In this document: piece by piece, positions 1 to 64,000 of the stretch
Layout: each line of letters begins with the position of its first letter
Numbering within the stretch: position 1 is the first letter of the stretch
Source of the DNA: an uncultured Planctomycetota bacterium
Lineage (GTDB): Bacteria > Planctomycetota > Planctomycetia > Pirellulales > Thermoguttaceae
Length of the DNA stretch: 64,000 bases
NCBI GenBank assembly: GCA_902786505.1
Contig: CADACS010000001.1
Location: forward strand, 1 to 64,000
Direction of reading: 5' to 3'
Program-made: the position numbers and the translations under genes
The notes under the pieces: model-generated
Seen by the model: the letters and a program-made list of their open reading frames with translations, nothing else
Database searches by the model: none
Told to the model about the DNA's origin: nothing

Positions 1-1
1 C

Positions 2-1066
2 TACGGCGATTTCGTTTCGCGCAGCTCGCTCCTCCTTCGCGGGGGCCGGCACGTCGCCGACTTCGGATTCCTCTATCCGGTCGACAATCTCAAGGCGTTT
101 TTCCACTTCCAATTTGACTTCATTAAAGGGCGCGACCATTCGAGCGGAATTCTTATTCCGCGCGAGACCGATTATCTTGCGATTGGAAGCCAGTTTACGT
201 CGCGAATCTGGCGCGACTTTACCTTCCTGCACCCCGACGTTCTCAATGAAAAGTGCAAGATCGAAACGGAGAACGGCGAGACGGTCTTGCGGCTTGACAA
301 CGCCGCGAACTGGGAAGAATACAAGTGCCTGGTTATAACCGGCGCGGACGTAATCTCCTGGCAGAATCTCGAAAAGCTAGCCGCGTTTTACGACGCCGGG
401 GGCAGGCTTCTGGCGACGACGCGGCTTCCGTCGATGGCCGCCGAAGGGCCGGAATACAACGCGAAGGTTCAGGAGACGGTCAAGCGAATCTTTGGAATCG
501 ACCCGCTCACGCAGGCGCGCCGCGATTCCATTGCGACGGGCCAGGAGGATATCATTCTGCCCGAAAGCTTTATCAAGTGCCGCGACCTCAATCGGAAAGG
601 GGAATACGTCGAAAAGCTCGCCGATAAGACGGTCGCATACGAAGAGTCCGTCTATCGCGACCGCGCCGTCTTCGTACCGCGCCCGACGACCGAGAATCTC
701 AAAGCGGCGGCCGACTATCTCGTTCCGGTTTCCGACGTTAAAATAGAGGCGGCGGACGGAACCGAGATTCCGACCCTTAACGTCGTTCCGCGCTGGGATT
801 ACGAAATCGACGGCATGTTCCAGTACATTCACAAAGTCAAGAACGGCATGGACGTCTATCTCTTCGCGAACTCGTCGAACCGGGACGCCGAATTTACTGC
901 GACGCTGCGCGGAACGTTCAAGTCGCTCGAACTTTGGGATCCGATTACCGGCGAAACGTCGCCCGTCGCTCCGGAGAAAATCTCGGTCGACGAAACGAAC
1001 GGAACGACCGCCGTTAAACTGGCGCTCAAGTCGATTCAGAGCGTTTTCGTCGTCGCAGAGCGTTAG
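2..1066 (+). CDS. Glycoside hydrolase, C-terminal part (alpha-L-rhamnosidase/GH106-like), 5' truncated by window edge
   Basis: The frame is open from base 2 to the TAG at 1064-1066, so the gene begins outside the window and about 354 residues are seen. The first visible residues (YGDFVSRSSLLLRGGRHVAD followed by FGFLYP) look like the segment of GH106-type alpha-L-rhamnosidases that leads into the beta-galactosidase-trimerisation/class I amidotransferase-like domain. The middle (YKCLVITGADVISWQNLEKL) reads like that Rossmann-like domain, and the end is a beta-rich module. The catalytic part is not in the window, so the substrate is inferred only from this C-terminal similarity. A GH2-type or other large glycosidase is the alternative. 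A strong terminator follows. Confidence 0.72.
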   Translation, partial: YGDFVSRSSLLLRGGRHVADFGFLYPVDNLKAFFHFQFDFIKGRDHSSGILIPRETDYLAIGSQFTSRIWRDFTFLHPDVLNEKCKIETENGETVLRLDNAANWEEYKCLVITGADVISWQNLEKLAAFYDAGGRLLATTRLPSMAAEGPEYNAKVQETVKRIFGIDPLTQARRDSIATGQEDIILPESFIKCRDLNRKGEYVEKLADKTVAYEESVYRDRAVFVPRPTTENLKAAADYLVPVSDVKIEAADGTEIPTLNVVPRWDYEIDGMFQYIHKVKNGMDVYLFANSSNRDAEFTATLRGTFKSLELWDPITGETSPVAPEKISVDETNGTTAVKLALKSIQSVFVVAER

Positions 1067-1105
1067 TCGCGCCAACCGCGAAAGCCGACAGACGCCCGCA
1101 TGAAA

Positions 1106-1149
1106 AACGCCCCCGCTTTTCGCCGTTCGCGGCGTTAAGCGGGGGCGTT
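1106..1149 (+). terminator. Hairpin terminator after the rhamnosidase-like gene
   Basis: A 12-bp arm AACGCCCCCGCT pairs with AGCGGGGGCGTT across a loop that itself contains a small CGCCG/CGGCG hairpin. It lies 40 bp after the upstream stop, between convergent genes, so it may serve both strands. Confidence 0.7.
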
Positions 1150-1214
1150 ATGTCAGGCGTCCGGCGCGTCGGCCGAATTTCGGCGCGCTGTTCCCGGTAT
1201 GCGCGGAGTTCTCT

Positions 1215-2606
1215 TTATTCTTTGATCTTGCTCTTAATCTCGGCCCAGACCTTAGTCAGCGCGTCCGCGTCCTCCGCGCTCTTAATTGCGGCGGCGGCCG
1301 CTTCGTCGAGCTCGGCGAGCGAACGGTTCGCGGCGTACCGCGCCAGTTCGTCCACAATCTCCTCGCGATAGACGGCGAGCGAGCCGTAGACCGCGTCGTC
1401 CGCGTTCTCATGCGCGGGCAGCTGCACGCTTTTGCCGCGATGGCGCTCCAGCATGAGCAGCAGCTTTTCGGGAACCGCGCGTTCCGTTTTCGCGAGCGTT
1501 TGCGAGAACATCGCTTCCAGATAGGGGATCGTGTTCACGCCGCCCGTCGTTCCCGGCGCCGTGTGAGAACCCTTGGCGTTCATGGGCCCGTCGTCTAAAA
1601 TATTGATTGTCAGCAGTTTATCCGAAAACGGCATATCCATGTCCACATGCCGGTTTTCCACAGGATAACGCGCGGCCGACAGTTCCGCCGGATTCGCTTC
1701 CTCTTCCAGCGACCGGCTCAGTACGCCCGGATAATCGCCGCCCATACGGATCAGGAAACCGTCGGGAAACGAGCCGTCGTCGTCGGCATAGGCGAACCGC
1801 TTGGTTATCTGATCTACCGGGACGAGAACGTCGGCCGTATAGTGGTTGACGACGACGGGGCTGCTTATGCATTGAATCAGGGCGACGGGCGAGAGCGCCT
1901 CCCAGCGCGGATCGTCCGCGCCGCTGAAGGAGTCGTTAATGGGTCGGAACGTACTCGAGATCATTCCCTGAACGGGGACCGGCAGCCCGCCTTCGCCCGC
2001 GGCGGCGTTGAGCTCGTCGCATTTGCGAAAATAGACGGCGAAGTTGTAGTACAGATTAGCGACCGGGGAATGGGCGACGGCGGCGCAGACCCCCATTTGC
2101 AATTCGCAGAGCATGAGCGCCGTGTACCCGCCCGCGCTGCCCCCGACGACGGCGATCCGCTGACGGTCGATTCCGTCCCGGCGCCTCAGCGCGTAAAGCG
2201 CGGCGTTGTTGAAGACAAGATTGTCGTCGGCGAGCCGGCCGTTATATTCGGGCTTGAATTCGGTCGGGGACGCCGCGGCCCAGCCTCGCGCCATGTACTC
2301 CTTAAAGACGGGGGCGCTTTCGTCGATCGGATAGTGCGGGACGTAGACGAGCGGCAGATCGCCGGACGCGTTCGCGGGCCGGTAGAGGACGATCGGGCGG
2401 CTCTCCACTTTGCCCTCGCGGTTAATGTAGGGGACCGAAATAATCTCCCTGCCGAAATCGCCGGCGCTCTCCTCTTCGCTCTGCAGGGCGCCGCTCCCGG
2501 TTAGGTCCGCCGCCGAGACGGTATTTATGAACGCGGACGCGGCGAAGACGCCGAGAAAAAGGGCGGCGCCAAACGCGGCCGACGCCGTTGGTTTCCATAT
2601 TTTCAT
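1215..2606 (-). CDS. Secreted alpha/beta-hydrolase (prolyl-oligopeptidase/dienelactone-hydrolase type)
   Basis: A 463-residue protein with an N-terminal signal peptide (hydrophobic stretch about residues 8-30, cleavage near VSAAD). It carries the nucleophile elbow GGSAGG, with the presumed catalytic Ser at about residue 157, inside a typical strand-turn-helix (RIAVVGGSAGGYTALM). The preceding strand LPLVYVPHYP fits the oxyanion side of the alpha/beta-hydrolase fold. The C-terminal 100 residues are charged and helical and rich in Glu and Lys. The start ATG at 2606 has GAGG upstream. The gene is convergent with the rhamnosidase-like gene and separated from it by a terminator. Ester, peptide or acetyl-sugar substrates cannot be told apart from sequence. 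The family is secure, the substrate unknown. Confidence 0.85.
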   Translation of the reverse strand: MKIWKPTASAAFGAALFLGVFAASAFINTVSAADLTGSGALQSEEESAGDFGREIISVPYINREGKVESRPIVLYRPANASGDLPLVYVPHYPIDESAPVFKEYMARGWAAASPTEFKPEYNGRLADDNLVFNNAALYALRRRDGIDRQRIAVVGGSAGGYTALMLCELQMGVCAAVAHSPVANLYYNFAVYFRKCDELNAAAGEGGLPVPVQGMISSTFRPINDSFSGADDPRWEALSPVALIQCISSPVVVNHYTADVLVPVDQITKRFAYADDDGSFPDGFLIRMGGDYPGVLSRSLEEEANPAELSAARYPVENRHVDMDMPFSDKLLTINILDDGPMNAKGSHTAPGTTGGVNTIPYLEAMFSQTLAKTERAVPEKLLLMLERHRGKSVQLPAHENADDAVYGSLAVYREEIVDELARYAANRSLAELDEAAAAAIKSAEDADALTKVWAEIKSKIKE

Positions 2607-2708
2607 GGGTTTGCCTCGCGAAAAAAAGGGGGTAAATGAACGCCGGACCGTTCCTTCGGCGTTTCTAAAATAGAGCTTAACTTAAATAATAGCGGCATGT
2701 TAAGCTAT

Positions 2709-2751
2709 AAAAAAGGAACGCCGGAACGCCGCGGAAGCGCTCCGGCGTCCT
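2709..2751 (-). terminator. Intrinsic terminator of ald
   Basis: Read on the minus strand, GGACGCCGGAGCGC pairs with GCGTTCCGGCGTTCC (one wobble/mismatch region) and is followed by a T-run. It lies about 45 bp past the alanine dehydrogenase stop. Confidence 0.8.
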
Positions 2752-2793
2752 CTATGCCGCCGAATCCGATTCAAAACGCGGACGACGCGCCTG

Positions 2794-3906
2794 TCAGACG
2801 AGTTCGAGCACGTCGGTATATTCGTATCCGTGCGCGAGCGCCACGTTCTTATTCGTAAGCTTGCCAAGATACGTATTGACGCCGGACGCGACGACGGCGC
2901 TGCGCTTGACCGCCTCTTCGAGCCCGTCTTTGGCGATTTCCAGACCGTAGCGGAGCGTCGCGTTCGTGAGCGCGATCGTGCTCGTGCGCGGAACCGCGCC
3001 CGGCATATTGCCGACGCAGTAGTGAACGACGCCCTCTTCGACGAAGACGGGGTCGTCGTGCGTCGTAACGTGGGACGATTCGCCGCATCCGCCCTGGTCG
3101 ATCGCGACGTCGACGAAGACCGCGCCGTTCTTCATTTCGCGCAGATAGCGGCGCTTAAAGAGCTGGGGAGTCGTTCCGCCGGGCACGAGTACGGACCCGA
3201 TCACAAGGTCGGCGTCGCGGACGGCGCGTTCGACGTTGCTGTCGTTGCTCACGAGCGTCTGAATGTGGGCGCCGAAGAGATTGTCGAGCAGTTCCAGACG
3301 TTTGAGATTGATATCGAGAATCGTAACGTTCGCGCCCATGCCGACGGCGATCTTGCACGCGTTGGCGCCGACCGTTCCGCCGCCGAGAATAACGACGTTC
3401 GCTTTCGGAGTGCCGGGCACGCCCGCGAGCAGAACGCCTTCGCCGCCGAACCGCTTTTCAAGGTATTTCGCGCCTTCCTGAATACTCAGGCGCCCGGCGA
3501 TCTGGCTCATCGGCGCAAGGCACGGAAGGGAACGGTCGACCTCTTGGATCGTCTCGTAAGCGACCGCCTTGACTTTGCCCGCAAGGAGCGCGTCCGTCTG
3601 CGGCTTGTCGGCGGCGAGGTGAAGGTACGTATAGAGAATCAGCCCGTCGTGGAAGAGCGGATATTCGCTTTCGAGCGGTTCCTTGACTTTGATCATCATG
3701 TCGACGAGCTGCCAGACGTCGGCCGGATTGTCGAGCAGACTCGCGCCCGCGTGCACGTATTCGTCGTCCGCGAACCCGGACCCGACGCCCGCGCCCGCTT
3801 CGATATAGACGTGATGACCGGCCGCAACGTACGCTTTGACGTTGTCCGGCGTGAGGCCGACTCGAAATTCGTTGTTCTTGATCTCTTTAACGCAACCGAT
3901 CTTCAT
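2794..3906 (-). CDS. ald: Alanine dehydrogenase
   Basis: A 370-residue protein, the normal length for NAD-dependent L-alanine dehydrogenase (L-alanine + NAD+ + H2O to pyruvate + NH4+ + NADH), a cytoplasmic enzyme. The N-terminus MKIGCVKEIKNNEFRVGLTP is the family signature. Lys75 (in KVKEP) and His96 (in YTYLHLA) match the substrate-binding Lys and catalytic His. The nucleotide fold is VVILGGGTVGANA at about 171-183, and VDVAIDQGG at about 266-274 supplies the late Asp. The start ATG at 3906 has AGGAG upstream. It is monocistronic, with a promoter at 4005-4032 on the same strand and a clear terminator. It links amino-acid nitrogen to central carbon. Confidence 0.97.
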   Translation of the reverse strand: MKIGCVKEIKNNEFRVGLTPDNVKAYVAAGHHVYIEAGAGVGSGFADDEYVHAGASLLDNPADVWQLVDMMIKVKEPLESEYPLFHDGLILYTYLHLAADKPQTDALLAGKVKAVAYETIQEVDRSLPCLAPMSQIAGRLSIQEGAKYLEKRFGGEGVLLAGVPGTPKANVVILGGGTVGANACKIAVGMGANVTILDINLKRLELLDNLFGAHIQTLVSNDSNVERAVRDADLVIGSVLVPGGTTPQLFKRRYLREMKNGAVFVDVAIDQGGCGESSHVTTHDDPVFVEEGVVHYCVGNMPGAVPRTSTIALTNATLRYGLEIAKDGLEEAVKRSAVVASGVNTYLGKLTNKNVALAHGYEYTDVLELV

Positions 3907-4330
3907 GGGGTTTCTCCTGAAATTTGTATTGGTCGTAATATTCGCGCGGGCGAACGCGCAAGGCGCCGGAACGCGGCGGCCCCCGTTGGCTCGAGCCGAC
4001 GTCTATTTTAGAAAAAGGTCGCCAATAATCAACCGTTTTCTTAATCTTATGGAGTTTATTCAATAAATTTTATATTTGCCAACCTTGCCGATTCGACGAA
4101 TTTTTATAATCGCGTCTTTCCGGCGGGCCGGGGGCGCGGTTTGCGACGTTCCCGTCGGCAAGGCGGGAGACTAAAATTCGCGCGTCGCTTGCGTCCCGTC
4201 CCGCGGTCTGTTATCCTTTTCTGACAGACGCGCAAAAGGGGTCAAGCCCTTTCGAAACGGCGCGATTCACGGTTATTTTAGACGTAATTCCTGAATTTAG
4301 CATAGTATAGATTGGGGTTAGGACAGTTTT
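3907..4330. other. Intergenic region between divergent ald and sialidase-like gene
   Basis: 424 bp with no credible gene. It holds the ald promoter near 4005-4032 and an AT-rich patch at about 4010-4110, followed by a GC-rich patch. No operator-like palindrome was recognised. Confidence 0.6.
4005..4032 (-). promoter_or_regulatory. Sigma-70-type promoter for ald
   Basis: On the minus strand TTGATT (4032-4027) and TAAAAT (4010-4005) are separated by 16 bp. This gives a leader of roughly 90 bases to the ald start. Confidence 0.55.
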
Positions 4331-5740
4331 ATGCGACGCTTTATTTTCCTTTTGGCGCTGGGGTTCCTCTCGGCCGCCGCGTGTTCTTTTGCCGCCGATT
4401 TTCCCAGCGTGACGTTTGAGAAGAACGGCAAAACGTACCGGATAACCGCCGGGGAAGAGCGCGTGATCGTGCGCGGAATCAGGCCGGAAGAGGGAATTTG
4501 GGGGCCGTACCAGTTCCCGCGGCCGTATTTTCTGGGCGACCGTTACGTCGTCGGCGTTCATATTACCGACGACGACATTTCCTCGTACGGGGCGAAGAAC
4601 CGCTGGTTCGAGAGCCGCGACAAGGGGATTACGTGGCAAGAGGTCGACGAGAGCGTCCGATACGAATGCGGGGTTCCGCTCGCGAACGGCGACAAATTGC
4701 TCCTGCCGATGGAGAACGGGCTCGACGTCTCCAAGATGCTCGTCCGTTCGTTTGAGCGCAAACTTCCGACGTACGACTTCACGAAAAAGTCGGAGCCGGG
4801 AACGTTCCCCATCGCCGACGGCCTGACCTTTTGGATGGGCGGCACGACGATCTACGCGTATAACGCCGACCGCCTGCCCGCGCCCTTCGATCAGAAGGTC
4901 TGGCACGGAAAACTGCTCCGCAAAGGGGAGAAAGAGGCGGTCGACGTCGACGTTCCGGTCGACTGGCCGTACCTTACGCGCGTCGTTCACGTCAACGGCT
5001 CCCACAAAGTCCTGAAGGCGATTTCTCCGCGCGGCAATCTTCGCCGCGGCGCGGACGGCGCCCTCTGGATCACCGCGTTTTCCGGAGAGGGGCACATCGA
5101 TCCGTCGAACGGGCAATATTCCCCGTACTATTCCGCCGAGCTCTTCCGGTCGGGCGACGAAGGGAAGTCGTTCCAGCGCGTCGCGCACATGGAGTACCCC
5201 GCCGACGGTAAGGACTATCCGTACAGGAGCGGCGGTTTCAGCGACAGCGACGTCGAATTTATGCCCGACGGCTCGATGGTCTGGTTCTTCCGCTCGAACT
5301 GGTACGGCACGACCGGCGAGGAATGGTCGCCGATGTATTTTTCGCGCTCGACCGACATGGGCAAGACGTGGTCGAAGCCGACCCGGTTCGCGCCCGTGGG
5401 CACGCTGCCGCGCCTGTGCCGCCTGAAGTCCGGGTTCGTGCTCGTCTGTTACGCCAGGCCCGGAATGTTCGTGCAGGTCTGCAAAGACGATTCCGGAATC
5501 GAATGGAGCGATCCGCTCGAACTCATGACGCCCGGCGACCGAAGCGGTCTGGCGAATAAAGTCGCGGAATCGCCGAACTTCTTCGACTGGGTCGGCGCGT
5601 GCAATAATCCGGAGATACTGCCCCTCGACGACAATAGCGCGCTCTTCTTCTACAGCGATTTCTATTATCCCGACGAAGAGGGCGTCAAGCGCAAGACGAT
5701 CCTCTGCCGGACGCTGACGGTTACGGAAGTCGGGGAATAA
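4331..5740 (+). CDS. Secreted BNR-repeat protein, exo-sialidase-like
   Basis: A 469-residue exported protein with signal peptide MRRFIFLLALGFLSAAACSFA. At least three Asp-box (S-x-D-x-G-x-T/S-W/F) motifs are visible: SRDKGITWQEV (about residue 96), RSGDEGKSFQRV (about 276) and SRSTDMGKTWSKP (about 338). These mark a six-bladed beta-propeller of the sialidase/neuraminidase superfamily. An arginine triad as in GH33 could not be assigned with certainty, so another propeller glycosidase or a binding protein is possible. The start ATG has AGGAC about 8 bases upstream. Release of sugars from glycans outside the cytoplasm is the likely role, in line with the other secreted glycosidases in the window. 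Confidence 0.83.
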   Translation: MRRFIFLLALGFLSAAACSFAADFPSVTFEKNGKTYRITAGEERVIVRGIRPEEGIWGPYQFPRPYFLGDRYVVGVHITDDDISSYGAKNRWFESRDKGITWQEVDESVRYECGVPLANGDKLLLPMENGLDVSKMLVRSFERKLPTYDFTKKSEPGTFPIADGLTFWMGGTTIYAYNADRLPAPFDQKVWHGKLLRKGEKEAVDVDVPVDWPYLTRVVHVNGSHKVLKAISPRGNLRRGADGALWITAFSGEGHIDPSNGQYSPYYSAELFRSGDEGKSFQRVAHMEYPADGKDYPYRSGGFSDSDVEFMPDGSMVWFFRSNWYGTTGEEWSPMYFSRSTDMGKTWSKPTRFAPVGTLPRLCRLKSGFVLVCYARPGMFVQVCKDDSGIEWSDPLELMTPGDRSGLANKVAESPNFFDWVGACNNPEILPLDDNSALFFYSDFYYPDEEGVKRKTILCRTLTVTEVGE

Positions 5741-5830
5741 ACGGCCGGGCAGGTTCATACGGCCGGTTTCCTATTTGCCAGCCTTGCGATTCGTTCGGCG
5801 CCGGCGCTTGCCGAGCCGCCAAAATTGACG

Positions 5831-5859
5831 TTGCCCCGTTGCGGAAAATACGTTATTGT
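5831..5859 (+). promoter_or_regulatory. Probable promoter upstream of the protease-like gene
   Basis: TTGCCC at 5831-5836 and TATTGT at 5854-5859 with a 17-bp spacer. Neither hexamer is perfect. It sits about 115 bp before the start at 5976. Confidence 0.4.
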
Positions 5860-5975
5860 GGCAAAGTCGAGCCTCGCGCGACGGACAGCGCGCGCGTTCG
5901 ACCGCGCGTTGCAGCCGGCTTTCGGCGAACGCGCAAGAGTCACACACAGTCGTGAATTGCATAAGGAGCGCAAAT

Positions 5976-7742
5976 ATGTTACGGCTTCGTAAATGGACCT
6001 GCGCGGCGGCGGCCGTTCTGTGCGCGGCGGCGCTCGGATTCGCCGTACCGCCGCAAACGCGCGGCGCGGAGAGCGAGTCCTCTTTCGCCTGCCGTCAGGG
6101 TCTGATTTCGCCCGAATCGGGCGTCGTCCGCGGTCAGTCGCCCGACGGCGCGCCCGCGCCGGCCGCGCAGAATCAGGACGCGCGGCTCCAGCGTCTTTCC
6201 GACGTCGTGGGGCTCACGCGGCTCGAGGAAGCGCTCGCGAACGTCTACGTCACTATGCCGGACGGCTCGGTCGAGCGGACGGGCGTCGGGGTCGCGATCC
6301 ACTATAATTCCGAATTCAAAGAGGTTCTTCTCGCCGTTTCGTCGCGTCTTTTCGAGGGAATCGATATGGACGCGAGCGATCCGCTCGTTAGCGTCGAAGT
6401 CTTCTCGCCGATCGAATCGAAGGCCGAGGAAGTCGACGGCCAGTGCGTCTATTACGACGCTCAGAACGGTCTGGCGTTCGTCGCGGCCCGGGTAACGCTC
6501 GCGCCGCGGCCGGTCGCGTTCCTGCCGAATCAGGCCCCGATGGAAGTCGGGGAGCGCGTTCGGGAAGTAACGCGGGTCGGCGAGGAAATCCGTTCCGTTA
6601 CTCATGAAGTTCTCGCGGTCGACGAACGCCGCTTCTATCAGCGCAAAGATTCGCCGGAAAGCGGATCCGCGCTCTACGCGCGCCTGGCCGCGAAGCCGCT
6701 GGCGCCGGGATCCGGCTGTTTCGTCGTGCGCAACGGCCGGCTCTATTTCGCCGGTTCGTGCGCGACGAGTTCGAAGTTCCCTGGCGAAACGACGGTCGTT
6801 CCCACGTCGGCAATCTGTCAGGCGCTCCTTTCCAATCGCAGTTTAGCCGCCGTCCACAGCGATCAGACGGCCGGCAAGTTCGACGTGCCCGCCACGCAGA
6901 CCGAGATCGACTACGCGCTCGACCGCATCGACCGCCCGAACGTTCCGCGCAAAGCGTACGCGTTCACGCGTCCGCCCCACGTCGACGCGCCCGCCGAACC
7001 GGCCGCCAACGCGTCGGAAACGGAGTTCGCCGGCGACCTGTCGCGGCTCGACGGCGTCGACAAATACGCCGGGCTTACCCTCGGTAAAAAGACGGCCGCG
7101 CCGGAAGAAGCGCCCGAACAGGAGCTCGTCTCGACGTCCGCCAAGCCGGCGGAGACCGACGAAGACGCCGCGATCAGCGCCGCGGAGAGCTACTTGGAGC
7201 GGACCGCGAAATCGGCCGCCGCGGCGTCCGACGCGGGGAGCCAGTTCGCGCAGACGCAGGTTCCGCGCCCCTCCGCCGACGCGCCCGCCGCGGCAAACGG
7301 AAATATCTATCTCGAAATTACGCCCGACGGCGCCACGCGAGTCGTCTCGAATCCGCAGGCGGTCTACAACGCGGTTCAGCCGACAAGCTACGCCGCGAAC
7401 CCGCTCCTGCTCGCCGCGTACGAGAAGGAAGAGGCTGAATTCAACGCCGCGCTCGACGCGCTGCGCCGTTTCGCGCTCGAAGGCGCCGAGATCGTGTGCG
7501 TCGTAACGCCGGCCCCCGATCCCAATTCGGCGGCGCCGCGGGAATCGCAGATCGTGCGGATTCCGAAACGGACCGTCGTCGTCGATCCGGCCGCGCTTCC
7601 TCAGTCGTCGAGAATCGAGCTGGCCAAGATTCCCGCGCCCGGCGCGCCCAACGCCGCCGCCCAGAATCAGTACGCGCCCGGCCCGCGCTATATCAACGTC
7701 CCCATGACGTCGAGCCGCCCCGGAGGCGGGACCGTTAAGTGA
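5976..7742 (+). CDS. Secreted trypsin-fold protein lacking the catalytic triad (pseudoprotease), with long disordered tail
   Basis: 588 residues. The ATG at 5976 is chosen because AAGGAG lies 8 bases upstream and a signal peptide follows at once (RKWTCAAAAVLCAAALGFAV). Residues of about 70-250 read like a trypsin/DegP-type double barrel: LANVYVTMPDGS, then LLAVSSRLFEG where HtrA proteins have the catalytic His, NGLAFVAARV where the Asp strand should be, and GSGCFVVRNGRLYFAG where GNSGG should be. None of the triad residues is in place. The rest is Ala/Pro/Glu-rich low-complexity sequence with a C-terminal proline-rich stretch. A scaffold or binding role is inferred. No enzymatic function is proposed. 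Confidence 0.7.
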   Translation: MLRLRKWTCAAAAVLCAAALGFAVPPQTRGAESESSFACRQGLISPESGVVRGQSPDGAPAPAAQNQDARLQRLSDVVGLTRLEEALANVYVTMPDGSVERTGVGVAIHYNSEFKEVLLAVSSRLFEGIDMDASDPLVSVEVFSPIESKAEEVDGQCVYYDAQNGLAFVAARVTLAPRPVAFLPNQAPMEVGERVREVTRVGEEIRSVTHEVLAVDERRFYQRKDSPESGSALYARLAAKPLAPGSGCFVVRNGRLYFAGSCATSSKFPGETTVVPTSAICQALLSNRSLAAVHSDQTAGKFDVPATQTEIDYALDRIDRPNVPRKAYAFTRPPHVDAPAEPAANASETEFAGDLSRLDGVDKYAGLTLGKKTAAPEEAPEQELVSTSAKPAETDEDAAISAAESYLERTAKSAAAASDAGSQFAQTQVPRPSADAPAAANGNIYLEITPDGATRVVSNPQAVYNAVQPTSYAANPLLLAAYEKEEAEFNAALDALRRFALEGAEIVCVVTPAPDPNSAAPRESQIVRIPKRTVVVDPAALPQSSRIELAKIPAPGAPNAAAQNQYAPGPRYINVPMTSSRPGGGTVK

Positions 7743-7743
7743 T

Positions 7744-7785
7744 CCCGAAAAGCTCGCCCCATTGAACGGGGCGGCGCGGGTTTTC
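7744..7785 (+). terminator. Terminator after the pseudoprotease gene
   Basis: CGCCCC (7755-7760) pairs with GGGGCG (7768-7773), extended by outer CCCG/CGGG, followed by TTTTCT. Confidence 0.6.
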
Positions 7786-7824
7786 TCATTGCGTTCCTTT
7801 TACCCGCGCACGCTTCGTTTCTTC

Positions 7825-7856
7825 GCCCTCGGTTGCCGCCGAGGGCGTTTTTTTTT
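7825..7856 (+). terminator. Second, strong intrinsic terminator
   Basis: GCCCTCGG (7825-7832) pairs with CCGAGGGC (7839-7846) and is followed by nine T residues. It isolates the rph operon from upstream transcription. Confidence 0.85.
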
Positions 7857-7968
7857 GCCCCTCCCGGGCCGCCGCGGCAAGTTTTTTTCCGCGCGCGCCC
7901 GGCGGTGTGGAATTGAATCGCGCTTGTGGTATAATAACGGGGACGCGGAGGGCGGCAGGCTCCCTCTT

Positions 7969-7996
7969 TTGACGCCTTAGAATAATTGGGTATAAT
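7969..7996 (+). promoter_or_regulatory. Promoter of the NUDIX-rph-phoH-pgpH-ybeY unit
   Basis: TTGACG (7969-7974), 16-bp spacer, TATAAT (7991-7996). Transcription would begin near 8003, only a few bases before the TTG start at 8009, so the first message is nearly leaderless. Another TATAAT at 7930-7935 has no matching -35 box. Confidence 0.6.
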
Positions 7997-8008
7997 AGGT
8001 AATATAAG

Positions 8009-8689
8009 TTGTCCGATAAGAATCAATCCCCGGCGGCCCCGCCCGCCGCGCGCAGTAAGGACGACGAGCGCGTTCTCGTCGTTCCGGCGGCGCGTTTTCG
8101 CGAGCTGGGCGAGTTTCAGGGCTTTTTGACCGACTCGATCGCGCGCTACGACGCGCTCTTCGACGCGAAGGAAACGCGCTTTATGCGCCGGGGCGACGCC
8201 GAGTTCGACCCCAATTTCAAGCAGTTGATCCCCTACGCGCTCTTTACGTATACGGCGCCCGGCGAACGCCCGGCCGTCTTTGCGTACCTGCGCGGCAAAG
8301 GGCAGGGGGAAGCGCGGCTGCGTTCCAAATGGAGCGTCGGAGTCGGCGGCCACGTCAACGACGGGGACGCGTCTGCGCGTTCGGACGCCGATCCGTTTCG
8401 GACGGGCGCGCTTCGCGAAATTCACGAGGAAGTAACGCTCGGCGCGTCGATTCTCTCGTTTGAGCGCGTCGGACTTGTCAACGACGACTCGACCGAAGTG
8501 GGCAAGGTTCACCTTGGCGTCGTCTGCCGAATCGAGCTCTCGGCGCCGAACGTGCGCTCAAACGAGCCCGACCTGCTGGAAGCGCGGTTCCGCGGCGTCG
8601 ACGAGCTGCTCGAGGAGATCGCCGCGGCTCCGGAACGGTTTGAGTCGTGGACGGCGCTTGCGCTGCGAGGGCTCTTTGGCCGCGCGTAA
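8009..8689 (+). CDS. NUDIX-fold phosphohydrolase-like protein
   Basis: 226 residues starting at TTG. A TAA codon sits in frame just upstream (8000-8002), so TTG is the only workable start, and only a weak AGG precedes it. The core KWSVGVGGHVNDGD...GALREIHEEVTL resembles the Nudix box (G-x5-E-x7-R-E-x2-E-E-x-G), with the REIHEE part clear and the first Glu less clear because of a short insertion. It is the first gene of a run with rph, phoH, pgpH and ybeY, which suggests a housekeeping nucleotide or RNA clean-up role. The substrate is unknown. Confidence 0.72.
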   Translation: MSDKNQSPAAPPAARSKDDERVLVVPAARFRELGEFQGFLTDSIARYDALFDAKETRFMRRGDAEFDPNFKQLIPYALFTYTAPGERPAVFAYLRGKGQGEARLRSKWSVGVGGHVNDGDASARSDADPFRTGALREIHEEVTLGASILSFERVGLVNDDSTEVGKVHLGVVCRIELSAPNVRSNEPDLLEARFRGVDELLEEIAAAPERFESWTALALRGLFGRA

Positions 8690-8729
8690 CGTCGGCGCGC
8701 TTTCGCGGACCTTTTTATTGCGAGGAACT

Positions 8730-9494
8730 ATGGGCGAAAATGAAATTTGGGACGGAACGTTCCGTCAGGACGGCAGGACGTGCGATCAGACGCGCGCGAT
8801 TAAAATCCAGCGCGGCTTTACGAACGCCGCGGGCAGCGTGCTGATCTCGTCCGGCAATACGGTCGCGCTGTGCACCGCGAGCGTCGTGGAAGAGACCCCG
8901 TCCTGGATGAAGCGGGAAGGCGAAACGGTCCGCGGTTGGCTGACCGCCGAATACCGCATGCTGCCGGGCAGCACAAAGATCCGCAAGCCGCGTCAGGACC
9001 GTCCGGACGGCCGCGCGACGGAAATTCAGCGGCTCGTCGGCCGTTCTCTGCGCGCCGTCTTCGACGCCGAGGCGCTCGGGCCGCGCACCGTCTATCTCGA
9101 CTGCGACGTTCTTCAGGCGGACGGCGGAACGCGCACGCTCTGTATTTCGGGCGCGTTTGTCGCTCTTGTCGACGCGATTAACTCCATTCGCGCCTCTCTT
9201 CCGGACCCCGCGCGCTATCCTCTCCGCGATTCCGTTTCCGCCGTGAGCGTCGGAATCGTTCAGGGAACCACTATGCTCGATCTGTGCTACGTCGAGGATT
9301 TCGCGGCCGAAGTCGATATGAACGTCGTTATGACGGGCTCGGGCCGTTTCGTCGAGATTCAGGGGACGGGCGAAGAGAGCACGTTTGACGAAGAGCAGCT
9401 CGGCTCCCTTCTGGCTTTGGCCAAGCGGGGGAACGCGCATATCGCCAAGCTGCAGCGCGAGGCGCTCGGCGGCGCATGGCCCTTTGCCGAGTGA
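8730..9494 (+). CDS. rph: Ribonuclease PH
   Basis: 254 residues, standard length. RNase PH is the phosphorolytic 3'-5' exoribonuclease that trims tRNA 3' ends, working as a hexamer in the cytoplasm. Family signatures are all present: the N-terminal GTFRQDGRTCDQTR region, VRGWLTAEYRMLPGST, the phosphate-binding RATEIQRLVGRSLRA, and YLDCDVLQADGGTRT. The ATG at 8730 has GAGGA 5 bases upstream. An upstream open frame would extend the protein over the NUDIX gene and is rejected. It lies 40 bp after the NUDIX gene and 45 bp before phoH, in one operon. Confidence 0.96.
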   Translation: MGENEIWDGTFRQDGRTCDQTRAIKIQRGFTNAAGSVLISSGNTVALCTASVVEETPSWMKREGETVRGWLTAEYRMLPGSTKIRKPRQDRPDGRATEIQRLVGRSLRAVFDAEALGPRTVYLDCDVLQADGGTRTLCISGAFVALVDAINSIRASLPDPARYPLRDSVSAVSVGIVQGTTMLDLCYVEDFAAEVDMNVVMTGSGRFVEIQGTGEESTFDEEQLGSLLALAKRGNAHIAKLQREALGGAWPFAE

Positions 9495-9539
9495 GCGCGG
9501 GGCTTGCGCGACATGGCTTTTTTTAACAAAAGGACTTCT

Positions 9540-10619
9540 ATGGAAGTAGTTTCTGTAGTCGTGAACGGGCGCGTTTTACAGCGCGTTCTCGGAGCGAGCG
9601 ACGAGCATCTGCGCGCGATTCGCAAGGCGTTCGGCGCGCGCGTGACCGTCGACGAAGAAAACGGCCTGTTTTTGGTCCGGTCGGAGGAGCCGGAAGCGGC
9701 GCGGCGCTGCGCGCGACTGCTGGAGCAGCTCCAGCGCTGGGTCGACCGCGACGGAACGCCCCTTACGTCCGACGACGTGCGCCGCGCTATCGACGAAGTT
9801 ACGCAGGGAAAAGACGTGTCGCAAACGCGGCCGTTCGAAGTCTACGGCGGCAAGACGGTCCGCGCGAAGACGGCGGGCCAGGCGAAATACTGCCAGGCGC
9901 TCCGGGAAGCGGAAGTCGTCTTTTGCGCCGGACCCGCCGGGACCGGCAAGACCTATCTTGCCGCGGCGCGCGCCGTCGAGGCGCTCCGGGTCGGCGAAGT
10001 GCATAAAATCGTCCTCGTTCGGCCCGCAGTCGAGGCGGGCGAGAACCTCGGTTTCCTGCCGGGCGATCTCGCGGAGAAGATCAATCCGTACCTGCGCCCC
10101 CTGTTCGATTCGCTCGCCGATATGACGCAGTCCGACATGCTGCGCAAGTTCATTGAGGATTCGCGCGTGGAGATCGCGCCCCTGGCGTACATGCGCGGAC
10201 GCACGCTCAACAACGCGTATATCATACTCGACGAGGCGCAGAATACGACGGTCGCCCAGATGAAGATGTTCCTCACGCGCATGGGGTTCGGTTCGCGCGT
10301 CGTCGTGTGCGGGGACGCGACGCAGTCCGACCTTTCGCGCCGCGTTAAGAACGGACTGGTCGACGCGTTCGAGCGGCTCCGCGACGTGCCGGACGTCCGT
10401 TTTCTCACGCTCGGCCGATCCGACGTCGTGCGCCATTCGCTCGTTCAGAAGATCGTCGAAGCGTATGAAAAATCGTTCGACGAGGAGGATTACAACGGCG
10501 TCGGACGGCGGTTTGACCGCTTTTCACAGGCGGAAGCCGGGCAGGACGGAGACGCCGAAAAGAACGACGCGGCTCCGGAATCGCCCGAAGGCGGTTCACG
10601 TTCGCAGAAAGGGATATAG
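9540..10619 (+). CDS. phoH: PhoH-family ATPase
   Basis: 359 residues from ATG 9540, which has AAAAGGAC at ideal spacing. A TTG at 9504 and an ATG at 9513 are in frame but have no ribosome site. An N-terminal KH-like region (about 1-75) is followed by the PhoH P-loop ATPase: Walker A GPAGTGKTYLA (about residues 130-140), Walker B YIILDEAQN, and the family segment VRPAVEAGENLGFLPGDL. PhoH/PhoL proteins are cytoplasmic and are linked to RNA metabolism together with YbeY, whose gene lies two positions downstream. That conserved neighbourhood supports the call. The last 45 residues are charged and variable. Confidence 0.93.
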   Translation: MEVVSVVVNGRVLQRVLGASDEHLRAIRKAFGARVTVDEENGLFLVRSEEPEAARRCARLLEQLQRWVDRDGTPLTSDDVRRAIDEVTQGKDVSQTRPFEVYGGKTVRAKTAGQAKYCQALREAEVVFCAGPAGTGKTYLAAARAVEALRVGEVHKIVLVRPAVEAGENLGFLPGDLAEKINPYLRPLFDSLADMTQSDMLRKFIEDSRVEIAPLAYMRGRTLNNAYIILDEAQNTTVAQMKMFLTRMGFGSRVVVCGDATQSDLSRRVKNGLVDAFERLRDVPDVRFLTLGRSDVVRHSLVQKIVEAYEKSFDEEDYNGVGRRFDRFSQAEAGQDGDAEKNDAAPESPEGGSRSQKGI

Positions 10620-10630
10620 AGGAACGGCTT

Positions 10631-13168
10631 ATGGGTTTTTCTTCCTCCGACAGAGTGCGCACAAGAGCGCAGCGCGTCGCGTCGCGCGTCGCATACGATT
10701 CGTTTACGGAAAAGACCGCGCGGCTTATCTACGCCGACGACGGGCTCCTGAAGATCGGGTTCCTTCTCCTGGCCTCCGCGCTTGTTTGCACGATTTGCGG
10801 CGTGTGGAATCCCCCGAATAAATATCGCAAGTACATGACGCCCGACCGAACGATCGTATGCAATACGTCGTTCACGATGAAGAGCCCGATCTTGACCGCC
10901 GCCGACCGCGAACGCGCCCGGCTCCTCACCCCGCAGTACTACCGAAATAATCCCGCTATTTTTGACGAATACGAAGGGCGGTTTCTGAGCGGGCTCCAGC
11001 TCATTCTCGAACGGCCCGACTTTACGAGCTGCACCGCCGAGGATCTGCTCTTTCTCCAAGAGTGTCTGCCGGCGAATTTTAGAGAAGATTCGATCATGCA
11101 GGCGTTTGAGAAATTTCACGCCTATTTTGCCGACGACGTCGATCTCGCCGACTTCCGGCAGACGCTTAAAGAAGTGCTCGATCTCTATCGCAAAAAGGGT
11201 CTGTTGCGCCGACTCGATAAAGACGACGCCGCGTCAAACGACGACAAAGCGCGCCGCGCCGCCGGACTTGTCGCAACGAAGATACGCGTGTTTGAAGATC
11301 CGAATCTTATCGACGCCGCCCACGAAGAAGACGTCGCCGACGTGCTGCTCGGGAGCGGTTCGAATATTAAAAAGGTCTTAAAGGAGCGCATTTCCAACTT
11401 GGAAGTCGCCACGCTCATCGGCAACCGTATTAAAAACACGATTCCTGAAACGCTTCGGTACGAACCGAACGAGACCGATAAGATGCGCGAACGCGCCGAA
11501 CGCAACGTCGAGCCGACGGTTCGCTCCTTTCAGGAGGGCGACACGCTCGTCGCGGCAAATAAAATGATCGGCGGCGAGGAGCTCGCGATCCTTAACGCGG
11601 AACGCGCGAATCAGTTAAGAAACCGTTCTTTCGCCGCGAAGACGGGCCGCTTTTTGGCCTCGTTTGTTCTGCTGTCCATCTTTCTGGTCGCCGTCTTTCT
11701 GCTCTTCCATAATTACCGCATCATGCCGCACTCGGGCGTTCATAAACGGAACGTGATCGAAGTCGTCGTTTTTCTGGCGATGTTCGTCGTCTTTATTGCG
11801 ATAGGGCATATTATTCAGGAGCGGCTGGACAACGGCGCGGCGTCCCCTGAGATGGTTCCGATCCTCATGTTCATTCAGCTCACCGCGCTCGCGTCCACAT
11901 GGGAAATTGCGATTTCGTTCGGAATGATCGCCGCGTTCATTATGACCCTTTCCGGTCCGTGTACGATCGACACGTTCGTAACGTTCGCGGGCTCGGGCGC
12001 GGCGGTCGCGCTTGCGTCGAAGAACGTCCGTTCGCGCACGCAGCTCTTTGGCGTCGCGTTCGCAACCGCCGTAACGGCGTTTGTTCTCTCGCTCGTCTCC
12101 GGATACGTCGTGAACGACCATTCGCGCGTTCTGCAGGAGGCGGGCGAGCGCGGCCTGTGGGGGTTCCTGGCCGGATTCTTAACCGCGGGCGTTCTTCCGA
12201 TTTTCGAGCGCTGCTGCGGTATCTTAACTCCAATGCGCCTCTTGGAATACAGTAATCCGTCCCATCCGCTCCTGCAGGAGCTCAACCGCCGCGCGCCCGC
12301 AACCTACAGCCACTCGATTCAGACCGCGGCGCTCGCGGAACCGGCCGCCGAGGCGATCGGCGCGCGTTCCGCCCTTGTGCGCGTCGGCGCGTACTTTCAC
12401 GACGTCGGCAAGATGCTGCAGCCGGAGAACTTTACCGAGAATCAGCACGGCTATAATATCCACGACAACCTTGAACCGCGCATGAGCGCGCTTGTTATCG
12501 TCGCGCATACGAAAGACGGCGTCGACCTTGGCAAGCGCTATAACCTGCCGAGCCAGATTATCGACCTTATCGAGCAGCATCACGGAACAATGCTCGTGGG
12601 GTTCTTCTACAACAACGCGTGCAAAAACGCGCGCGCAAACGATCCGAACGCGCCCGCGCCCGACGAAGCGCCGTTCCGGTATCCCGGCCCGATTCCGCAG
12701 TCGAAAGAGGCCGGCATACTTATGCTCTCCGACGCGGTCGAGAGCGCCAGCCGGTCGCTCGCCGACTGGACGCCCCGAAAGGTGGAAGCTCTGGTACACG
12801 GGATTATTGAGAAACGCATTGAAGACGGTCAGTTTAACGATTCCGGCCTGACGCTCGGCGAGCTGCATACGGTCGAGCAGTCGCTCGTTTCGACCATGCT
12901 GGCGAGCCATCACAAACGGGTCCAGTATCCGGACGCGAAGAAGAAAGAGAGCGCCGAAGACGTTTCTAAAGAGGGCGTTAAAGACGCGCCGAAAGAAGCC
13001 GCAAAAGACGAGACCAATTCGAAATCGCGGAATTCCGACGGTTCGACGATCGTGCGCCTGACGCCGAAACGAAAGGAAAACGGCGAGAGTTCGACGATTA
13101 CCAAGTCGGACGTGAGCAGTTTCACGCGCCGGTCGGGCGGCGGATTTGAAGACGCCACTCAGAAATAA
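10631..13168 (+). CDS. pgpH: 7TM-HD family phosphohydrolase (PgpH/YqfF type, c-di-AMP phosphodiesterase-like)
   Basis: 845 residues. One N-terminal membrane helix (about 42-58) precedes a large extracytoplasmic 7TMR-HDED-like region (about 70-330). A block of hydrophobic helices follows (about 335-530), then a C-terminal cytosolic HD domain with HSIQT, the metal-binding YFHDVGKM, VIVAHTKDG and EQHHGT. In Firmicutes the same architecture is PgpH, which hydrolyses cyclic di-AMP to pApA, and the activity here is inferred from that. The last 90 residues are a charged, Lys/Glu-rich tail. It starts 11 bp after phoH and ends 20 bp before ybeY, so translation is probably coupled. Confidence 0.92.
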   Translation: MGFSSSDRVRTRAQRVASRVAYDSFTEKTARLIYADDGLLKIGFLLLASALVCTICGVWNPPNKYRKYMTPDRTIVCNTSFTMKSPILTAADRERARLLTPQYYRNNPAIFDEYEGRFLSGLQLILERPDFTSCTAEDLLFLQECLPANFREDSIMQAFEKFHAYFADDVDLADFRQTLKEVLDLYRKKGLLRRLDKDDAASNDDKARRAAGLVATKIRVFEDPNLIDAAHEEDVADVLLGSGSNIKKVLKERISNLEVATLIGNRIKNTIPETLRYEPNETDKMRERAERNVEPTVRSFQEGDTLVAANKMIGGEELAILNAERANQLRNRSFAAKTGRFLASFVLLSIFLVAVFLLFHNYRIMPHSGVHKRNVIEVVVFLAMFVVFIAIGHIIQERLDNGAASPEMVPILMFIQLTALASTWEIAISFGMIAAFIMTLSGPCTIDTFVTFAGSGAAVALASKNVRSRTQLFGVAFATAVTAFVLSLVSGYVVNDHSRVLQEAGERGLWGFLAGFLTAGVLPIFERCCGILTPMRLLEYSNPSHPLLQELNRRAPATYSHSIQTAALAEPAAEAIGARSALVRVGAYFHDVGKMLQPENFTENQHGYNIHDNLEPRMSALVIVAHTKDGVDLGKRYNLPSQIIDLIEQHHGTMLVGFFYNNACKNARANDPNAPAPDEAPFRYPGPIPQSKEAGILMLSDAVESASRSLADWTPRKVEALVHGIIEKRIEDGQFNDSGLTLGELHTVEQSLVSTMLASHHKRVQYPDAKKKESAEDVSKEGVKDAPKEAAKDETNSKSRNSDGSTIVRLTPKRKENGESSTITKSDVSSFTRRSGGGFEDATQK

Positions 13169-13188
13169 CCGTTTGCCAGGGGCGAGTC

Positions 13189-13656
13189 ATGCCGACCCGT
13201 AAAAAGATTGTATTTGATTTTATCGACGACCAAGAGCTCCTGAACGTCGACTTCGACCGCATGGAGCGCGCCATTGCGAAAATCCTTGCCGACGCCGGCG
13301 TTACCGCGGGCAAGATCGAGATCGCGGTCGTCGCGGCGGAATCGATGCACGCCATGAACGTCGAGTTCCTCGGGCACGATTACGCGACCGACGTGCTCGC
13401 GTTCCCCATGGACGGCGGCCCCGACGCCGGTTATCTCGAAGGGGATATCGTCGTATGTTCCGACGTCGCCGCCGACTGCGCGAAAGATTACGGCTGGGGC
13501 GCCGAAGAGGAACTGCTCCTCTATGTCATACACGGAGCGCTTCATCTCGTCGGCTACGACGACCACGCGCCGCAGGACGCGCCCGAGATGCACGCCAAAG
13601 AGCGCGAGTATCTCCGGTACGTCGGAGTCGACGGTTCACGAAGCCGAAACGAATAA
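13189..13656 (+). CDS. ybeY: Endoribonuclease YbeY, rRNA maturation factor
   Basis: 155 residues. The zinc-binding signature H-G-x-L-H-L-x-G-Y-D-x-D-H appears as HGALHLVGYDDHAP at about residue 110, and ATDVLAFPMDGG is the second family block. YbeY is a single-strand-specific metalloendonuclease needed for 16S rRNA 3' processing and ribosome quality control. One extra Asp lies in the GYDDH motif relative to the usual GYDH, which is common in many lineages. GGGGCGAG precedes the ATG. It is the last gene of the phoH operon. Confidence 0.95.
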   Translation: MPTRKKIVFDFIDDQELLNVDFDRMERAIAKILADAGVTAGKIEIAVVAAESMHAMNVEFLGHDYATDVLAFPMDGGPDAGYLEGDIVVCSDVAADCAKDYGWGAEEELLLYVIHGALHLVGYDDHAPQDAPEMHAKEREYLRYVGVDGSRSRNE

Positions 13657-13712
13657 CGCGGCAGATTATCGTCCTCTGCATAGTTTGCGCGTATATTTAC
13701 AGGGAGAATGAA

Positions 13713-14504
13713 ATGAATAGACGGGAATACTTAAAAGGAATTGCCGCAGTCGGATGCGGCGCCGTTTTATCGCCGTTCGGACTTTGCGCGGACGCGGCGA
13801 ACGAGCCGATTCGTCTGCGCGTCGTTTCGTACAATATCCAGATTGGCCGCGCCCCCGGCGGATCGTACAGCGACCCGAAGGAAGCGTTTCTCGACCGCAC
13901 GGCGAGCCGCCTCAACGACATGACGCCGGACGTCGCCGGTCTCCAGGAAGTCGACAATAAAACGAACCGCAGCGGCGCCGACGTCGATCAGCTCGGTTAC
14001 CTCGCGGAAAAGACCGGGTTAGTCGGAACGTTTGCGCCCAAGACCCCCTTGCCGGGCGGCATGTACGGCGTCGGCGTCCTGTCGAAGGAGAAGCCGCTCG
14101 CGACGCGCGTCGTTATTATGGAAGGGCGAGCGCATCCGCGCGCGCTGCAGATTTGCGAATTCGAACGCTACGTCTTTTTCAATACGCATTTTCCGCTCGT
14201 CGCCGAGCTGCGTTTGGCCGCCGCCAAGACGGTCGAGGCGGAGGCGCTGAAGTACGATAAGCCGATTATTCTCGTCGGCGATTTGAACGCTGAGCCTGAT
14301 TCCGAGGAGATTCTGGAACTCAAAAAGACGTGGACGCAGGTCAGCCCGGAACGCCCGACGTTCCCAGCTCCGGAACCGACCGTTCAAATCGACTATGTCT
14401 TCGTGCGCAACGTCGCTAAAGTTACGACGTTAGAAGCGCGCGTCGTTGAAGATCCCAGTACGTCGGACCACCGGCCCGTCCTCTGCTCGATTGAAATGGA
14501 ATAA
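13713..14504 (+). CDS. Exported endonuclease/exonuclease/phosphatase (EEP) family protein
   Basis: 263 residues. The start at ATG 13713 has AGGGAG seven bases upstream, and an overlapping ATG at 13708 meets a stop after two codons. The N-terminus MNRREYLKGIAAVGCGAVL resembles a Tat-type signal, though with a single Arg pair and no clear third consensus position. The EEP fold is clear: VVSYNIQIG (first strand and metal Asn), VAGLQEVD (metal-binding Glu), VGDLNAEPDS (catalytic Asp/Asn), IDYVFVR and TSDHRPV (catalytic His). Members act on nucleic acids, inositol phosphates or sphingomyelin. An extracytoplasmic phosphoesterase is likely. Confidence 0.88.
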   Translation: MNRREYLKGIAAVGCGAVLSPFGLCADAANEPIRLRVVSYNIQIGRAPGGSYSDPKEAFLDRTASRLNDMTPDVAGLQEVDNKTNRSGADVDQLGYLAEKTGLVGTFAPKTPLPGGMYGVGVLSKEKPLATRVVIMEGRAHPRALQICEFERYVFFNTHFPLVAELRLAAAKTVEAEALKYDKPIILVGDLNAEPDSEEILELKKTWTQVSPERPTFPAPEPTVQIDYVFVRNVAKVTTLEARVVEDPSTSDHRPVLCSIEME

Positions 14505-14533
14505 CGGCCAATATCGGCCCTTTGACGCGATCT

Positions 14534-14575
14534 GCGCCGGCTTATGGGCGTTCCCTTACGCCGGCGCGTTTTTTT
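14534..14575 (+). terminator. Terminator after the EEP gene
   Basis: GCGCCGG (14534-14540) pairs with CCGGCGC (14561-14567), then GTTTTTTTA. It marks the end of the native operon just before the IS element. Confidence 0.75.
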
Positions 14576-14697
14576 ATTTGCCGCCCTTTATATTCTTCGC
14601 GGGCGTGGACGCTGTAAAAAGATAAGGGCGGTTCTAAAAACTCCAGCCACAAACTACGAAAAAGGTAAATATTCCTGTAAGATGGAGGTCTTTCTTA

Positions 14698-14725
14698 TTG
14701 ACAAAATAGTTTTAAAAGCTATAAT
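14698..14725 (+). promoter_or_regulatory. Transposase promoter
   Basis: TTGACA (14698-14703), 16-bp spacer, TATAAT (14720-14725): both hexamers are consensus. The equivalent site in the relic copy has lost about 9 bp of spacer and is dead. Confidence 0.8.
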
Positions 14726-14761
14726 GACAAGTGGTTAGCAAATTTTCTTCCTGAGGTTATC

Positions 14762-15823
14762 ATGAAACGCAAATCGACTCAAAATGAAGTAACACTGTTG
14801 TCAGAGATGATTCACGACGATAAGATTTCGTCTTTTCAGTCGACGTTGTTGCGTCTTGACCGATTAATTCCTTGGGAAGATTTTCGACCTCTTCTTCTGC
14901 AGGTTCGCAAACCTTCGCCCAAAGGGGGCAGACCTCCTTACGATGAAATACTCATGTTCAGACGTCTGATTCTTCAGGAACTGTATGGTCTTTCCGACGA
15001 AGCTCTTGAATTTCAGATTCTTGATCGTCGCAGCTTTCAAATGTTCCTCGGCATGAACATAGCCTCAGACGTTCCTGACGCCCGAACAATATGGCGTCTT
15101 CGCGAGTTATTGAAGAGTCATGACCTAATCAAAAAACTCTTTGACCGGTTCAATGAATATCTTTCAGCGCAAGGCGTAATAGCGCGGGAAGGCCGTATTG
15201 TAGACGCAACGTTCGTGGAAACGCCGCGTCCGCACAATACGCGTGAAGAAAACCGTTTGATCAAAGAAAATAAAGATAAAGAAGAAGTTTTTCCGACAAA
15301 AAGCGATCGTTCCCGCAGTCAAAAAGACACGGACGCTCGCGGCGCATATAAAAGGTCTGAATATCACTTTGGTTACAAGGACGCAGTTTCTGTTGACCCG
15401 GAAACGAAATTGGTGGAGAATTATGAGGTAACGTCAGCTAACGTCCATGACAGCCGCCAGTTATTATCCGTCCTGACTTCACCGGAACATGACGGCTCTC
15501 AGATTTATGCAGACAGCGCATATTCTTCGGCAGAATTGTCTCAACGCCTTTTGGATCTTGGTTATCGTCCCGAGATTTGCGCCAGAAGTTACCGCAATCG
15601 CCCGTTAACAGAAACTCAGAAATTGGCCAATAGTTATAAGTCCCGAATTCGCAGTCGAGTTGAACATGTTTTTGGCGATATAAAGAATCGTCGCGGCGGA
15701 CTCTTAATTCGGACGATAGGGATCGCTCGCGCACGGGTTAAAATAGGCCTGATTAACTTGGCTTACAATATGAGGAGATATGTTTCGTTACTTACGGGCA
15801 AACTGATAAAAACAGCGTTTTAA
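14762..15823 (+). CDS. IS5-family transposase
   Basis: 353 residues, intact. It has the N-terminal DUF772-type region (LDRLIPWEDFRPLL, GGRPPYDEILMFRRLILQ) and a DDE transposase core: VDATFVE (first Asp), FGYKDAVSVDPETKL, YADSAYSS (second Asp) and SRVEHVFGDIK with the R-x-x-x-E region. The layout and spacing match the IS5 group. Codon use (many AAA, TTT, CTT codons) differs from the GC-rich host genes. No frameshift is present, so the element may still be active. It is a single-gene element oriented like the adjacent island genes. Confidence 0.95.
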   Translation: MKRKSTQNEVTLLSEMIHDDKISSFQSTLLRLDRLIPWEDFRPLLLQVRKPSPKGGRPPYDEILMFRRLILQELYGLSDEALEFQILDRRSFQMFLGMNIASDVPDARTIWRLRELLKSHDLIKKLFDRFNEYLSAQGVIAREGRIVDATFVETPRPHNTREENRLIKENKDKEEVFPTKSDRSRSQKDTDARGAYKRSEYHFGYKDAVSVDPETKLVENYEVTSANVHDSRQLLSVLTSPEHDGSQIYADSAYSSAELSQRLLDLGYRPEICARSYRNRPLTETQKLANSYKSRIRSRVEHVFGDIKNRRGGLLIRTIGIARARVKIGLINLAYNMRRYVSLLTGKLIKTAF

Positions 15824-15847
15824 GTGGGATACTGTGTCCCCATTTAA

Positions 15848-15874
15848 AATTAACGCTAAAAACAAACGTTAATT
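15848..15874. repeat. Hairpin downstream of the transposase
   Basis: AATTAACG (15848-15855) and CGTTAATT (15867-15874) form a perfect 8-bp inverted repeat. It could be part of the IS right end or a weak terminator. Confidence 0.45.
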
Positions 15875-15944
15875 AGTGTTAAAACTTTCAAAAACACGTA
15901 GAAATCCGAGCAAAAAAGTCACTTTTTCGGTTTCTATAAAAAAT

Positions 15945-15979
15945 TTCCCCCCCCCGAATAGAAAGAGGGGGATATTTTT
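15945..15979 (+). terminator. C-run/G-run hairpin with T tail
   Basis: A run of C at about 15947-15955 faces GGGGG at 15967-15971, followed by ATATTTTT. It precedes the promoter of the island's first gene. Confidence 0.5.
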
Positions 15980-15999
15980 GTGTTTTTGGAAGCGCCCTA

Positions 16000-16028
16000 T
16001 TGACTTCTGGAGAAATCTGTGCCACAAT
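16000..16028 (+). promoter_or_regulatory. Promoter for the Cys-rich small protein
   Basis: TTGACT (16000-16005), 17-bp spacer, CACAAT (16023-16028), about 80 bp before the ATG at 16109. Confidence 0.55.
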
Positions 16029-16108
16029 AGGAACCGTTGCGAATGGACGCGTGTTGGTTTTGTTATAAACTTTGATCTGGTATGACTTAATAATAGAGGA
16101 ACAGTAAA

Positions 16109-16450
16109 ATGGAAAAGAAAAGAGATTGGTTTGGCGCTTGTTTGACTGCTTTGTCGACGGCCTACGTTTTGTGTTTGTTCGCTTGGAGCGTTAATGTTTA
16201 TGCCGGGTGCGACGTAGTGTACTGCGTAGGGCAAACGACGGTCGGATCGACCGCTTGTTTTTTAGCGCTCTATTCGGCCTCCCTTGATAAATGTCTGGCA
16301 GAGGGCGCAGAAGGAGGGGACACGTCAATCTTAAATTGTTTTAGGGCAAGCGCGAGTCCTGAAGGAGATTGTTCAGATTGTAAATGCTGTCACGCTCCTA
16401 ATGCAGCAAACGGAAGCGCTTGCTACTGCAAACACGTCGCCGTGCCCTAA
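16109..16450 (+). CDS. Cys-rich exported small protein, unknown function
   Basis: 113 residues with AGAGGA about 8 bases before the ATG. A charged start (MEKKRD) and a hydrophobic stretch ending in VNVYAG form a signal peptide or anchor. The mature part has about a dozen cysteines, including CDVVYC, a paired CSDCKCC cluster and CYC near the end. The pattern suggests disulfides or metal binding outside the cytoplasm. I do not recognise the family. It is the first gene of the AT-richer island and has its own promoter. Its neighbours (anchored envelope protein, DUF1573 protein, glycosyltransferase) all act at or beyond the membrane, so it may be a substrate or surface component. That is inference. 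Confidence 0.68.
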   Translation: MEKKRDWFGACLTALSTAYVLCLFAWSVNVYAGCDVVYCVGQTTVGSTACFLALYSASLDKCLAEGAEGGDTSILNCFRASASPEGDCSDCKCCHAPNAANGSACYCKHVAVP

Positions 16451-16799
16451 AAAGCTGTCACGGATATTTTCCTGTGTCGCAATGAAACTATTTTTGTAGT
16501 GACACAGTCGACGCAGTCAACTTTTTGTGTTAAGGCGAATATCTGCGCTTTTGATTATCCTGATGCGATTTGTGTTCGTTACATTTTCAGCATCTTTCGC
16601 TTGTTTGACGAACGTCACTCCACAAGCGAAGCGTCTCCTTGAAAATGTGCGTTTTGGTATTTTTAAGTCGTTGCGATAAGCAGGGGCGGAGACAATTTTT
16701 AAATCTATATTATTTCCTCCGTTTTTCGGTTTTGAACCACGTTCAGCGTTTGCTGAAGAATGGAATGGAACATGTTTATTCGCGTAATCTGCCATCGTT
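16451..16799. other. AT-rich gap in the island, no clear gene
   Basis: 349 bp. CTGTCAC near 16453 and GTGACACAG near 16498 form a loose inverted repeat that could end the upstream transcript. A short open frame on the minus strand covers part of the gap, but it overlaps the next gene and shows no recognisable family. Confidence 0.4.
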
Positions 16800-17900
16800 A
16801 TGGGATTAGAAAAGATGAAGACGTTCAGAAAACTGCGTTGTATTTGCTCTCTGGCGCTGCTGCTTAGTCTCAATGTTTTTTGTTTCGGCCAGACGTCAGA
16901 CACAGACGCTTATTTAAGAAAATTTGAGAAGAAGTGGAACGAGTATCTTAAAGCGCTTGGCAACGTAGAAGGAAGCATAAACTGTAAGAGGACGCGCAAT
17001 GGAAAACCTGGGGAAGAATTTGTAAACTATATTGTCTGCTCGTATCCTATGCTTGCCGAGCTTATTGATATTCATGGTTCCCTTGATAAGCCTATCGCCG
17101 CGAGGGTTACGGGAAAGGATTATTCTTTTTCTCTGACTCGTTCAAAACCTGAAGACGAGTGGATCATTGAATACGTGTCGGCTGATTTTCCCAATCGAAC
17201 GCCGCTTCCTCTTTCTTTCCCGAAACATTTTGCCGATCCGCCGAATCACGTTGTTAATCCCGTCGGTTACACAGTTTTCAATATCCTAGGCGTTGGATTA
17301 TTTGGGGTTGACTGCGACCCCAATCTTCCTTGGATGACGTCCAGCGAGTGGATTGTCGTCAAAGATATATCTCCCGTTGAAAAGGACGGAGTCAAATATC
17401 TATCCATGTCGTTCGAGTACAAGAGACCCGATTTTCCGGAGTCGGTCACTAGAAGAACCGATATTTCCCAACACCCTGAACTTAAGAATTATACTCTTAC
17501 CGGCGACGTTCTGTTAACGACGGATTACTTTCTTATCGCCGAAGGAACTTTTCATGAGGAATGGCTGCGGTCGGTTCATGACATGCAGGTCGAGATAACG
17601 TACGACTGCGATTCGTATAAAGTTCCTTTGCCTCAAAAGCGTTCCATAAGAGAGTTTTGTAAAATGTTCGTTGACGGCGAGAACGTTGAGATCGCCGTGG
17701 AAGAGGATCTGGAATTTAAACTGAAGGAAACGAATCCTAAATCGAAAAAGCGGTTTACGCTTTCCCAGTTCGGTCTTCCGGAACCTGAGCTGCAGGAACC
17801 AGAACCCGATAGCGTGCGTTACATTTTGGCAGCCATTGGATTGGCTTTGATTATCGCGTTCGCAATACGAGTTTATCGCAAACGTCGGGCGAGAGCATGA
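16800..17900 (+). CDS. Envelope protein with signal peptide and C-terminal membrane anchor, unknown function
   Basis: 366 residues. Two starts are possible, 16800 and 16815; the second gives the tighter signal peptide (MKTFRKLRCICSLALLLSLN). Neither has a strong ribosome site. The body is a soluble, beta-rich domain of about 300 residues with no motif I can name. The end has a linker rich in Glu and Pro (QFGLPEPELQEPEP), then one transmembrane helix (YILAAIGLALIIAFAI) and a basic tail RKRRARA. This means the body faces the periplasm and is held by its C-terminus. The LPEPE-type linker before a terminal helix is, from memory, seen in other planctomycete proteins of unknown function. Confidence 0.7.
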   Translation: MGLEKMKTFRKLRCICSLALLLSLNVFCFGQTSDTDAYLRKFEKKWNEYLKALGNVEGSINCKRTRNGKPGEEFVNYIVCSYPMLAELIDIHGSLDKPIAARVTGKDYSFSLTRSKPEDEWIIEYVSADFPNRTPLPLSFPKHFADPPNHVVNPVGYTVFNILGVGLFGVDCDPNLPWMTSSEWIVVKDISPVEKDGVKYLSMSFEYKRPDFPESVTRRTDISQHPELKNYTLTGDVLLTTDYFLIAEGTFHEEWLRSVHDMQVEITYDCDSYKVPLPQKRSIREFCKMFVDGENVEIAVEEDLEFKLKETNPKSKKRFTLSQFGLPEPELQEPEPDSVRYILAAIGLALIIAFAIRVYRKRRARA

Positions 17901-18027
17901 ACGTCTGTTTGTAAAAGTCGTTTTCATCGCTATTAGGAATCGCAGACTATTTCGGTTTTTTACATTTGGTCAGCTGCGGCAAAACGCAATTTTAGAATAC
18001 GTCCGAGAAAAACGGAGACATATTTTC

Positions 18028-18612
18028 ATGAAAAAGAAAACGTTGTTCTCAATTGTCGTCGGCGTGGCGCTTTTTATACTTGTGCTATTGGGTTTTGCCG
18101 CATATTTTGGAAGTCTCGAAACTGCCGCCGCATGGTTTAACGGACGTTCGTTTTCCATAGAGCCGCGAAGCGTGCTTTTGGAAAACTGCAGCCCCGGAAC
18201 TGAGGAAATTGTTACGTTCCGTTTAAAAAATCTTACGTCGCAGAAGATTTCGGTTGTCGGTGAAAAGTCAAGTTGTTCCTGTGCGTTTGCCGAAAATATT
18301 CCGATCGCCGCCGGACCTAAGGAAACAGTCGAACTGAAAGTTCGCGTTCGGCTTCCTAAATACAGCTCCGATTACGATCAGTCGATTGTCTTTATGGTTT
18401 CGACGTCAAAGAAACTTGAAATGCCCATGGTTCGCGTCGTCGCTCACATACCTGAGCCCCTTCCTGTCCCTGACGACGCAGCCGAAACGCTCGCTGCGTC
18501 TGAGAGTCTCCCGACTCCTGAAATGAACGAGGACGCGGAAGCGACAGGTTCCGCCCAAGACCCTCAGATTCCCGACTCGCAAGGTCTGGAGAATCGCGAA
18601 GACTTGCTATGA
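18028..18612 (+). CDS. DUF1573-type membrane-anchored protein
   Basis: 194 residues with one N-terminal membrane helix (about 8-28). An immunoglobulin-like domain follows, with the DUF1573 pattern: VTFRLKNLTSQKISV, the CSC motif in KSSCSC (about residues 82-87), and VELKVRVRLP. The C-terminal 50 residues are acidic, low-complexity and Pro/Glu-rich. Proteins of this type are common in planctomycetes and Bacteroidetes and are thought to sit in the periplasm. Its stop overlaps the next start by four bases (ATGA), so translation is coupled to the glycosyltransferase. No ligand is known. Confidence 0.78.
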   Translation: MKKKTLFSIVVGVALFILVLLGFAAYFGSLETAAAWFNGRSFSIEPRSVLLENCSPGTEEIVTFRLKNLTSQKISVVGEKSSCSCAFAENIPIAAGPKETVELKVRVRLPKYSSDYDQSIVFMVSTSKKLEMPMVRVVAHIPEPLPVPDDAAETLAASESLPTPEMNEDAEATGSAQDPQIPDSQGLENREDLL

Positions 18613-20501
18613 GTCGATGGCTTTCGCGTTTGGTCGCTGCGATCTCCGGCTTCGCTATGTTCTTTTCCGCCTGGAGTATGTCGTACGTCTATAACGAGAA
18701 CGGTCGGCTTGCGTCGGGATTGCGTTATCTTGAGACGGGAGATTTTTCTTCGTTTCACGTTAATCCGCCTCTCGTCAGTCTTGTCGGAGCAATTCCGGCG
18801 GCGGTCGGCGGCGCGTCGTGCCCGACGCGCGTGGAACTCGGAATCGCAAATTTTGCGCGCGACGAATACCGGGCGGGCAGACTTTTTCTGACTAAGAATC
18901 CGAATCACCGCATTTTTTTATTTTTCGGACGTCTTTGCTGTATCGTCCTTGTTTTGGTCGGTCTATGGACGACGTTTCGTTTCGCCGCCGCATCCTACGG
19001 TGCGGTTTCCGGATTCATTTTTCTTTTACTTGGCGCTTTTTCGCCCTATACCCTCGGTTATGGGGCCCTTATTGTTCCCGACGTATCGGCGGCGTTTTTG
19101 GGGGCCGCGTCCGTTTTTTTCTTTTGGCGCTGGCTCCGCTCTCCCGAAGTCGACGCCGCGTTTCTCGCAGGCTGCGCGCTTGGACTTGCCGAATTAACGA
19201 AGTTTACGCTTTTGATCTTTTATCCTCTTTTTGTCGTCATGTGGGCGATTTACCGCATACCGCATCGGTCGTCCGACGCCGAGCTTAAACGACAGTCTCC
19301 TCTTCGTCGACAGGCGCTGCAGCTCTGTATGATCTTTGGTCTTAGTCTCATTCTTATCAACGTGGGTTACGCGTTTGAAGGAACCGGAAAGCAGCTTCGA
19401 ACATTTAAATTTCAAACAACGTTGTTTACCGGTTATAAAAAGCTTACGGACGTCCCCGCGGCTGGAGACAATCGATTCTCCGAAAAGGGAAACATTGTCG
19501 AAAAAACGCTGGGACTTCTGCCGACCCCTCTCCCCGCAAATTTTGTTCAGGGAATCGATACGCAGCGACTCGACTTTGAACGAGGTCTCCCCTCGTATTG
19601 TCGCGGAACTTGGTCGGATCACGGCTGGCTCTGGTATTATCTCTACGCATTCCTCGTAAAGATTCCGGTCGGAACGCTTCTCTTATTTCTACTTGCTGTT
19701 TTTTGCAGTTTGGCGCTCACGGGGTACAACTTGCCTTGGCGCGACGAAATGGTTATTCTCCTTCCGGGACTCGTTCTCTTGGCGTTTGTCAGTTCGCAGA
19801 CGGGATTTTCGCTTCATTCCCGCTATGCGCTTCCCGCGCTTCCCTTTTTTTTCCTCTGGACGAGTAAAGTCGGTCGAGCTTTCCGGAACGTTCGGCGACG
19901 GGATCCGAACGAATCCGGCAAACGACTAGAGCGCCCGCAGGGATATAGAACGGTTCGCGTTTTAACAATCGTATTGACGGCATGGTCAACTTTAAGCGTT
20001 CTATCGGTTTATCCCAACTCGATTTCGTATTTTAACGAACTGGCGGCGGTCATTCCAACCTCCGGAACCGAACGACCGACAATTCCGCGCGTTCAAAAAT
20101 CGCATCGCTTGTCCTCATGGTATAAAACGCTCGTTTCAGCCGGTCCGATAAACGGTCCGCGGCATTTGCTCGATTCCAATATTGATTGGGGGCAGGATTT
20201 TTTCAAATTGGAACGCTGGAGTCAAAAACGTCCAGAAATTAAAATGATTAACGTCGCCTATCAGGGAAGTTATCCGCTCGAATTGTCGAAAATGCCGGTA
20301 CAACAGTTTTGGGGAGGAGCCCCTAAGCCAGGCTGGTATGCCGTCAGCGTCAACTGCCTTTATTCGCGCGAAGGAGAATATCGGTATCTTCTCGATTGCG
20401 AGCCCGTCGATATGGTTGGATACTCCTTTTACATTTACCATTTGACCAAGGAGGACGTTGCCGGAATCAACGACTCTGTAGATTCGTTTTCACCCCCTTG
20501 A
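18609..20501 (+). CDS. Polytopic membrane glycosyltransferase (PMT/ArnT-like, lipid-carrier dependent)
   Basis: 630 residues with around ten hydrophobic helices. The first loop carries YNENGRLASGLRYLETGDF then HVNPPL, the characteristic segment of planctomycete phospholipid-carrier-dependent glycosyltransferases (GT-C fold, GT39/GT83-like). The late blocks ISYFNELA and LLDSNIDWGQDFFKLERW also fit. In the family the first loop normally reads D-E, with the Asp taken as catalytic; here it reads Asn29-Glu30. It overlaps the DUF1573 gene by 4 bp. It would move a sugar from a polyprenyl-phosphate carrier to an acceptor on the outer face of the membrane. Whether it is active with Asn at that place is open. 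Confidence 0.85.
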   Translation: MSRWLSRLVAAISGFAMFFSAWSMSYVYNENGRLASGLRYLETGDFSSFHVNPPLVSLVGAIPAAVGGASCPTRVELGIANFARDEYRAGRLFLTKNPNHRIFLFFGRLCCIVLVLVGLWTTFRFAAASYGAVSGFIFLLLGAFSPYTLGYGALIVPDVSAAFLGAASVFFFWRWLRSPEVDAAFLAGCALGLAELTKFTLLIFYPLFVVMWAIYRIPHRSSDAELKRQSPLRRQALQLCMIFGLSLILINVGYAFEGTGKQLRTFKFQTTLFTGYKKLTDVPAAGDNRFSEKGNIVEKTLGLLPTPLPANFVQGIDTQRLDFERGLPSYCRGTWSDHGWLWYYLYAFLVKIPVGTLLLFLLAVFCSLALTGYNLPWRDEMVILLPGLVLLAFVSSQTGFSLHSRYALPALPFFFLWTSKVGRAFRNVRRRDPNESGKRLERPQGYRTVRVLTIVLTAWSTLSVLSVYPNSISYFNELAAVIPTSGTERPTIPRVQKSHRLSSWYKTLVSAGPINGPRHLLDSNIDWGQDFFKLERWSQKRPEIKMINVAYQGSYPLELSKMPVQQFWGGAPKPGWYAVSVNCLYSREGEYRYLLDCEPVDMVGYSFYIYHLTKEDVAGINDSVDSFSPP

Positions 20502-20803
20502 ACAAGAAACGAGCGGTTCCAAAAACGCCGGCTGCAAACGATAAAAAAGCGTGAATATTCCCGCAAAAGCAGTCTTTCTTATTGACAAAAGCTATAAAGA
20601 CAAACAGTTAGTTAATTTTCTTCCCGAGATTGTCGTGAAACGCAAGCCGACTCAAAATGAAGCAGCTTAGTTCAAAGTTTTGTGGGATCGGGGCTTGATT
20701 CTCTTGATATTTCAGTTTGAAAACGCTAAACTTGTAACAGATTCTTTCCGAAATAACGGCGCGCGCCACGCGGCGCCTTAACGAAAAAGACAAGGAAAAT
20801 GCC
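20502..20803. other. Intergenic region holding the IS relic
   Basis: 302 bp. The first half is the decayed IS left end. The rest is AT-rich up to about 20760 and then returns to host-like GC content, marking the island's right border. No clear promoter was seen for the following oxidoreductase gene. Confidence 0.6.
20511..20671 (+). pseudogene. Decayed left end of the same IS5-family element
   Basis: This segment aligns with 14627-14791 in the same orientation, about three-quarters identical by eye, from GCGGTTC through the promoter and ribosome site into the first transposase codons. The start is GTG at 20636. It encodes M-K-R-K-P-T-Q-N-E-A-A and then a TAG stop, matching MKRKSTQNE of the intact copy. 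About 9 bp are missing between the -35 and -10 boxes. Nothing similar to the rest of the transposase follows. Confidence 0.85.
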
Positions 20804-23140
20804 ATGCGGTTAATTTTACGTTTGACGCTGTGCGTTTTAGTCGCGGCTGCGGCGGCGCCTGCGTTCGGTCAGCAGCTGCGCGAAAGGCCCGACACGCTCT
20901 ACTTTGAGACGGAAACGTTTGCCGATAAAGGGGGCTGGGGAATCGACACGCAGTCGGTCGAATTGGTCGGTTCGCCCTATCTCATCGCGCATGGCTGGGG
21001 AACCCCGGTCGCCGACGCGAAGACGACGGCGGAATTTCCTAAGCCGGGAACATACCGCGTTTTCGCGCGCACGCGCAACTGGGTCGCGCCGTGGACGCCC
21101 GAGTACGCGCCGGGCCGATTCCAGATCGCCGTCGACGGAAAGCCGCTTGAGACTGAGTTCGGAACGAACGGGGTCGACTGGTCGTGGCAGGAGGGCGGAA
21201 CGGTCGAGATTTCCGCCGACCGTCTGAAGGTCGAGCTTTCGCTTCATGATCTTGCCGGATTCGACGGCCGCGTCGACGCGATTCTCTTTACCGCGGATAA
21301 AGACTTTACGCCGAGCAACGAGCTTTCCGCGCTCGCCAAGATGCGCAAAGACGCGCTCAGGATTCCCGACGAGATTCCGGTCGCCGGCGACGGCAAAGTC
21401 TACGATTTAGTCGTCGTCGGGGGCGGAATCGCGGGCTCCTGCGCGGCAATCTCCGCCGCGCGGCTGGGCGCGTCCGTGGCGTTCGTTCAGGATCGGCCCG
21501 TTCTCGGCGGAAACGGGAGTACGGAAGTGCGCGTGCATCTCAACGGCGAGATCAGTCTGCCGCCGTACCCGAATCTCGGCAATCTTACCCACCTTATGGG
21601 CCCGCACGGAGGCGGAAACGCGCGCGAGGCGGATCACTATAAAGACGCGACGCGGCTCGAATTAGTACAGGCGGAAAAGAATATCGATCTCTATCTCGGC
21701 GTGCGCGTCGACGCGGCCGACGTCGAAGTACGCGGCGGAGCGCGCCACATTAAGAGCGTCTGCGGAACGAATATCGAGACGGACCGTCCGATCCGCTTTT
21801 TAGGCAGGACGTTCGCCGACTGCACGGGCGACGCGGCGGTCGGCTATCTTGCGGGCGCGGATTACCGTATGGGCCGGGAAGCGAAGTCGGAATACGACGA
21901 GCCGAGCGCGCCGGAAGAGGCCGACAAGCTCACGATGGGGTCGTCGGTCCAATGGAATACGGCGGACGTCGGCGAAGAGACTACCTTTCCTGAACTCCCG
22001 TGGGCGATTCAGTTTAACGAGAATACGATTAAACCGTCGACTCACGGCGACTGGGACTGGGAAGGGGGCATGAACCGCGATCAGGTCTACGAGATGGAAC
22101 GCATTCGCGACGTCGGCCTGCGCGCCGCCTACGGACATTGGTCCTATATGAAGAACCACACCCCGAAAGGCTGGGAAGACAAAGTCAAGACGCGCAAGCT
22201 CAACTGGACGGCGTACGTTGCGGGCAAACGCGAATCGCGGCGTCTGCTCGGCGACGTCGTTTTGCGCGAGCAGGATATTGTCGGCGCGAAGCCGTTCGAG
22301 GACGCGTCCGTGACGACGACGTGGTCGATCGATCTGCACTATCCGGATCCGGCGAACCTTCGAGATTTCCCGGAAGAGCAGTTCCGCGCGATCTGCAAAC
22401 AGGTCGCGATCAAGCCGTACGCGATTCCGTACCGCTGCTTCTATTCGCGCAACGTGGAGAACCTCTTTATGGCGGGCCGCGATATCAGCGTAACCCACAT
22501 TGGACTGGGTACGATTCGCGTGATGCGCACCGGCGGCATGATGGGCGAAGTCGTCGGCATGGCGGCGTCGATCTGCAAAAAGAACGACTGTCTTCCGCGC
22601 GACGTCTATAAATCGCATCTCGACGAGCTCAAAGCGCTTATGGAAAAGGGCGTCGCGCCCCCGACCGCGAAAGCGTCCGCGCTCGCGAGTCCGAAATGGC
22701 TTCCGGCCGACGCCGAGAATATCGCGCTGAAAGCGAAAATTACGGTCGACAGCGAATATAAGAAAGGCCCGAAGTATCCGAAAGAGAACATTAACGACGG
22801 CAAGGCCGATTTCTCCGTCAACGAAGGACGCTGGGTCAGCGACGTCGACGACGGACATTGGGTCGACTTTACCTTCGACGCGCCCGTTACGATTAACGCC
22901 GCGCGCATCGTCTCCGGTCAGGCGGGCTATAAGACGCCGATCGGCGATTTTCACCTCATGTACGAGAAAGACGGCAAGCTCGTCGATTTGCCCGGCTCGG
23001 CGGTTACGGAAAACGAGGCGATTATCGTCGCGCTGAAATTCCAGAAGACGACGTCGAAGCGCTTCCGGCTTCATATCACGCAGACGCCGGAAAGTCTGGC
23101 GCGCCTCTGGGAAGTCGAGTTCTATAACGCAGCCGACTGA
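20804..23140 (+). CDS. Secreted FAD-dependent oxidoreductase with C-terminal discoidin-like domain
   Basis: 778 residues with signal peptide MRLILRLTLCVLVAAAAAPAF. Residues of about 25-170 form a beta-rich binding-type domain (GTYRVFARTRNW). The FAD_oxidored (PF12831-like) core begins with the dinucleotide motif VVVGGGIAGSCAAISAARLG at about 200-220 and NGSTEVRVH. Later blocks are FADCTGDAAVGYLAG and LFMAGRDISVTHIGLGTIRV. The last 130 residues look like an F5/8 type C module (WVSDVDDGHWVDFTFD, TSKRFRLHIT). AAGGA lies 8 bases before the ATG. This architecture is frequent in planctomycetes. The substrate is not known, and a carbohydrate or sugar-acid substrate is inferred from the carbohydrate-binding-like ends. 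Confidence 0.9.
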   Translation: MRLILRLTLCVLVAAAAAPAFGQQLRERPDTLYFETETFADKGGWGIDTQSVELVGSPYLIAHGWGTPVADAKTTAEFPKPGTYRVFARTRNWVAPWTPEYAPGRFQIAVDGKPLETEFGTNGVDWSWQEGGTVEISADRLKVELSLHDLAGFDGRVDAILFTADKDFTPSNELSALAKMRKDALRIPDEIPVAGDGKVYDLVVVGGGIAGSCAAISAARLGASVAFVQDRPVLGGNGSTEVRVHLNGEISLPPYPNLGNLTHLMGPHGGGNAREADHYKDATRLELVQAEKNIDLYLGVRVDAADVEVRGGARHIKSVCGTNIETDRPIRFLGRTFADCTGDAAVGYLAGADYRMGREAKSEYDEPSAPEEADKLTMGSSVQWNTADVGEETTFPELPWAIQFNENTIKPSTHGDWDWEGGMNRDQVYEMERIRDVGLRAAYGHWSYMKNHTPKGWEDKVKTRKLNWTAYVAGKRESRRLLGDVVLREQDIVGAKPFEDASVTTTWSIDLHYPDPANLRDFPEEQFRAICKQVAIKPYAIPYRCFYSRNVENLFMAGRDISVTHIGLGTIRVMRTGGMMGEVVGMAASICKKNDCLPRDVYKSHLDELKALMEKGVAPPTAKASALASPKWLPADAENIALKAKITVDSEYKKGPKYPKENINDGKADFSVNEGRWVSDVDDGHWVDFTFDAPVTINAARIVSGQAGYKTPIGDFHLMYEKDGKLVDLPGSAVTENEAIIVALKFQKTTSKRFRLHITQTPESLARLWEVEFYNAAD

Positions 23141-23176
23141 CCCGCCGTTCGGTTCGGAGTTTCGCTCTAAACGCGC

Positions 23177-23225
23177 GCCGCCCGATTGGAAAGGTTTCTC
23201 CTCTTCCGATCGGGCGGCTTTTTTT
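23177..23225 (+). terminator. Terminator of the oxidoreductase gene
   Basis: GCCGCCCGAT (23177-23186) pairs with ATCGGGCGGC (23209-23218), then a seven-T run. Confidence 0.8.
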
Positions 23226-23256
23226 GCGTTGGGAACCGCGCGCAGCGAACGGGGCG

Positions 23257-23907
23257 TCAGCGCGCGCAGAACGCGGCGATCTCGCGTTCCAGCAGCCGAA
23301 AGACGTTCGCCGCGAGATACCCGTCGGCGACCGCGTGATTGAGGCGGACGGAAACCGGCATGGCGAGCCGTCCGTTCTCTTCCCGGTATTTGCCCCAGTT
23401 AATGATCGGCGCGAAGTAGAGATAGCCGTCGGGCAGCTCGATATTGAGGGAATCGTACGACGTCCACGGGATATACGACGCGTCGAACCAGTTCGGGTGA
23501 TTCGCCATGTCCAAGCCGTACTCCCGCGTCTGTTTCGCGCGTTCGAGGTCGTCTAAAGCGCCGCGGTAAAAGACGCCGTAGTCCGCGTTATAGTACGTAT
23601 AGACGGGCGTGCAGGTCTCCGTATCTTCGTGAAAGACGTACTGCGCGGGATGAATAACGTCGTAACAGATAAGTTCTTGCGTCTGCCAAAGATATCCCAT
23701 TTTATAGTCGTCGCGCGAATTGAGGACTTTCGAAAGCAGATAGAGAAAATTCAGGTAAAACTTTGTATTCGTCCGTTTAGAGCATGCGACAAGTTCGGCG
23801 ACGTCGACGCGCGCCGTCATGGAGAGCGAGCATTTGCAGTCTTCGGAAAAATGCCGAAAGACGCCTTTGCGGTAATAGGAATCTTTATCGATAATTCGGT
23901 AGTTCAT
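23257..23907 (-). CDS. cat: Chloramphenicol acetyltransferase (CAT family)
   Basis: 216 residues, the exact length of classical CAT enzymes, using ATG 23907. The longer upstream frame runs into non-coding sequence and is rejected. CAT moves an acetyl group from acetyl-CoA to the 3-hydroxyl of chloramphenicol in the cytoplasm as a trimer. The catalytic signature H-x-x-x-D-G is present as NHAVADGY (His191, Asp195). The N-terminal FSEDCKCSLSMTARVDV and the PNWFDASYIPWTS block (classical CAT: PFVSPWxSF-like) are also typical. Codon use and GC match the host, and no mobile element is adjacent, so recent acquisition is not suggested. A related xenobiotic or native acetyltransferase activity is possible. 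Confidence 0.88.
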   Translation of the reverse strand: MNYRIIDKDSYYRKGVFRHFSEDCKCSLSMTARVDVAELVACSKRTNTKFYLNFLYLLSKVLNSRDDYKMGYLWQTQELICYDVIHPAQYVFHEDTETCTPVYTYYNADYGVFYRGALDDLERAKQTREYGLDMANHPNWFDASYIPWTSYDSLNIELPDGYLYFAPIINWGKYREENGRLAMPVSVRLNHAVADGYLAANVFRLLEREIAAFCAR

Positions 23908-24031
23908 ACGAGCGGTTCTTTCAGCGAAATTCTTTTGCCGCGGGCGGACGCCGCACAGCGCAAATAAAAAGCGCAGGAGCCGGCGAGCGACGTCCGGGCT
24001 CCTGCGCGTGAGAGTAGAAGCGGCGCCTGAA

Positions 24032-26050
24032 TCAGTCGGCGGTGGCGCGTCCGGTCGCGACGTCGAATTCGTCGATCGCGGGCACGAGCATCGCCAGCGA
24101 CGCAAAGAAGTACGCGGCGACGACGGAGACAAAGACCAGGAACGGCTTGCCGAGCATAAAGCTCGTCGCGGCGTAGAAGGTCGCGGGCGGGAGCGTAAAG
24201 CTCGCCAGCGCGATCGCTTTCGACGGATTGCGCGCGCCGAGCGCGGCGTAGAGGCCGACCCCGCCCCCGATCATAAAGGCCAGGAACGGCTGGAGCTGCG
24301 CTTCGAACGAGCCGCTGAACGCGAGCATCGTCCAGATACAGACCGCGACGCCCACGAACAGGAAGAAGACGACGCCCAGACTTGTCGCCGACGCGTTGCG
24401 CGTGTTCTCGTACTGCAGCCCGATATGCACGCCGATCATGGCCACGAACAGGTAGAGCACGAGAATCCCCACGAGGAGATAGAACGCGGTCGACGGCTCT
24501 AACGCTCCTTTATACGCCAGATAGACGCACAGGAAGAGGGGGAGGACCGTCGCTTCCTTCATATTGTAGAAGGCGCCGAGCAGTTTGCCGAAGACGAACT
24601 CTTTCGGCTGCAGGTCGCTCACGAGCAGGAGCGGAAAGGCGCCCAGGTCGCGTTCGGACGTCATCGACGCGATCGCCTGCGCGTTGAGCAGGAACATGGA
24701 CAGGAGAATGAGCGGGAGCGTCGGGGCGGCGAGCTGCGCAAAGGACGGCGTGGCGACCGTCGCGAACGTATGATGCAGCGCGAGCGCCGCGAGAACGAAC
24801 AGCAGGACGTAGGCGATGCGGACGACGAACGTCTTGCGGCCGTACGCGCGCGTGCAGAGCTCGCGCCAGAGAATCGGATTGTCCCAGACCTCTTTTGCTT
24901 TTCCGCTCGAGGAGACCGACGGGTCGATCGCGTATTTTCCTTCCGGGGCGACGCCCGCGGCGATCGACTCTTCCGTAACGAGCCCGCTCTTCTGCGAGAG
25001 GACTTCCCGCGCGACCGCCGCCACGCCCGCGGTCCCTTCGCGCGTCTCGACGTCGTGGAGCGTCTCTTCGACCGCGAAAAGGTTGTCCGTGAGATCGGCG
25101 TACGGATTGTCGTCGCGCGTTCCGGAAATCTGGGACCGGCGTTCGGCCGCTTCCCGGTCGAGACGCGCCTGAATCGCTTCCTGGCGCCACGTGTCTTGCT
25201 CCATGGTCGCGTTTTTAATCGTTTCGCGGGACGGATTCCAGACGCGGACCATGAGAATGGCGACGGCGTTAATGAGCGCGGTGAGCGCGGCGCACGCGAC
25301 GAGGAAGGGCGCGACCGGGGCCAGCGAATTATGCAGCGCGGAAAGGAAGCCGGTCGCGGCGCCGAGGTCGTCCGGCCTTGCGGCGACGAGAATAGCGCGC
25401 CACGGACTCATGGCGCAGGCGATCGCTTCGGTCGAATATCCGAACCAGGAATCGCCCAAAATACCGAACCCGACCGCTTCCCAGAATCCGATCCAGATCG
25501 TCAGAATGAGGATTGTCGCCGAGAGCGCCTGGAACGTCTTATCGCGCCAGAGCGCGACGGCCGACCCGAGCGAGCCGCTCGCGAGCGTCGCGAACAGGGT
25601 GACGCAGAAGACGCGCCCGACCTGCCCGAGCGAGACGCCGCCCAGAAGCGCGGTCGCGAGCAGAATCGGGACCGACACGACGATAAAGACGAGAATCGAC
25701 AGGAGCGCCGCGCACAGCTTGCCGAGCACAAGCTCGCTGTTCGTGAGCCGCGTGAGGAGCAGCAGGAGGAGCGTCTTGCGGTCTTTCTCCTGGCCGACGG
25801 CCGCCGCGGCGAGCGTCGCGCCGAAGAAGAGCGTAACGACGAGCTGAAGGGGCGCAAGGAGCCCGAAAAGGGACGAGCCGAACCGCGCAAAGTCGCCCAC
25901 GTCGACGATGCGCTGCGAGCCGCTCGTAACGAGCCACGCCGCGCTCACGACGAGCAGCAGGAATCCGCCGTAGACGCCGCGTCCGACGTACGTTTTATCG
26001 CGTCTGGGCGCGATGGTCGCTTCACGCGCAAATACCGGTCCAATAAACAT
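24032..26050 (-). CDS. ABC-2 type permease, fused two-module protein
   Basis: 672 residues using ATG 26050, which has GAGGA upstream. The longer frame to 26158 has no ribosome site. It has two sets of membrane helices (about residues 20-265 and 395-640) joined by a soluble, charged linker of about 125 residues. Each half contains the ABC-2 permease pattern in which a conserved Glu-rich patch precedes a helix: EKDRKTLLLLLLTRLTNSEL in the first and TSERDLGAFPLLLVSDLQPK in the second. No ATPase gene is nearby, so the partner must be encoded elsewhere. It probably exports an unknown substrate or works in cell-envelope or gliding-type assembly. Function inferred from fold only. Confidence 0.83.
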   Translation of the reverse strand: MFIGPVFAREATIAPRRDKTYVGRGVYGGFLLLVVSAAWLVTSGSQRIVDVGDFARFGSSLFGLLAPLQLVVTLFFGATLAAAAVGQEKDRKTLLLLLLTRLTNSELVLGKLCAALLSILVFIVVSVPILLATALLGGVSLGQVGRVFCVTLFATLASGSLGSAVALWRDKTFQALSATILILTIWIGFWEAVGFGILGDSWFGYSTEAIACAMSPWRAILVAARPDDLGAATGFLSALHNSLAPVAPFLVACAALTALINAVAILMVRVWNPSRETIKNATMEQDTWRQEAIQARLDREAAERRSQISGTRDDNPYADLTDNLFAVEETLHDVETREGTAGVAAVAREVLSQKSGLVTEESIAAGVAPEGKYAIDPSVSSSGKAKEVWDNPILWRELCTRAYGRKTFVVRIAYVLLFVLAALALHHTFATVATPSFAQLAAPTLPLILLSMFLLNAQAIASMTSERDLGAFPLLLVSDLQPKEFVFGKLLGAFYNMKEATVLPLFLCVYLAYKGALEPSTAFYLLVGILVLYLFVAMIGVHIGLQYENTRNASATSLGVVFFLFVGVAVCIWTMLAFSGSFEAQLQPFLAFMIGGGVGLYAALGARNPSKAIALASFTLPPATFYAATSFMLGKPFLVFVSVVAAYFFASLAMLVPAIDEFDVATGRATAD

Positions 26051-26354
26051 AATCCAGTCCTCGTTAAAGTAACGCCCCGTCGGGGCCCGCGGCAAGAGGC
26101 CGGATCCTCGGTCCGCGCCGCGTTCTGCCATTATACGCCGTTTCCCCGTTTCCTGCAAGTCGTAGCGCCGGAGCGCGCGCCTTTACGCCCTGTGAGAAAA
26201 AATATATTGTCATTAGTTCCTGAAATCTATATAATACGCGCAAACGCAGAATTATTCCGGAGAAAGCCGGCGCCGTCGCGCAGGTCCGCTCGGCCGGCGC
26301 CGGAGGCTCGTCGTAACAAACGATTTGAATAACAAACGATACGAAAGGAACGTT
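26051..26354. other. Divergent intergenic region
   Basis: 304 bp between the permease and the TPR gene. It holds the plus-strand promoter at 26208-26235 and the ribosome site of the TPR gene. No other element recognised. Confidence 0.5.
26208..26235 (+). promoter_or_regulatory. Promoter of the TPR gene
   Basis: TTGTCA (26208-26213), 16-bp spacer, TATAAT (26230-26235). Leader of about 115 bases to ATG 26355. Confidence 0.7.
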
Positions 26355-28265
26355 ATGTCCCTGTCTTGGAAACGTCTTTCGATTTACTTTGCGGTTAGCG
26401 CCGTCGCGGCGGCCGCCTCGATTTCTTTGTCCTTCGCGGACGAGCCGGAGCCCGTCCTGCCCGAAGCGCCCGCCGCGGAATCGACGGAAAAGGCCGAGCC
26501 GCCCGCGCTCCCCGAGCCGGAAGTCGAACAGCCGAAGCTTGAAGTCGACGAAGACGACCCGAAAGAAGAAGGCTCGCTTGACGAAGAGCTCGAAAAGGTC
26601 GTCGAGAAGGAACTGGGCGAAACGACGAAAGAGAATTCCGCCGAGGAACTGATCAATCTCGCGACGGAGCTCAAACTTTCCGCGACGACTCTTCTCGATC
26701 TCACGAAAGTCGTTTCGCTCCTCAACAAAGCGGAGAAGATGGGGCTCGACGACGAGAACAAAGAGTTCGCGCATCAGCTTAAAGTCTCGGCGCGGCTCGA
26801 CCGCGGGCTCGCCGTGGCGCAGCTCTTTATGAGTCCGGAACTGAATCTGGACGAGCTTCCCCGCGGCTGGCAGGCGCTGCGCAACAACGCGATCGGCGAC
26901 CTCGAATACGCGCTCAAAGAGAATCCCGACATGCCGATCGCGAATCTTTCGCTCGGCCGGCTCTATATGATCGCCGAACGGGAAGCGGACGCTAAAAAGA
27001 CGCTCGACCTCGCGATTTCCAGCGAAGACGAGTACGCGGAAGACAGCGTTAAAGTCCTCGCGCTCATGTTCCGCGCGCTCCTCGAAAACGATCCGCGCGC
27101 CGCGATTCCGTTCGTCGAGAAGGCGATTGGAATCGAGCCGGAAGCGGAACCGCGCCTCTATTCGCAGTATTCCGCGTATCTCCAGCTGACCGGCCGGACC
27201 GACGAAGCGCTCAAACAGATCGACCGCGCGATCGAGCTCGCGCCCGACGTTCCCGATTACAAAAAGGAAAAGGCGATTCTTCTGGCGAAGATTAAGCGAA
27301 TCGACGAAGCGCGCAAGCTCTTCGACGAAGCGACCGCGGGCGCCGAATCGAACGTCGCGCTTATGGTCGAGAAGGGCCAGTTCCTCGCGTCGATCGACGA
27401 CTACGACGCCGCGCTCGCGCTCTATACGGATCTTCTCGCGAAGTACGACGGCCCCGGCCTCTACTTCCTTCGCGGCGCGCTCTACGCGCAGCAGAAGAAC
27501 TTCCGTCAGGCGCTCGCCGACGCGAATCAGGCGCTCCGCCGCGACGCGAACCTCCTGCCCGCGCTTCGTCTTAAAGGCGTAATCTATCTGGAAATGGAAC
27601 GTTACGACGACGCCGTTCGCACGTTCACGCAGCTGCGCGACAAGTCGAAGGACGACGCCGGCAAGCTCGAAGCGAAGACGCAGATCGCGTACGCGCTCTC
27701 GAAGCAGGGCAAATACAGGACGGCGTCCGAGCTCCTCAAAAAGGAACTCGAAAAGCAGCCGGACAACGTCGAACTGCTGCGCTCGCTCGCCGATATGGAG
27801 CTCCTGTTCGGCCATTGGGGCGAAGCGGACAGGCTCTATAAGCGCCTCCTCGAAATTGATCCGAAGGATTCCGGCGTGCTGAACAACTACTCGTGGCTTC
27901 TGGCTACCTGTCCTGAAGATCAGTATCGCGACGCGGCGCGCGCGCTCGAATACGGCAAGCAGGCGGCGGAAGCGACGCTCTACGCCGCGCCGCACATTCT
28001 CAGCACGCTCGCGGCCGCGTACGCCGAGGGCGGCGACTTCGAAAGCGCGCGCTCATGGTCCCAGAAAGCGGTCGAGCTGGGCGAAAAAGAGAACCACGAG
28101 AGTCTCGATTCGCTCAAAAAGGAGCTTGAGTCCTATAAAGAGAATAAGCCGTGGCGCGAAACGTCCGAAGTCCTCGAAGTAACCGACGGCGACGCCCCCG
28201 CGCCTCCCGCCGAGGAAAACGCGGCTGAGGTTAAGCCGGAAGAGACGGAACAGAACGCGGAATGA
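26355..28265 (+). CDS. Secreted TPR-repeat protein
   Basis: 636 residues. ATG 26355 follows AAAGGAA and begins a signal peptide (KRLSIYFAVSAVAAAASISLSFA). A Glu/Pro-rich acidic linker (about 28-90) leads to a long array of tetratricopeptide repeats, about 10, from residue 180 to 590 (for example IANLSLGRLYMIAEREADAK and YSAYLQLTGRTDEALKQIDR). The C-terminus is acidic and Ala/Pro-rich. The 34-residue helix pairs and Ala/Leu/Tyr spacing are clear. Such proteins scaffold complexes in the periplasm. The partner is unknown. Confidence 0.88.
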   Translation: MSLSWKRLSIYFAVSAVAAAASISLSFADEPEPVLPEAPAAESTEKAEPPALPEPEVEQPKLEVDEDDPKEEGSLDEELEKVVEKELGETTKENSAEELINLATELKLSATTLLDLTKVVSLLNKAEKMGLDDENKEFAHQLKVSARLDRGLAVAQLFMSPELNLDELPRGWQALRNNAIGDLEYALKENPDMPIANLSLGRLYMIAEREADAKKTLDLAISSEDEYAEDSVKVLALMFRALLENDPRAAIPFVEKAIGIEPEAEPRLYSQYSAYLQLTGRTDEALKQIDRAIELAPDVPDYKKEKAILLAKIKRIDEARKLFDEATAGAESNVALMVEKGQFLASIDDYDAALALYTDLLAKYDGPGLYFLRGALYAQQKNFRQALADANQALRRDANLLPALRLKGVIYLEMERYDDAVRTFTQLRDKSKDDAGKLEAKTQIAYALSKQGKYRTASELLKKELEKQPDNVELLRSLADMELLFGHWGEADRLYKRLLEIDPKDSGVLNNYSWLLATCPEDQYRDAARALEYGKQAAEATLYAAPHILSTLAAAYAEGGDFESARSWSQKAVELGEKENHESLDSLKKELESYKENKPWRETSEVLEVTDGDAPAPPAEENAAEVKPEETEQNAE

Positions 28266-28279
28266 CCCCGCGAACCGGC

Positions 28280-28312
28280 GGAGACGCGCGGCCCGCGTCT
28301 CCGTCTTGCTTT
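28280..28312 (+). terminator. Terminator of the TPR gene
   Basis: GGAGACGCG (28280-28288) pairs with CGCGTCTCC (28294-28302), followed by a broken T tract (GTCTTGCTTTT). Confidence 0.6.
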
Positions 28313-28362
28313 TAGAACCGAACCGGACGTTTCCGGGTTTTTTTACTGCACGGGAGTATCGC

Positions 28363-29289
28363 ATGAAACGTATTTCTTCTTACCGAACCGTTCTGACGCT
28401 CTTGGCCGCGGTCGCGGCGGCCGTTCTTTGGACGGCGCCCGCGCGCGCTCAGGAGCCCGCCAAATTCCAGGCGATTAAGGACGTCGTCTATAAGACGGTC
28501 GGCGACCGCGAGATCAAATTGAATCTCTTCCTTCCGCTCAAAGACGGCCAAACGGTTAAAGGGGAACCGCTCCTGATCTTCCTCGACAGCGGCTGCTGGT
28601 ACAGCGGGGATCCGGGCAACGGCGGCATGTGGAACGAGTTCGGCGCGCTGGACCGCGGCTTCGCGATCGCGAGCGTCTCGCACCGTCCGATTAACGAAGC
28701 GCCTTTTCCCGCGCCTATGGAAGACGTTCGCGCGGCCGTTCGGTTCCTGCGCAAGCACGCGTCGGAGTACGGCTACGATCCCGACCGGTTCGCCGTGAGC
28801 GGCTGGTCGTCCGGCGGCAATCTCTCGCTGACGCTCGGTATTTCCGACGAGAAATCGCCCTTTAACGTCGGCGACAACTTAGACGTTTCCGGGCAGGTTC
28901 AGCGCGTAATCGACTTCTACGGCCCGTCCGATTTCACGGTCGCGTTCGACCGCTACGCGGATCAGTCGATCGACTGCATCTACATTGCGTTCGACATGCC
29001 GCGCGAAGCGGCGAAGAAAGATTCGGAGCAGTACGCGGAGCTCCAGAAGCGCGCGAAGAAATACTCGCCGATCTTCTACGTCGACGGGAATTACGCGCCG
29101 ACCCTCCTGCTGCACGGCACGAACGACCCGATCGTTCCGCAGAGCCAGAGCGCCATGATGTACGAAACGCTTCGCATTAACGGCGTGCGCGCGCAGGCGA
29201 TGGTCTCCGACGGCGGCGTTCACGATTGGACCCGCCTTTTCTCGAGAGACCATATGGCGCGCGAAATTTTCGAATTTCTTGAATGGTAA
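28363..29289 (+). CDS. Secreted alpha/beta-hydrolase, carbohydrate-esterase-like
   Basis: 308 residues with a signal peptide (about 1-29, ending ARAQ). The early block REIKLNLFLP...PLLIFLDSGCW and the nucleophile elbow SGWSSGGN (Ser149) are typical of the BD-FAE/acetyl-xylan-esterase-like hydrolases often found in polysaccharide-degrading bacteria. The acid is in GTNDPIVP and the His in GGVHDW. CGGGAG precedes the ATG at 28363. It is followed 48 bp later by the FGE-like gene in the same direction, probably co-transcribed. De-esterification of plant or algal polysaccharide is inferred. Confidence 0.86.
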   Translation: MKRISSYRTVLTLLAAVAAAVLWTAPARAQEPAKFQAIKDVVYKTVGDREIKLNLFLPLKDGQTVKGEPLLIFLDSGCWYSGDPGNGGMWNEFGALDRGFAIASVSHRPINEAPFPAPMEDVRAAVRFLRKHASEYGYDPDRFAVSGWSSGGNLSLTLGISDEKSPFNVGDNLDVSGQVQRVIDFYGPSDFTVAFDRYADQSIDCIYIAFDMPREAAKKDSEQYAELQKRAKKYSPIFYVDGNYAPTLLLHGTNDPIVPQSQSAMMYETLRINGVRAQAMVSDGGVHDWTRLFSRDHMAREIFEFLEW

Positions 29290-29337
29290 CCGGTTAAGCC
29301 GCCCCGCCGTTTCACAAAGGAGTGTGAGGTTTATTCG

Positions 29338-30891
29338 ATGAAGAGAGTCGTCGCTTATTTTGCGGCCGCGGCGTTCGCGGTCCTTGGCGCGTTTGCCGGC
29401 ATGGCGCGCGCGCAGTCGGACGCGGCCCCCGCGTCGAAACTGCCCGAGTCCTTCCTGAGCGCCAACGGCCAGGAGTTCAAGCTCGTGAGCCCGGGCGTCT
29501 TTATGATGGGGAACGGCGAGCCCGTCGCCGAACTGATTAAGAAGTTTCCGGGCGGCCAGCAGAGCTCGATGGAAACGTCGGTCAGCCGGCGCGTTACGCT
29601 GACGCAGCCGTTCTATCTCGCGACGCGTCTGACGACGGTCGGCGACTTCCGGCGGTTCGTCGAGGCGACCGGCTATAAGACGACGGCGGAGCAGAAACAC
29701 GCGGCGCGCGCGCTCGATTCGACCGGCGCGTGGGCCGATATGCCCGGCCTGAACTGGCAGGAGCCCGGCTTCGAGCAGGGGAGCAAGAGCCCCGTCGTGT
29801 GCGTAAGCTATTACGACGCGCTTGCGTACGTCAACTGGCTCAACGCGACCGCGCCCTCCGAACCGACGCTCGGCGGCAAACCGCGCTACGTCCTGCCGAC
29901 GGAAGCGCAGTGGGAATACGCGGCGCGCGCGGGCGCGGCGACGGAGTATTTCTGGGGCGACGATCCCGCCGCGGGCGCGAAATACCTCAACGCGGCGGAC
30001 GCCGGGGGCGGTCCGGCGGGCCAAAAGTGGACGAGCGCGTTTCCGTTCAGCGACGGGTACGGCGCGACCTCGCCGGTCGGATCGTTCGAGCCCAACGGCT
30101 GGGGGTTCTACGATATGCTCGGGAACGTCTGGGAATGGTGCGAGGATCGGTTTGAGACGTACGGCGGCCAGCCGGTCGTGGATCCGCGCGGCGCGCTCTT
30201 TGGCGAATACCGCGTGCTGAGAGGCGGAGGCTGGGACGCCGCGCCCGCGCTCGCCCGATGCGCGTACCGGGGCGCGAATCTGCCCGACGCGTGCAATACG
30301 AACTACGGCTTCCGCGTCGCGATTATTCCGCCGACGCCCGCCCCCGCGCCGGCCGCGACGCCCGTTGAAGAGCCGGCCGCGAACGTCGCGGAAGAGCCCG
30401 GTCCGCAAGCGCCGGCCGCGGAAACGCCCGCGCAGGAACCGGAAGAGACGGTCGCCGACCAGGTCGTTTCCGACGCCGAATTTGGCGGCGCCCCGCGTTC
30501 GGGCTCGGGAATTGCCGAAGAGAGCCCGTTAAAGCAGAAGATCGCGAAATTGGGGCTCTTTGCCCTCGAAGGACGCAAAATAATCGGCGACGACGTCGTA
30601 ACGCGCGCCGTCGAGTCGATTACGGTCGCCGATTACCGCGAGGCGTCCGCGGCGCTCAAGGCGGGCAAACCGCTCGACGAGACGGTCCTCAAAAAGATCA
30701 AAATGGCGGCGCTCCTTGCGGAGCTCGGCGAGGCGAACGTTCCTGAATCCGGGCTTCCGAACTACGATCTTCTTCCAGCGGTCGCGCAGGACCGCGCCGT
30801 ACTCCTCGGCAGCCTTGCCTTTATCGGGCAGGAACTCCTCGACGACAAAGAGGACGGAGGGGAAGAGGAACCGAACGAAACGCCAAAATAA
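29338..30891 (+). CDS. Secreted FGE-sulfatase (SUMF1) domain protein, non-canonical
   Basis: 517 residues with signal peptide (about 1-25). Residues of about 45-330 form the formylglycine-generating-enzyme/SUMF1 fold: GVFMMGNGEP, TVGDFRRFVEATGY, PVVCVSYYDALAYVNWLN, LPTEAQWEYAARAGA, NGWGFYDMLGNVWEWC and YRVLRGGGWDA. In true FGE the GGSW region is followed by a catalytic Cys pair. Here only one Cys (in ALARCAY) is present, so sulfatase activation is unlikely. The last 190 residues are a Pro/Ala/Glu linker and a helical tail. No sulfatase gene lies nearby. It may bind sugars or peptides, as other inactive members do. Confidence 0.85.
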   Translation: MKRVVAYFAAAAFAVLGAFAGMARAQSDAAPASKLPESFLSANGQEFKLVSPGVFMMGNGEPVAELIKKFPGGQQSSMETSVSRRVTLTQPFYLATRLTTVGDFRRFVEATGYKTTAEQKHAARALDSTGAWADMPGLNWQEPGFEQGSKSPVVCVSYYDALAYVNWLNATAPSEPTLGGKPRYVLPTEAQWEYAARAGAATEYFWGDDPAAGAKYLNAADAGGGPAGQKWTSAFPFSDGYGATSPVGSFEPNGWGFYDMLGNVWEWCEDRFETYGGQPVVDPRGALFGEYRVLRGGGWDAAPALARCAYRGANLPDACNTNYGFRVAIIPPTPAPAPAATPVEEPAANVAEEPGPQAPAAETPAQEPEETVADQVVSDAEFGGAPRSGSGIAEESPLKQKIAKLGLFALEGRKIIGDDVVTRAVESITVADYREASAALKAGKPLDETVLKKIKMAALLAELGEANVPESGLPNYDLLPAVAQDRAVLLGSLAFIGQELLDDKEDGGEEEPNETPK

Positions 30892-30921
30892 CGCGCGGCC
30901 CTTTTTGGGGCGGACAGACCG

Positions 30922-30970
30922 CGGCAAGACGGAGACGGCGTTCGGCCTTTTTTCCGTCTTGCCGTTTTTC
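30922..30970 (+). terminator. Terminator of the FGE-like gene
   Basis: CGGCAAGACGG (30922-30932) pairs with CCGTCTTGCCG (30954-30964), then TTTTTCTTTT. Confidence 0.85.
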
Positions 30971-31063
30971 TTTTCCAACTTCGAACGCCGTTAAAATCTA
31001 AGCGAACTGTAACTTTTGGGCCCGCGCCGCGAAAATATTAAACCGCCGAACGCGCGGACGTTC

Positions 31064-31091
31064 TTGCCCCCGCCGCGCTTAGCGCTACAAT
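31064..31091 (+). promoter_or_regulatory. Promoter of the first TlpA-like gene
   Basis: TTGCCC (31064-31069), 16-bp spacer, TACAAT (31086-31091). Confidence 0.5.
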
Positions 31092-31160
31092 AGTTCTAAA
31101 TGAAATTAGCGTCGGTTTTTCGGCGCGCCGTTGAACACCTGTTCGCAGAAAGGACAAACT

Positions 31161-32330
31161 ATGCGTTTTAATCCCGCGTTTTTAGGCGCCTGCCTTATCG
31201 GCGCCGCCGCGTTTATCGCCGCGCCCGAATTCTACTCGGCCGCCGCCGCGCAAGACGGACAAGCCGCCGAAGAGAAGGAAAAGTATACGCTCGACGAATC
31301 GATCTTCGATATCGAAGAAGGCCAGTCTGCCGACTATTACGTCAAGGCGGAGGAAAAACTGCGCGCCGAAATGAATAAGTTCATTGCCGCGACGCCCAAT
31401 GTGGACGACCGCGTCGGCGTCTTTGGCAAAGCGAACGCCGCGCTCGAGAAGATCTGGAGAGGAACCTTTAACGCCGAAGACGCCAGCGACGAAGCGCGCG
31501 CCAAGGCCGCGAGCCCGATCGTCTCGACTCTTGCCGAAGAAGGAAAGACCGAAGAACTCGTCGAACTCTATAAGCGCTTCAAAGACTCCGAATCGAACGC
31601 GCTTAAAACGGTCGCCGCGCGCGCCGCCTCCGGTATCGGCGTCTCGATCGCCGCCGCCGCGAAGGACGCCGACGCCCTCGCCGATTCTCTCAAGAGCTGG
31701 GAAGAGAAGGAAAACGACGTCTTCTCGCAAGCCGCTGTCGCCGCGACCGCCGTCACCGCTTTCGGCGGAGAACTTGCCGATCAGGGCAAGGGGGACGAGC
31801 TCGAAGCGCTGGTCAATCGCTTTAAGGATTCCGAAGACAAGGCGGTTCAGAACGCCCTTAAGAATCTTGAGGGCAAAATCCGGTTCGCGAAGCTCGTCGG
31901 CAATGAGATGGTCGTCGAAGGGCTCTATCTCGACAAGACCGAAATCGACTGGAAATCCTATCGCGGCAAGGTCGTACTCGTCGATTTCTGGGCGACGTGG
32001 TGCCCGCCGTGTCTTGCTGAAATTCCGAACGTTCAGAAGCTTTATGAAAAGTATCACGACGCCGGATTCGAAGTCCTCGGATACAGCGTCGACAGGGACC
32101 TCGAAGCGCTTGAAAAATTCGAGGAAGAGCGCAAGCTTCCCTGGAAGACCGCCTCGCGCAAACTTTCGACGGACGCCGAAAAAGATTACGTCAATCTTTC
32201 CGATTACTATGGAGTCGAATCGATTCCGACCATGATTCTCGTCGGCAAAGACGGCAAGGTCATTAGCACGGAAGCGCGCGGCGCCGAACTGAAGCGGCTG
32301 CTCGAAGAGCAATTTCCCGACGTTAAATGA
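31161..32330 (+). CDS. TlpA-like exported thiol-disulfide oxidoreductase, paralogue 1 (WCPPC)
   Basis: 389 residues. ATG 31161 follows AAAGGAC, and the upstream in-frame start lacks a ribosome site. Architecture: signal peptide (about 1-30), the box LDESIFDIEEGQSADYY (about 42-60), a helical region of about 190 residues, then a C-terminal thioredoxin domain with VVLVDFWATWCPPCLAEIPN and a cis-Pro loop ESIPTMILVGKDG. The active-site pair is intact. TlpA/ResA proteins reduce or isomerise disulfides of exported proteins, for example in cytochrome c maturation. The N-terminal box and helical region are shared with four other proteins in the window. Confidence 0.9.
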   Translation: MRFNPAFLGACLIGAAAFIAAPEFYSAAAAQDGQAAEEKEKYTLDESIFDIEEGQSADYYVKAEEKLRAEMNKFIAATPNVDDRVGVFGKANAALEKIWRGTFNAEDASDEARAKAASPIVSTLAEEGKTEELVELYKRFKDSESNALKTVAARAASGIGVSIAAAAKDADALADSLKSWEEKENDVFSQAAVAATAVTAFGGELADQGKGDELEALVNRFKDSEDKAVQNALKNLEGKIRFAKLVGNEMVVEGLYLDKTEIDWKSYRGKVVLVDFWATWCPPCLAEIPNVQKLYEKYHDAGFEVLGYSVDRDLEALEKFEEERKLPWKTASRKLSTDAEKDYVNLSDYYGVESIPTMILVGKDGKVISTEARGAELKRLLEEQFPDVK

Positions 32331-32370
32331 CCGTTAGCCGGCGCTTTCGACGGCGCCTGCAGTTCGTAGG

Positions 32371-32405
32371 AGAGCGGTTTCCCCAACGCCGGGGAGCCGC
32401 TCTTT
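32371..32405 (+). terminator. Terminator of TlpA-like paralogue 1
   Basis: AGAGCGGTTTCCCC (32371-32384) pairs with GGGGAGCCGCTCT (32391-32402), then TTTC. The T tail is short. Confidence 0.55.
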
Positions 32406-32515
32406 CGCGGCCGGCGCCGTTCGGCCGCGCGCTTTTCTCGGCGTCAAAAGGTTTTGTTTTTGCCGGTCTTGATAACCGCAGATTTCTCTTTATTTCTTAT
32501 TGCGCGTTTCGCTTC

Positions 32516-32544
32516 TTGATTTCGACGCGCGTTTCTGACATAAT
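32516..32544 (+). promoter_or_regulatory. Promoter of TlpA-like paralogue 2
   Basis: TTGATT (32516-32521), 17-bp spacer, CATAAT (32539-32544). Confidence 0.55.
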
Positions 32545-32669
32545 GCGCTCCTGAAAGCGGGAAGTTGCGCTTTGACGCGCAGCCGGCGTTTCTGGGGAGC
32601 GGGGCCGGCGCCCGAACGAACGGACCGTCCGAACGTGCGGCGCTCGGACGTCGAACAGCGAGGGGATTT

Positions 32670-33863
32670 ATGAATTATCGTATTTCTATATTTGTACTGA
32701 CGTTGGCGGTTTTCTGTCTCCCATGCGCGAATCTGCGCGCGGACGAGCCGCCCGTTGCGAACGCGCCGGCCGCGGAGTCGGAGCCGGTTCCGATCGCGCA
32801 GAGCGAGAACGAGGACGCGCTCTATGTCCTTTCTTTATTGGATATTCCGGACGGCGAGAGCGCGGCGTTCTACGCAAACCGGCGCGGCGAGATCGAGCAG
32901 GCGGTGCGCAAATACGTCGGCAAGACGCCGACTCGCGAAGAGTACGACGCGCTCATGGAGGAGGTCGCGGAAGCGTACGTCGCGATTAATAAAAAAATCG
33001 TCGAGTCGGCCGATTTCGACAAAGACGCGTCGCCGGGCAATTTTATGCTCTATTGCGACTCGCTCGTTAAAAAGGGCGCGCTCGAAGAGATCGAAACGCT
33101 CCTGAAAGAGGAGAAAGCGTCCGCGCAGCCGAACGTTACGCGCGTGGCGGCGCTGCAGATCGCGTCGGTCGGCGCCGCGGTCGTTAAGGCGTCCGATAAG
33201 GGCGACGGCGTTATGCTGCGCAAAATAGGCGCGGCGCTCGTCGAGAAGGCGGCGCGGGAGCCTTCGAACGAGAATCTGCAGCTCTTTGTCTACGGCGCCG
33301 CCCAGCTCGACCGCGTCGATAAAGAGATCGCCAGCGCGACGAAACGCAAAGCGTTCGATCGGTTCTGGGAATCGGAAAATCCGACCCTGCGCGCGTTTGC
33401 GACGACCTACGACGCCGACCGGCGCCGCGCCGAGCTCGTCGGCTCGGAGATGCGCGTCGAAGGGCTCTTTCTGGACGGAACCGCCGTCGACTGGAGCAAG
33501 TACCGCGGCAAAGTCGTACTGATCGACTTCTGGGCGACGTGGTGCGGCCCGTGCGTCGCGGAAATTCCGAACGTGCGCGCGCTCTACGCGAAATATCGCG
33601 ATTCCGGATTCGAGGTCCTCGGATACAGTCTCGATTCCGATCCCGCCGCCCTGCAGAAGTTTGTCGCCGATAACGCGCTCCCGTGGCCGACGCTCTCGCA
33701 AAAGAAATCGGTCGACGCCAAGCCCGGCTATGTCGACCTCGCCAAGTTCTATTCGGTAAAGTCCATTCCGACAATGATTCTCGTCGGACGCGACGGCAAA
33801 GTGATCGACGCCGACGCCAAAGGCGCGCGCCTGCGCCAGTTATTGGAGGCCGCGTTTGAGTAA
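32670..33863 (+). CDS. TlpA-like exported thiol-disulfide oxidoreductase, paralogue 2 (WCGPC)
   Basis: 397 residues from ATG 32670 (AGGGG upstream; the upstream in-frame extension has no signal sequence). Signal peptide about 1-24, then the shared box as LLDIPDGESAAFYANRR (about 54-72), a helical region to about residue 255, and a thioredoxin domain with VEGLFLDGTAVDWSKYRGKV, VVLIDFWATWCGPC and SIPTMILVGRDGKV. The active-site pair is intact. It is the second of a pair in tandem with paralogue 1 and has its own promoter. The C-terminal half is very close to paralogues 1 and 5, while the helical region is more divergent. Confidence 0.9.
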   Translation: MNYRISIFVLTLAVFCLPCANLRADEPPVANAPAAESEPVPIAQSENEDALYVLSLLDIPDGESAAFYANRRGEIEQAVRKYVGKTPTREEYDALMEEVAEAYVAINKKIVESADFDKDASPGNFMLYCDSLVKKGALEEIETLLKEEKASAQPNVTRVAALQIASVGAAVVKASDKGDGVMLRKIGAALVEKAAREPSNENLQLFVYGAAQLDRVDKEIASATKRKAFDRFWESENPTLRAFATTYDADRRRAELVGSEMRVEGLFLDGTAVDWSKYRGKVVLIDFWATWCGPCVAEIPNVRALYAKYRDSGFEVLGYSLDSDPAALQKFVADNALPWPTLSQKKSVDAKPGYVDLAKFYSVKSIPTMILVGRDGKVIDADAKGARLRQLLEAAFE

Positions 33864-34218
33864 AAAGCGTTCTCGGCGCCGCGGAGATAACGCGGCGTCG
33901 GCGAATAAGGGAGACGGCGGTTTCTCGGCCCATGCTCCCGACTGAGATAAAGAAGAATGATTTGCGTAACTTGCGGCGACGAATAGCGTTCTGATTCCGT
34001 GCGTTTGCCCCGAAACGAGGGCTTTCCGCCTCTTCGAGCATGATAAACGGTCAAGCGCCGGCGTCTCTTTTTCTTGATAATTCCGTGCAGACGGGTATTC
34101 GTCGAATTTGATTTAAAAGACCCAAGCATACCGGGCTATTTTCAAGGCGCCGAAAGAAGGGCGGAAAATCTTAGGCTTACCCATTTTAGAATGACTGTCA
34201 AGAAAGGAACTGCGTCCG
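33864..34218. other. Intergenic region, no recognised element
   Basis: 355 bp. It grows AT-richer towards the next gene. The only clear signal is the AAAGGAA ribosome site at its end. Open frames on the minus strand here are basic, low-complexity and not credible. Confidence 0.4.
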
Positions 34219-34650
34219 ATGGCTTACAGCGATATTCCCGGATACGTCGAGTATCTGGATTTGAATCATCGGTATTATGTCGTTATCGCGTTGAAGAAAG
34301 AATTGGAAGACTCTTTGTTTGACTGTCATTTTTTCGACGACGACGGCGATATTAAAGAGGGCTTTGAAGGATTCTGGTTCAATGAAAAGGTCTTTCTGCT
34401 CATGGAGAAATATCTTTTTAACTACATCGACGACGAGTGCAAACTGATCATTACGATGTATGAAGAAGAGTATATTTTTCCGGAGAAGCTGCGTCAGGCG
34501 CTTGCAATTACGAACCGTCAGATTCTCGCCGTCGAAAAAGACGCAGATAAAATTCCCGACGCCAAGGTGTTTCTCGAGACGGCGGGGAAAATTAAAGCGT
34601 TGATTGAAAAGGCCGTTGAATTAGATACCGTTGTGGGATTTTGCTTCTGA
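34219..34650 (+). CDS. Small acidic protein of unknown function
   Basis: 143 residues with AAGAAAGGAA upstream of ATG 34219. No signal peptide, no membrane helix. The protein is acidic, mixed alpha/beta (YYVVIALKKELEDSLFDCHFF, then a YIDDECKLIITMYEEEYIFP core and a helical C-terminus). I do not recognise a family. Size, acidity, AT-richer composition than its neighbours and orphan placement are what one sees in immunity-type or accessory cytosolic proteins, but no toxin gene is adjacent. A terminator follows at 34826-34865. Confidence 0.65.
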   Translation: MAYSDIPGYVEYLDLNHRYYVVIALKKELEDSLFDCHFFDDDGDIKEGFEGFWFNEKVFLLMEKYLFNYIDDECKLIITMYEEEYIFPEKLRQALAITNRQILAVEKDADKIPDAKVFLETAGKIKALIEKAVELDTVVGFCF

Positions 34651-34825
34651 TGATTTTTCAAGGGTGAGATACGAGCGGATACGCCGTCCTTTCTCTTGAC
34701 CGTTTGCTCCGAATGAATTGAAAAAGTCTTTAAAGCGTAACCCCTCTATACGCCGCGGTTTAACCGGACGTTCGTCCGGCTGGGCGCCCTGTCGGGCGAG
34801 CGCGCGGCGTAAGGGGGCGCGACGG

Positions 34826-34865
34826 CCGGTCGCCGCGCCGAAACAGCGCGGCGGCCGGATTTTTA
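34826..34865 (+). terminator. Terminator of the small acidic protein gene
   Basis: CCGGTCGCCGCGC (34826-34838) pairs with GCGCGGCGGCCGG (34846-34858), then ATTTTTATT. It lies between convergent genes and may also slow the opposite transcript. Confidence 0.7.
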
Positions 34866-34867
34866 TT

Positions 34868-36964
34868 CTACTTCGAGCATCGAATAAAGGTAATCGAGTG
34901 GGCGGGCAGGGAAATTTGCCCGTTCTCTACTTTGAGGACCTTTTCTTCCGGAACGACGTTATTCTCTTTTCCGACGTCGTTATAGTCGTCGGGCGCGTCG
35001 CCGGCGAGAACGGTCGCGTTAAGCTCTTGCGGCGTATGGCCGAGCAGCTTTTCCCATTGGACGGTCGCAGCCGCTGCGTTTTCCGGGTCCTTATTGACGA
35101 AGACAAGCGTAAACTTATCCTGCGCGTCGTTTACGGTAACGGCGGCGTCGAGTTTCGGAACCGTCTTTTTGCCGACGGTCAGCGGCTCGGAATAGAACTC
35201 GACTGGAAGGTAGTTCTTTTCGAGCAGACTGCCGTAGAGCTTAAAGAGATGGAACGTCGGGCGTTTAACGATTCCTTCCGGATAGACGTAGAGCGCGCCG
35301 CGCACGTTGACAATCGGGGAGAAGCACGCGATCTCGACGTCTTCGCAATGGCGCAGGCAGGAATTCAGGAAACACGCGGCGAAGACGGCGTCCGCCATTG
35401 TATAGACGGAATTGTCGTCGTTGAGTTTGCGCGCGTCTAAATCGAGCGCTTTCGGGTTCCCTATGCCCGGATGATACCAGCCGCGGAGATTCCATTCGTC
35501 GAACGCGATCTTCGTTTTGCCGCGGCGGCCCGTCCGTTCGAGCATGTCGATCGTGTGCAGGATATCCTGTTCCGGCGCGTTGGTCAGCGTCATGCATTCG
35601 GGGTACGGGAGCGGCTTCTTATTGGCGTCGAGCCAGGACCAATATCCGTGAATCGAGACGTAGTCGAGGAGATAGCCCGCCGAATTGAGGAGCGGAATCG
35701 TCCAGTCTTCGTTCGGGAGCGCGGCGGCGAACAGCTTGATATTCGCGTCGGTATTGATCATGAGCTTTCCGGATTCTCGCACGAACGGGCCCCATTCGGC
35801 GACCGTTTTCGCGCCCATTTCATGCCCGCCCCAGTTCTCGTTGCCGATACTCCAGTATTTGACGTTAAACGGCTCCTTATATCCGTGCTCGGCGCGCATC
35901 CGTCCGAATTTTCCCACGTTAAGATTGCAGTATTCGACCCAGTCGCTCATCTCTTCGGGGGTTCCGGTTCCGGCGTTCGTGCAGATATACGGCTCCGCGC
36001 CGATCATGCGGCACCACGCGACGTATTCCGCCGTCCCGAACGTATTGGGATCCTCGACGTGCCACGCTTTGTCGTAATAGGGCTGGCGTTCGGGCCCGAC
36101 GCCGTTAATCCAATGGTACGCGGAAACGAAGCATCCGCCGGGCCAGCGCACGATCGGAATATTGAGTTCTTTGAGCGCTTCGACGACGTCTTGGCGAAAG
36201 CCCGCCGCGTCGGAGAGGGGCGAGCCCGGCTCGAAGATTCCGCCGTAGACCTGACGGTGAAAATGCTCGACGAACTGCCCGAAAATCATTCGGTCGTACG
36301 GAATCGGCGCCGCGGAATCGGCGACCGTTAACTCGTTGAACTGATTGGCGCTTACGCTGTCCGTCTGATAGACGCAGTCCACTTTGATATGCGCCCAGTT
36401 GTCCTTCTTTTTTTTGTCGAAAATTACAAAACGCGCTTTCCGGTTCATATAAGGCTCGACGTTCCAGACTTTGCGTTCGAGCCCTTCGTGCCCGACCTGC
36501 GGAACGGAAAAGAGGCCCGTCTCCGTGAGGACTTCTTTGCCGTCGACCAGCAGACTGACGCCCGTCTCGCCCGGAAAACGCCCGCCCCCGATATAGAAGA
36601 CGATATTTTTGCGTTCGATGGTAAACTCAGGCGACGTGAGCGTTCCCGTCGAATCGTCCCCGTTCTGAAGGAACGTATTGACCAGCTTTCGCCCATGATA
36701 GCCGAAGACGTAACCCATGCCGCAGCGCTTATATCCCTGCGCGGGCGCGGTTCCGAACGCGTCCCCTTCGGCGGTCCAGCCTTCGTAATCCTGCCCTTCG
36801 AAGTCGGAAATAACAATATCGGGCCGCTGGGGCTCCTCGCCCGGAAGCGCGCGCTGAAAGAAGAACGCGCACAGGAACGCGGTCAAAAAGAAAAGCGCTT
36901 GATATCGCGGCCGAACAGAAAATAAGAATAGAAGATTGGCACGTTTCATTCTCTCTCGCCTCAT
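34868..36964 (-). CDS. Exported GH51-like alpha-L-arabinofuranosidase
   Basis: 698 residues from ATG 36964; ATG 36949 is also possible. One N-terminal hydrophobic segment (about 22-40) serves as signal or anchor. Residues of about 48-200 form a beta-sandwich resembling the GH32 C-terminal-type domain (VISDFEGQDYEGWTAEGDAF). The catalytic TIM barrel follows, with GQFVEHFHRQVYGGIFEPGS, VRWPGGCFV, the acid/base Glu376 in WSIGNENWGG and the nucleophile Glu490 in AFDEWN. The C-terminal beta domain ends in SITFIRC. The activity would be removal of L-arabinofuranose from arabinan or arabinoxylan outside the cytoplasm. It has its own promoter at 37109-37137. Confidence 0.92.
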   Translation of the reverse strand: MRRERMKRANLLFLFSVRPRYQALFFLTAFLCAFFFQRALPGEEPQRPDIVISDFEGQDYEGWTAEGDAFGTAPAQGYKRCGMGYVFGYHGRKLVNTFLQNGDDSTGTLTSPEFTIERKNIVFYIGGGRFPGETGVSLLVDGKEVLTETGLFSVPQVGHEGLERKVWNVEPYMNRKARFVIFDKKKKDNWAHIKVDCVYQTDSVSANQFNELTVADSAAPIPYDRMIFGQFVEHFHRQVYGGIFEPGSPLSDAAGFRQDVVEALKELNIPIVRWPGGCFVSAYHWINGVGPERQPYYDKAWHVEDPNTFGTAEYVAWCRMIGAEPYICTNAGTGTPEEMSDWVEYCNLNVGKFGRMRAEHGYKEPFNVKYWSIGNENWGGHEMGAKTVAEWGPFVRESGKLMINTDANIKLFAAALPNEDWTIPLLNSAGYLLDYVSIHGYWSWLDANKKPLPYPECMTLTNAPEQDILHTIDMLERTGRRGKTKIAFDEWNLRGWYHPGIGNPKALDLDARKLNDDNSVYTMADAVFAACFLNSCLRHCEDVEIACFSPIVNVRGALYVYPEGIVKRPTFHLFKLYGSLLEKNYLPVEFYSEPLTVGKKTVPKLDAAVTVNDAQDKFTLVFVNKDPENAAAATVQWEKLLGHTPQELNATVLAGDAPDDYNDVGKENNVVPEEKVLKVENGQISLPAHSITFIRCSK

Positions 36965-37108
36965 GTCTGCCTGTTGTGTTTTGTCGCGGCGCCGTCTGCG
37001 GAGAACGCGATCCGCCGAGCCGTAACTTGCGGAATCGGAACGGTTGCAACGGCGCCGCCAAACGCCCGAAAACGCTTCCTCCGGGACAAAAGTCTTTTTC
37101 CAAGCCCT

Positions 37109-37137
37109 ATTGTATCGGGCCGCGCCGGGTCCCGCAA
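37109..37137 (-). promoter_or_regulatory. Promoter of the arabinofuranosidase gene
   Basis: On the minus strand TTGCGG (37137-37132), 17-bp spacer, TACAAT (37114-37109). Confidence 0.6.
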
Positions 37138-37209
37138 GCTTTTTTGTAAAATTCGTCGCCGTCTAGCCTCGGCGCCCTTTTCACTTTCCGCGGAATTATT
37201 TGAAAAAGC

Positions 37210-37238
37210 TTGCAAAGCGCGCAAACTCTCTTTATACT
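37210..37238 (+). promoter_or_regulatory. Promoter of the HzsA-like gene
   Basis: TTGCAA (37210-37215), 17-bp spacer, TATACT (37233-37238). Confidence 0.6.
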
Positions 37239-37329
37239 ATTGACGTCGGCCGTCTAGAAAGAACGGAACGTCGGCGCGCCGTTTCCTTTTTATTTCCGCA
37301 CGCTTTCCTTTAACGCAACAGGAGCGCAC

Positions 37330-40128
37330 ATGAAACGTTCGGCTTTTTTGTTATTGACGCTGGCGGCGTCCGTCTGCCAACTGGCGCTGGGATTTGAACC
37401 GGTCGAATCGAAGGCGTCGCGCGTCAACTCGAATCCGCAGGATCTGACGGTCGAATTGAACGGCGCGAAGGATCTCTATCTTTACGCCGATTACGGGGGC
37501 GACTCTTACGACTGCGATCAGGCGATTTGGGCGAGTCCGAAACTGATTCGGAGAGACGGAACCGAAGTCGATCTCACGACGCTGACGCCGGAATCGGCCC
37601 AAACGGGCTGGGGCGAGCTGATCGTCAATAAGAACCACATGGGTCAGCCGCTCCAGATCGGCAAGTCGACCTACAAGACCGGCTTCTGGGCGCACGCGCC
37701 GTCCCTGCTGCACTTCAAGCTGGACGGCTCTTTCGAGCGCTTTACCGTTTCCGTCGGGCTCGACCGCAAAAACGCCGCGCGCGGATCCGCCGTCTTTCAC
37801 ATACTCGACAAGCCGGTCGAACTGCCCGCCCCGGAAGAATACAACAAGCTCAATCAGCAGGCGAAATACGCCCCGATTCCGCCGTCCGCCGAGACGGAGT
37901 TTACCTTCAACGCGCAGGCTGCGGAAAAACTGCTCGACGCCGGCGTCGAACAGCTTATCTTTGTTCGGCGCTATACTTACAACTCGAATCACGTCTATAC
38001 CGACCACGTCAACTGCGACTGGCTGCCCGGCGCCGGATTCTGCATACTCGACCTCAAGACGGGCAAGACGCGCGATCTCCTCTTTAACGAGCTTCACAAC
38101 GGCATGATCCAGCGCTTCGACGTCTCGTACGACGCCAAGAAAATCGTTTTCGATTTCCGCGCGTCGCCCAAAGAGGGCTATCGGATTTACGAAGCGAATC
38201 TCGACGGTACGGGCCTGCGTCAGCTTACGTTCCCGGTCGCGGACGAACAGGAGCTCGTTAAGAAGTACGCGCGCGGAAGTTACATGCACGGAACCGACGA
38301 CCTGCATCCGTGCTATCTGCCCGACGGCGGAATCGCGTTCGTTTCGACGCGCGCCCAGTTCAGCGTCCTTTGCGACTCGTCCGACAACTTTACCGTAACG
38401 AATCTCTACCGCATGGACGGGGACGGCGGTAATCTTCACGCGCTCACCTACAGCGCCCTCAACGAGCAGTCGCCCGCCGTCTTGCCCGACGGCAGAATTA
38501 TTTATCATCGCTGGGAATACGTCGATAAAGCGGCCGGAAACGCCAAAGCGCTCTGGGCGATCAATCCCGACGGCACGAGCCCCGCGGAAGTCTACGGCGA
38601 CAATATCTCGTTCCCCGAATCGATGATGTACCCGCGCCCGATTCCCGACGCCGACAATAAGATCGTCTTTCTCGGAACGTCGCACTGCTGCCCGAACAAC
38701 GCGTTCGGGACCGTAATTACGATCGACGCGAAAAACGACGCGCGTTCGGTCGACACGATGCATTACGTAACGAACGACGTGCGGACCTACCATCACAACG
38801 GCTTCCATTTTCTCGACGAAAACGGGGAATATCAGCACGACCTGACGGGCGTTCCGGGCCGTCTCTTTAAGGATCCGTATCCGATCTCCGAGGACCTGTT
38901 TATCGCGTCGCGCAAGCCGGCGGGGCTCGCATGGTCTGATCCGACCGGATACGACCTTGTCCTCCTCGATTACGACGGCGCGGAAACGCCGCTCCTTGCC
39001 GACGAAAACGCGTCCTGCTGGCACGCCGTGCCGATCTGGGAACGCGACGTCCCGCCCGTGCGTTCGAGCGTCGTCAACGAAGAACTGGCGAGTCAGAATC
39101 GCGCGCTCCTTGCCGTTACCGACGTCTACGCCGGCATGCCGGCCGTCGAGCGCGGTACCGTTAAGTATATCCGCATTTTGGAACAGGTTCCGCGGTCCTG
39201 GTCCGCGCGCAAAAGCTGGGGCGAAGATCACGAGGGAACGACCCACGCGCACAGCGCCGTCGCGAACGGCTCCCTGAGCGTTAAAGTGCAGCTTGGCGTC
39301 GTACCCGTGGAAGAAGACGGGAGCGCGTACTTCTACGTGCCCGCCGACCGCGCGCTCTATTTCCAGGCGCTCGACGAAAAGTACCGCGCCGTTCAGACGG
39401 AGCGCACGTACGTCAATTACCGGCCGGGCGAACAGCGCGCGTGCGTCGGATGCCATGAGATGCAGAACGAAGCGCCCCTGACGTCGAATCCGGTCGCGCC
39501 CAAGGCGCTCTCGAAAGAGCCGAGCGAACTTCTGCCGCAAAAGGGCCAGCCGAGCGCCGCGTTTACTTTCGATTACGACCGCCAGATTCAGCCGATTTGG
39601 AACGCGCGCTGCGTCTCCTGCCACGACGGACAGGAGGGTTCGGCCGCGCCCGATATGCGCGGCGACGCGAAATTGAACTATTCGATTTCCTACTGGAGTC
39701 TCGTCAACTTGGGCAATTCCGATAAGAACCTGCTCGGGAACCGCGCCGAACGCAACGAAGACGCCGCGAGCAACGGAATCGAGTTCATACCCGCGTATCA
39801 GAGCGGAACGCTCTCCAGCCCGCTCGGAGCCTGGCTCTTTGGCGAAACGGCCCTCAAAGACGCGCCCGACGCCGCGAAGGACGAGCTCAAGCTCCTTATC
39901 GAGAAGCATAAGGACGCGAACGTTCAGCTCACGGAAGCGGAGCTCCTGACCGTCGCGAACTGGCTCGACGTCAACGCGCCGTATCATCCGTCCTATTTCG
40001 GAAGACTTCACGAAAAATTCCAAGGGCGGCCCGATTACCGGCCGGAGGTTTCCGTCGAGGAAGCAAGGTCGAGAACGCTGCCGGAGCGGATTCAAAAGCT
40101 GTACGAGCAGGGGAACGCCGCGAAGTAA
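37330..40128 (+). CDS. HzsA-related exported cytochrome with NPCBM domain
   Basis: 932 residues with a signal peptide (MKRSAFLLLTLAASVCQLALG). An NPCBM-like carbohydrate-binding module (about 30-170, GFWAHAPSLLHFKLDG) precedes a TolB/WD-like propeller region. The YRIYEANLDGTGLRQLT, DDLHPCYLPDGGIAFVSTR and LPDGRIIYHRWEYVD segments are typical of the hydrazine-synthase-alpha-like family. Two c-type haem sites follow: CVGCH at Cys705 and CVSCH at Cys761. True HzsA is confined to anammox bacteria; relatives with the same fold and haems are widespread in planctomycetes with unknown redox roles. No hzsB/C partners are present, so hydrazine chemistry is not suggested. Sugar-linked electron transfer outside the cell is inference. 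Confidence 0.87.
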   Translation: MKRSAFLLLTLAASVCQLALGFEPVESKASRVNSNPQDLTVELNGAKDLYLYADYGGDSYDCDQAIWASPKLIRRDGTEVDLTTLTPESAQTGWGELIVNKNHMGQPLQIGKSTYKTGFWAHAPSLLHFKLDGSFERFTVSVGLDRKNAARGSAVFHILDKPVELPAPEEYNKLNQQAKYAPIPPSAETEFTFNAQAAEKLLDAGVEQLIFVRRYTYNSNHVYTDHVNCDWLPGAGFCILDLKTGKTRDLLFNELHNGMIQRFDVSYDAKKIVFDFRASPKEGYRIYEANLDGTGLRQLTFPVADEQELVKKYARGSYMHGTDDLHPCYLPDGGIAFVSTRAQFSVLCDSSDNFTVTNLYRMDGDGGNLHALTYSALNEQSPAVLPDGRIIYHRWEYVDKAAGNAKALWAINPDGTSPAEVYGDNISFPESMMYPRPIPDADNKIVFLGTSHCCPNNAFGTVITIDAKNDARSVDTMHYVTNDVRTYHHNGFHFLDENGEYQHDLTGVPGRLFKDPYPISEDLFIASRKPAGLAWSDPTGYDLVLLDYDGAETPLLADENASCWHAVPIWERDVPPVRSSVVNEELASQNRALLAVTDVYAGMPAVERGTVKYIRILEQVPRSWSARKSWGEDHEGTTHAHSAVANGSLSVKVQLGVVPVEEDGSAYFYVPADRALYFQALDEKYRAVQTERTYVNYRPGEQRACVGCHEMQNEAPLTSNPVAPKALSKEPSELLPQKGQPSAAFTFDYDRQIQPIWNARCVSCHDGQEGSAAPDMRGDAKLNYSISYWSLVNLGNSDKNLLGNRAERNEDAASNGIEFIPAYQSGTLSSPLGAWLFGETALKDAPDAAKDELKLLIEKHKDANVQLTEAELLTVANWLDVNAPYHPSYFGRLHEKFQGRPDYRPEVSVEEARSRTLPERIQKLYEQGNAAK

Positions 40129-40537
40129 CGCGCGGCGCGAGACGCGTTTGCGCTCCGCGAATTAACGTAAAAGCCAAAGGGACGGCTTCCGCCCTTTTGG
40201 CTTTTTCTTTTGGGTTCGGACGGCAGACGGCGCGGGGACTGGAGCGGCGTTCAATCGCGCGCGCCGACGCGTTAAAAGACAAATATTTAAAAGATTTTCA
40301 GGCGCTCTTTTATTCCCGTTTGATTGGCGGTATAATCACGGACGGCGCGGAATCGGATTCGTTTGATCCTGCGCCGGCGCTTATTGGCGGCGGCGCCGGA
40401 GCGGACGTTCACGGGGACTTTCTTTTCGGGGAACGGCGATCCAGCGTTGCTTTTTCTTGCGCCGCCTGTATTGCGGTCTTTATGTTTAAACTGGGTTTGC
40501 GGCAGTCGTATGCCGCGCAATACGTTAGGAGGTTCTC
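40129..40537. other. Intergenic region before the DUF1559 gene
   Basis: 409 bp. It holds the terminator at 40169-40210 and a TATAAT at 40331-40336 without a good -35 box. AGGAGG lies before the next start. Confidence 0.5.
40169..40210 (+). terminator. Terminator of the HzsA-like gene
   Basis: AAAAGCCAAAGGG (40169-40181) pairs with CCCTTTTGGCTTTT (40192-40205; one bulge), followed by TCTTTT. Confidence 0.8.
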
Positions 40538-41620
40538 ATGGGCAGGAATCGCAAAGGTTTTACCCTTGTTGAATTGCTGGTCGTCATCGCGATCATCGGT
40601 ATTTTAATCGGCCTTCTTCTTCCCGCGGTTCAGGCGGCTCGGGAAGCGGCGCGCCGCATGCAGTGCACGAACAATCTGAAGCAGCTCTGTCTGGCGATTC
40701 TCAATTACGCGGACCGCAATAAAGACATGCTGCCTGCGTTCGGCATGGGCTCGAACGGCAACTGCACGCCGTTCCTGTGCATCTTGCCGGAAATCGAGCA
40801 GAATCAGCGTTTTTCTGAAATCATGGCGCACCCCGCCGACCCCGCGTGGTACAATCCCTACAGCGACCAGAAGTGCTGGAAAGGCAAGATTACCGCGTTT
40901 AACTGCCCGTCCGACGCGTCGACCTCCTCGGCCGACGAGAACAAGCTCACGCCCGGCAACTACTGCTTCTGCGACGCCGACTACATCAACCGGCGTTACG
41001 GCCAGTGGGGGAACGAGCGGTCCGCGTTCGGTATGGAGCGGCGTTCCGACCAGTGGGCGGGCACCGACTGGGGCGGCGGGAGCCGGCCCCTTTCGTACGT
41101 CGTCGACGGCACGAGCAATACGATCGCCATGAGCGAGCACGTCGCGTCGCCCAGCGAGCTCGGCGTCGAGCACCGTCGGATTCTCGGCGGGTTCGCGCTG
41201 AATACGAACGCGTGGTCCTATACGCCGAACGTCTGCCTTGCGAAGCGCGGCGCGAACGGTCAGTTTGCCGCGGGCGTTGCGACGTCGGGCGGTATCGGCG
41301 AACGCGTCTTCTACTATTCGTACAACAACGCGATGTTCCAAACGATTCTGCCTCCGAACTCTCCTTCCTGCGGTCAGGACACGACGTTCCAGGACGCGGG
41401 CTATTTTCCGGCGACGAGCAATCACAGCGGCGGCGTCAACGTCGGCATGCTCGACGGGAGCGTCCGATTCGTGAGCGATACGGTGAACTGCGAAACGCCG
41501 GGCACGAGCGGACTTTCCGGCTGGTATAAATACTGGGGCTCGCAGAGCGGCGTCTCGCCGTTCGGCGTCTGGGGCGCGCTTGGCACCTGCAAGGCGGGCG
41601 AAACGAACGCGACTCTCTAA
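40538..41620 (+). CDS. DUF1559 prepilin-like protein (planctomycete type)
   Basis: 360 residues. The N-terminus is a type IV prepilin-like leader, [15 protein letters not shown] with Glu at +5, followed by the strongly conserved [17 protein letters not shown]. The C-terminal block [18 protein letters not shown] is the H-X9-DG signature of the DUF1559 family, which is hugely expanded in planctomycetes. AGGAGG precedes the ATG. The protein should be processed by a prepilin peptidase and anchored in or exposed beyond the membrane, possibly as a pseudopilin or surface protein. It is followed by its usual partner, a small lipoprotein with a transthyretin-like fold. Confidence 0.95.
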
Positions 41621-41650
41621 CGTCTGGACATTCGGAAAGGAGCTTTGCTC

Positions 41651-42184
41651 ATGAAAAGATTAGCGGCGTTGACGCTCGTTCTGCTCGCGTGTTCGGCGGC
41701 CTTTTCCGGCTGTCAGAAGTCTCGGCTTGACGGGCTTGTGGACGCGGAAGGCGTCGTTACGCTCAACGGGGAACCGGTCGCCGGCGCCACCGTCCTCTTT
41801 GCCCCGAAGCAGATCGGAGGACAGGCGGCGAGCGCGCAGGCGACTACCGACGAAAAGGGCGCCTTCAAGATGACGACGCTCGACCCGGGAGACGGCGTTT
41901 ATCCGGGCGAATATACCGTTACCGTTATGAAGGACCGGGTCGAGGGCGGCCTCTCGCCGGAAGAAGCGAAAGACCGCATGGACAATCCCGACAAATACAG
42001 GGGACAGGCGCCGCCGCCCCAGACGGTCGTGCACGAATTGCCCGTTAAGTACGCCGATTTGAATCAGTCCGGCTTGACCGTTAACGTGCCCCCCGGCGGA
42101 CAGAAAGATATCGCGCTCGCGCTCGAAGGGGAAGTCGATCTGACGCCGCAGGAGCAGACGGCGGGCCACGGCGGCGGCCGCTGA
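41651..42184 (+). CDS. Small lipoprotein with carboxypeptidase-regulatory (transthyretin-like) domain
   Basis: 177 residues from ATG 41651, preceded by AAAGGAG with 8-base spacing. The TTG six bases earlier is too close. The lipobox is AFSGC, with the lipidated Cys at about residue 21. The mature part EGVVTLNGEPVAGATVLFAP...TTDEKGAFKM...PGEYTVTV is a single beta-sandwich of the transthyretin-like/CarboxypepD_reg type. It sits directly after a DUF1559 gene, a pairing seen widely in planctomycetes, so the two probably act together at the cell surface. Its 3' end (from about 42124) is copied downstream as part of the tandem duplication. Confidence 0.88.
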   Translation: MKRLAALTLVLLACSAAFSGCQKSRLDGLVDAEGVVTLNGEPVAGATVLFAPKQIGGQAASAQATTDEKGAFKMTTLDPGDGVYPGEYTVTVMKDRVEGGLSPEEAKDRMDNPDKYRGQAPPPQTVVHELPVKYADLNQSGLTVNVPPGGQKDIALALEGEVDLTPQEQTAGHGGGR

Positions 42185-42228
42185 TTTCGCGCGCCTGCCG
42201 GGCCGTTCTTTTGTTTTATTGTGAAACC

Positions 42229-42275
42229 GCGTCCGCCCGTTCAAACGATTGATCGGGCGGGCGCATGTTTTTTCC
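42229..42275 (+). terminator. Terminator of the DUF1559/lipoprotein pair
   Basis: GCGTCCGCCCG (42229-42239) pairs with CGGGCGGGCGC (42254-42264; one G-T pair), then ATGTTTTTT. A degraded version is visible in unit B near 45430-45460. Confidence 0.7.
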
Positions 42276-42319
42276 GACGCCGCTAAATGTTTTATTATGA
42301 AGTCTTTTTTGGCGCGCTC

Positions 42320-42348
42320 TTGAAACGCTCTTTTATGTTTTGTATAAT
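42320..42348 (+). promoter_or_regulatory. Promoter of paralogue 3
   Basis: TTGAAA (42320-42325), 17-bp spacer, TATAAT (42343-42348). The same boxes occur in unit B. Confidence 0.8.
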
Positions 42349-42423
42349 CTGCTCGGTTTGGGTCGTATGTCGACGGCGAACGTCGATTAATACTTTTTTC
42401 AAAAGACGTTAGAGGGTAATAAG

Positions 42424-45177
42424 ATGAAAACTTCAGCGAAACGCTGGGCGGCGGTCGCCGCCGCGGCTGTCGTCGCTTTCTGTCTTATCTTGGGCGCCGC
42501 GCAGGGCGCGGATCCGCCGTCAAACGCGCCTTCTGAGGACGTTGTCATTTCGTTCCCCGAGGTTCCCGAAGGAAAGGACGCGGCGTTCTATCAGGATCTC
42601 CGCAAGCAGGTCGCGGACGCGCATCTGGAATTCATAAAGAAGATGCGTGGAAATTCAGATTATATCAGCCTTTCAAAAGAGGCGCTGCGGCAGTCGAACG
42701 AGGTCTATCGTAGGATTAACGCGCGTCTTATCGAGGCGCCCGGATTTGATCCCGACGCTTCTGAGGAAAACAACTTCATTCTGCGCCGAACGCTATTGGA
42801 GCAGGGTCGGGCCGACGAGCTTAACGCGCTTGTCGAAAAAGAACGCGCCAAGGAGACTCCTAACGAGCGTAAGATTAAGGAATGCGAACGTATGGCGCGC
42901 GCGGCGGCGATTATTAAGCCGTTTTTAGCGGGCGACGCCGACGCCGCGGCCGCGGAAATTCAGGCGTGCCTGGAAGCGGGCGATCCGCCGGGAGAAGGGG
43001 AAAGCCTTATGCCGGTCGACCTTGCCGAGAGAACGCTTACCGCGCTTGAAATATTCGACGCCGCCGACGCGATCGATTTGCAGTGCGCGCGATTTCTGGC
43101 CTCGGCCGGCGGTCAGGCCGCCGCTTCCAGGGCGCGCAGTTTCGGGATTTCGCGGTTTATGAATCTTGTCGGAAGGGAACTGACGCTCGAGGGAATCGCG
43201 CTCGACGGTACTGAAGTCAATATAAAGGATTATCGCGGCAAAATCGTTTTGGTCTTTGACATGACGCTCCGCGGACCCGACGAGGTGATGACCGCGCTCT
43301 TCGCCTACGACAGTTTTCACGAGTCGGGCTTTGACGTCATAGGCTATACCCCGGACGTCGATCTCGACGCTTGGAAGAAATACGCGGCGGATCATAAGCT
43401 GCCGTGGAAAACGATTTCGCGCAAAGCGACGCGCGACGCGCAAGATAAGAAATATCCCGATTTTACGGTCGATTACGGTATAAACGCGTATCCGACGCTC
43501 CTGCTCGTCGATCGGGCAGGCAAGGTTTTTAGAACGCATCTTCGCGGCGGCGCCGTCGCCGACGGTATTCAAGCGCTCCTCGAACAGGAAGGCGCCCAAA
43601 CGCCGGCGGCCGAAGAGAAGGGGCCGGGCGAATACGTCAAACGAGCCTTCGCGACGTTCGACGAATCCCTGCTCGATATTCCGGAAGGGAAAGATCCGGC
43701 GTTCTACGAGGCCGCGCTCCGAAAGCTCAACGCCGAATCCCAGAATTATTTCAGAGCGAACGATCCGCGCGACGTTATCCCCGGGCTTCAAGGCCGCGTG
43801 TTCGACGCGCGCAGGAAGCTAATGAATTGGATCGCGCTGGCAAAGGGCCCGGAGCTGCTGAAGACCGACGGTTCCGCCTTGCCGGAAAATTTTACGGTTC
43901 GGGGGCCGGGCGCTATGGCTTCCCAAAAGACCGATTCTAAGACCGGCGCGCCGAGAAATACGGGGGTTATTCGCGGCGGCGGACTGGACGCCCAAAGGAA
44001 GACCGATATTAAACGCTACGCGGTCGCGCTGGCGGAGCTCGGGAAATACGACGAGCTCGTCGCGGCTGTCGACGCGCTGGAGTCGCCCGATCCGCCCGAC
44101 GAAGAGCTCGTTGCGAGCGTTAAGAGAGAGCTTCCGCTCGCTAAGACGGCGCAGACCGCCTTTTCCGGGGACGACGCGGCGATCGACGCCATGTTCGACG
44201 AAGAGCTCGACCGGTTCCTCAACGCCGGCCTGTCCGACGGAAACGCGCGCATGGAGCTCGAGCGGTTCGCGAGCCGGCTTACGCGAATCGAACGCTTCGA
44301 TCTCGTCGAGCGCCTGGCGGCCCGCGCGGAAGAGCGGCTCATGCCGCATGAAACTCAATATCACGACGCGCTCAGGACCGTCCAAGAGCTTAGACGGCGC
44401 AGTTTAAGCGCTCTGGAAGGAACGGTTCCGCCCGTTGAGGGGACCCTCTCGGACGGAACGGAATTCAACTGGGAGAATTATCGCGGCAAGTATACGCTTC
44501 TCCTCCTGTGTTCCTCAAAATGGCAGGTTCATCAGCCGGGCTATATTGAATTTTGCCCGATCCACAGCGTTAAACAGCTTTACGCGCAGTATCGGAAAGC
44601 CGGATTTGAGGTCGTCGGCTATACGAACGACGAACCGGAAGTCTGGCAAAAGTTCGAACAGGAGAACGAAATTCCGTGGAAGACGGTCGTCCGCAAGGCG
44701 TCGCCGAACGCCGGAGAACGCGATTTCTACGAGTTTTACGGTATTTCGCCGAATTCGATTCTCGTAGGCCCGGACGGAAAAGCGATCGAGCGCCTCAAAG
44801 GGAGCGCGCCGCTCCGGAACCGGCTCGCGCGCTATCTTCCCGACGCGGCGACGCCCGAAGAGGAGGATTACTATACTTCGATTCTGACCGTCCCGGAAGG
44901 AAAGGATCCTCAGTTCTACTGGGACCGCAAACGCGAGCTTGGCGAAGCGTTTTTCGATTACCGCGGCCACAACTACCTTTGGAAACCGGGCGAACATGCG
45001 AAAGAGGAGCGATGGAACAAGGCGTCGGCGGACGCGACAAAGCAGGCCGACAAGTTCCTCGCCGAGCTCGGCGCGTCGCCGTATCCCATAAGTAAGGTCG
45101 TCTTTGAGGTTCAGCTTCTTCCAAGGGACGCCAAAGACGGAACCGGCGCGGAATCCTCGCCGAACTCTGAGAAATAA
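42424..45177 (+). CDS. Large double-module TlpA-like protein without CxxC, paralogue 3
   Basis: 917 residues with signal peptide (about 1-28). Module 1 has the box FPEVPEGKDAAFY (about 44-56), a helical region, and a thioredoxin-like domain (about 245-390). In this domain VLVFDMTLRGPDEVM replaces the usual VDFWATWCGPC, so the CGPC position reads RGPD. Module 2 repeats the plan: LLDIPEGKDPAFY (about 413-425), helices, and a second thioredoxin-like domain (about 680-810) with LLLCSSKWQVHQPGYIEFC; the redox pair is again absent. A third box TVPEGKDPQFY (about 819) opens a truncated module. Cis-Pro-like loops (YPTLLLVDRAGK) persist. A binding or chaperone role rather than redox catalysis is inferred. 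It is the tandem twin of paralogue 4. Confidence 0.85.
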   Translation: MKTSAKRWAAVAAAAVVAFCLILGAAQGADPPSNAPSEDVVISFPEVPEGKDAAFYQDLRKQVADAHLEFIKKMRGNSDYISLSKEALRQSNEVYRRINARLIEAPGFDPDASEENNFILRRTLLEQGRADELNALVEKERAKETPNERKIKECERMARAAAIIKPFLAGDADAAAAEIQACLEAGDPPGEGESLMPVDLAERTLTALEIFDAADAIDLQCARFLASAGGQAAASRARSFGISRFMNLVGRELTLEGIALDGTEVNIKDYRGKIVLVFDMTLRGPDEVMTALFAYDSFHESGFDVIGYTPDVDLDAWKKYAADHKLPWKTISRKATRDAQDKKYPDFTVDYGINAYPTLLLVDRAGKVFRTHLRGGAVADGIQALLEQEGAQTPAAEEKGPGEYVKRAFATFDESLLDIPEGKDPAFYEAALRKLNAESQNYFRANDPRDVIPGLQGRVFDARRKLMNWIALAKGPELLKTDGSALPENFTVRGPGAMASQKTDSKTGAPRNTGVIRGGGLDAQRKTDIKRYAVALAELGKYDELVAAVDALESPDPPDEELVASVKRELPLAKTAQTAFSGDDAAIDAMFDEELDRFLNAGLSDGNARMELERFASRLTRIERFDLVERLAARAEERLMPHETQYHDALRTVQELRRRSLSALEGTVPPVEGTLSDGTEFNWENYRGKYTLLLLCSSKWQVHQPGYIEFCPIHSVKQLYAQYRKAGFEVVGYTNDEPEVWQKFEQENEIPWKTVVRKASPNAGERDFYEFYGISPNSILVGPDGKAIERLKGSAPLRNRLARYLPDAATPEEEDYYTSILTVPEGKDPQFYWDRKRELGEAFFDYRGHNYLWKPGEHAKEERWNKASADATKQADKFLAELGASPYPISKVVFEVQLLPRDAKDGTGAESSPNSEK

Positions 45178-45188
45178 TCTTTTTGCGG

Positions 45189-45220
45189 CGCGCGGGGGCG
45201 GGAGCTTCCGCGCGTTTTTT
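45189..45220 (+). terminator. Terminator of paralogue 3
   Basis: CGCGCGG (45189-45195) pairs with CCGCGCG (45208-45214), then TTTTTTTA. Duplicated at 48215-48247. Confidence 0.8.
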
Positions 45221-45324
45221 TACGCTCGAGCCTCTTGAATTCCGAACGCGGCGCGCCGCTTCCGTTTTAATAACTCAAAGAGCCGAACAGACCCCGCTGA
45301 TCTTTTTCATAACGTTTTTAAGGG

Positions 45325-45392
45325 CGCTCGTGCACGAAGGGGAAGTCGATCTCACAGACGGCGGGCCACGTCGGCGGCCGCGAGGTCTTGCG
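45325..45392 (+). pseudogene. Relic of the lipoprotein gene's 3' end
   Basis: The sequence reads E-G-E-V-D-L-T like the C-terminus of the lipoprotein at 42127-42147. It then loses 6 bp and shifts relative to the parent (GACGGCGGGCCACGTCGGCG against GACGGCGGGCCACGGCGGCG). No start codon or upstream part of the gene is present. Confidence 0.75.
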
Positions 45393-45514
45393 CGCTTTTG
45401 GACCGGTTCTTTCGTTTGGCCGCGTAAACGCGTCCGTCCGTTCAAGCGATTGATCGAGCGCCTGTTTTCGCCGGCCTGCTGAATATTTGCTTTTGAAGTC
45501 TTTTTGGCCGGCTC

Positions 45515-45543
45515 TTGAAACGCGACTTTATGTTTTGTATAAT
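45515..45543 (+). promoter_or_regulatory. Promoter of paralogue 4
   Basis: TTGAAA (45515-45520), 17-bp spacer, TATAAT (45538-45543), kept exactly as in unit A although the flanking bases have changed. Confidence 0.8.
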
Positions 45544-45611
45544 CCGCTCAGTTTGGGGTTAACTTTTCGCTTCAATTTTATTTTTTTTAGAATGCGTTAG
45601 AGGATAATAGG

Positions 45612-48203
45612 ATGAAATCTTCAGCGAAACGCCGTTCGTCTCTCGCCGTCGCGTCTATTGCCGTCTTCTGCCTTATCTTGGGCGCCGCGCAGGGCGCGGA
45701 TCCGCCGTCAAGCGCGCCTTCTGAGGACGTTGCAATTTCGTTCCCCGAGGTTCCCGACGGGAAGGACGCGGCGTTCTATCAAGATCTCAGCAAACAGGTC
45801 GCCGACGCGTATCTTCAGTATTTGAATAAGATCAAGGGCGGTCCGAATTATATCGAGCTTTCCAACGCGGCTCAGAAGAGGTTGGGCGAGGTCGATCGCA
45901 AAATTACCGAGCGTCTTATCGAGGCGCCCGGATTTGATCCCGACGCGTCCGACGAGAACAACTTCATTCTGCTCCGAACGCTATTGGCGCAGGGCCGGGT
46001 CGACGATCTCAACGCGCTTGCCGAAAAAGAGCGCGCCAAGGAGACCCCTATCGAGTATAGAATCAAGGAAAGTGAACGCATGGCGCGCGCGGCGGCGATT
46101 ATTAAGCCGTTTTTAGAGGGCGACGCCGACGCCGCGGCCGCGGAAATTCAGAAGCAGCTGGAAGCGGGCGATCCGCCGGGAATTTGGGAAAGTCTTATGC
46201 CGGTAGACCTTGCAAAAGAGACGCTTGCCGCGCTTGAAATGCTCGACGCCGCCGACACGGTCGAATTGCGGTGCGCGCGCTTTCTGGCCTCGGTCGACTC
46301 CGAAGACGCGCTCAATATGTCGCACAGTTTCGGGATTTCGCGGTTTTTGAACCTTGTCGGAAGGGAATTGACCCTTGAAGGAATTGCGACCGACGGAACG
46401 GAAGTCAATATAAAGGATTATCGCGGTAAAATTGTTTTGGTCTTCAGCATAACGCTCCGCTCGCCCGGCGAGCTTATGACCGCGCTTACCGCCTACGACA
46501 GATTTCACGATTTGGGCTTTGAAGTCGTGGGCTATGCTCCCGACGACGATCTCGACGCTTGGAAGAAGTATGTAACGGATCATAAGCTGCCGTGGAAAAC
46601 GATTTCGCACAAAGCGACGCGCGACGCGCAAGATAAGAAATATCCTGATTTTACGGTTGATTACGGCATAAACGCCTCTCCGACGCTCCTGCTCGTCGAT
46701 CGGGCCGGCAAGGTTTTTAGAACGTATCTTCTCGGCCGCGGCGTCGCCGAAGCTATTCAAGAGCTCCTTGAACAGGAAGGCGTCGAACCGCCCGCGGCCG
46801 AAGAGAATGCGCCGGGCGAATACGTCAAACGCGCCTTCGCGACGTTCGACGAATCGCTGCTCGATATTCCGGAAGGAAAAGATCCGGAGTTCTACGAGGC
46901 CGCGCTCCGAAAGCTCAACGTCGAATCCCAGAATTATTTCAAAGCGAACGATCCGCGCGCCATTCCTCCCGGGCTTTCAAGCCGCGTGTATGAAGTAAGT
47001 AAGAAAGTGAAAAATTGGATCGCGCTGGCGAGAGGGCCGGAAGTCTTGAAGAAGACTGTTTCCGAAACCGGCATGCCGGAAAATGCGGCGATTTTTTACG
47101 GCAGCGGACTGGCCGACAAAAGGAAGGCCGTCATTAGAGACTATGCGGTTGCGTTGGCGGAACTCGGGAAATACGACGAGCTTACCGCGGCTGTCGACGC
47201 GTTAGAGTCGCTTGATCCGCCGGACGAAGAGCTCGTCGCGCGCGTTAAGGAAGAGCTGCCGCTCGCTAAGACGGCGCAGACCGCCTTTTCCGGAGACGAC
47301 GCCGCGATCGACGCTATGTTCGACGCGGAACTCGACCGGTTCCTGAACGCCGGAATTTCCGACGGGAAAGCGCGCATGGCGTTAGACAGATTTGTCGACC
47401 GGCTTTATCAAATTAAACGCTTCGATCTCATCGCGCGGTTGGCGGTCCGTGCGGAGAAACGGCTCATGCCGCATGAAACTCAATTTTACGACGCGTTTAG
47501 GACCGTCCAAGATCTGAGACGGCGCAGTCTGGGCGCTCAGGAATTAACGGTTCCGCCCGTCGAGGGGAAGTTCTCGGACGGAACGGAATTCAACTGGGAG
47601 AATTACCGCGGCAAGTATACGCTTCTCCTCCTGTCTTCCGCGAAGTGGATGGCTCGTCAGCAGGGTCATATTGAGTTTTGCCCGATCTACAACGTTAAAG
47701 AGCTTTACGCGCAGTATCGCGACGCCGGATTTGAAGTTGTCGGCTATACGAACGACGAGCCGGAAGTCTGGCGGAAGTTCGAACGGGAAAACGAAATTCC
47801 GTGGAAGACGGTCGTCCGCAAGGCGACGCCGTACGCCGGCGAACAGGATTTCTTCGAGTTCTACGCTATTTCTCCGAACTCGATTCTCGTAGGTCCGGAC
47901 GGGAAAACAATCGAGCGTCTCCAAGGGAGCGCGCCGCTCCGGAATCGGCTCGCGTATTACCTGCCCGACGCGGCGACGCCCGAAGAGAAGGATTACTATA
48001 CTTCGATTCTGACCGTCCCGGAAGGAAAAGATATTTTGTTCTACTGGGATCGTAAACGCGAACTTGAAGAGGCGTTTTTCGACGCCCGCGGTCACAACTA
48101 CCTCTGGAAACCGGGCGAGCGTGCGAAAGAGGAGCAATGGTACAAGGCGTCGGCGGAGGCGGTTAAAAAGTGCGACAAGTTCATCGCCGACCTCGAGAAA
48201 TAA
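45612..48203 (+). CDS. Large double-module TlpA-like protein without CxxC, paralogue 4
   Basis: 863 residues, clearly the duplicate of paralogue 3 (same signal peptide, modules and order). The boxes are FPEVPDGKDAAFY (about 44), LLDIPEGKDPEFY (about 413) and TVPEGKDILFY (about 798). The first thioredoxin-like domain has VFSITLRSPGELM at the active-site position, the second LLLSSAKWMARQQGHIEFC. Both again lack the Cys pair, while the lone Cys in EFCPI and the following VKELYAQYRDAGFEVVGY are kept. It is about 54 residues shorter than its twin because of a shorter loop in the middle and a shortened C-terminus. The frame is intact, so it is under selection or young. Function inferred as for paralogue 3. 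Confidence 0.85.
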   Translation: MKSSAKRRSSLAVASIAVFCLILGAAQGADPPSSAPSEDVAISFPEVPDGKDAAFYQDLSKQVADAYLQYLNKIKGGPNYIELSNAAQKRLGEVDRKITERLIEAPGFDPDASDENNFILLRTLLAQGRVDDLNALAEKERAKETPIEYRIKESERMARAAAIIKPFLEGDADAAAAEIQKQLEAGDPPGIWESLMPVDLAKETLAALEMLDAADTVELRCARFLASVDSEDALNMSHSFGISRFLNLVGRELTLEGIATDGTEVNIKDYRGKIVLVFSITLRSPGELMTALTAYDRFHDLGFEVVGYAPDDDLDAWKKYVTDHKLPWKTISHKATRDAQDKKYPDFTVDYGINASPTLLLVDRAGKVFRTYLLGRGVAEAIQELLEQEGVEPPAAEENAPGEYVKRAFATFDESLLDIPEGKDPEFYEAALRKLNVESQNYFKANDPRAIPPGLSSRVYEVSKKVKNWIALARGPEVLKKTVSETGMPENAAIFYGSGLADKRKAVIRDYAVALAELGKYDELTAAVDALESLDPPDEELVARVKEELPLAKTAQTAFSGDDAAIDAMFDAELDRFLNAGISDGKARMALDRFVDRLYQIKRFDLIARLAVRAEKRLMPHETQFYDAFRTVQDLRRRSLGAQELTVPPVEGKFSDGTEFNWENYRGKYTLLLLSSAKWMARQQGHIEFCPIYNVKELYAQYRDAGFEVVGYTNDEPEVWRKFERENEIPWKTVVRKATPYAGEQDFFEFYAISPNSILVGPDGKTIERLQGSAPLRNRLAYYLPDAATPEEKDYYTSILTVPEGKDILFYWDRKRELEEAFFDARGHNYLWKPGERAKEEQWYKASAEAVKKCDKFIADLEK

Positions 48204-48214
48204 TCTTTTCGCGG

Positions 48215-48247
48215 CGCGCGGGGGCGAAAGCTTCCGCGCGTTTTTTT
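48215..48247 (+). terminator. Terminator of paralogue 4
   Basis: CGCGCGG (48215-48221) pairs with CCGCGCG (48234-48240), then TTTTTTTA. Copy of the unit A terminator. Confidence 0.8.
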
Positions 48248-48309
48248 ACGTTCGAGCCTCTTGAATTCCGAACGCGGCGCGCCGGGGTACGTAATTTCCC
48301 CGCTTGATC

Positions 48310-48339
48310 TTGCAAACGGCGCCGCGTTTGCGTTATAAT
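48310..48339 (+). promoter_or_regulatory. Promoter of paralogue 5
   Basis: TTGCAA (48310-48315), 18-bp spacer, TATAAT (48334-48339). Confidence 0.6.
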
Positions 48340-48414
48340 ACCGGCAGGTTAGAGAATAACGCGCCGTTTGGGCGAATTGCCGAACGGCTTCCCGTATTTC
48401 AGAAAGGCACATAA

Positions 48415-49602
48415 ATGAGTTTAAAGAAAAACATCCTTTGCGTCGCCGCGGCTTCGCTCCTTTGCGTCGGCTTTGCGTTCGCGCAGGACGAGCAGGCGGG
48501 CTTCGCGCAGTCTGGCGCCGCGCCGCAGGCTCAGGCTCCGACGTTCGACGAATCGCTGCTCGACGTCCCGGAGGGAAAAGACCTCGATTTCTATAAAGAA
48601 CGCATGCAGCAGATTCAGATGGGGCTCGGCGCGTTCTCTATGTCGAATCCGTCCGAGGAAGATATCGAACGCGTTCAGGGTAAAATCGTCGACGCGTTTG
48701 TCGTTATTTTCGGCGCGTTAGTCGCCGACCCCGAGCTCAACGACGATCAGCGCGCCGGCATGACGTGCAGCTACGCGACGGTCCTCGCGCAGAAGGGCGA
48801 ACTTGACAAACTGCAGGCGCTCGCCGACGCCGAAAAAGCGAAAGCGGAGCCGGACGCGCGCGTCGTCGAAACCCTGGAAGTCATTACGGTTGTCGCGAAG
48901 ATTCAGAAAGCGGGCAAGGCGAAGAACGACGCGGAGCTTAAAGCCGCGTGCCGCGAATTTATCGACAAGGCCATGACGGTCGACGCGGCCGCCGTCAGCG
49001 TTCCGGAAATTGTCGAGGGCATTAAGGAATTCGACGAGGCGCTCGCCAAATCGACGACCGAGGAGATTATCGCCCTGTTCAAAGGGTCCGACAGCGATCT
49101 GCGCAAACGGCTCGCGGAAGTCCTCGAAGGGGAACAGCGGTTCAACGATCTCGTCGGAAACGAAATGCTCGTCGAGGGGCTTTATTTAGACGGTTCCGAG
49201 ATCAAGTGGGACGAATACCGCGGCAAGGTCGTTCTCGTCGACTTCTTCGCGACGTGGTGTGGGCCCTGCATGCAGGAGATCCCGAACGTTAAGGCGCTCT
49301 ACGATAAATATCACGACGCCGGATTCGAGGTTCTCAGCTACAGCGTCGACACCGATCTCGACGCGCTCAAGAAGTTCGAAGAAGAGGCTCAGATTCCGTG
49401 GAAGACCGCGTCGAGCGAGCTTTCCGCCCAGAAGAAGAACGACAAGGACGAGCCGGTCTATAAGGATCTGAGCGCCTACTACGGAATCAGTACGATTCCG
49501 CGCATGATCCTCGTCGGGAAAGACGGCAAAGTCATTGCCACGGACGCGCGCGGTCCGCGTCTCGCCGAACTTCTCCAGCAGCAGTTCCCGAACGTTAAGT
49601 GA
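48415..49602 (+). CDS. TlpA-like exported thiol-disulfide oxidoreductase, paralogue 5 (WCGPC)
   Basis: 395 residues with AGAAAGG upstream of ATG 48415. Signal peptide about 1-23; box FDESLLDVPEGKDLDFYKER (about 43-62), almost the same as the internal box of paralogues 3 and 4; helical region to about residue 255. The thioredoxin domain follows with VEGLYLDGSEIKWDEYRGKV, VVLVDFFATWCGPCMQEIPN and STIPRMILVGKDG. The active pair is intact, and a normally Thr/Pro-rich cis-Pro loop reads IPRM. It lies directly after the duplicated pair and has its own promoter. Its 3' end has a decayed copy 160 bp downstream. Likely envelope disulfide reductase or isomerase. Confidence 0.9.
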   Translation: MSLKKNILCVAAASLLCVGFAFAQDEQAGFAQSGAAPQAQAPTFDESLLDVPEGKDLDFYKERMQQIQMGLGAFSMSNPSEEDIERVQGKIVDAFVVIFGALVADPELNDDQRAGMTCSYATVLAQKGELDKLQALADAEKAKAEPDARVVETLEVITVVAKIQKAGKAKNDAELKAACREFIDKAMTVDAAAVSVPEIVEGIKEFDEALAKSTTEEIIALFKGSDSDLRKRLAEVLEGEQRFNDLVGNEMLVEGLYLDGSEIKWDEYRGKVVLVDFFATWCGPCMQEIPNVKALYDKYHDAGFEVLSYSVDTDLDALKKFEEEAQIPWKTASSELSAQKKNDKDEPVYKDLSAYYGISTIPRMILVGKDGKVIATDARGPRLAELLQQQFPNVK

Positions 49603-49688
49603 TTTAACACGTTTCGGTTAAGCTTTGTTAAACCAATTCCGCCGAATCGGCTTGCGGCGCTAAGCGCCGTCTCCGGTTCGGCGGTTTT
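49545..49688 (+). repeat. Direct repeat, parent copy (3' end of paralogue 5 plus terminator)
   Basis: Runs from GCGCGCGG in the last 20 codons of the gene through the stop and the terminator stem. It aligns with 49705-49848 at a fixed offset of 160 bp. Confidence 0.75.
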
Positions 49689-49690
49689 TT
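49639..49690 (+). terminator. Terminator of paralogue 5
   Basis: CCGCCGAATCGG (49639-49650) pairs with CCGGTTCGGCGG (49673-49684; one mismatch), then TTTTTTATTTT. The loop holds a second GGCGC/GCGCC hairpin. Confidence 0.75.
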
Positions 49691-49704
49691 ATTTTGGCGC
49701 GTTT

Positions 49705-49848
49705 GCGCGCGGCCCGAGTCTTGCCGAGTCTTTCGAGCGGCGGTTTTCCGTCGTTAAGCGCTTTAACTTGACAAGGTTAAGCTCCGTTAAAGAGCGTTTC
49801 CGACGAATCGGTTCGCGGCGCAAACGGCCGCGCGCGGTTCGGCGGTTC
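49705..49848 (+). pseudogene. Decayed copy of the 3' end of a tlpA-like gene
   Basis: In the original frame it reads A-R-G-P-S-L-A-E-S-F-E-R-R-F-S-V-V-K, matching A-R-G-P-R-L-A-E-L-L-Q-Q-Q-F-P-N-V-K at the end of paralogue 5. The stop has changed to CGC. The following GTTAAGCTCCGTTAAA and the terminator stem (CGACGAATCGG...GGTTCGGCGG) are also copied. About 70% identical by eye. Confidence 0.75.
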
Positions 49849-49880
49849 TTGTATTCCGGCGGCGTTGGGCAAGGCGCAAA

Positions 49881-49920
49881 AAAAGACGCCGAAATCGCAC
49901 GGGCGGTTTCGGCGTCTTTT
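49881..49920. terminator. Bidirectional terminator
   Basis: AAAAGACGCCGAAA (49881-49894) pairs with TTTCGGCGTCTTTT (49907-49920), giving a T-run on both strands. It ends the pilin-like gene on the minus strand. Confidence 0.85.
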
Positions 49921-49969
49921 CGTTTAATGAAGTTCGGGCGAACACTTCCGCTTTCGCGTCGCGTCGGCG

Positions 49970-51883
49970 TCAGATGGTCGAGAGGTCGACGTTGAACGTA
50001 TTGTTGCGGATCGTCTTGCTGCGCGGATCGAAGACGCGGATCTCGATCTGCAGGCTCTTAATCCGCGTATTGTATGGCGGCGGGTAATCCTGCAGCTGCG
50101 CCGCGCTGATTTCGCCATCGCTGTTGACGTCGGCGAGCGCGCCGCTCGCGTTCGTTTCTTTGCGGTTGTCGTCAAAGACGAACAGGTCGCGCTGATACTG
50201 CTCCGACCACGTGTCGTAGACGCACGGGAGCCACGGATTCTTATCGAACGTGGCGATTGGGTGAGCAGGATCAGGATCGTCGTCCGCGGTCTCGAGGACC
50301 GTACCCAAATTCGGATTTCCGTAGTATCCGAAGGAGCTCAGCTCGTTGGAATTGTAAATGCCGGTCGTGGAGCCGTCGGGAAGGTGGACCTGACCGTCGT
50401 TCTGGACGCCCGCGCCGAGGTCGATATAGGCGTTGAACGTCGGATCCCAGACTTTGACGTTAAAGCTCACGACGTTCGTGAGGACGACGTCCTGATTGAA
50501 CGCCTTGTCGGGATTATTGGAGTTCTGCGCGAAGTCGGTCGCCGTCGAATCGAGATCGCCCGTCTCGTAGTTGACCTCCTTCCAGACGTTCGGCGCCTTC
50601 CAGAAGTCGATAAAGGGACTGTTCGGACGCGGAAGCGTATTTGCCGCGTATACGTTTGTCGGGAGATTCGGAAGCGGGTCGCTTATATCGACCGAGAGGC
50701 CCTGATTGAGCCCGCGCCAGTAGTTGGTAATCGGATCGGTCGTCACATTGGCGGGCGCGCCGTAGATCGTGCGCGCCAAACCGGCGTACGTTCCATTGTT
50801 GTTCGCGAGAATCGAATCGCGTGCGAATAAATCCTGACCGTAAGGCGCTCCGGCGCGGAAGTTAGGCGCGGCGCTCTCCTGCAGAGTGGCCATACGGAGC
50901 CAGTACCAAGCGTCGTTCATGCCGTGGAACGGAATGTTGGCCGGAGTAATCGGATTGAGAACCGACGCGTCCGGATGGAGATGCAGACCGCAGGAACTCC
51001 AGTAAAAGTATCTGTTTTCGCGGTTCGTCAGGTCGCCGAGCGAGTTCGCGACAAGCCGTCCGTTGGAGCCAAGGTGAACGGAGACGTCGTAGAAGAAGTA
51101 GAACCCGTAGCCCATCGCGATATTGTCGTAGGCGACGCTTGAAAGGTCGGGGTCGACGGGATCCGAGTTGTTCGCGGCGATTCTCAGCGCTTCAAAGCTC
51201 TCTTGGAGCATGTCGTTCGACATAATGGGCAGGACGCGCCGGTAGAGCGTCGTGCCGCGGACGAACCAGACGATTTCCGCGTACTGGGACTCGAACGTCG
51301 ATTTTTCCGCGTCGACGACGTACGTTACGGTGTTCCCGTTTCCGTCGACCTGCGTGTCGTAGATCGGCTTAATGTACCGGCCGCGGAACGGCTGACCGTC
51401 GGGAGCCTTGGCGGTGAAGGAGAGAATGTCGTCGAGGTCGCCGACCGTATTGTCGGCGTTGTAGTCGGTCGGGTCGGACCCGTTGTTGTAATGCGCCTCG
51501 TAGCGTTCGGTATCGAGCGCGATATCGGCCGTGGAGAACGGCATGCCGCTGTTGCCGGCGACGACGCGGTCAAACGGCCCGCCCATTCCTTCGACGTAGC
51601 AGAGGTACCCTTCGTTCATGCGCGAATTTCTGGGCGGCGCGGGCGTAACGGAGAGCGCTTCCAGGTCGGCGGTGAGACGGTTCTTGGCGTTTCGCAGGGA
51701 GTTGTTCATCTCCATCGTGCTCATCGTCTCGTTCATGGCGCCCCCGACGCGGCTGAAGATCTTCGCGACGGAGTACATGAGCATGAGCGCGAGCGTAACG
51801 GACGTCATAATCTCGAGCAGGGTATACCCGAGGCGTCGCCGCGCCGCGGCGTTCCGGCGGCGGTTGCCTGTGCTGTGGTTCAT
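49970..51883 (-). CDS. Type II secretion/pseudopilin-like protein with prepilin leader
   Basis: 637 residues from ATG 51883, with AAGGAG 10 bases upstream. The longer frame adds 18 residues without a ribosome site. The leader is unusually basic (NRRRNAAARRR) before the prepilin motif LG/YTLLEIMTSVTLALML, with Glu at +5 and a hydrophobic helix to about residue 48. The large mature domain is Asn/Asp-rich, with phrases such as DYNADNTVGDLDDILSF and DVNSDGEISAAQ that look like dockerin-type or EF-hand calcium loops. Its size is close to type II secretion GspJ/K-like or planctomycete prepilin-type proteins. It is probably a minor pseudopilin or surface protein. Function is not certain. Confidence 0.8.
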   Translation of the reverse strand: MNHSTGNRRRNAAARRRLGYTLLEIMTSVTLALMLMYSVAKIFSRVGGAMNETMSTMEMNNSLRNAKNRLTADLEALSVTPAPPRNSRMNEGYLCYVEGMGGPFDRVVAGNSGMPFSTADIALDTERYEAHYNNGSDPTDYNADNTVGDLDDILSFTAKAPDGQPFRGRYIKPIYDTQVDGNGNTVTYVVDAEKSTFESQYAEIVWFVRGTTLYRRVLPIMSNDMLQESFEALRIAANNSDPVDPDLSSVAYDNIAMGYGFYFFYDVSVHLGSNGRLVANSLGDLTNRENRYFYWSSCGLHLHPDASVLNPITPANIPFHGMNDAWYWLRMATLQESAAPNFRAGAPYGQDLFARDSILANNNGTYAGLARTIYGAPANVTTDPITNYWRGLNQGLSVDISDPLPNLPTNVYAANTLPRPNSPFIDFWKAPNVWKEVNYETGDLDSTATDFAQNSNNPDKAFNQDVVLTNVVSFNVKVWDPTFNAYIDLGAGVQNDGQVHLPDGSTTGIYNSNELSSFGYYGNPNLGTVLETADDDPDPAHPIATFDKNPWLPCVYDTWSEQYQRDLFVFDDNRKETNASGALADVNSDGEISAAQLQDYPPPYNTRIKSLQIEIRVFDPRSKTIRNNTFNVDLSTI

Positions 51884-52110
51884 GGTGTTCTGGCTCCTTC
51901 TCCGAATCTCCGCGTTCGGCTCCCGGTATGACGCCAAGTCGCGGAAATTTCGGGATAAAAACGATTCGACGTTTTGCCCAGCGCGCCCGTCGGCGCCGTC
52001 GAATAGTTAAAAAAGGCTCGCTTCTTTGACGCTCGAGAGGCGCGTTTCGTTCCAAAGTCGGCCGACTGACGAAACGCGGACCAAGCGTCAAAAAATCGTT
52101 TTCCACTCTT

Positions 52111-52139
52111 ATTCTAACATTATTAGCCCTTCGCGTCTA
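52111..52139 (-). promoter_or_regulatory. Possible promoter of the pilin-like gene
   Basis: Minus strand TAGACG (52139-52134), 17-bp spacer, TAGAAT (52116-52111). The -35 box is poor. Confidence 0.3.
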
Positions 52140-52259
52140 CCTTCTTTTGACTCCCGGCCCGAAATTTTTCGCCTTTTCTCGCCCTTCGGAGGGATTCGTC
52201 CGCGCCCGCGTTCACGGCCCGGTTCCGCGAAAAGAGACGCGTGTTTTTACGGTTTTTTG

Positions 52260-52288
52260 TTGACGCCGGCCCTTCCGCCTGCTATCCT
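52260..52288 (+). promoter_or_regulatory. Promoter of the GH36 gene
   Basis: TTGACG (52260-52265), 17-bp spacer, TATCCT (52283-52288), about 110 bp before the start. Confidence 0.55.
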
Positions 52289-52401
52289 GAAGGGACGCGC
52301 GGTCTGACCGCCGCGGTTCTTTTTTATGCATTTTATGTATTTTGCGCGTTTTAACGCCTGTTTTGGCGAAAAATCGCATTTTACTTTACGAAAGGGCAAC
52401 T

Positions 52402-54387
52402 ATGAAACGATTCTCGATCTTCTCGGCGGCGCTTCTCGCCGTCGCGGCGTTCGTCTCGGCGTCGTTCGCGTTCGAGCCGGGCGTCTCGCTTAACTATGAG
52501 GGGAAATACCTCGGAACCGACGCGCTGACCGTCGAGCAGACGGACGCCGGGAACGACGCCGTCGATTGGACGTTCGTTACCCCGGATAAAAAAGTCGCGA
52601 TTTGCGTCTCCGCGCAGGCGGAGGAGGGCTATCCGGCGACGCGCATGACCGCGCGCATACGGAATCTCTCCGATTCCGAAGAGACCGGCCTTGTCTCCGA
52701 GCTGCGGATCTTCGCCAAGAAGTTCGAGCTCCCGAATAAAGACGCCGACGTAACGGTCAACGCGCTTGTCGGCACGTCGTGCAATCCGCACGACTTCGAG
52801 CCGAACGAAACGGTTCTTCACCCCTACGACGAGAAAATCTTCGAGGCGCCGTCCGGACGCTGCGCGAACGAGTGGGCGCCCTATCTTGAAGCGAGCGTCG
52901 GCGAGCGCGACGGCTGGCTCTTCTGCATCGGCTGGACCGGCTGCTGGCGCGCGCGGTTCGTCAATAACGGGGATTCGCTTGGCGTGCAGCTCGGCATGAT
53001 GCGAACCGGATTCAAGCTTCGGCCGGGCGAATCGCTCCTTCAGCCGACCGTTCTCTTCTTCGAGCGCTCCAATATGACGCGCGCGGAATTCAAGACGCTC
53101 GTTCACCGCTATACGGTCGAGAAGAATTCGCCGCGCGACGCCGACGGCGCGCTCTGGAAGCCGATTGTCGCGCTGACCGCGGGCGGGGGCAATAAAACGC
53201 CGCAGATGATGCTCGACGTTCTCAACTACGGGCTCAAGAACGACCTTCCTTTCGACGTTTTCTGGGTCGACGCGGGCTGGTACGGTCCTCCGCACGAGGA
53301 CGAGCATTATTCGAACTGCGGGCCGAACTGGTACCGCTACGTCGGCGACTGGATTGTCAATACGACGACGCACCCGACGGGCGACCTGCTCCCGATCGCG
53401 AACGCGGTTCACGCGGCCGACAAACGGTTCTTGCTCTGGTTTGAGCCCGAACGCGTTCATCCGGAAACGGAACTCGCCAAAAAGGCGCCCTTCGATAAGC
53501 AGCACGGCATGTGCTGGTACGGGAATCCCGAATCGCTCGACTACATGGAGAAGACGATCTTCGGGATTATCGAAAAGCATCACATCGACGTCTACCGCCA
53601 GGATTTCAATATGCATCCGACCGCCTCGTGGGCCGCGATCGAAGAGGACGAAGGGCCGGACCGCGTCGGCGTCGCGGAAGCCAAGCATATCGAAGGACTT
53701 TATAAATTCCTCGACGACATGCGCGCGAAGTTCCCTTGGATTATGCAGGAGAACTGCGCCGGCGGCGGAACGCGCGTCGATATCGAGATGGTCAAACGCG
53801 CCCATTCCTACTGCCGAAGCGATTATTTCATCGGTCCGAAAGAAGGGGACACGGCGTTCAATCTCGGGCAGAACATGACGCTCAATCTTTCGCCGTATCT
53901 CCCGTTTCAAGGGGGCGAAACGAACTGCGTTCCGAATTTCGACGACTACGGTTTTATGAGCGTCGCGTCGTCCGGGACCGTCTTTACGCCGACCGACCTC
54001 GACGGCGGGATCGTCAAGCGGGAATTTTCCGCCGAGGAGACCGCGTGGTTTAAGAAAATGCTCGGTTGGGCGCGCCGGCTCCAGCCGTACTACATGGGCG
54101 ATTTCTATCAGCTTACGCCCGAAACCGGCGCGACCGACGACTGCTGGTGCGCATGGTCCTGCAATCTCCCGGAGACGAACGAAGGCTTTGTGATCGCGTT
54201 CCGGCGCGCTAAGGCGGAGGAGGCGTCGAAGACGTTCGCGCTTCCCGCGATCGATCCGAACGCGAAGTATTCCGTAGAATACTACGACGGAACGAAGGTC
54301 GAAACGGACGGCGCCGCGCTCAAAGAGCTTGCCGTAACTCTCGACGCGCCGCGGTCGTTCACGATCCTGATTTATAAGAAGCTCTGA
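52402..54387 (+). CDS. Secreted GH36 alpha-galactosidase
   Basis: 661 residues from ATG 52402 (GAAAGGG upstream), with signal peptide FSIFSAALLAVAAFVSASFA. An N-terminal beta-sandwich precedes a TIM barrel with the clan GH-D signatures: DVFWVDAGWYGPP, LLWFEPERVHPET, the nucleophile Asp401 in VYRQDFN, QENCAGGGTRVD, and the acid/base Asp474 in YCRSDYF. The length and CAGGG motif favour GH36 over GH27. It would release alpha-1,6-galactose from raffinose-type sugars, galactomannan or glycoconjugates outside the cytoplasm. The hpt gene begins about 75 bp downstream in the same direction. Confidence 0.92.
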   Translation: MKRFSIFSAALLAVAAFVSASFAFEPGVSLNYEGKYLGTDALTVEQTDAGNDAVDWTFVTPDKKVAICVSAQAEEGYPATRMTARIRNLSDSEETGLVSELRIFAKKFELPNKDADVTVNALVGTSCNPHDFEPNETVLHPYDEKIFEAPSGRCANEWAPYLEASVGERDGWLFCIGWTGCWRARFVNNGDSLGVQLGMMRTGFKLRPGESLLQPTVLFFERSNMTRAEFKTLVHRYTVEKNSPRDADGALWKPIVALTAGGGNKTPQMMLDVLNYGLKNDLPFDVFWVDAGWYGPPHEDEHYSNCGPNWYRYVGDWIVNTTTHPTGDLLPIANAVHAADKRFLLWFEPERVHPETELAKKAPFDKQHGMCWYGNPESLDYMEKTIFGIIEKHHIDVYRQDFNMHPTASWAAIEEDEGPDRVGVAEAKHIEGLYKFLDDMRAKFPWIMQENCAGGGTRVDIEMVKRAHSYCRSDYFIGPKEGDTAFNLGQNMTLNLSPYLPFQGGETNCVPNFDDYGFMSVASSGTVFTPTDLDGGIVKREFSAEETAWFKKMLGWARRLQPYYMGDFYQLTPETGATDDCWCAWSCNLPETNEGFVIAFRRAKAEEASKTFALPAIDPNAKYSVEYYDGTKVETDGAALKELAVTLDAPRSFTILIYKKL

Positions 54388-54460
54388 GTTGCGAAAGGCG
54401 CTGGACGCCGCCGCGAACGTCTCTCGCACGCGGCGGCGTCTCGCCTACGGAGAACCCCGA

Positions 54461-54991
54461 ATGAAAATCTATTTTAGCGCCGCCCAAATTGCCGACGCGG
54501 TCGCGCGGACCGCGCGCGAGATCAACGCGTATTACGCCGAAGTCGGCCCGGAAGAGCGCGTTACGGTCGTCGCCTCGCTCAAAGGGGCGGCGATCTTCTT
54601 TGCCGATCTTGTCCGCAAACTCAATTTCCCGCTGGAGATCGATTTCGTTCGCGCGGCCAGTTACGGAAACGCGCGCGAGTCGAGCGGCGACGTGCGTTTA
54701 ACCAAAGACGTCGAGACGCCCCTGAAGGGTAAGCGCGTGTTAATCGTCGAGGATCTCGTCGATTCCGGGCGCACGCTCGCGGCGCTGCGCCGGCATTTTA
54801 TCGCGCTGGGCGCTTCGGAAGTCAAGTCGGCCGTTCTCGTTAAGAAGCTCGCGCCGCGCGCCGAAGACGCGTCCGTCGATTTCTACGCGCTGGAGGCCGA
54901 GAATCTGTATCTGGTCGGATACGGGTTGGACGACGCCGAAAACGGACGCCAGCTGCCCGATATTTGGGTCGTCGAAGAGCCCGCGGAATAG
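54461..54991 (+). CDS. hpt: Hypoxanthine phosphoribosyltransferase
   Basis: 176 residues from ATG 54461 (GGAG upstream); the longer upstream frame has no support. The PRPP-binding signature VLIVEDLVDSGRTLAAL lies at about residues 92-108. The flexible loop region AASYGNARESSGDV and the C-terminal DFYALEAENLYLVGYGLDD complete the family pattern. The enzyme makes IMP or GMP from hypoxanthine or guanine and PRPP in the cytoplasm (purine salvage). It lies in the same direction as the GH36 and GH42-like genes, 28 bp before the latter, with no functional link evident. Confidence 0.95.
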   Translation: MKIYFSAAQIADAVARTAREINAYYAEVGPEERVTVVASLKGAAIFFADLVRKLNFPLEIDFVRAASYGNARESSGDVRLTKDVETPLKGKRVLIVEDLVDSGRTLAALRRHFIALGASEVKSAVLVKKLAPRAEDASVDFYALEAENLYLVGYGLDDAENGRQLPDIWVVEEPAE

Positions 54992-55019
54992 CGCCCAAGC
55001 CGCGCGTTAGGAGAATAAG

Positions 55020-56945
55020 ATGAAACGGTTAGCGCTCTTATTGCTTTTTCTCACGGCGGCGGCCTGCGTCCGGGCGGCGGAGCCGAACGTCTATTTCGCG
55101 TATCGGTCCTTCTGGCCGGAACATGAGACGATGAAACGGTTTGCCGCGGTCGGAGTTCACACCTTCTGCGTCTTTCCGTCGAATACGGAGAATTCGCTCG
55201 GCGAGCCTTATTCGAAGTATCCGCGCATATGGCGCTATCCCGATACGTACGACTGGGATTCGCTCTATCGGCAGTTCGACGAAATTATCGCGTTCGATCC
55301 GGACGCCGAATTTCTTTGCATGGTCGATCTCAATTCCCCGATTTGGCTTGCGCGCATGCTCGGTATGAACGGAGACGGATCGTTCGATTCCTTTATCGAT
55401 CTGTCGAGCTGTCTGTCGAGCCCCGAATGGCGCAGGCAGACGGAAAAATATCTCGCCGATTTCCTCGCGCAGACGGAAGAGCGGTACGGAGACCGAATTA
55501 AGGCGTATATTCTCGCGTGCGGCCAGACGGACGAATGGATGGATTACAGCGCCGAACGGACGAGCCGCGCGAAGACCGCCGCGTACAAACGCTGGACCGA
55601 GGCGAACGGGCTCGAACCTCTGGCGTGGCCCGACTTTGCCGCGTTTGATTCCGCCGCGTTTGAGAACCGCGTGCGCGATCCTAAGAAAGAGAAGCCCGTC
55701 CTGCAGGCGACTCAGTTTGAGCAGGAGCTTATCGCCGACTCGATTCTGTCTTTTGCGAAACTCGCCAAAGAGAAGACGGGCCGCGCGAAAGAGATCGGCG
55801 TCTTTTTCGGCTATATTCTCGAACTGACTCACTGGCGCGCCAACGGGTGCGGGCATCTCGCGTACGAGAAGGTCGCCGCGTCGGACGACGTCGATTTCTT
55901 TATTTCGCCCGGTACTTACGCCGAACGTTTAATCGGGGGCGGGAGCGGGTCTATGGCGCCCAACGAGACGCTCCTGCTCGCGAATAAGCGGCGTCTTCAC
56001 GAGACGGACCACCGCACGACCGGCTATAACTGCGCGCTCAACGAGTTCGTCTCGATCGCGCCGATCAGCCGCTGGCAGAGCGAGGCGGAGGACGTGGCGG
56101 GCCTGCGCCGCGAGCTGTGCTTCGCGCTGACCGACCGCGCGTCGATCTGGTTTTTCGATATGTGGGGCGGCTCTTTTACGACGGACGCCGCGATCGAGAA
56201 CGTCGCCGTCATGAAGCGCGTATGGGACGCCAACGTCGGCAGACAGGGGAAGAGCGCCGCGGAAGTTCTGCTCGTCGCCGATCCGCAGACGGCCGCGCGC
56301 GTGAACGGCCGCGAGCCGAAGTCCGCGCTCGTCTACGCCGCGATTCGCAACCGGCTCGACCATATCGGCGCGCCCTTTGCCGTATGCTCCTTTAACGACC
56401 TGCCGAAAATGGACTTGTCGAACGTAAAGCTCGCGATTCTGCCCGGCTCGTTCTATCTCCCGCCGGAACGCGCCGCCATGCTGCGCGAGACGCTTCTAAC
56501 CGGCGAAAGAACCGTCCTTTGGGTCGGGCCGGCCGGAATTGACGACGGGAACGCGCTCGATCTGGCCCGCGTGCGCGAGACGACCGGCGTCGAATACGGC
56601 GCCGACGCGCTCGAGCCCGTCGCGCGCGTCGGATTCTTTGGCGAAGGGAACGGCCAATGGCGGTCCGCCGCGATCGCCGACCACGCGAAAGTCGACGCGC
56701 CCGCGCTGCGCAAAATTGCGCGAGCGGCCGGCGTTACGGAATACGTCGCCGACGAATCGCCCGTCTACGCGACGGAACGCCTTGTCGCGGTCCACGTTAA
56801 GACGGGCGGCCCGCGAAAGATTACGCTCCCGAAACAGGCCAAACGCGTTACCGAAGCCTTTTCCGGAAAGGTCGTCGCGGAGAACGCGAAAGAGTTTGAA
56901 TACGAATTCGCGGAACCGGAAACCGCGCTCTTTGTTCTGGAATGA
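55020..56945 (+). CDS. Secreted GH42-like (beta-galactosidase-type) protein
   Basis: 641 residues with AGGAGAA before ATG 55020 and a signal peptide (MKRLALLLLFLTAAACVRA). The first 400 residues read like a TIM-barrel glycosidase (ETMKRFAAVGVHTFCVFPS, FLCMVDLNSPIWLARM, IKAYILACGQTDEWMDY). The next 160 look like the class I amidotransferase-like A4 domain of GH42 enzymes (DMSNVKLAILPGSFYLPPER-type segment with LSNVKLAILPG). A short beta domain closes it (VTEAFSGKV...TALFVLE). At the usual acid/base place the sequence has ACGQTDEW rather than NE, so catalysis cannot be assumed. A GH-like enzyme with unknown substrate is the safest call. Confidence 0.75.
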   Translation: MKRLALLLLFLTAAACVRAAEPNVYFAYRSFWPEHETMKRFAAVGVHTFCVFPSNTENSLGEPYSKYPRIWRYPDTYDWDSLYRQFDEIIAFDPDAEFLCMVDLNSPIWLARMLGMNGDGSFDSFIDLSSCLSSPEWRRQTEKYLADFLAQTEERYGDRIKAYILACGQTDEWMDYSAERTSRAKTAAYKRWTEANGLEPLAWPDFAAFDSAAFENRVRDPKKEKPVLQATQFEQELIADSILSFAKLAKEKTGRAKEIGVFFGYILELTHWRANGCGHLAYEKVAASDDVDFFISPGTYAERLIGGGSGSMAPNETLLLANKRRLHETDHRTTGYNCALNEFVSIAPISRWQSEAEDVAGLRRELCFALTDRASIWFFDMWGGSFTTDAAIENVAVMKRVWDANVGRQGKSAAEVLLVADPQTAARVNGREPKSALVYAAIRNRLDHIGAPFAVCSFNDLPKMDLSNVKLAILPGSFYLPPERAAMLRETLLTGERTVLWVGPAGIDDGNALDLARVRETTGVEYGADALEPVARVGFFGEGNGQWRSAAIADHAKVDAPALRKIARAAGVTEYVADESPVYATERLVAVHVKTGGPRKITLPKQAKRVTEAFSGKVVAENAKEFEYEFAEPETALFVLE

Positions 56946-56981
56946 GCGCAGGTTCTTGCAAAGAGAGAATTTAAAACGTGA

Positions 56982-57018
56982 AAACGCGCGTCCTCCCCAT
57001 ACGGGAAGACGCGCGTTT
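56982..57018. terminator. Bidirectional terminator between the GH42-like gene and lspA
   Basis: AAACGCGCGTC (56982-56992) pairs with GACGCGCGTTT (57008-57018). T residues are short on both sides. Confidence 0.6.
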
Positions 57019-57053
57019 GACGTTGGAGCGGCGCCTGAAAGCTGAGCGCTAAA

Positions 57054-57677
57054 TCAGGCTTCTTTTTGCCCTCCGCCTTTTTCCTCTTCGATCTGCTCGG
57101 CGATCTGTTTCGGATTCGGATTGGGCGCGAAGACCGCGTAGATTCCAATGAGAATCGCGCCGCAGACGAGGCACGAGTCGGCGATATTGAAATTCGGCCA
57201 CGGATAGTCGCCGATCATCACGAGAATCCAGTCTCTCACGGCGTGGATCGGCTGTCCGACGGCTTCTTTCGAGCAGCTCCAGACGTCGGCGTCGAACTGC
57301 GTCCACGTCATGTGATGCAGGCCGACTCGGTCCCAGAGGTTCCCGAGAATTCCCGCGACGACCAGGCCCAGCGTCGTCGAAAGATAGACGCTTCGTGAAA
57401 CGTCGGACCAGACCCACCACGCGATTCCCGCGAGCGCGACGAACGAGAGCGCGACAAAGAGCGTAATCTGACCTTGCCCGATCCCGAAGAGCGCGCCCTG
57501 ATTCAGCGACGTCTGAAAGCCGAAGACGCCGTCGATTATCCAGCGGGGAGGCTGCATGCCCGGCCGGCCGAGCTCTTCGAAGATTAGATGTTTTGAAGCA
57601 AGGTCGGCGACGAGCCCTATTGCGGCGACGAGTAGGAAGAGCGTCATACGAAAGGCTCTCGTTTGCGCGGTTTTCAT
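57054..57677 (-). CDS. lspA: Lipoprotein signal peptidase (signal peptidase II)
   Basis: 207 residues from ATG 57677; a TTG 15 bases upstream is possible but less likely. Four hydrophobic helices are seen. Family blocks are FQTSLNQGALFGIGQG, GILGNLWDRV, the first catalytic Asp in AVRDWI and the second in WPNFNIADSCLV. The enzyme cleaves the signal peptide of diacylglyceryl-modified prolipoproteins in the inner membrane, such as the lipoprotein at 41651. Between the GNLWDRV and VRDWI blocks there is an insertion of about 25 residues (HHMTWTQFDADVWSC...) compared with short LspA proteins. The C-terminal tail is charged and Glu/Lys-rich. Confidence 0.93.
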   Translation of the reverse strand: MKTAQTRAFRMTLFLLVAAIGLVADLASKHLIFEELGRPGMQPPRWIIDGVFGFQTSLNQGALFGIGQGQITLFVALSFVALAGIAWWVWSDVSRSVYLSTTLGLVVAGILGNLWDRVGLHHMTWTQFDADVWSCSKEAVGQPIHAVRDWILVMIGDYPWPNFNIADSCLVCGAILIGIYAVFAPNPNPKQIAEQIEEEKGGGQKEA

Positions 57678-58035
57678 CTTTGCCTGTCCCAAGCGGTTAA
57701 ATGTAAAAACGGGTTAATTCGGTAAAGCGCGGCGTCTGGCCGAATTTGGATAACGAAGTGAAATTCGGGGTTCCGCGCGGGAATTCTAAGGTTTTTATTT
57801 TGCGGCGTCAAACTCAAAAAAGAGGACGACGGTTGACTTTTGTCGTCAAAATCGGTAGAGTCTCTCCGGCGGGGTATTTTAAAAAGGCTCTTTTAAGGTA
57901 AAATTCACGGCGGCCTCGACGCCGTTTACGTTCGTTTAATTCTGCGGGAATTGCGGCGCCCAACGGCGTCGCCGCCGCCCTGTCGGCGCGTCTGCCGGCG
58001 CGGCCTGAAAAGATTTCTTAAGGAGAATATGTGTT
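57678..58035. other. Divergent intergenic region upstream of lspA and thrC
   Basis: 358 bp. It holds the thrC promoter at 57833-57861 and AGGAGA before the thrC start. No T-box or riboswitch-like fold was recognised by eye. Confidence 0.5.
57833..57861 (+). promoter_or_regulatory. Probable thrC promoter
   Basis: TTGACT (57833-57838), 17-bp spacer, TAGAGT (57856-57861), about 175 bp before the ATG. Confidence 0.5.
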
Positions 58036-59415
58036 ATGAACGCGTTCCAACGCTGTATCAATCCCCAATGCAACGCGACCTTTGACGTGAGCGAGGTCCT
58101 GCATCGCTGTCCAAAGTGCGGCGCGCTGCTCGACGTCGATTACGAATGGGACAAACTGCCCGTCCCGAATTCGCTCGCGCATTTTGAAAAATATTGGGGC
58201 GATCGCGCGAATCCGCATCGGTTCAGCGGCGTGTGGCGCTTTCACGAGCTTCTCCCGTTCGCGCCGCTGGAGCAGTGCGTTACGGTCGGCGAGGGCCAGA
58301 CGGTCCTCCAGCGCAATAACGGCGTCGCCGAATACGTCGGCAAGAGCGCGGACTCGCTCTTTCTGCAGTACGAAGGTCTGAATCCTTCGGGATCGTTCAA
58401 AGACAACGGCATGGCGGCGGGTACGACGCACGGCCGGCTCGTGGGCGCTAAGACGGCCGCGTGCGCGTCGACGGGGAATACGAGCGCGTCGCTCGCGGTC
58501 TACTGCGGCGTAACGAAGCTCATGAAGGCGGTCGTCTTTATCGGGTCGGGCAAGATCGCGTACGGGAAGCTCTCTCAGGCGCTCGACTACGGCGCGCGCA
58601 CCGTTCAGATCAAAGGCGATTTCGACGACGCCATGGCGCGCGTTCAGGAAGTCTCGAAGAAGCTCGGAATCTATCTCCTCAACAGTCTGAATCCTTTCCG
58701 GCTCGAAGGTCAGAAGACGATTATGTTCCGCGTTCTGGAAGCGCTCCGCTGGGACGTTCCCGACTGGATCGTCGTTCCGGGCGGCAATCTTGGCAACTCG
58801 AGCTCGTTCGGCAAAGCGTTTATCGAGCTGCATAAGCTCGGGCTTATTAAGAAAGTTCCGCGTCTTGCGGTCATTAACGCCGCGGGCGCCGATTCCCTCT
58901 ACCGCCTCTACAACGACGAAAAGCTCCGCTGGAACGGCGGCAATATCGACCAGTCGAAAATCGACGCCTTCTACGCCCAGATGGATAAAGAGAACCGCCG
59001 CGCCAATACGATCGCGAGCGCCATTGAGATCAACCGGCCCGTCAACTTAACGAAATGCCTGCGCGCGCTCGACTTCTGCGACGGCGTCGTGCGCAAGGTA
59101 ACCGAGCAGGAGATTCTCGACGCGAAAGCGCAGGTCGGCGCGCACGGGTTCGGATGCGAGCCCGCCTCCGCGGCGAGCGTCGCCGGGACGAAACAGCTTG
59201 TCGAAGAAGGGATTATCGGCAAAGACGAACGCGTCGTCTGCATCTTGACCGGCTATCAGCTCAAGGACCCGAACGCGACCGTCGCGTATCACGGAACCGA
59301 CCGCGAGTTCTACGAGCAAGTCCTTGGCAGGCGCGGCGTTGCGGAAACGCCCTACGCGAACAGTCCGGTCGTCGTCGACAACGATATCGACCGCATACTC
59401 GACGTCTTGAAGTAA
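58036..59415 (+). CDS. thrC: Threonine synthase
   Basis: 459 residues. It makes L-threonine from O-phosphohomoserine in the cytoplasm with pyridoxal phosphate. A zinc-ribbon-like N-terminus has Cys at 7, 12, 25 and 28 (CINPQC...CPKC). The PLP Lys is Lys122 in [11 protein letters not shown]. The substrate/PLP-phosphate blocks are [30 protein letters not shown] and [13 protein letters not shown]. The layout fits the longer, thermophile/plant-like class. AGGAG lies before the ATG. The signal peptidase gene begins 9 bp after its stop, so the two are probably co-transcribed. Confidence 0.96.
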
Positions 59416-59424
59416 TCGCGCGCA

Positions 59425-60963
59425 ATGTCGGTCCGTTCGCATCGGGAGCCCGCCAGAAAAAGAGCGCTCGCCGTCGCGTGCGCCGCGGGCATGCTCGCGT
59501 GTCTTGGCGCCCTGACGACCGCGTTCCTATGGCGCAATCCCGACGTGTGGGACGGCGCCGCGCGCGGCGAGGTCGTCTTTCGCGTCCAGAGCAGGTCGAT
59601 GGAGCCCGAATACAGGGGGCCTCAGTTCTGGCAGACGTGCCCGAACTGCAGGGCGTCGTTCGCCGTCGCGTTCGACGCGCCCCCGACCGTCGCCGCGAAT
59701 TCCGAGCTCGTCGAGACCGACGGGATTTCCGGCGCGACCGAAGGCCTCGATCCGCAGACGAGCCGCGCCGCTCAGGAGGCCGCGCGCATCGTCGAAAAGA
59801 CGCGCGCGCTAACGTGCCCCCATTGCGGATACGACCGCGCGCCCGTCGCCGGAATGCGCTTTGAGAACGGCGCGACGGTAACCGCGGCGCGGCCCGGCGC
59901 CGAAACGGGGCCCGACAGTTTTTGGCGGCGCGTTCAACGCGCGCTGCGCCGCGAGACGGACCCCGAATTTCGCGCCAGAGAAGCGGCGGAATCGGCGGAG
60001 CGGCCGGAACGCTGGGACGTCGTCGTCTTTCGGGACGCGCTCGGCCGGCTCACGCTCAAGCGGGTCGTCGGGCTGCCCGGAGAGCGCGTCGCGATCTGCA
60101 ACGGCGATCTCGTCGTCGACGGCCGAACCCCGTACCGGTCCCTCAAGGGGGCGCTCGGTATGGCCGCGCCGATTCCGAACGTGGAATTTCGCCGCTCGGA
60201 CAGGCGCGTCGACGCGGTCGGCGTCGTGCGCGTCTGGCAGGACGGAGCGTCGAAAACCCTGACAAACGCGTTCTCTAACGAATCGTCGACGCCCTGCCTC
60301 AACGGGACGAACGTCGCGCCCGTGGAGCTTGTTCGCGACTTCATACTGAATTTCAACTGGTACGCCGACGACGGCGCGACGACAAAATTCGCGGCGCTCG
60401 CCCGACGGCCCGAAAGCGCGTGCCTGCTTGAATTTAACGAGGCGGACCGGTCGGTCGTTCTGCGCGTTAAGCCGCTTTTTAACGGCGCGGCAAGTTCCGG
60501 CAAGCCGTTCGCGAGCCTCGACGAGACCGACTTCGCCAACGAGCCGGGCCGACGCGTCGAGCTCGACGGCGAGCTCCCCCAAAATGCGCGTTTTTCCGTC
60601 GCGACGCTCGACGGAAGTATCCGGTTTGCGATTAACGGGGAAGAGCGCGCCCGGTTTGAGCTCGACGACTGGAACTCGACGGCGGCCGTGGCGATCGACG
60701 AGCCGTTCGCGCTCCTCGGCGACGTCGCGCGCGCGGCCAATCTCGCGCTCTTTCGCGATTTGCACTATTCGAACGCGTCCGAACCGCTCACGGCCGAATC
60801 GGCGCGCGAGCGAACGGAAACGCTCGCCGGACGCGAGACGCAAATTCCGCCGGGCCGGTATTTTATGCTCGGCGACAATTCGCCCGCCTCGGTCGACAGC
60901 CGGTTCGACGCGATCGGAACGGTCGACGGGGCGGATATCTTATTTGTTCTTCCGCAGCGATGA
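59425..60963 (+). CDS. Signal peptidase I (S26) with zinc-ribbon-like and beta insertions
   Basis: 512 residues, more than double a standard LepB. One N-terminal membrane helix (about 15-35) is followed by the catalytic Ser58 in VQSRSMEPEYRG (box B). Box D carries Lys212 in TLKRVVGLPGERVAI, and box E is PPGRYFMLGDNSPASVDSR (about 475-493). Between Ser and Lys lie two CxxC pairs (CPNC at about 72, CPHC at about 132) that could form a zinc ribbon. Between boxes D and E there is a 250-residue insertion with a beta-sandwich look. The catalytic dyad is complete, so it should cleave exported proteins on the outer side of the inner membrane. It follows thrC by 9 bp. Confidence 0.87.
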   Translation: MSVRSHREPARKRALAVACAAGMLACLGALTTAFLWRNPDVWDGAARGEVVFRVQSRSMEPEYRGPQFWQTCPNCRASFAVAFDAPPTVAANSELVETDGISGATEGLDPQTSRAAQEAARIVEKTRALTCPHCGYDRAPVAGMRFENGATVTAARPGAETGPDSFWRRVQRALRRETDPEFRAREAAESAERPERWDVVVFRDALGRLTLKRVVGLPGERVAICNGDLVVDGRTPYRSLKGALGMAAPIPNVEFRRSDRRVDAVGVVRVWQDGASKTLTNAFSNESSTPCLNGTNVAPVELVRDFILNFNWYADDGATTKFAALARRPESACLLEFNEADRSVVLRVKPLFNGAASSGKPFASLDETDFANEPGRRVELDGELPQNARFSVATLDGSIRFAINGEERARFELDDWNSTAAVAIDEPFALLGDVARAANLALFRDLHYSNASEPLTAESARERTETLAGRETQIPPGRYFMLGDNSPASVDSRFDAIGTVDGADILFVLPQR

Positions 60964-61039
60964 CGCGCGCGGAAGGTTGGAAACGGATCTGACGCGCCTT
61001 GAAGAGGCGCTTTTATTGGCATGACGCCGGAGGTAAACT

Positions 61040-61363
61040 ATGGGAACGCGAATTCCGCTCGATCCGGAAGAAATCAAACGACGGCAGCTTCAAGAGAAAC
61101 TCAAGTTAAGCTGCGCGGAAATCGGACTTTCCGTCCGCACGACGAACTGCTTGGACGAACAGGGAATAACGACGGTCGCCGACTTACTGCAGCGCAAACG
61201 CGCCGACCTGCTCAGTATTCCGAATTTCGGAGAGAAGACGCTCGAAGAGGTGCTCGGCGCGCTCGAACGGCTCGGGTTTGTACGGATCGAACGCCGCAAG
61301 AGCAAGTGCGGATACGCGCCCGAAGAGGCCGCCGCGCTCGCGGAAAAGGCCAAGAAGAACTAA
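61040..61363 (+). CDS. Free-standing RNA polymerase alpha C-terminal-domain-like protein
   Basis: 107 residues with GGAGG upstream of ATG 61040. After a basic N-terminal helix the segment LSVRTTNCLDEQGITTVADLL...LLSIPNFGEKTLEEVLGALERLGF is the alpha-CTD fold (two helix-hairpin-helix units) that in RpoA contacts UP-element DNA and activators. The alpha N-terminal assembly domain is absent. The C-terminus is Ala/Glu/Lys-rich. Free alpha-CTD-like proteins could act as DNA-binding proteins or compete for activators. No such activity is shown for this one. It lies 77 bp after the signal peptidase gene and 52 bp before the DUF3592 gene. Confidence 0.88.
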   Translation: MGTRIPLDPEEIKRRQLQEKLKLSCAEIGLSVRTTNCLDEQGITTVADLLQRKRADLLSIPNFGEKTLEEVLGALERLGFVRIERRKSKCGYAPEEAAALAEKAKKN

Positions 61364-61414
61364 TCGCGGCGCGCTGCGGCGCGCATACCTGACGAAGACG
61401 AAAGGCGAAAGAGA

Positions 61415-62683
61415 ATGACCGAACCGGCGAGAAGATCGACGAGTCTGTGGCGGCGTTTCATTGCGTTTCACAATCTTCGTCTCTCGGAGTCGATTCTCCT
61501 GTCGGGCGTCTTTCTCATAGGGCTCCTCATTCTGGCGATTCACCTTGCGACCTGGGGCCGCGAGGTCCGACGCGACTCGAAAAAGCTCATGGAGACGGTC
61601 TGCGTCGTACAGGGGCTGGTCGTGCGCGCGCGCGCCGACGATTCCGGACATACACGATATCGGCCCGAGCTCAAGATCCACTACGACTATGCGGGCGAAT
61701 CCTACGACGCGTGGGCGTTCGACCGAACGACCCTCACTGAAGATCAGGGCTTTTTCTACAGTTTGGAAGAAGCGAAGTCGATCGCCGAGTCGTACAAAAA
61801 GGGCGGAACGTACCGCTGCTGGATACGCGTCGACGAACCGAGTCAGGCGATTCTCGTTAAGAATAAGACGCTCTGGGGCTGGATCTTTCTCATTATACCC
61901 GCGTCCCTCATCCTGTTTGCCGGAGCGCTGCTCGTCGCGCGAGCGCGCGAAAAAGCGCGGTCTAAAGAGGAGCGAGCAAGCCGAAAGCGGCAGGAGACGC
62001 TCTATCCGAACGTGCCCGCGTTCGACGGAGAGACCGGCGAAGTTCTCGCCAAGCGGCTCCGTCCGGACGTGAAGTCCTCGTGGTCCTTTGCGTGTTCCGC
62101 GTTCGGCGCGCTCGCATGGAACGTCGCCTCGTGGATCGCGTTCCTCTATGTGATCGTTACGTCGAAAACGGCCGCAGACTACTGGTACGCGGCGCTCTTC
62201 GGCGCGCTCTTCTGCGGGGTAGGAGTCCTCTTTACCTGCCGGCTCTGGGGGCTCTATCGGATCGAACGCGTCGTCGGAGCGACCGTCTTGGAAATTTCAA
62301 CGTCTCCCATCGTGCCGGGCAGAAAAGTCAAAGCGTGTCTCTTTCTGCGGGGCCGCGTCGAAGCGAAACGGCTCGACGTGTTCGTTAAGTGCGACGAAAT
62401 CGCGCGGTACGTGCAGGGCACGAACTCCATTTGCCATCGGCACGAGATCTTTTCGCGCCCCGTCTATACGCAGTACGCGCTCGACGTGCCCGCAAAAGCA
62501 GAAGAGCAGGCGCGGTTTACCTTTGCGCTCCCGATCGGCGTCGCGCATTCGTTCGTCGCGGAGCACAACGAGATCGAATGGAAGCTTGTCGTCCAGATGG
62601 AATTTGCCGACGGAGGCGTCTTTACCCGCGATTTCGCGATCGTCGTTCACCCGTTCTTAGGGGAACGCGATTCCGGACGGTAG
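61415..62683 (+). CDS. DUF3592 membrane protein
   Basis: 422 residues with GGCGAAAGAG before ATG 61415. Four membrane helices are seen (about 27-47, 153-173, 225-245 and 252-272). Between helices 1 and 2 lies an extracytoplasmic domain with the DUF3592 pattern (RPELKIHYDYAGESYDAWAF, YRCWIRVDEPSQAIL). A C-terminal soluble beta domain of about 140 residues follows the last helix (IVPGRKVKACLFLRG ... FTFALPIGVAHSF ... WKLVVQMEF), resembling an arrestin-like or Ig-like fold. Function unknown. Confidence 0.8.
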   Translation: MTEPARRSTSLWRRFIAFHNLRLSESILLSGVFLIGLLILAIHLATWGREVRRDSKKLMETVCVVQGLVVRARADDSGHTRYRPELKIHYDYAGESYDAWAFDRTTLTEDQGFFYSLEEAKSIAESYKKGGTYRCWIRVDEPSQAILVKNKTLWGWIFLIIPASLILFAGALLVARAREKARSKEERASRKRQETLYPNVPAFDGETGEVLAKRLRPDVKSSWSFACSAFGALAWNVASWIAFLYVIVTSKTAADYWYAALFGALFCGVGVLFTCRLWGLYRIERVVGATVLEISTSPIVPGRKVKACLFLRGRVEAKRLDVFVKCDEIARYVQGTNSICHRHEIFSRPVYTQYALDVPAKAEEQARFTFALPIGVAHSFVAEHNEIEWKLVVQMEFADGGVFTRDFAIVVHPFLGERDSGR

Positions 62684-62799
62684 TTTGCGGCGGGTCAAAA
62701 AGAAGAACGGCGCCGCGGTTGAACGCGGGGCTGCAGGTTTGACAAAGGCGCGACGTTTGCCCTGCTGCGTCACGCCTTAGCGTCCGTCCAGACGTGTAG

Positions 62800-62834
62800 A
62801 AAAGAAGGCGGTTTATTTCAACGCCTTCGTTTTT
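62800..62834. terminator. Bidirectional terminator
   Basis: GAAGGCG (62804-62810) pairs with CGCCTTC (62822-62828), with TTTTCT on the minus side and GTTTTTA on the plus side. It serves the minus-strand gene ending at 62862. Confidence 0.65.
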
Positions 62835-62861
62835 ATCTACGATTTGAACGGGACGGTCTTT

Positions 62862-63179
62862 TCAAAAATCGTAACTAATATCGTTCTGAATCTCGTATTT
62901 CCCATTATTCTTTTCAATAATGTACGCGACCGCTTTATCAATGAGATCTTTGAGACGCTTTCTTGTTTCTTCGTCGGGGCAGCCGATATAGCGAAACTCA
63001 TGCGGAGTATCGATGAAGAACGTATCGTATAAATCGCTGACCGCCATAAAAGCGTCCGTTAGTTCCTGGTCGTCGTCCCATTCGGGCGGATTGTCTGTGT
63101 CGATAACGCCGCCGTCTTCGGCATAAAGCCAGATGGGATAGGTTTTGTATTCCAAAAGAAGCCTTATTTTTTTAATCAT
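62862..63179 (-). CDS. Small acidic cytosolic protein, unknown function
   Basis: 105 residues from ATG 63179; the extension to 63230 is Arg/His-rich and rejected. No signal or membrane segment. The sequence is acidic with a compact alpha/beta look (IWLYAEDGGVIDTDNPPEWD, then TDAFMAVSDLYDTFFI, and a final helix). The (E)DGGVIDTDNPPEW phrase is reminiscent of small immunity-like proteins of gut bacteria, but I cannot name the family and no toxin gene is visible. AT-richer than the host average. It lies 69 bp downstream of the next minus-strand gene, probably in the same transcript. Confidence 0.62.
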   Translation of the reverse strand: MIKKIRLLLEYKTYPIWLYAEDGGVIDTDNPPEWDDDQELTDAFMAVSDLYDTFFIDTPHEFRYIGCPDEETRKRLKDLIDKAVAYIIEKNNGKYEIQNDISYDF

Positions 63180-63247
63180 TTTGCTTTCACAGCGCTTATG
63201 CCTTTTGTGTCGGCGAGGGCGTCTTATCAATGTTTACGCGTTTACTC

Positions 63248-64000
63248 TTAGGGATTTATCTCGCGCCACAAATGTTGAAAACGCTCGTCGTCGCGGAGAT
63301 AAAACGCGCGGTTGGCTTCGCCTTTATCCTTGGCTTCGGGCGTCTTGGATTGCTGAACGGAGTCTGACGTCTCCGCCGACGCCGCGTCCCGTAAAAATTG
63401 AACGGCGCGTTCGTACTTTTCCGGCGCTTCCGTCTGTTCATACTGACGGTTGAGCCAGTCTAAAAAGGAGCCGTAACCGTTAAAAACGGGCGAGTTCTGA
63501 TCTTCGTTAAAAAAGAGAACGCGCCGTTTTATCAGTCCGCGACAGGCGGCCTTTGCCTGCTCGGGCGTAACTGAATACAGTTTAACGGCGTTCTCATACT
63601 GGCAGATCGCGAGTTCGGCTAGCTGGCAGTAGGCGTTAAACGCGTCCGCGTATCTTTCCTGTTTATAGTATACGCGGGCGCAAAACGAATACGCGCCGAC
63701 GTCGATAATCTGATATTGCCTGAGGCTTTTCTCGTATTCGCCGTTAAGTTCGTAAGCGATTCCAAGACAGATATATTTTGAACCCGGATTATAGGGAACG
63801 CCTTTAAAGCCCCTGATTCCGTTGGCGAGAGAAAGAGCCTTGGCTTTATCGCGGTTTTGAACGGCTTGCGCGAATTTCACATACTGACGTTCTGTAAGGT
63901 AAGAATTCACATTCTTTTGTATGACTATGACCGGGAATATCGAAAACGCCGAACAGGCTAAAAAAAGACAAAGCGGCGCTAAATATAACCGTCTGGAAAC
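63248..64000 (-). CDS. Membrane-associated TPR-like protein, 5' end beyond window edge
   Basis: About 250 residues are seen. A GTG at 63910 could be taken as the start, but the frame stays open to the window edge. The extra residues (SRRLYLAPLCLFLACSAF then SIFPVIVIQ) form a hydrophobic signal, anchor or lipobox-like segment, so the true start lies outside. The soluble part has TPR-like helix pairs (GSKYICLGIAYELNGEYEKSLRQYQ, YSFCARVYYKQERYADAFNAYCQLAELAI). It continues with a charged C-terminus ending in HLWREINP. Function unknown; a scaffold in the envelope is the likely class. Confidence 0.7.
   Translation of the reverse strand, partial: VSRRLYLAPLCLFLACSAFSIFPVIVIQKNVNSYLTERQYVKFAQAVQNRDKAKALSLANGIRGFKGVPYNPGSKYICLGIAYELNGEYEKSLRQYQIIDVGAYSFCARVYYKQERYADAFNAYCQLAELAICQYENAVKLYSVTPEQAKAACRGLIKRRVLFFNEDQNSPVFNGYGSFLDWLNRQYEQTEAPEKYERAVQFLRDAASAETSDSVQQSKTPEAKDKGEANRAFYLRDDERFQHLWREINP

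Follow-up and report, generated by a model that had tools for sequence, protein, structure and literature searches.

Thioredoxin (Trx) folds without a CxxC motif are known from PDI b domains, ERp29 and calsequestrin, where they bind proteins or ions and do not exchange disulfides. In E. coli, the SxxC holdase CnoX (YbbN) combines a CxxC-less Trx domain with a helical domain (PMC8129009, PMC6282202), and its second cysteine, Cys63, forms mixed disulfides with clients (PMC6282202). This precedent shows that a Trx domain lacking CxxC, when combined with a helical domain, is able to act as a holdase. A literature search returned no report of CxxC-less TlpA-like families in Planctomycetes.

We analyzed two tandem genes, P3 (42424..45177, 917 aa) and P4 (45612..48203, 863 aa), in a 64,000-nucleotide stretch of DNA from an uncultured Planctomycetota bacterium (the whole stretch is called the window below). 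The array genes, their parts and their signals all lie on the + strand. The two proteins are 75% identical and have the same architecture. As stated in the earlier note on this DNA, both frames are intact over 2.6-2.7 kb, with zero internal stops. ORF length says little here because this GC-rich DNA has long antisense ORFs too; P3 and P4 are real genes on the evidence of codon-level selection. Their description as tandem proteins with duplicated Trx-like modules also stands, with exact coordinates and two Pfam redoxin/AhpC-TSA stretches in each protein (whole-protein scores above the gathering score), but the duplicated piece is a whole unit of helical domain plus Trx module, and a tail hairpin had been overlooked. 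Two stretches of P3, aa 6-383 and aa 411-788, both match the active single-unit paralogue P5, which makes two complete units. Each protein is thus built of a helical domain and a Trx module, twice, after which a third unit begins: the C-terminal 60-80 aa contain another copy of the unit's first hairpin, with its VPEGKDxxFY signature.

P3 begins with a putative Sec-type signal peptide (42424..42510, a hydrophobic stretch ending AQG-AD, judged by eye), and P4 has one too by the same judgement. In P3, helical domain 1 (42535..43170; profile A2, E 3e-54) is followed by CxxC-less Trx module 1 (43153..43572; profile A1, E 7e-47), helical domain 2 (43651..44406; A2, E 1e-55), CxxC-less Trx module 2 (44404..44841; A1, E 1e-43) and the C-terminal copy of the first helical hairpin, VPEGKDPQFYWDR... 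(44866..44970; A2, 21.5 bits). The corresponding parts of P4 are found by the same profiles at 45720..46358 (A2, E 2e-65), 46341..46769 (A1), 46839..47531 (A2, E 3e-66), 47553..47957 (A1) and 47994..48179 (A2, 19.4 bits; two helices in the structure model).

CxxC is missing from all four Trx modules of the twins. Alignment confirms the reported replacement of WCGPC in both modules of both proteins: the site reads LRGPD (P3) and LRSPG (P4) in module 1, and WQVHQPGYIEFC (P3) and WMARQQGHIEFC (P4) in module 2. The module 1 sites can still be read as point changes of TWCGPC, in a loop that is three residues shorter (DMTLRGPDEVMTALF, 43258..43302, in P3; SITLRSPGELMTALT, 46446..46490, in P4). The module 2 loop (LCSSKWQVHQPGYIEFCPIHSVKQ, 44506..44577, in P3; LSSAKWMARQQGHIEFCPIYNVKE, 47631..47702, in P4) has 24 residues and is unrelated to the 18-residue loops of the active modules. 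A cis-Pro-like loop had been described as well kept; this is true of module 1 (NAYPT/NASPT), but in module 2 the loop is shortened by two residues. The one cysteine said to be kept in both twins, in EFCPI of module 2, is indeed present in both. Besides it, the only mature cysteine common to P3 and P4 is Cys 221 (LQCARFL/LRCARFL), outside the Trx modules. Several trivial origins of the altered sites were considered and rejected. Alternative frames across the loops contain no WCGPC, so there is no compensated frameshift; the lack of in-frame stops in P3 and P4 argues against selenocysteine in place of cysteine; and a colinear second genome (G017) carries the P3 start, which argues against an assembly artefact.

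Structures of the P4 units were modelled with AlphaFold2 using an alignment of 49 related units. The models have a mean pLDDT of 90.3 and pTM of 0.82 for unit 1, and 81.1 and 0.69 for unit 2 with the tail. The Trx part of unit 1 matches 4grf with Z 17.7 (136 residues, 2.3 A) and that of unit 2 with Z 16.3 (137 residues, 2.5 A); ResA structures give Z of about 15-16 and about 14-15, respectively. The comparison with TlpA/ResA proposed earlier thus yields confident thioredoxin folds for both P4 modules. With the NCBIfam ResA model, P3 and P4 score 33-38 bits, below the cut-off of 170, and the active paralogues P1, P2 and P5 (67-79 bits) are likewise below it. P3 and P4 share with TlpA/ResA-like oxidoreductases (including Bacteroides 4grf) the predicted thioredoxin fold and a putative signal peptide, and their sequences are close kin of P1, P2 and P5; they differ in lacking CxxC, in having two modules per chain and in the family-less helical domain ahead of each module. 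We therefore regard them as relatives of TlpA/ResA and not as members by function, because the fold is there and the CxxC motif is not.

The helical domain has nine helices in the model of P4 unit 1. By sequence, it has no significant match in Pfam or in the PDB, and all structure matches listed for the P4 unit models fall in the Trx module. A weak TPR_14 match was seen in P3/P4 (E 0.88), and in the Pfam comparison of the helical domain the TPR family is not among the matches listed. Like P3 and P4, CnoX combines a Trx domain without CxxC, a helical domain and an extra cysteine off the canonical site. However, CnoX has one Trx domain followed by TPR and works with cytoplasmic DnaK and GroEL, whereas in P3 and P4 the helical domain precedes the Trx module, twice, and a putative signal peptide is carried. 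P3 and P4 differ from CnoX in domain order, in the number of copies and in presumed location, and are not CnoX proteins. The redox-inactive domains of the PDI family are eukaryotic and have no helical domain ahead of each module.

Between the twins, dN/dS is 0.39 (Nei-Gojobori; bootstrap 95% CI 0.32-0.49), a pairwise value between paralogues with a dS of 0.33, which is not saturated. This is well below 1 and excludes the neutral pattern that would have spoken against function: P3 and P4 are kept under purifying selection and are not decaying. By part, helical domain 1 has a dN/dS of 0.54, the two Trx modules have values of 0.32 and 0.29, and their former active-site loops have about 1.0 and 0.56. 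Together with the fold models, these values support the view that redox chemistry was lost at the canonical site while the fold was retained. For orthologue pairs in other species, dN/dS is 0.25-0.57 in CxxC-less and 0.11-0.35 in active genes.

The active single-unit paralogues of the same array family in the window are P1 (31161..32330, WCPPC), P2 (32670..33863, WCGPC) and P5 (48415..49602, WCGPC), as identified by Pfam and alignment. About 8.5 kb of other genes (window 34868-42184) split the array between P2 and P3; they encode an arabinofuranosidase, a protein with HZS_alpha, NPCBM and cytochrome domains, a DUF1559 pilin-like protein and a lipoprotein-like protein. That the twins lie next to active paralogue 5 is true, and the arrangement is conserved, but each of P3, P4 and P5 seems to be transcribed on its own. 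Sigma-70-like promoter-like sites are located about 70-75 bp 5' of the start codons of P3 (TTGAAA-17-TATAAT, 42320..42348, 11 of 12 consensus positions), P4 (the same motif, 45515..45543, 11 of 12) and P5 (TTGCAA-18-TATAAT, 48310..48339, 10 of 12), and near-identical terminator-like hairpins of 13 pairs each follow P3 (45187..45216) and P4 (48213..48242). These signals, which are consensus matches and not proof, speak against a P3-P4-P5 operon. The reading in which the twins serve P5 as a fixed partner is therefore weakened. The upstream regions of P3 and P4 are 76% identical over 251 columns and the sequences 3' of the two stop codons are nearly identical; by this likeness, the duplication took the upstream region along. 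A DsbD-type redox partner is encoded in the genome, which tells us nothing about P3/P4.

Among a limited set of candidates scored in each genome, the helical-domain profile has matches in all 20 searched genomes of the genus, none of 99 genomes from other genera of the family and none of 391 further genomes sampled phylum-wide. A plasmid search gave nothing beyond one distant TlpA match. At the examined loci there are 56 active and 81 CxxC-less modules, and the double-module architecture without CxxC recurs, in 11 ORFs from three genomes (G000, G006, G018); these counts cover search-ranked loci, with weak modules (over 30 bits) included, and are not an unbiased census. Two further double-module ORFs, in G012, each have at least one active module. 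The twins are thus not an isolated oddity but one case of a genus-wide pattern.

In several species the unit arrays occupy one conserved locus, in which active WCGPC/WCPPC members stand next to CxxC-less ones. Homologues of the window's TPR, esterase and FGE-like genes (26-31 kb) precede the array in G003, G006, G010 and G018, and where the contig continues (G003, G010, G018) homologues of the window genes at 50-57 kb come after it. The array is contiguous in G010, G006 and G018 and interrupted between P2 and P3 in the window. The gene order in G010 is P1-type, CxxC-less, P2-type, CxxC-less, P5-type; positional homologues of P3/P4 are found between the P2-type and P5-type active genes (G010, G018) or directly before the P5-type gene (G006). 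G017 is colinear with the window, with 94-95% identical DNA on both sides. Over 78 comparable codons its P3 start is 93.6% identical to P3 and 66.7% to P4, which places the P3/P4 duplication before the split from G017. The remainder of both genes is lost in a gap of the G017 assembly, and the only match to P4 in the genome contigs is the same partial P3 gene in G017. G017 also has about 2 kb extra relative to the window (L057:5346-7451), part of which is a second region that matches the DUF1559 gene.

In a unit tree built with the loop columns removed, the P3/P4 units and the CxxC-less block units of G006, G010 and G018 (11 units) fall on one side of a branch with support 97/96, which is consistent with one CxxC loss before their spread. 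The Trx-module tree needs seven state changes, three of them forced by starred branches. More than one loss of CxxC in the genus is therefore probable, in a count limited by the small number of columns and by quick supports. In the twins, the two units 1 group together, as do the two units 2, so fusion preceded the duplication of the P3/P4 gene. Judging by the arrangement of units, fusion happened independently more than once: unit B stands alone in G006 but is joined to A in G018, and for unit C it is the other way round. A tail remnant between units is present in the unit B/C fusions and absent in P3/P4, and such differences could be explained by recombination between homologous tail and N-terminal hairpins.

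The explanation we prefer, to which we give about an even chance, is that P3 and P4 are exported, catalytically dead TlpA/ResA-like relatives of P1, P2 and P5 that have been kept as binding proteins. The Trx modules would be folded scaffolds which, with the helical domains, hold other proteins instead of exchanging disulfides at the old site; the clients could be folding intermediates or envelope partners and the role that of a holdase or an adaptor. We infer periplasmic export, the binding activity and the nature of the clients; the binding, chaperone or partner-holding role suggested in the earlier note is plausible by analogy. It is favoured by the retained fold, the dN/dS of the twins and the constrained CxxC-less orthologue pairs elsewhere, as well as by the syntenic CxxC-less homologues, the P3 start in G017 and the well-supported branch. 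The missing sign of an operon with P5 counts against it. A binding role of the helical domain is an analogy, since this domain belongs to no recognised family, and the weaker constraint on helical domain 1 makes it a poor fit as the main conserved binding surface. That the twins are decaying duplicates on the way to pseudogenes would agree with a moderately high dN/dS and a relaxed loop, but it is very improbable given two intact frames, the confidence interval of dN/dS, the promoter-like and terminator-like signals and the syntenic homologues in other species.

A more specific reading holds that the loop at the old active site, once CxxC had gone, took on ligand binding as a variable loop carried by a fixed scaffold. 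Active modules have loops of exactly 18 residues (56/56), whereas in CxxC-less modules (n=33) the length is 15-25; mean column entropy in the latter is 3.0 bits in the loop against 1.35 and 1.9 in the scaffold flanks, and in active modules 0.87, 0.84 and 1.24 (loop and two flanks, in that order). The CxxC-less modules thus appear in alignment as a hypervariable loop on a conserved scaffold. P3 and P4 differ at 40-42% of loop sites against 12% elsewhere in the module (about 3.4 times; Fisher p 0.0013 for module 2 and 0.064 for module 1), and engineers have displayed random peptides at the same thioredoxin site (PMC3681763). Yet a loop freed from catalysis would drift too, the dN/dS of the twins' loops is not above 1, and one close pair of CxxC-less units (unit B) has an unchanged loop. 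The variability would fit drift and diversifying selection alike. We regard this reading as doubtful, and as equally doubtful its extension that tandem duplication and unit fusion build a specificity repertoire. Alternatively, the repeated units could make up a long exported or surface structure that serves no particular client, which would suit the tandem fusion and the genus relatives in which several helical hairpin motifs occur in proteins of up to 1,307 aa; since some relatives have multiple copies of the hairpin but no more than two Trx modules, we find this improbable. Redox chemistry might also be altered and not lost, with the EFCPI cysteine of module 2, and possibly Cys 221, forming mixed disulfides with clients. 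These are the shared cysteines, and CnoX SxxC proteins retain a second cysteine with this property (PMC6282202), but module 1 has no cysteine at all and the EFC cysteine is not a family feature, being absent from related CxxC-less block units of other species. This we consider rather improbable.

Beyond the preferred binding-protein reading, it is conceivable, though a long shot, that the tandem TlpA-like arrays of this genus are a source of binding proteins, through repeated CxxC loss, a variable recognition loop and units that fuse and re-sort. If so, they would be a natural counterpart of thioredoxin-displayed peptide libraries. Here one can trace, gene by gene across related species and beside active paralogues at the same locus, how a catalytic site disappeared from a conserved fold, and the question of why a thioredoxin fold is retained after redox chemistry has been lost becomes directly testable. 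The helical domain, which no other genus of the searched Planctomycetota was found to have, is an undescribed addition to a very common protein family.

Other members of the family show further arrangements. A separate CxxC-less orthologue group stands directly before an active gene in six genomes (L058:6251-7618, L060:3835-5163, L080:15912-17333, L083:6855-8234, L084:13059-14429, L086:10835-12250), and is under weaker constraint (dN/dS 0.36-0.57) than this active neighbour (0.11-0.21). ORFs of 1,028-1,307 aa (L080:9922-13845, L058:9253-12339, L060:15878-19003) have several helical hairpin motifs; their Trx modules are strongly diverged or undetected, and active copies are nearby. A protein of G012 (L050:3864-5903) pairs a dead, CxxC-less module with a live one that has WCGPC. 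In one P5-type gene of G003 (L051:6067-7302) the site reads WCGPY in place of WCGPC, which may reflect a recent and partial loss.
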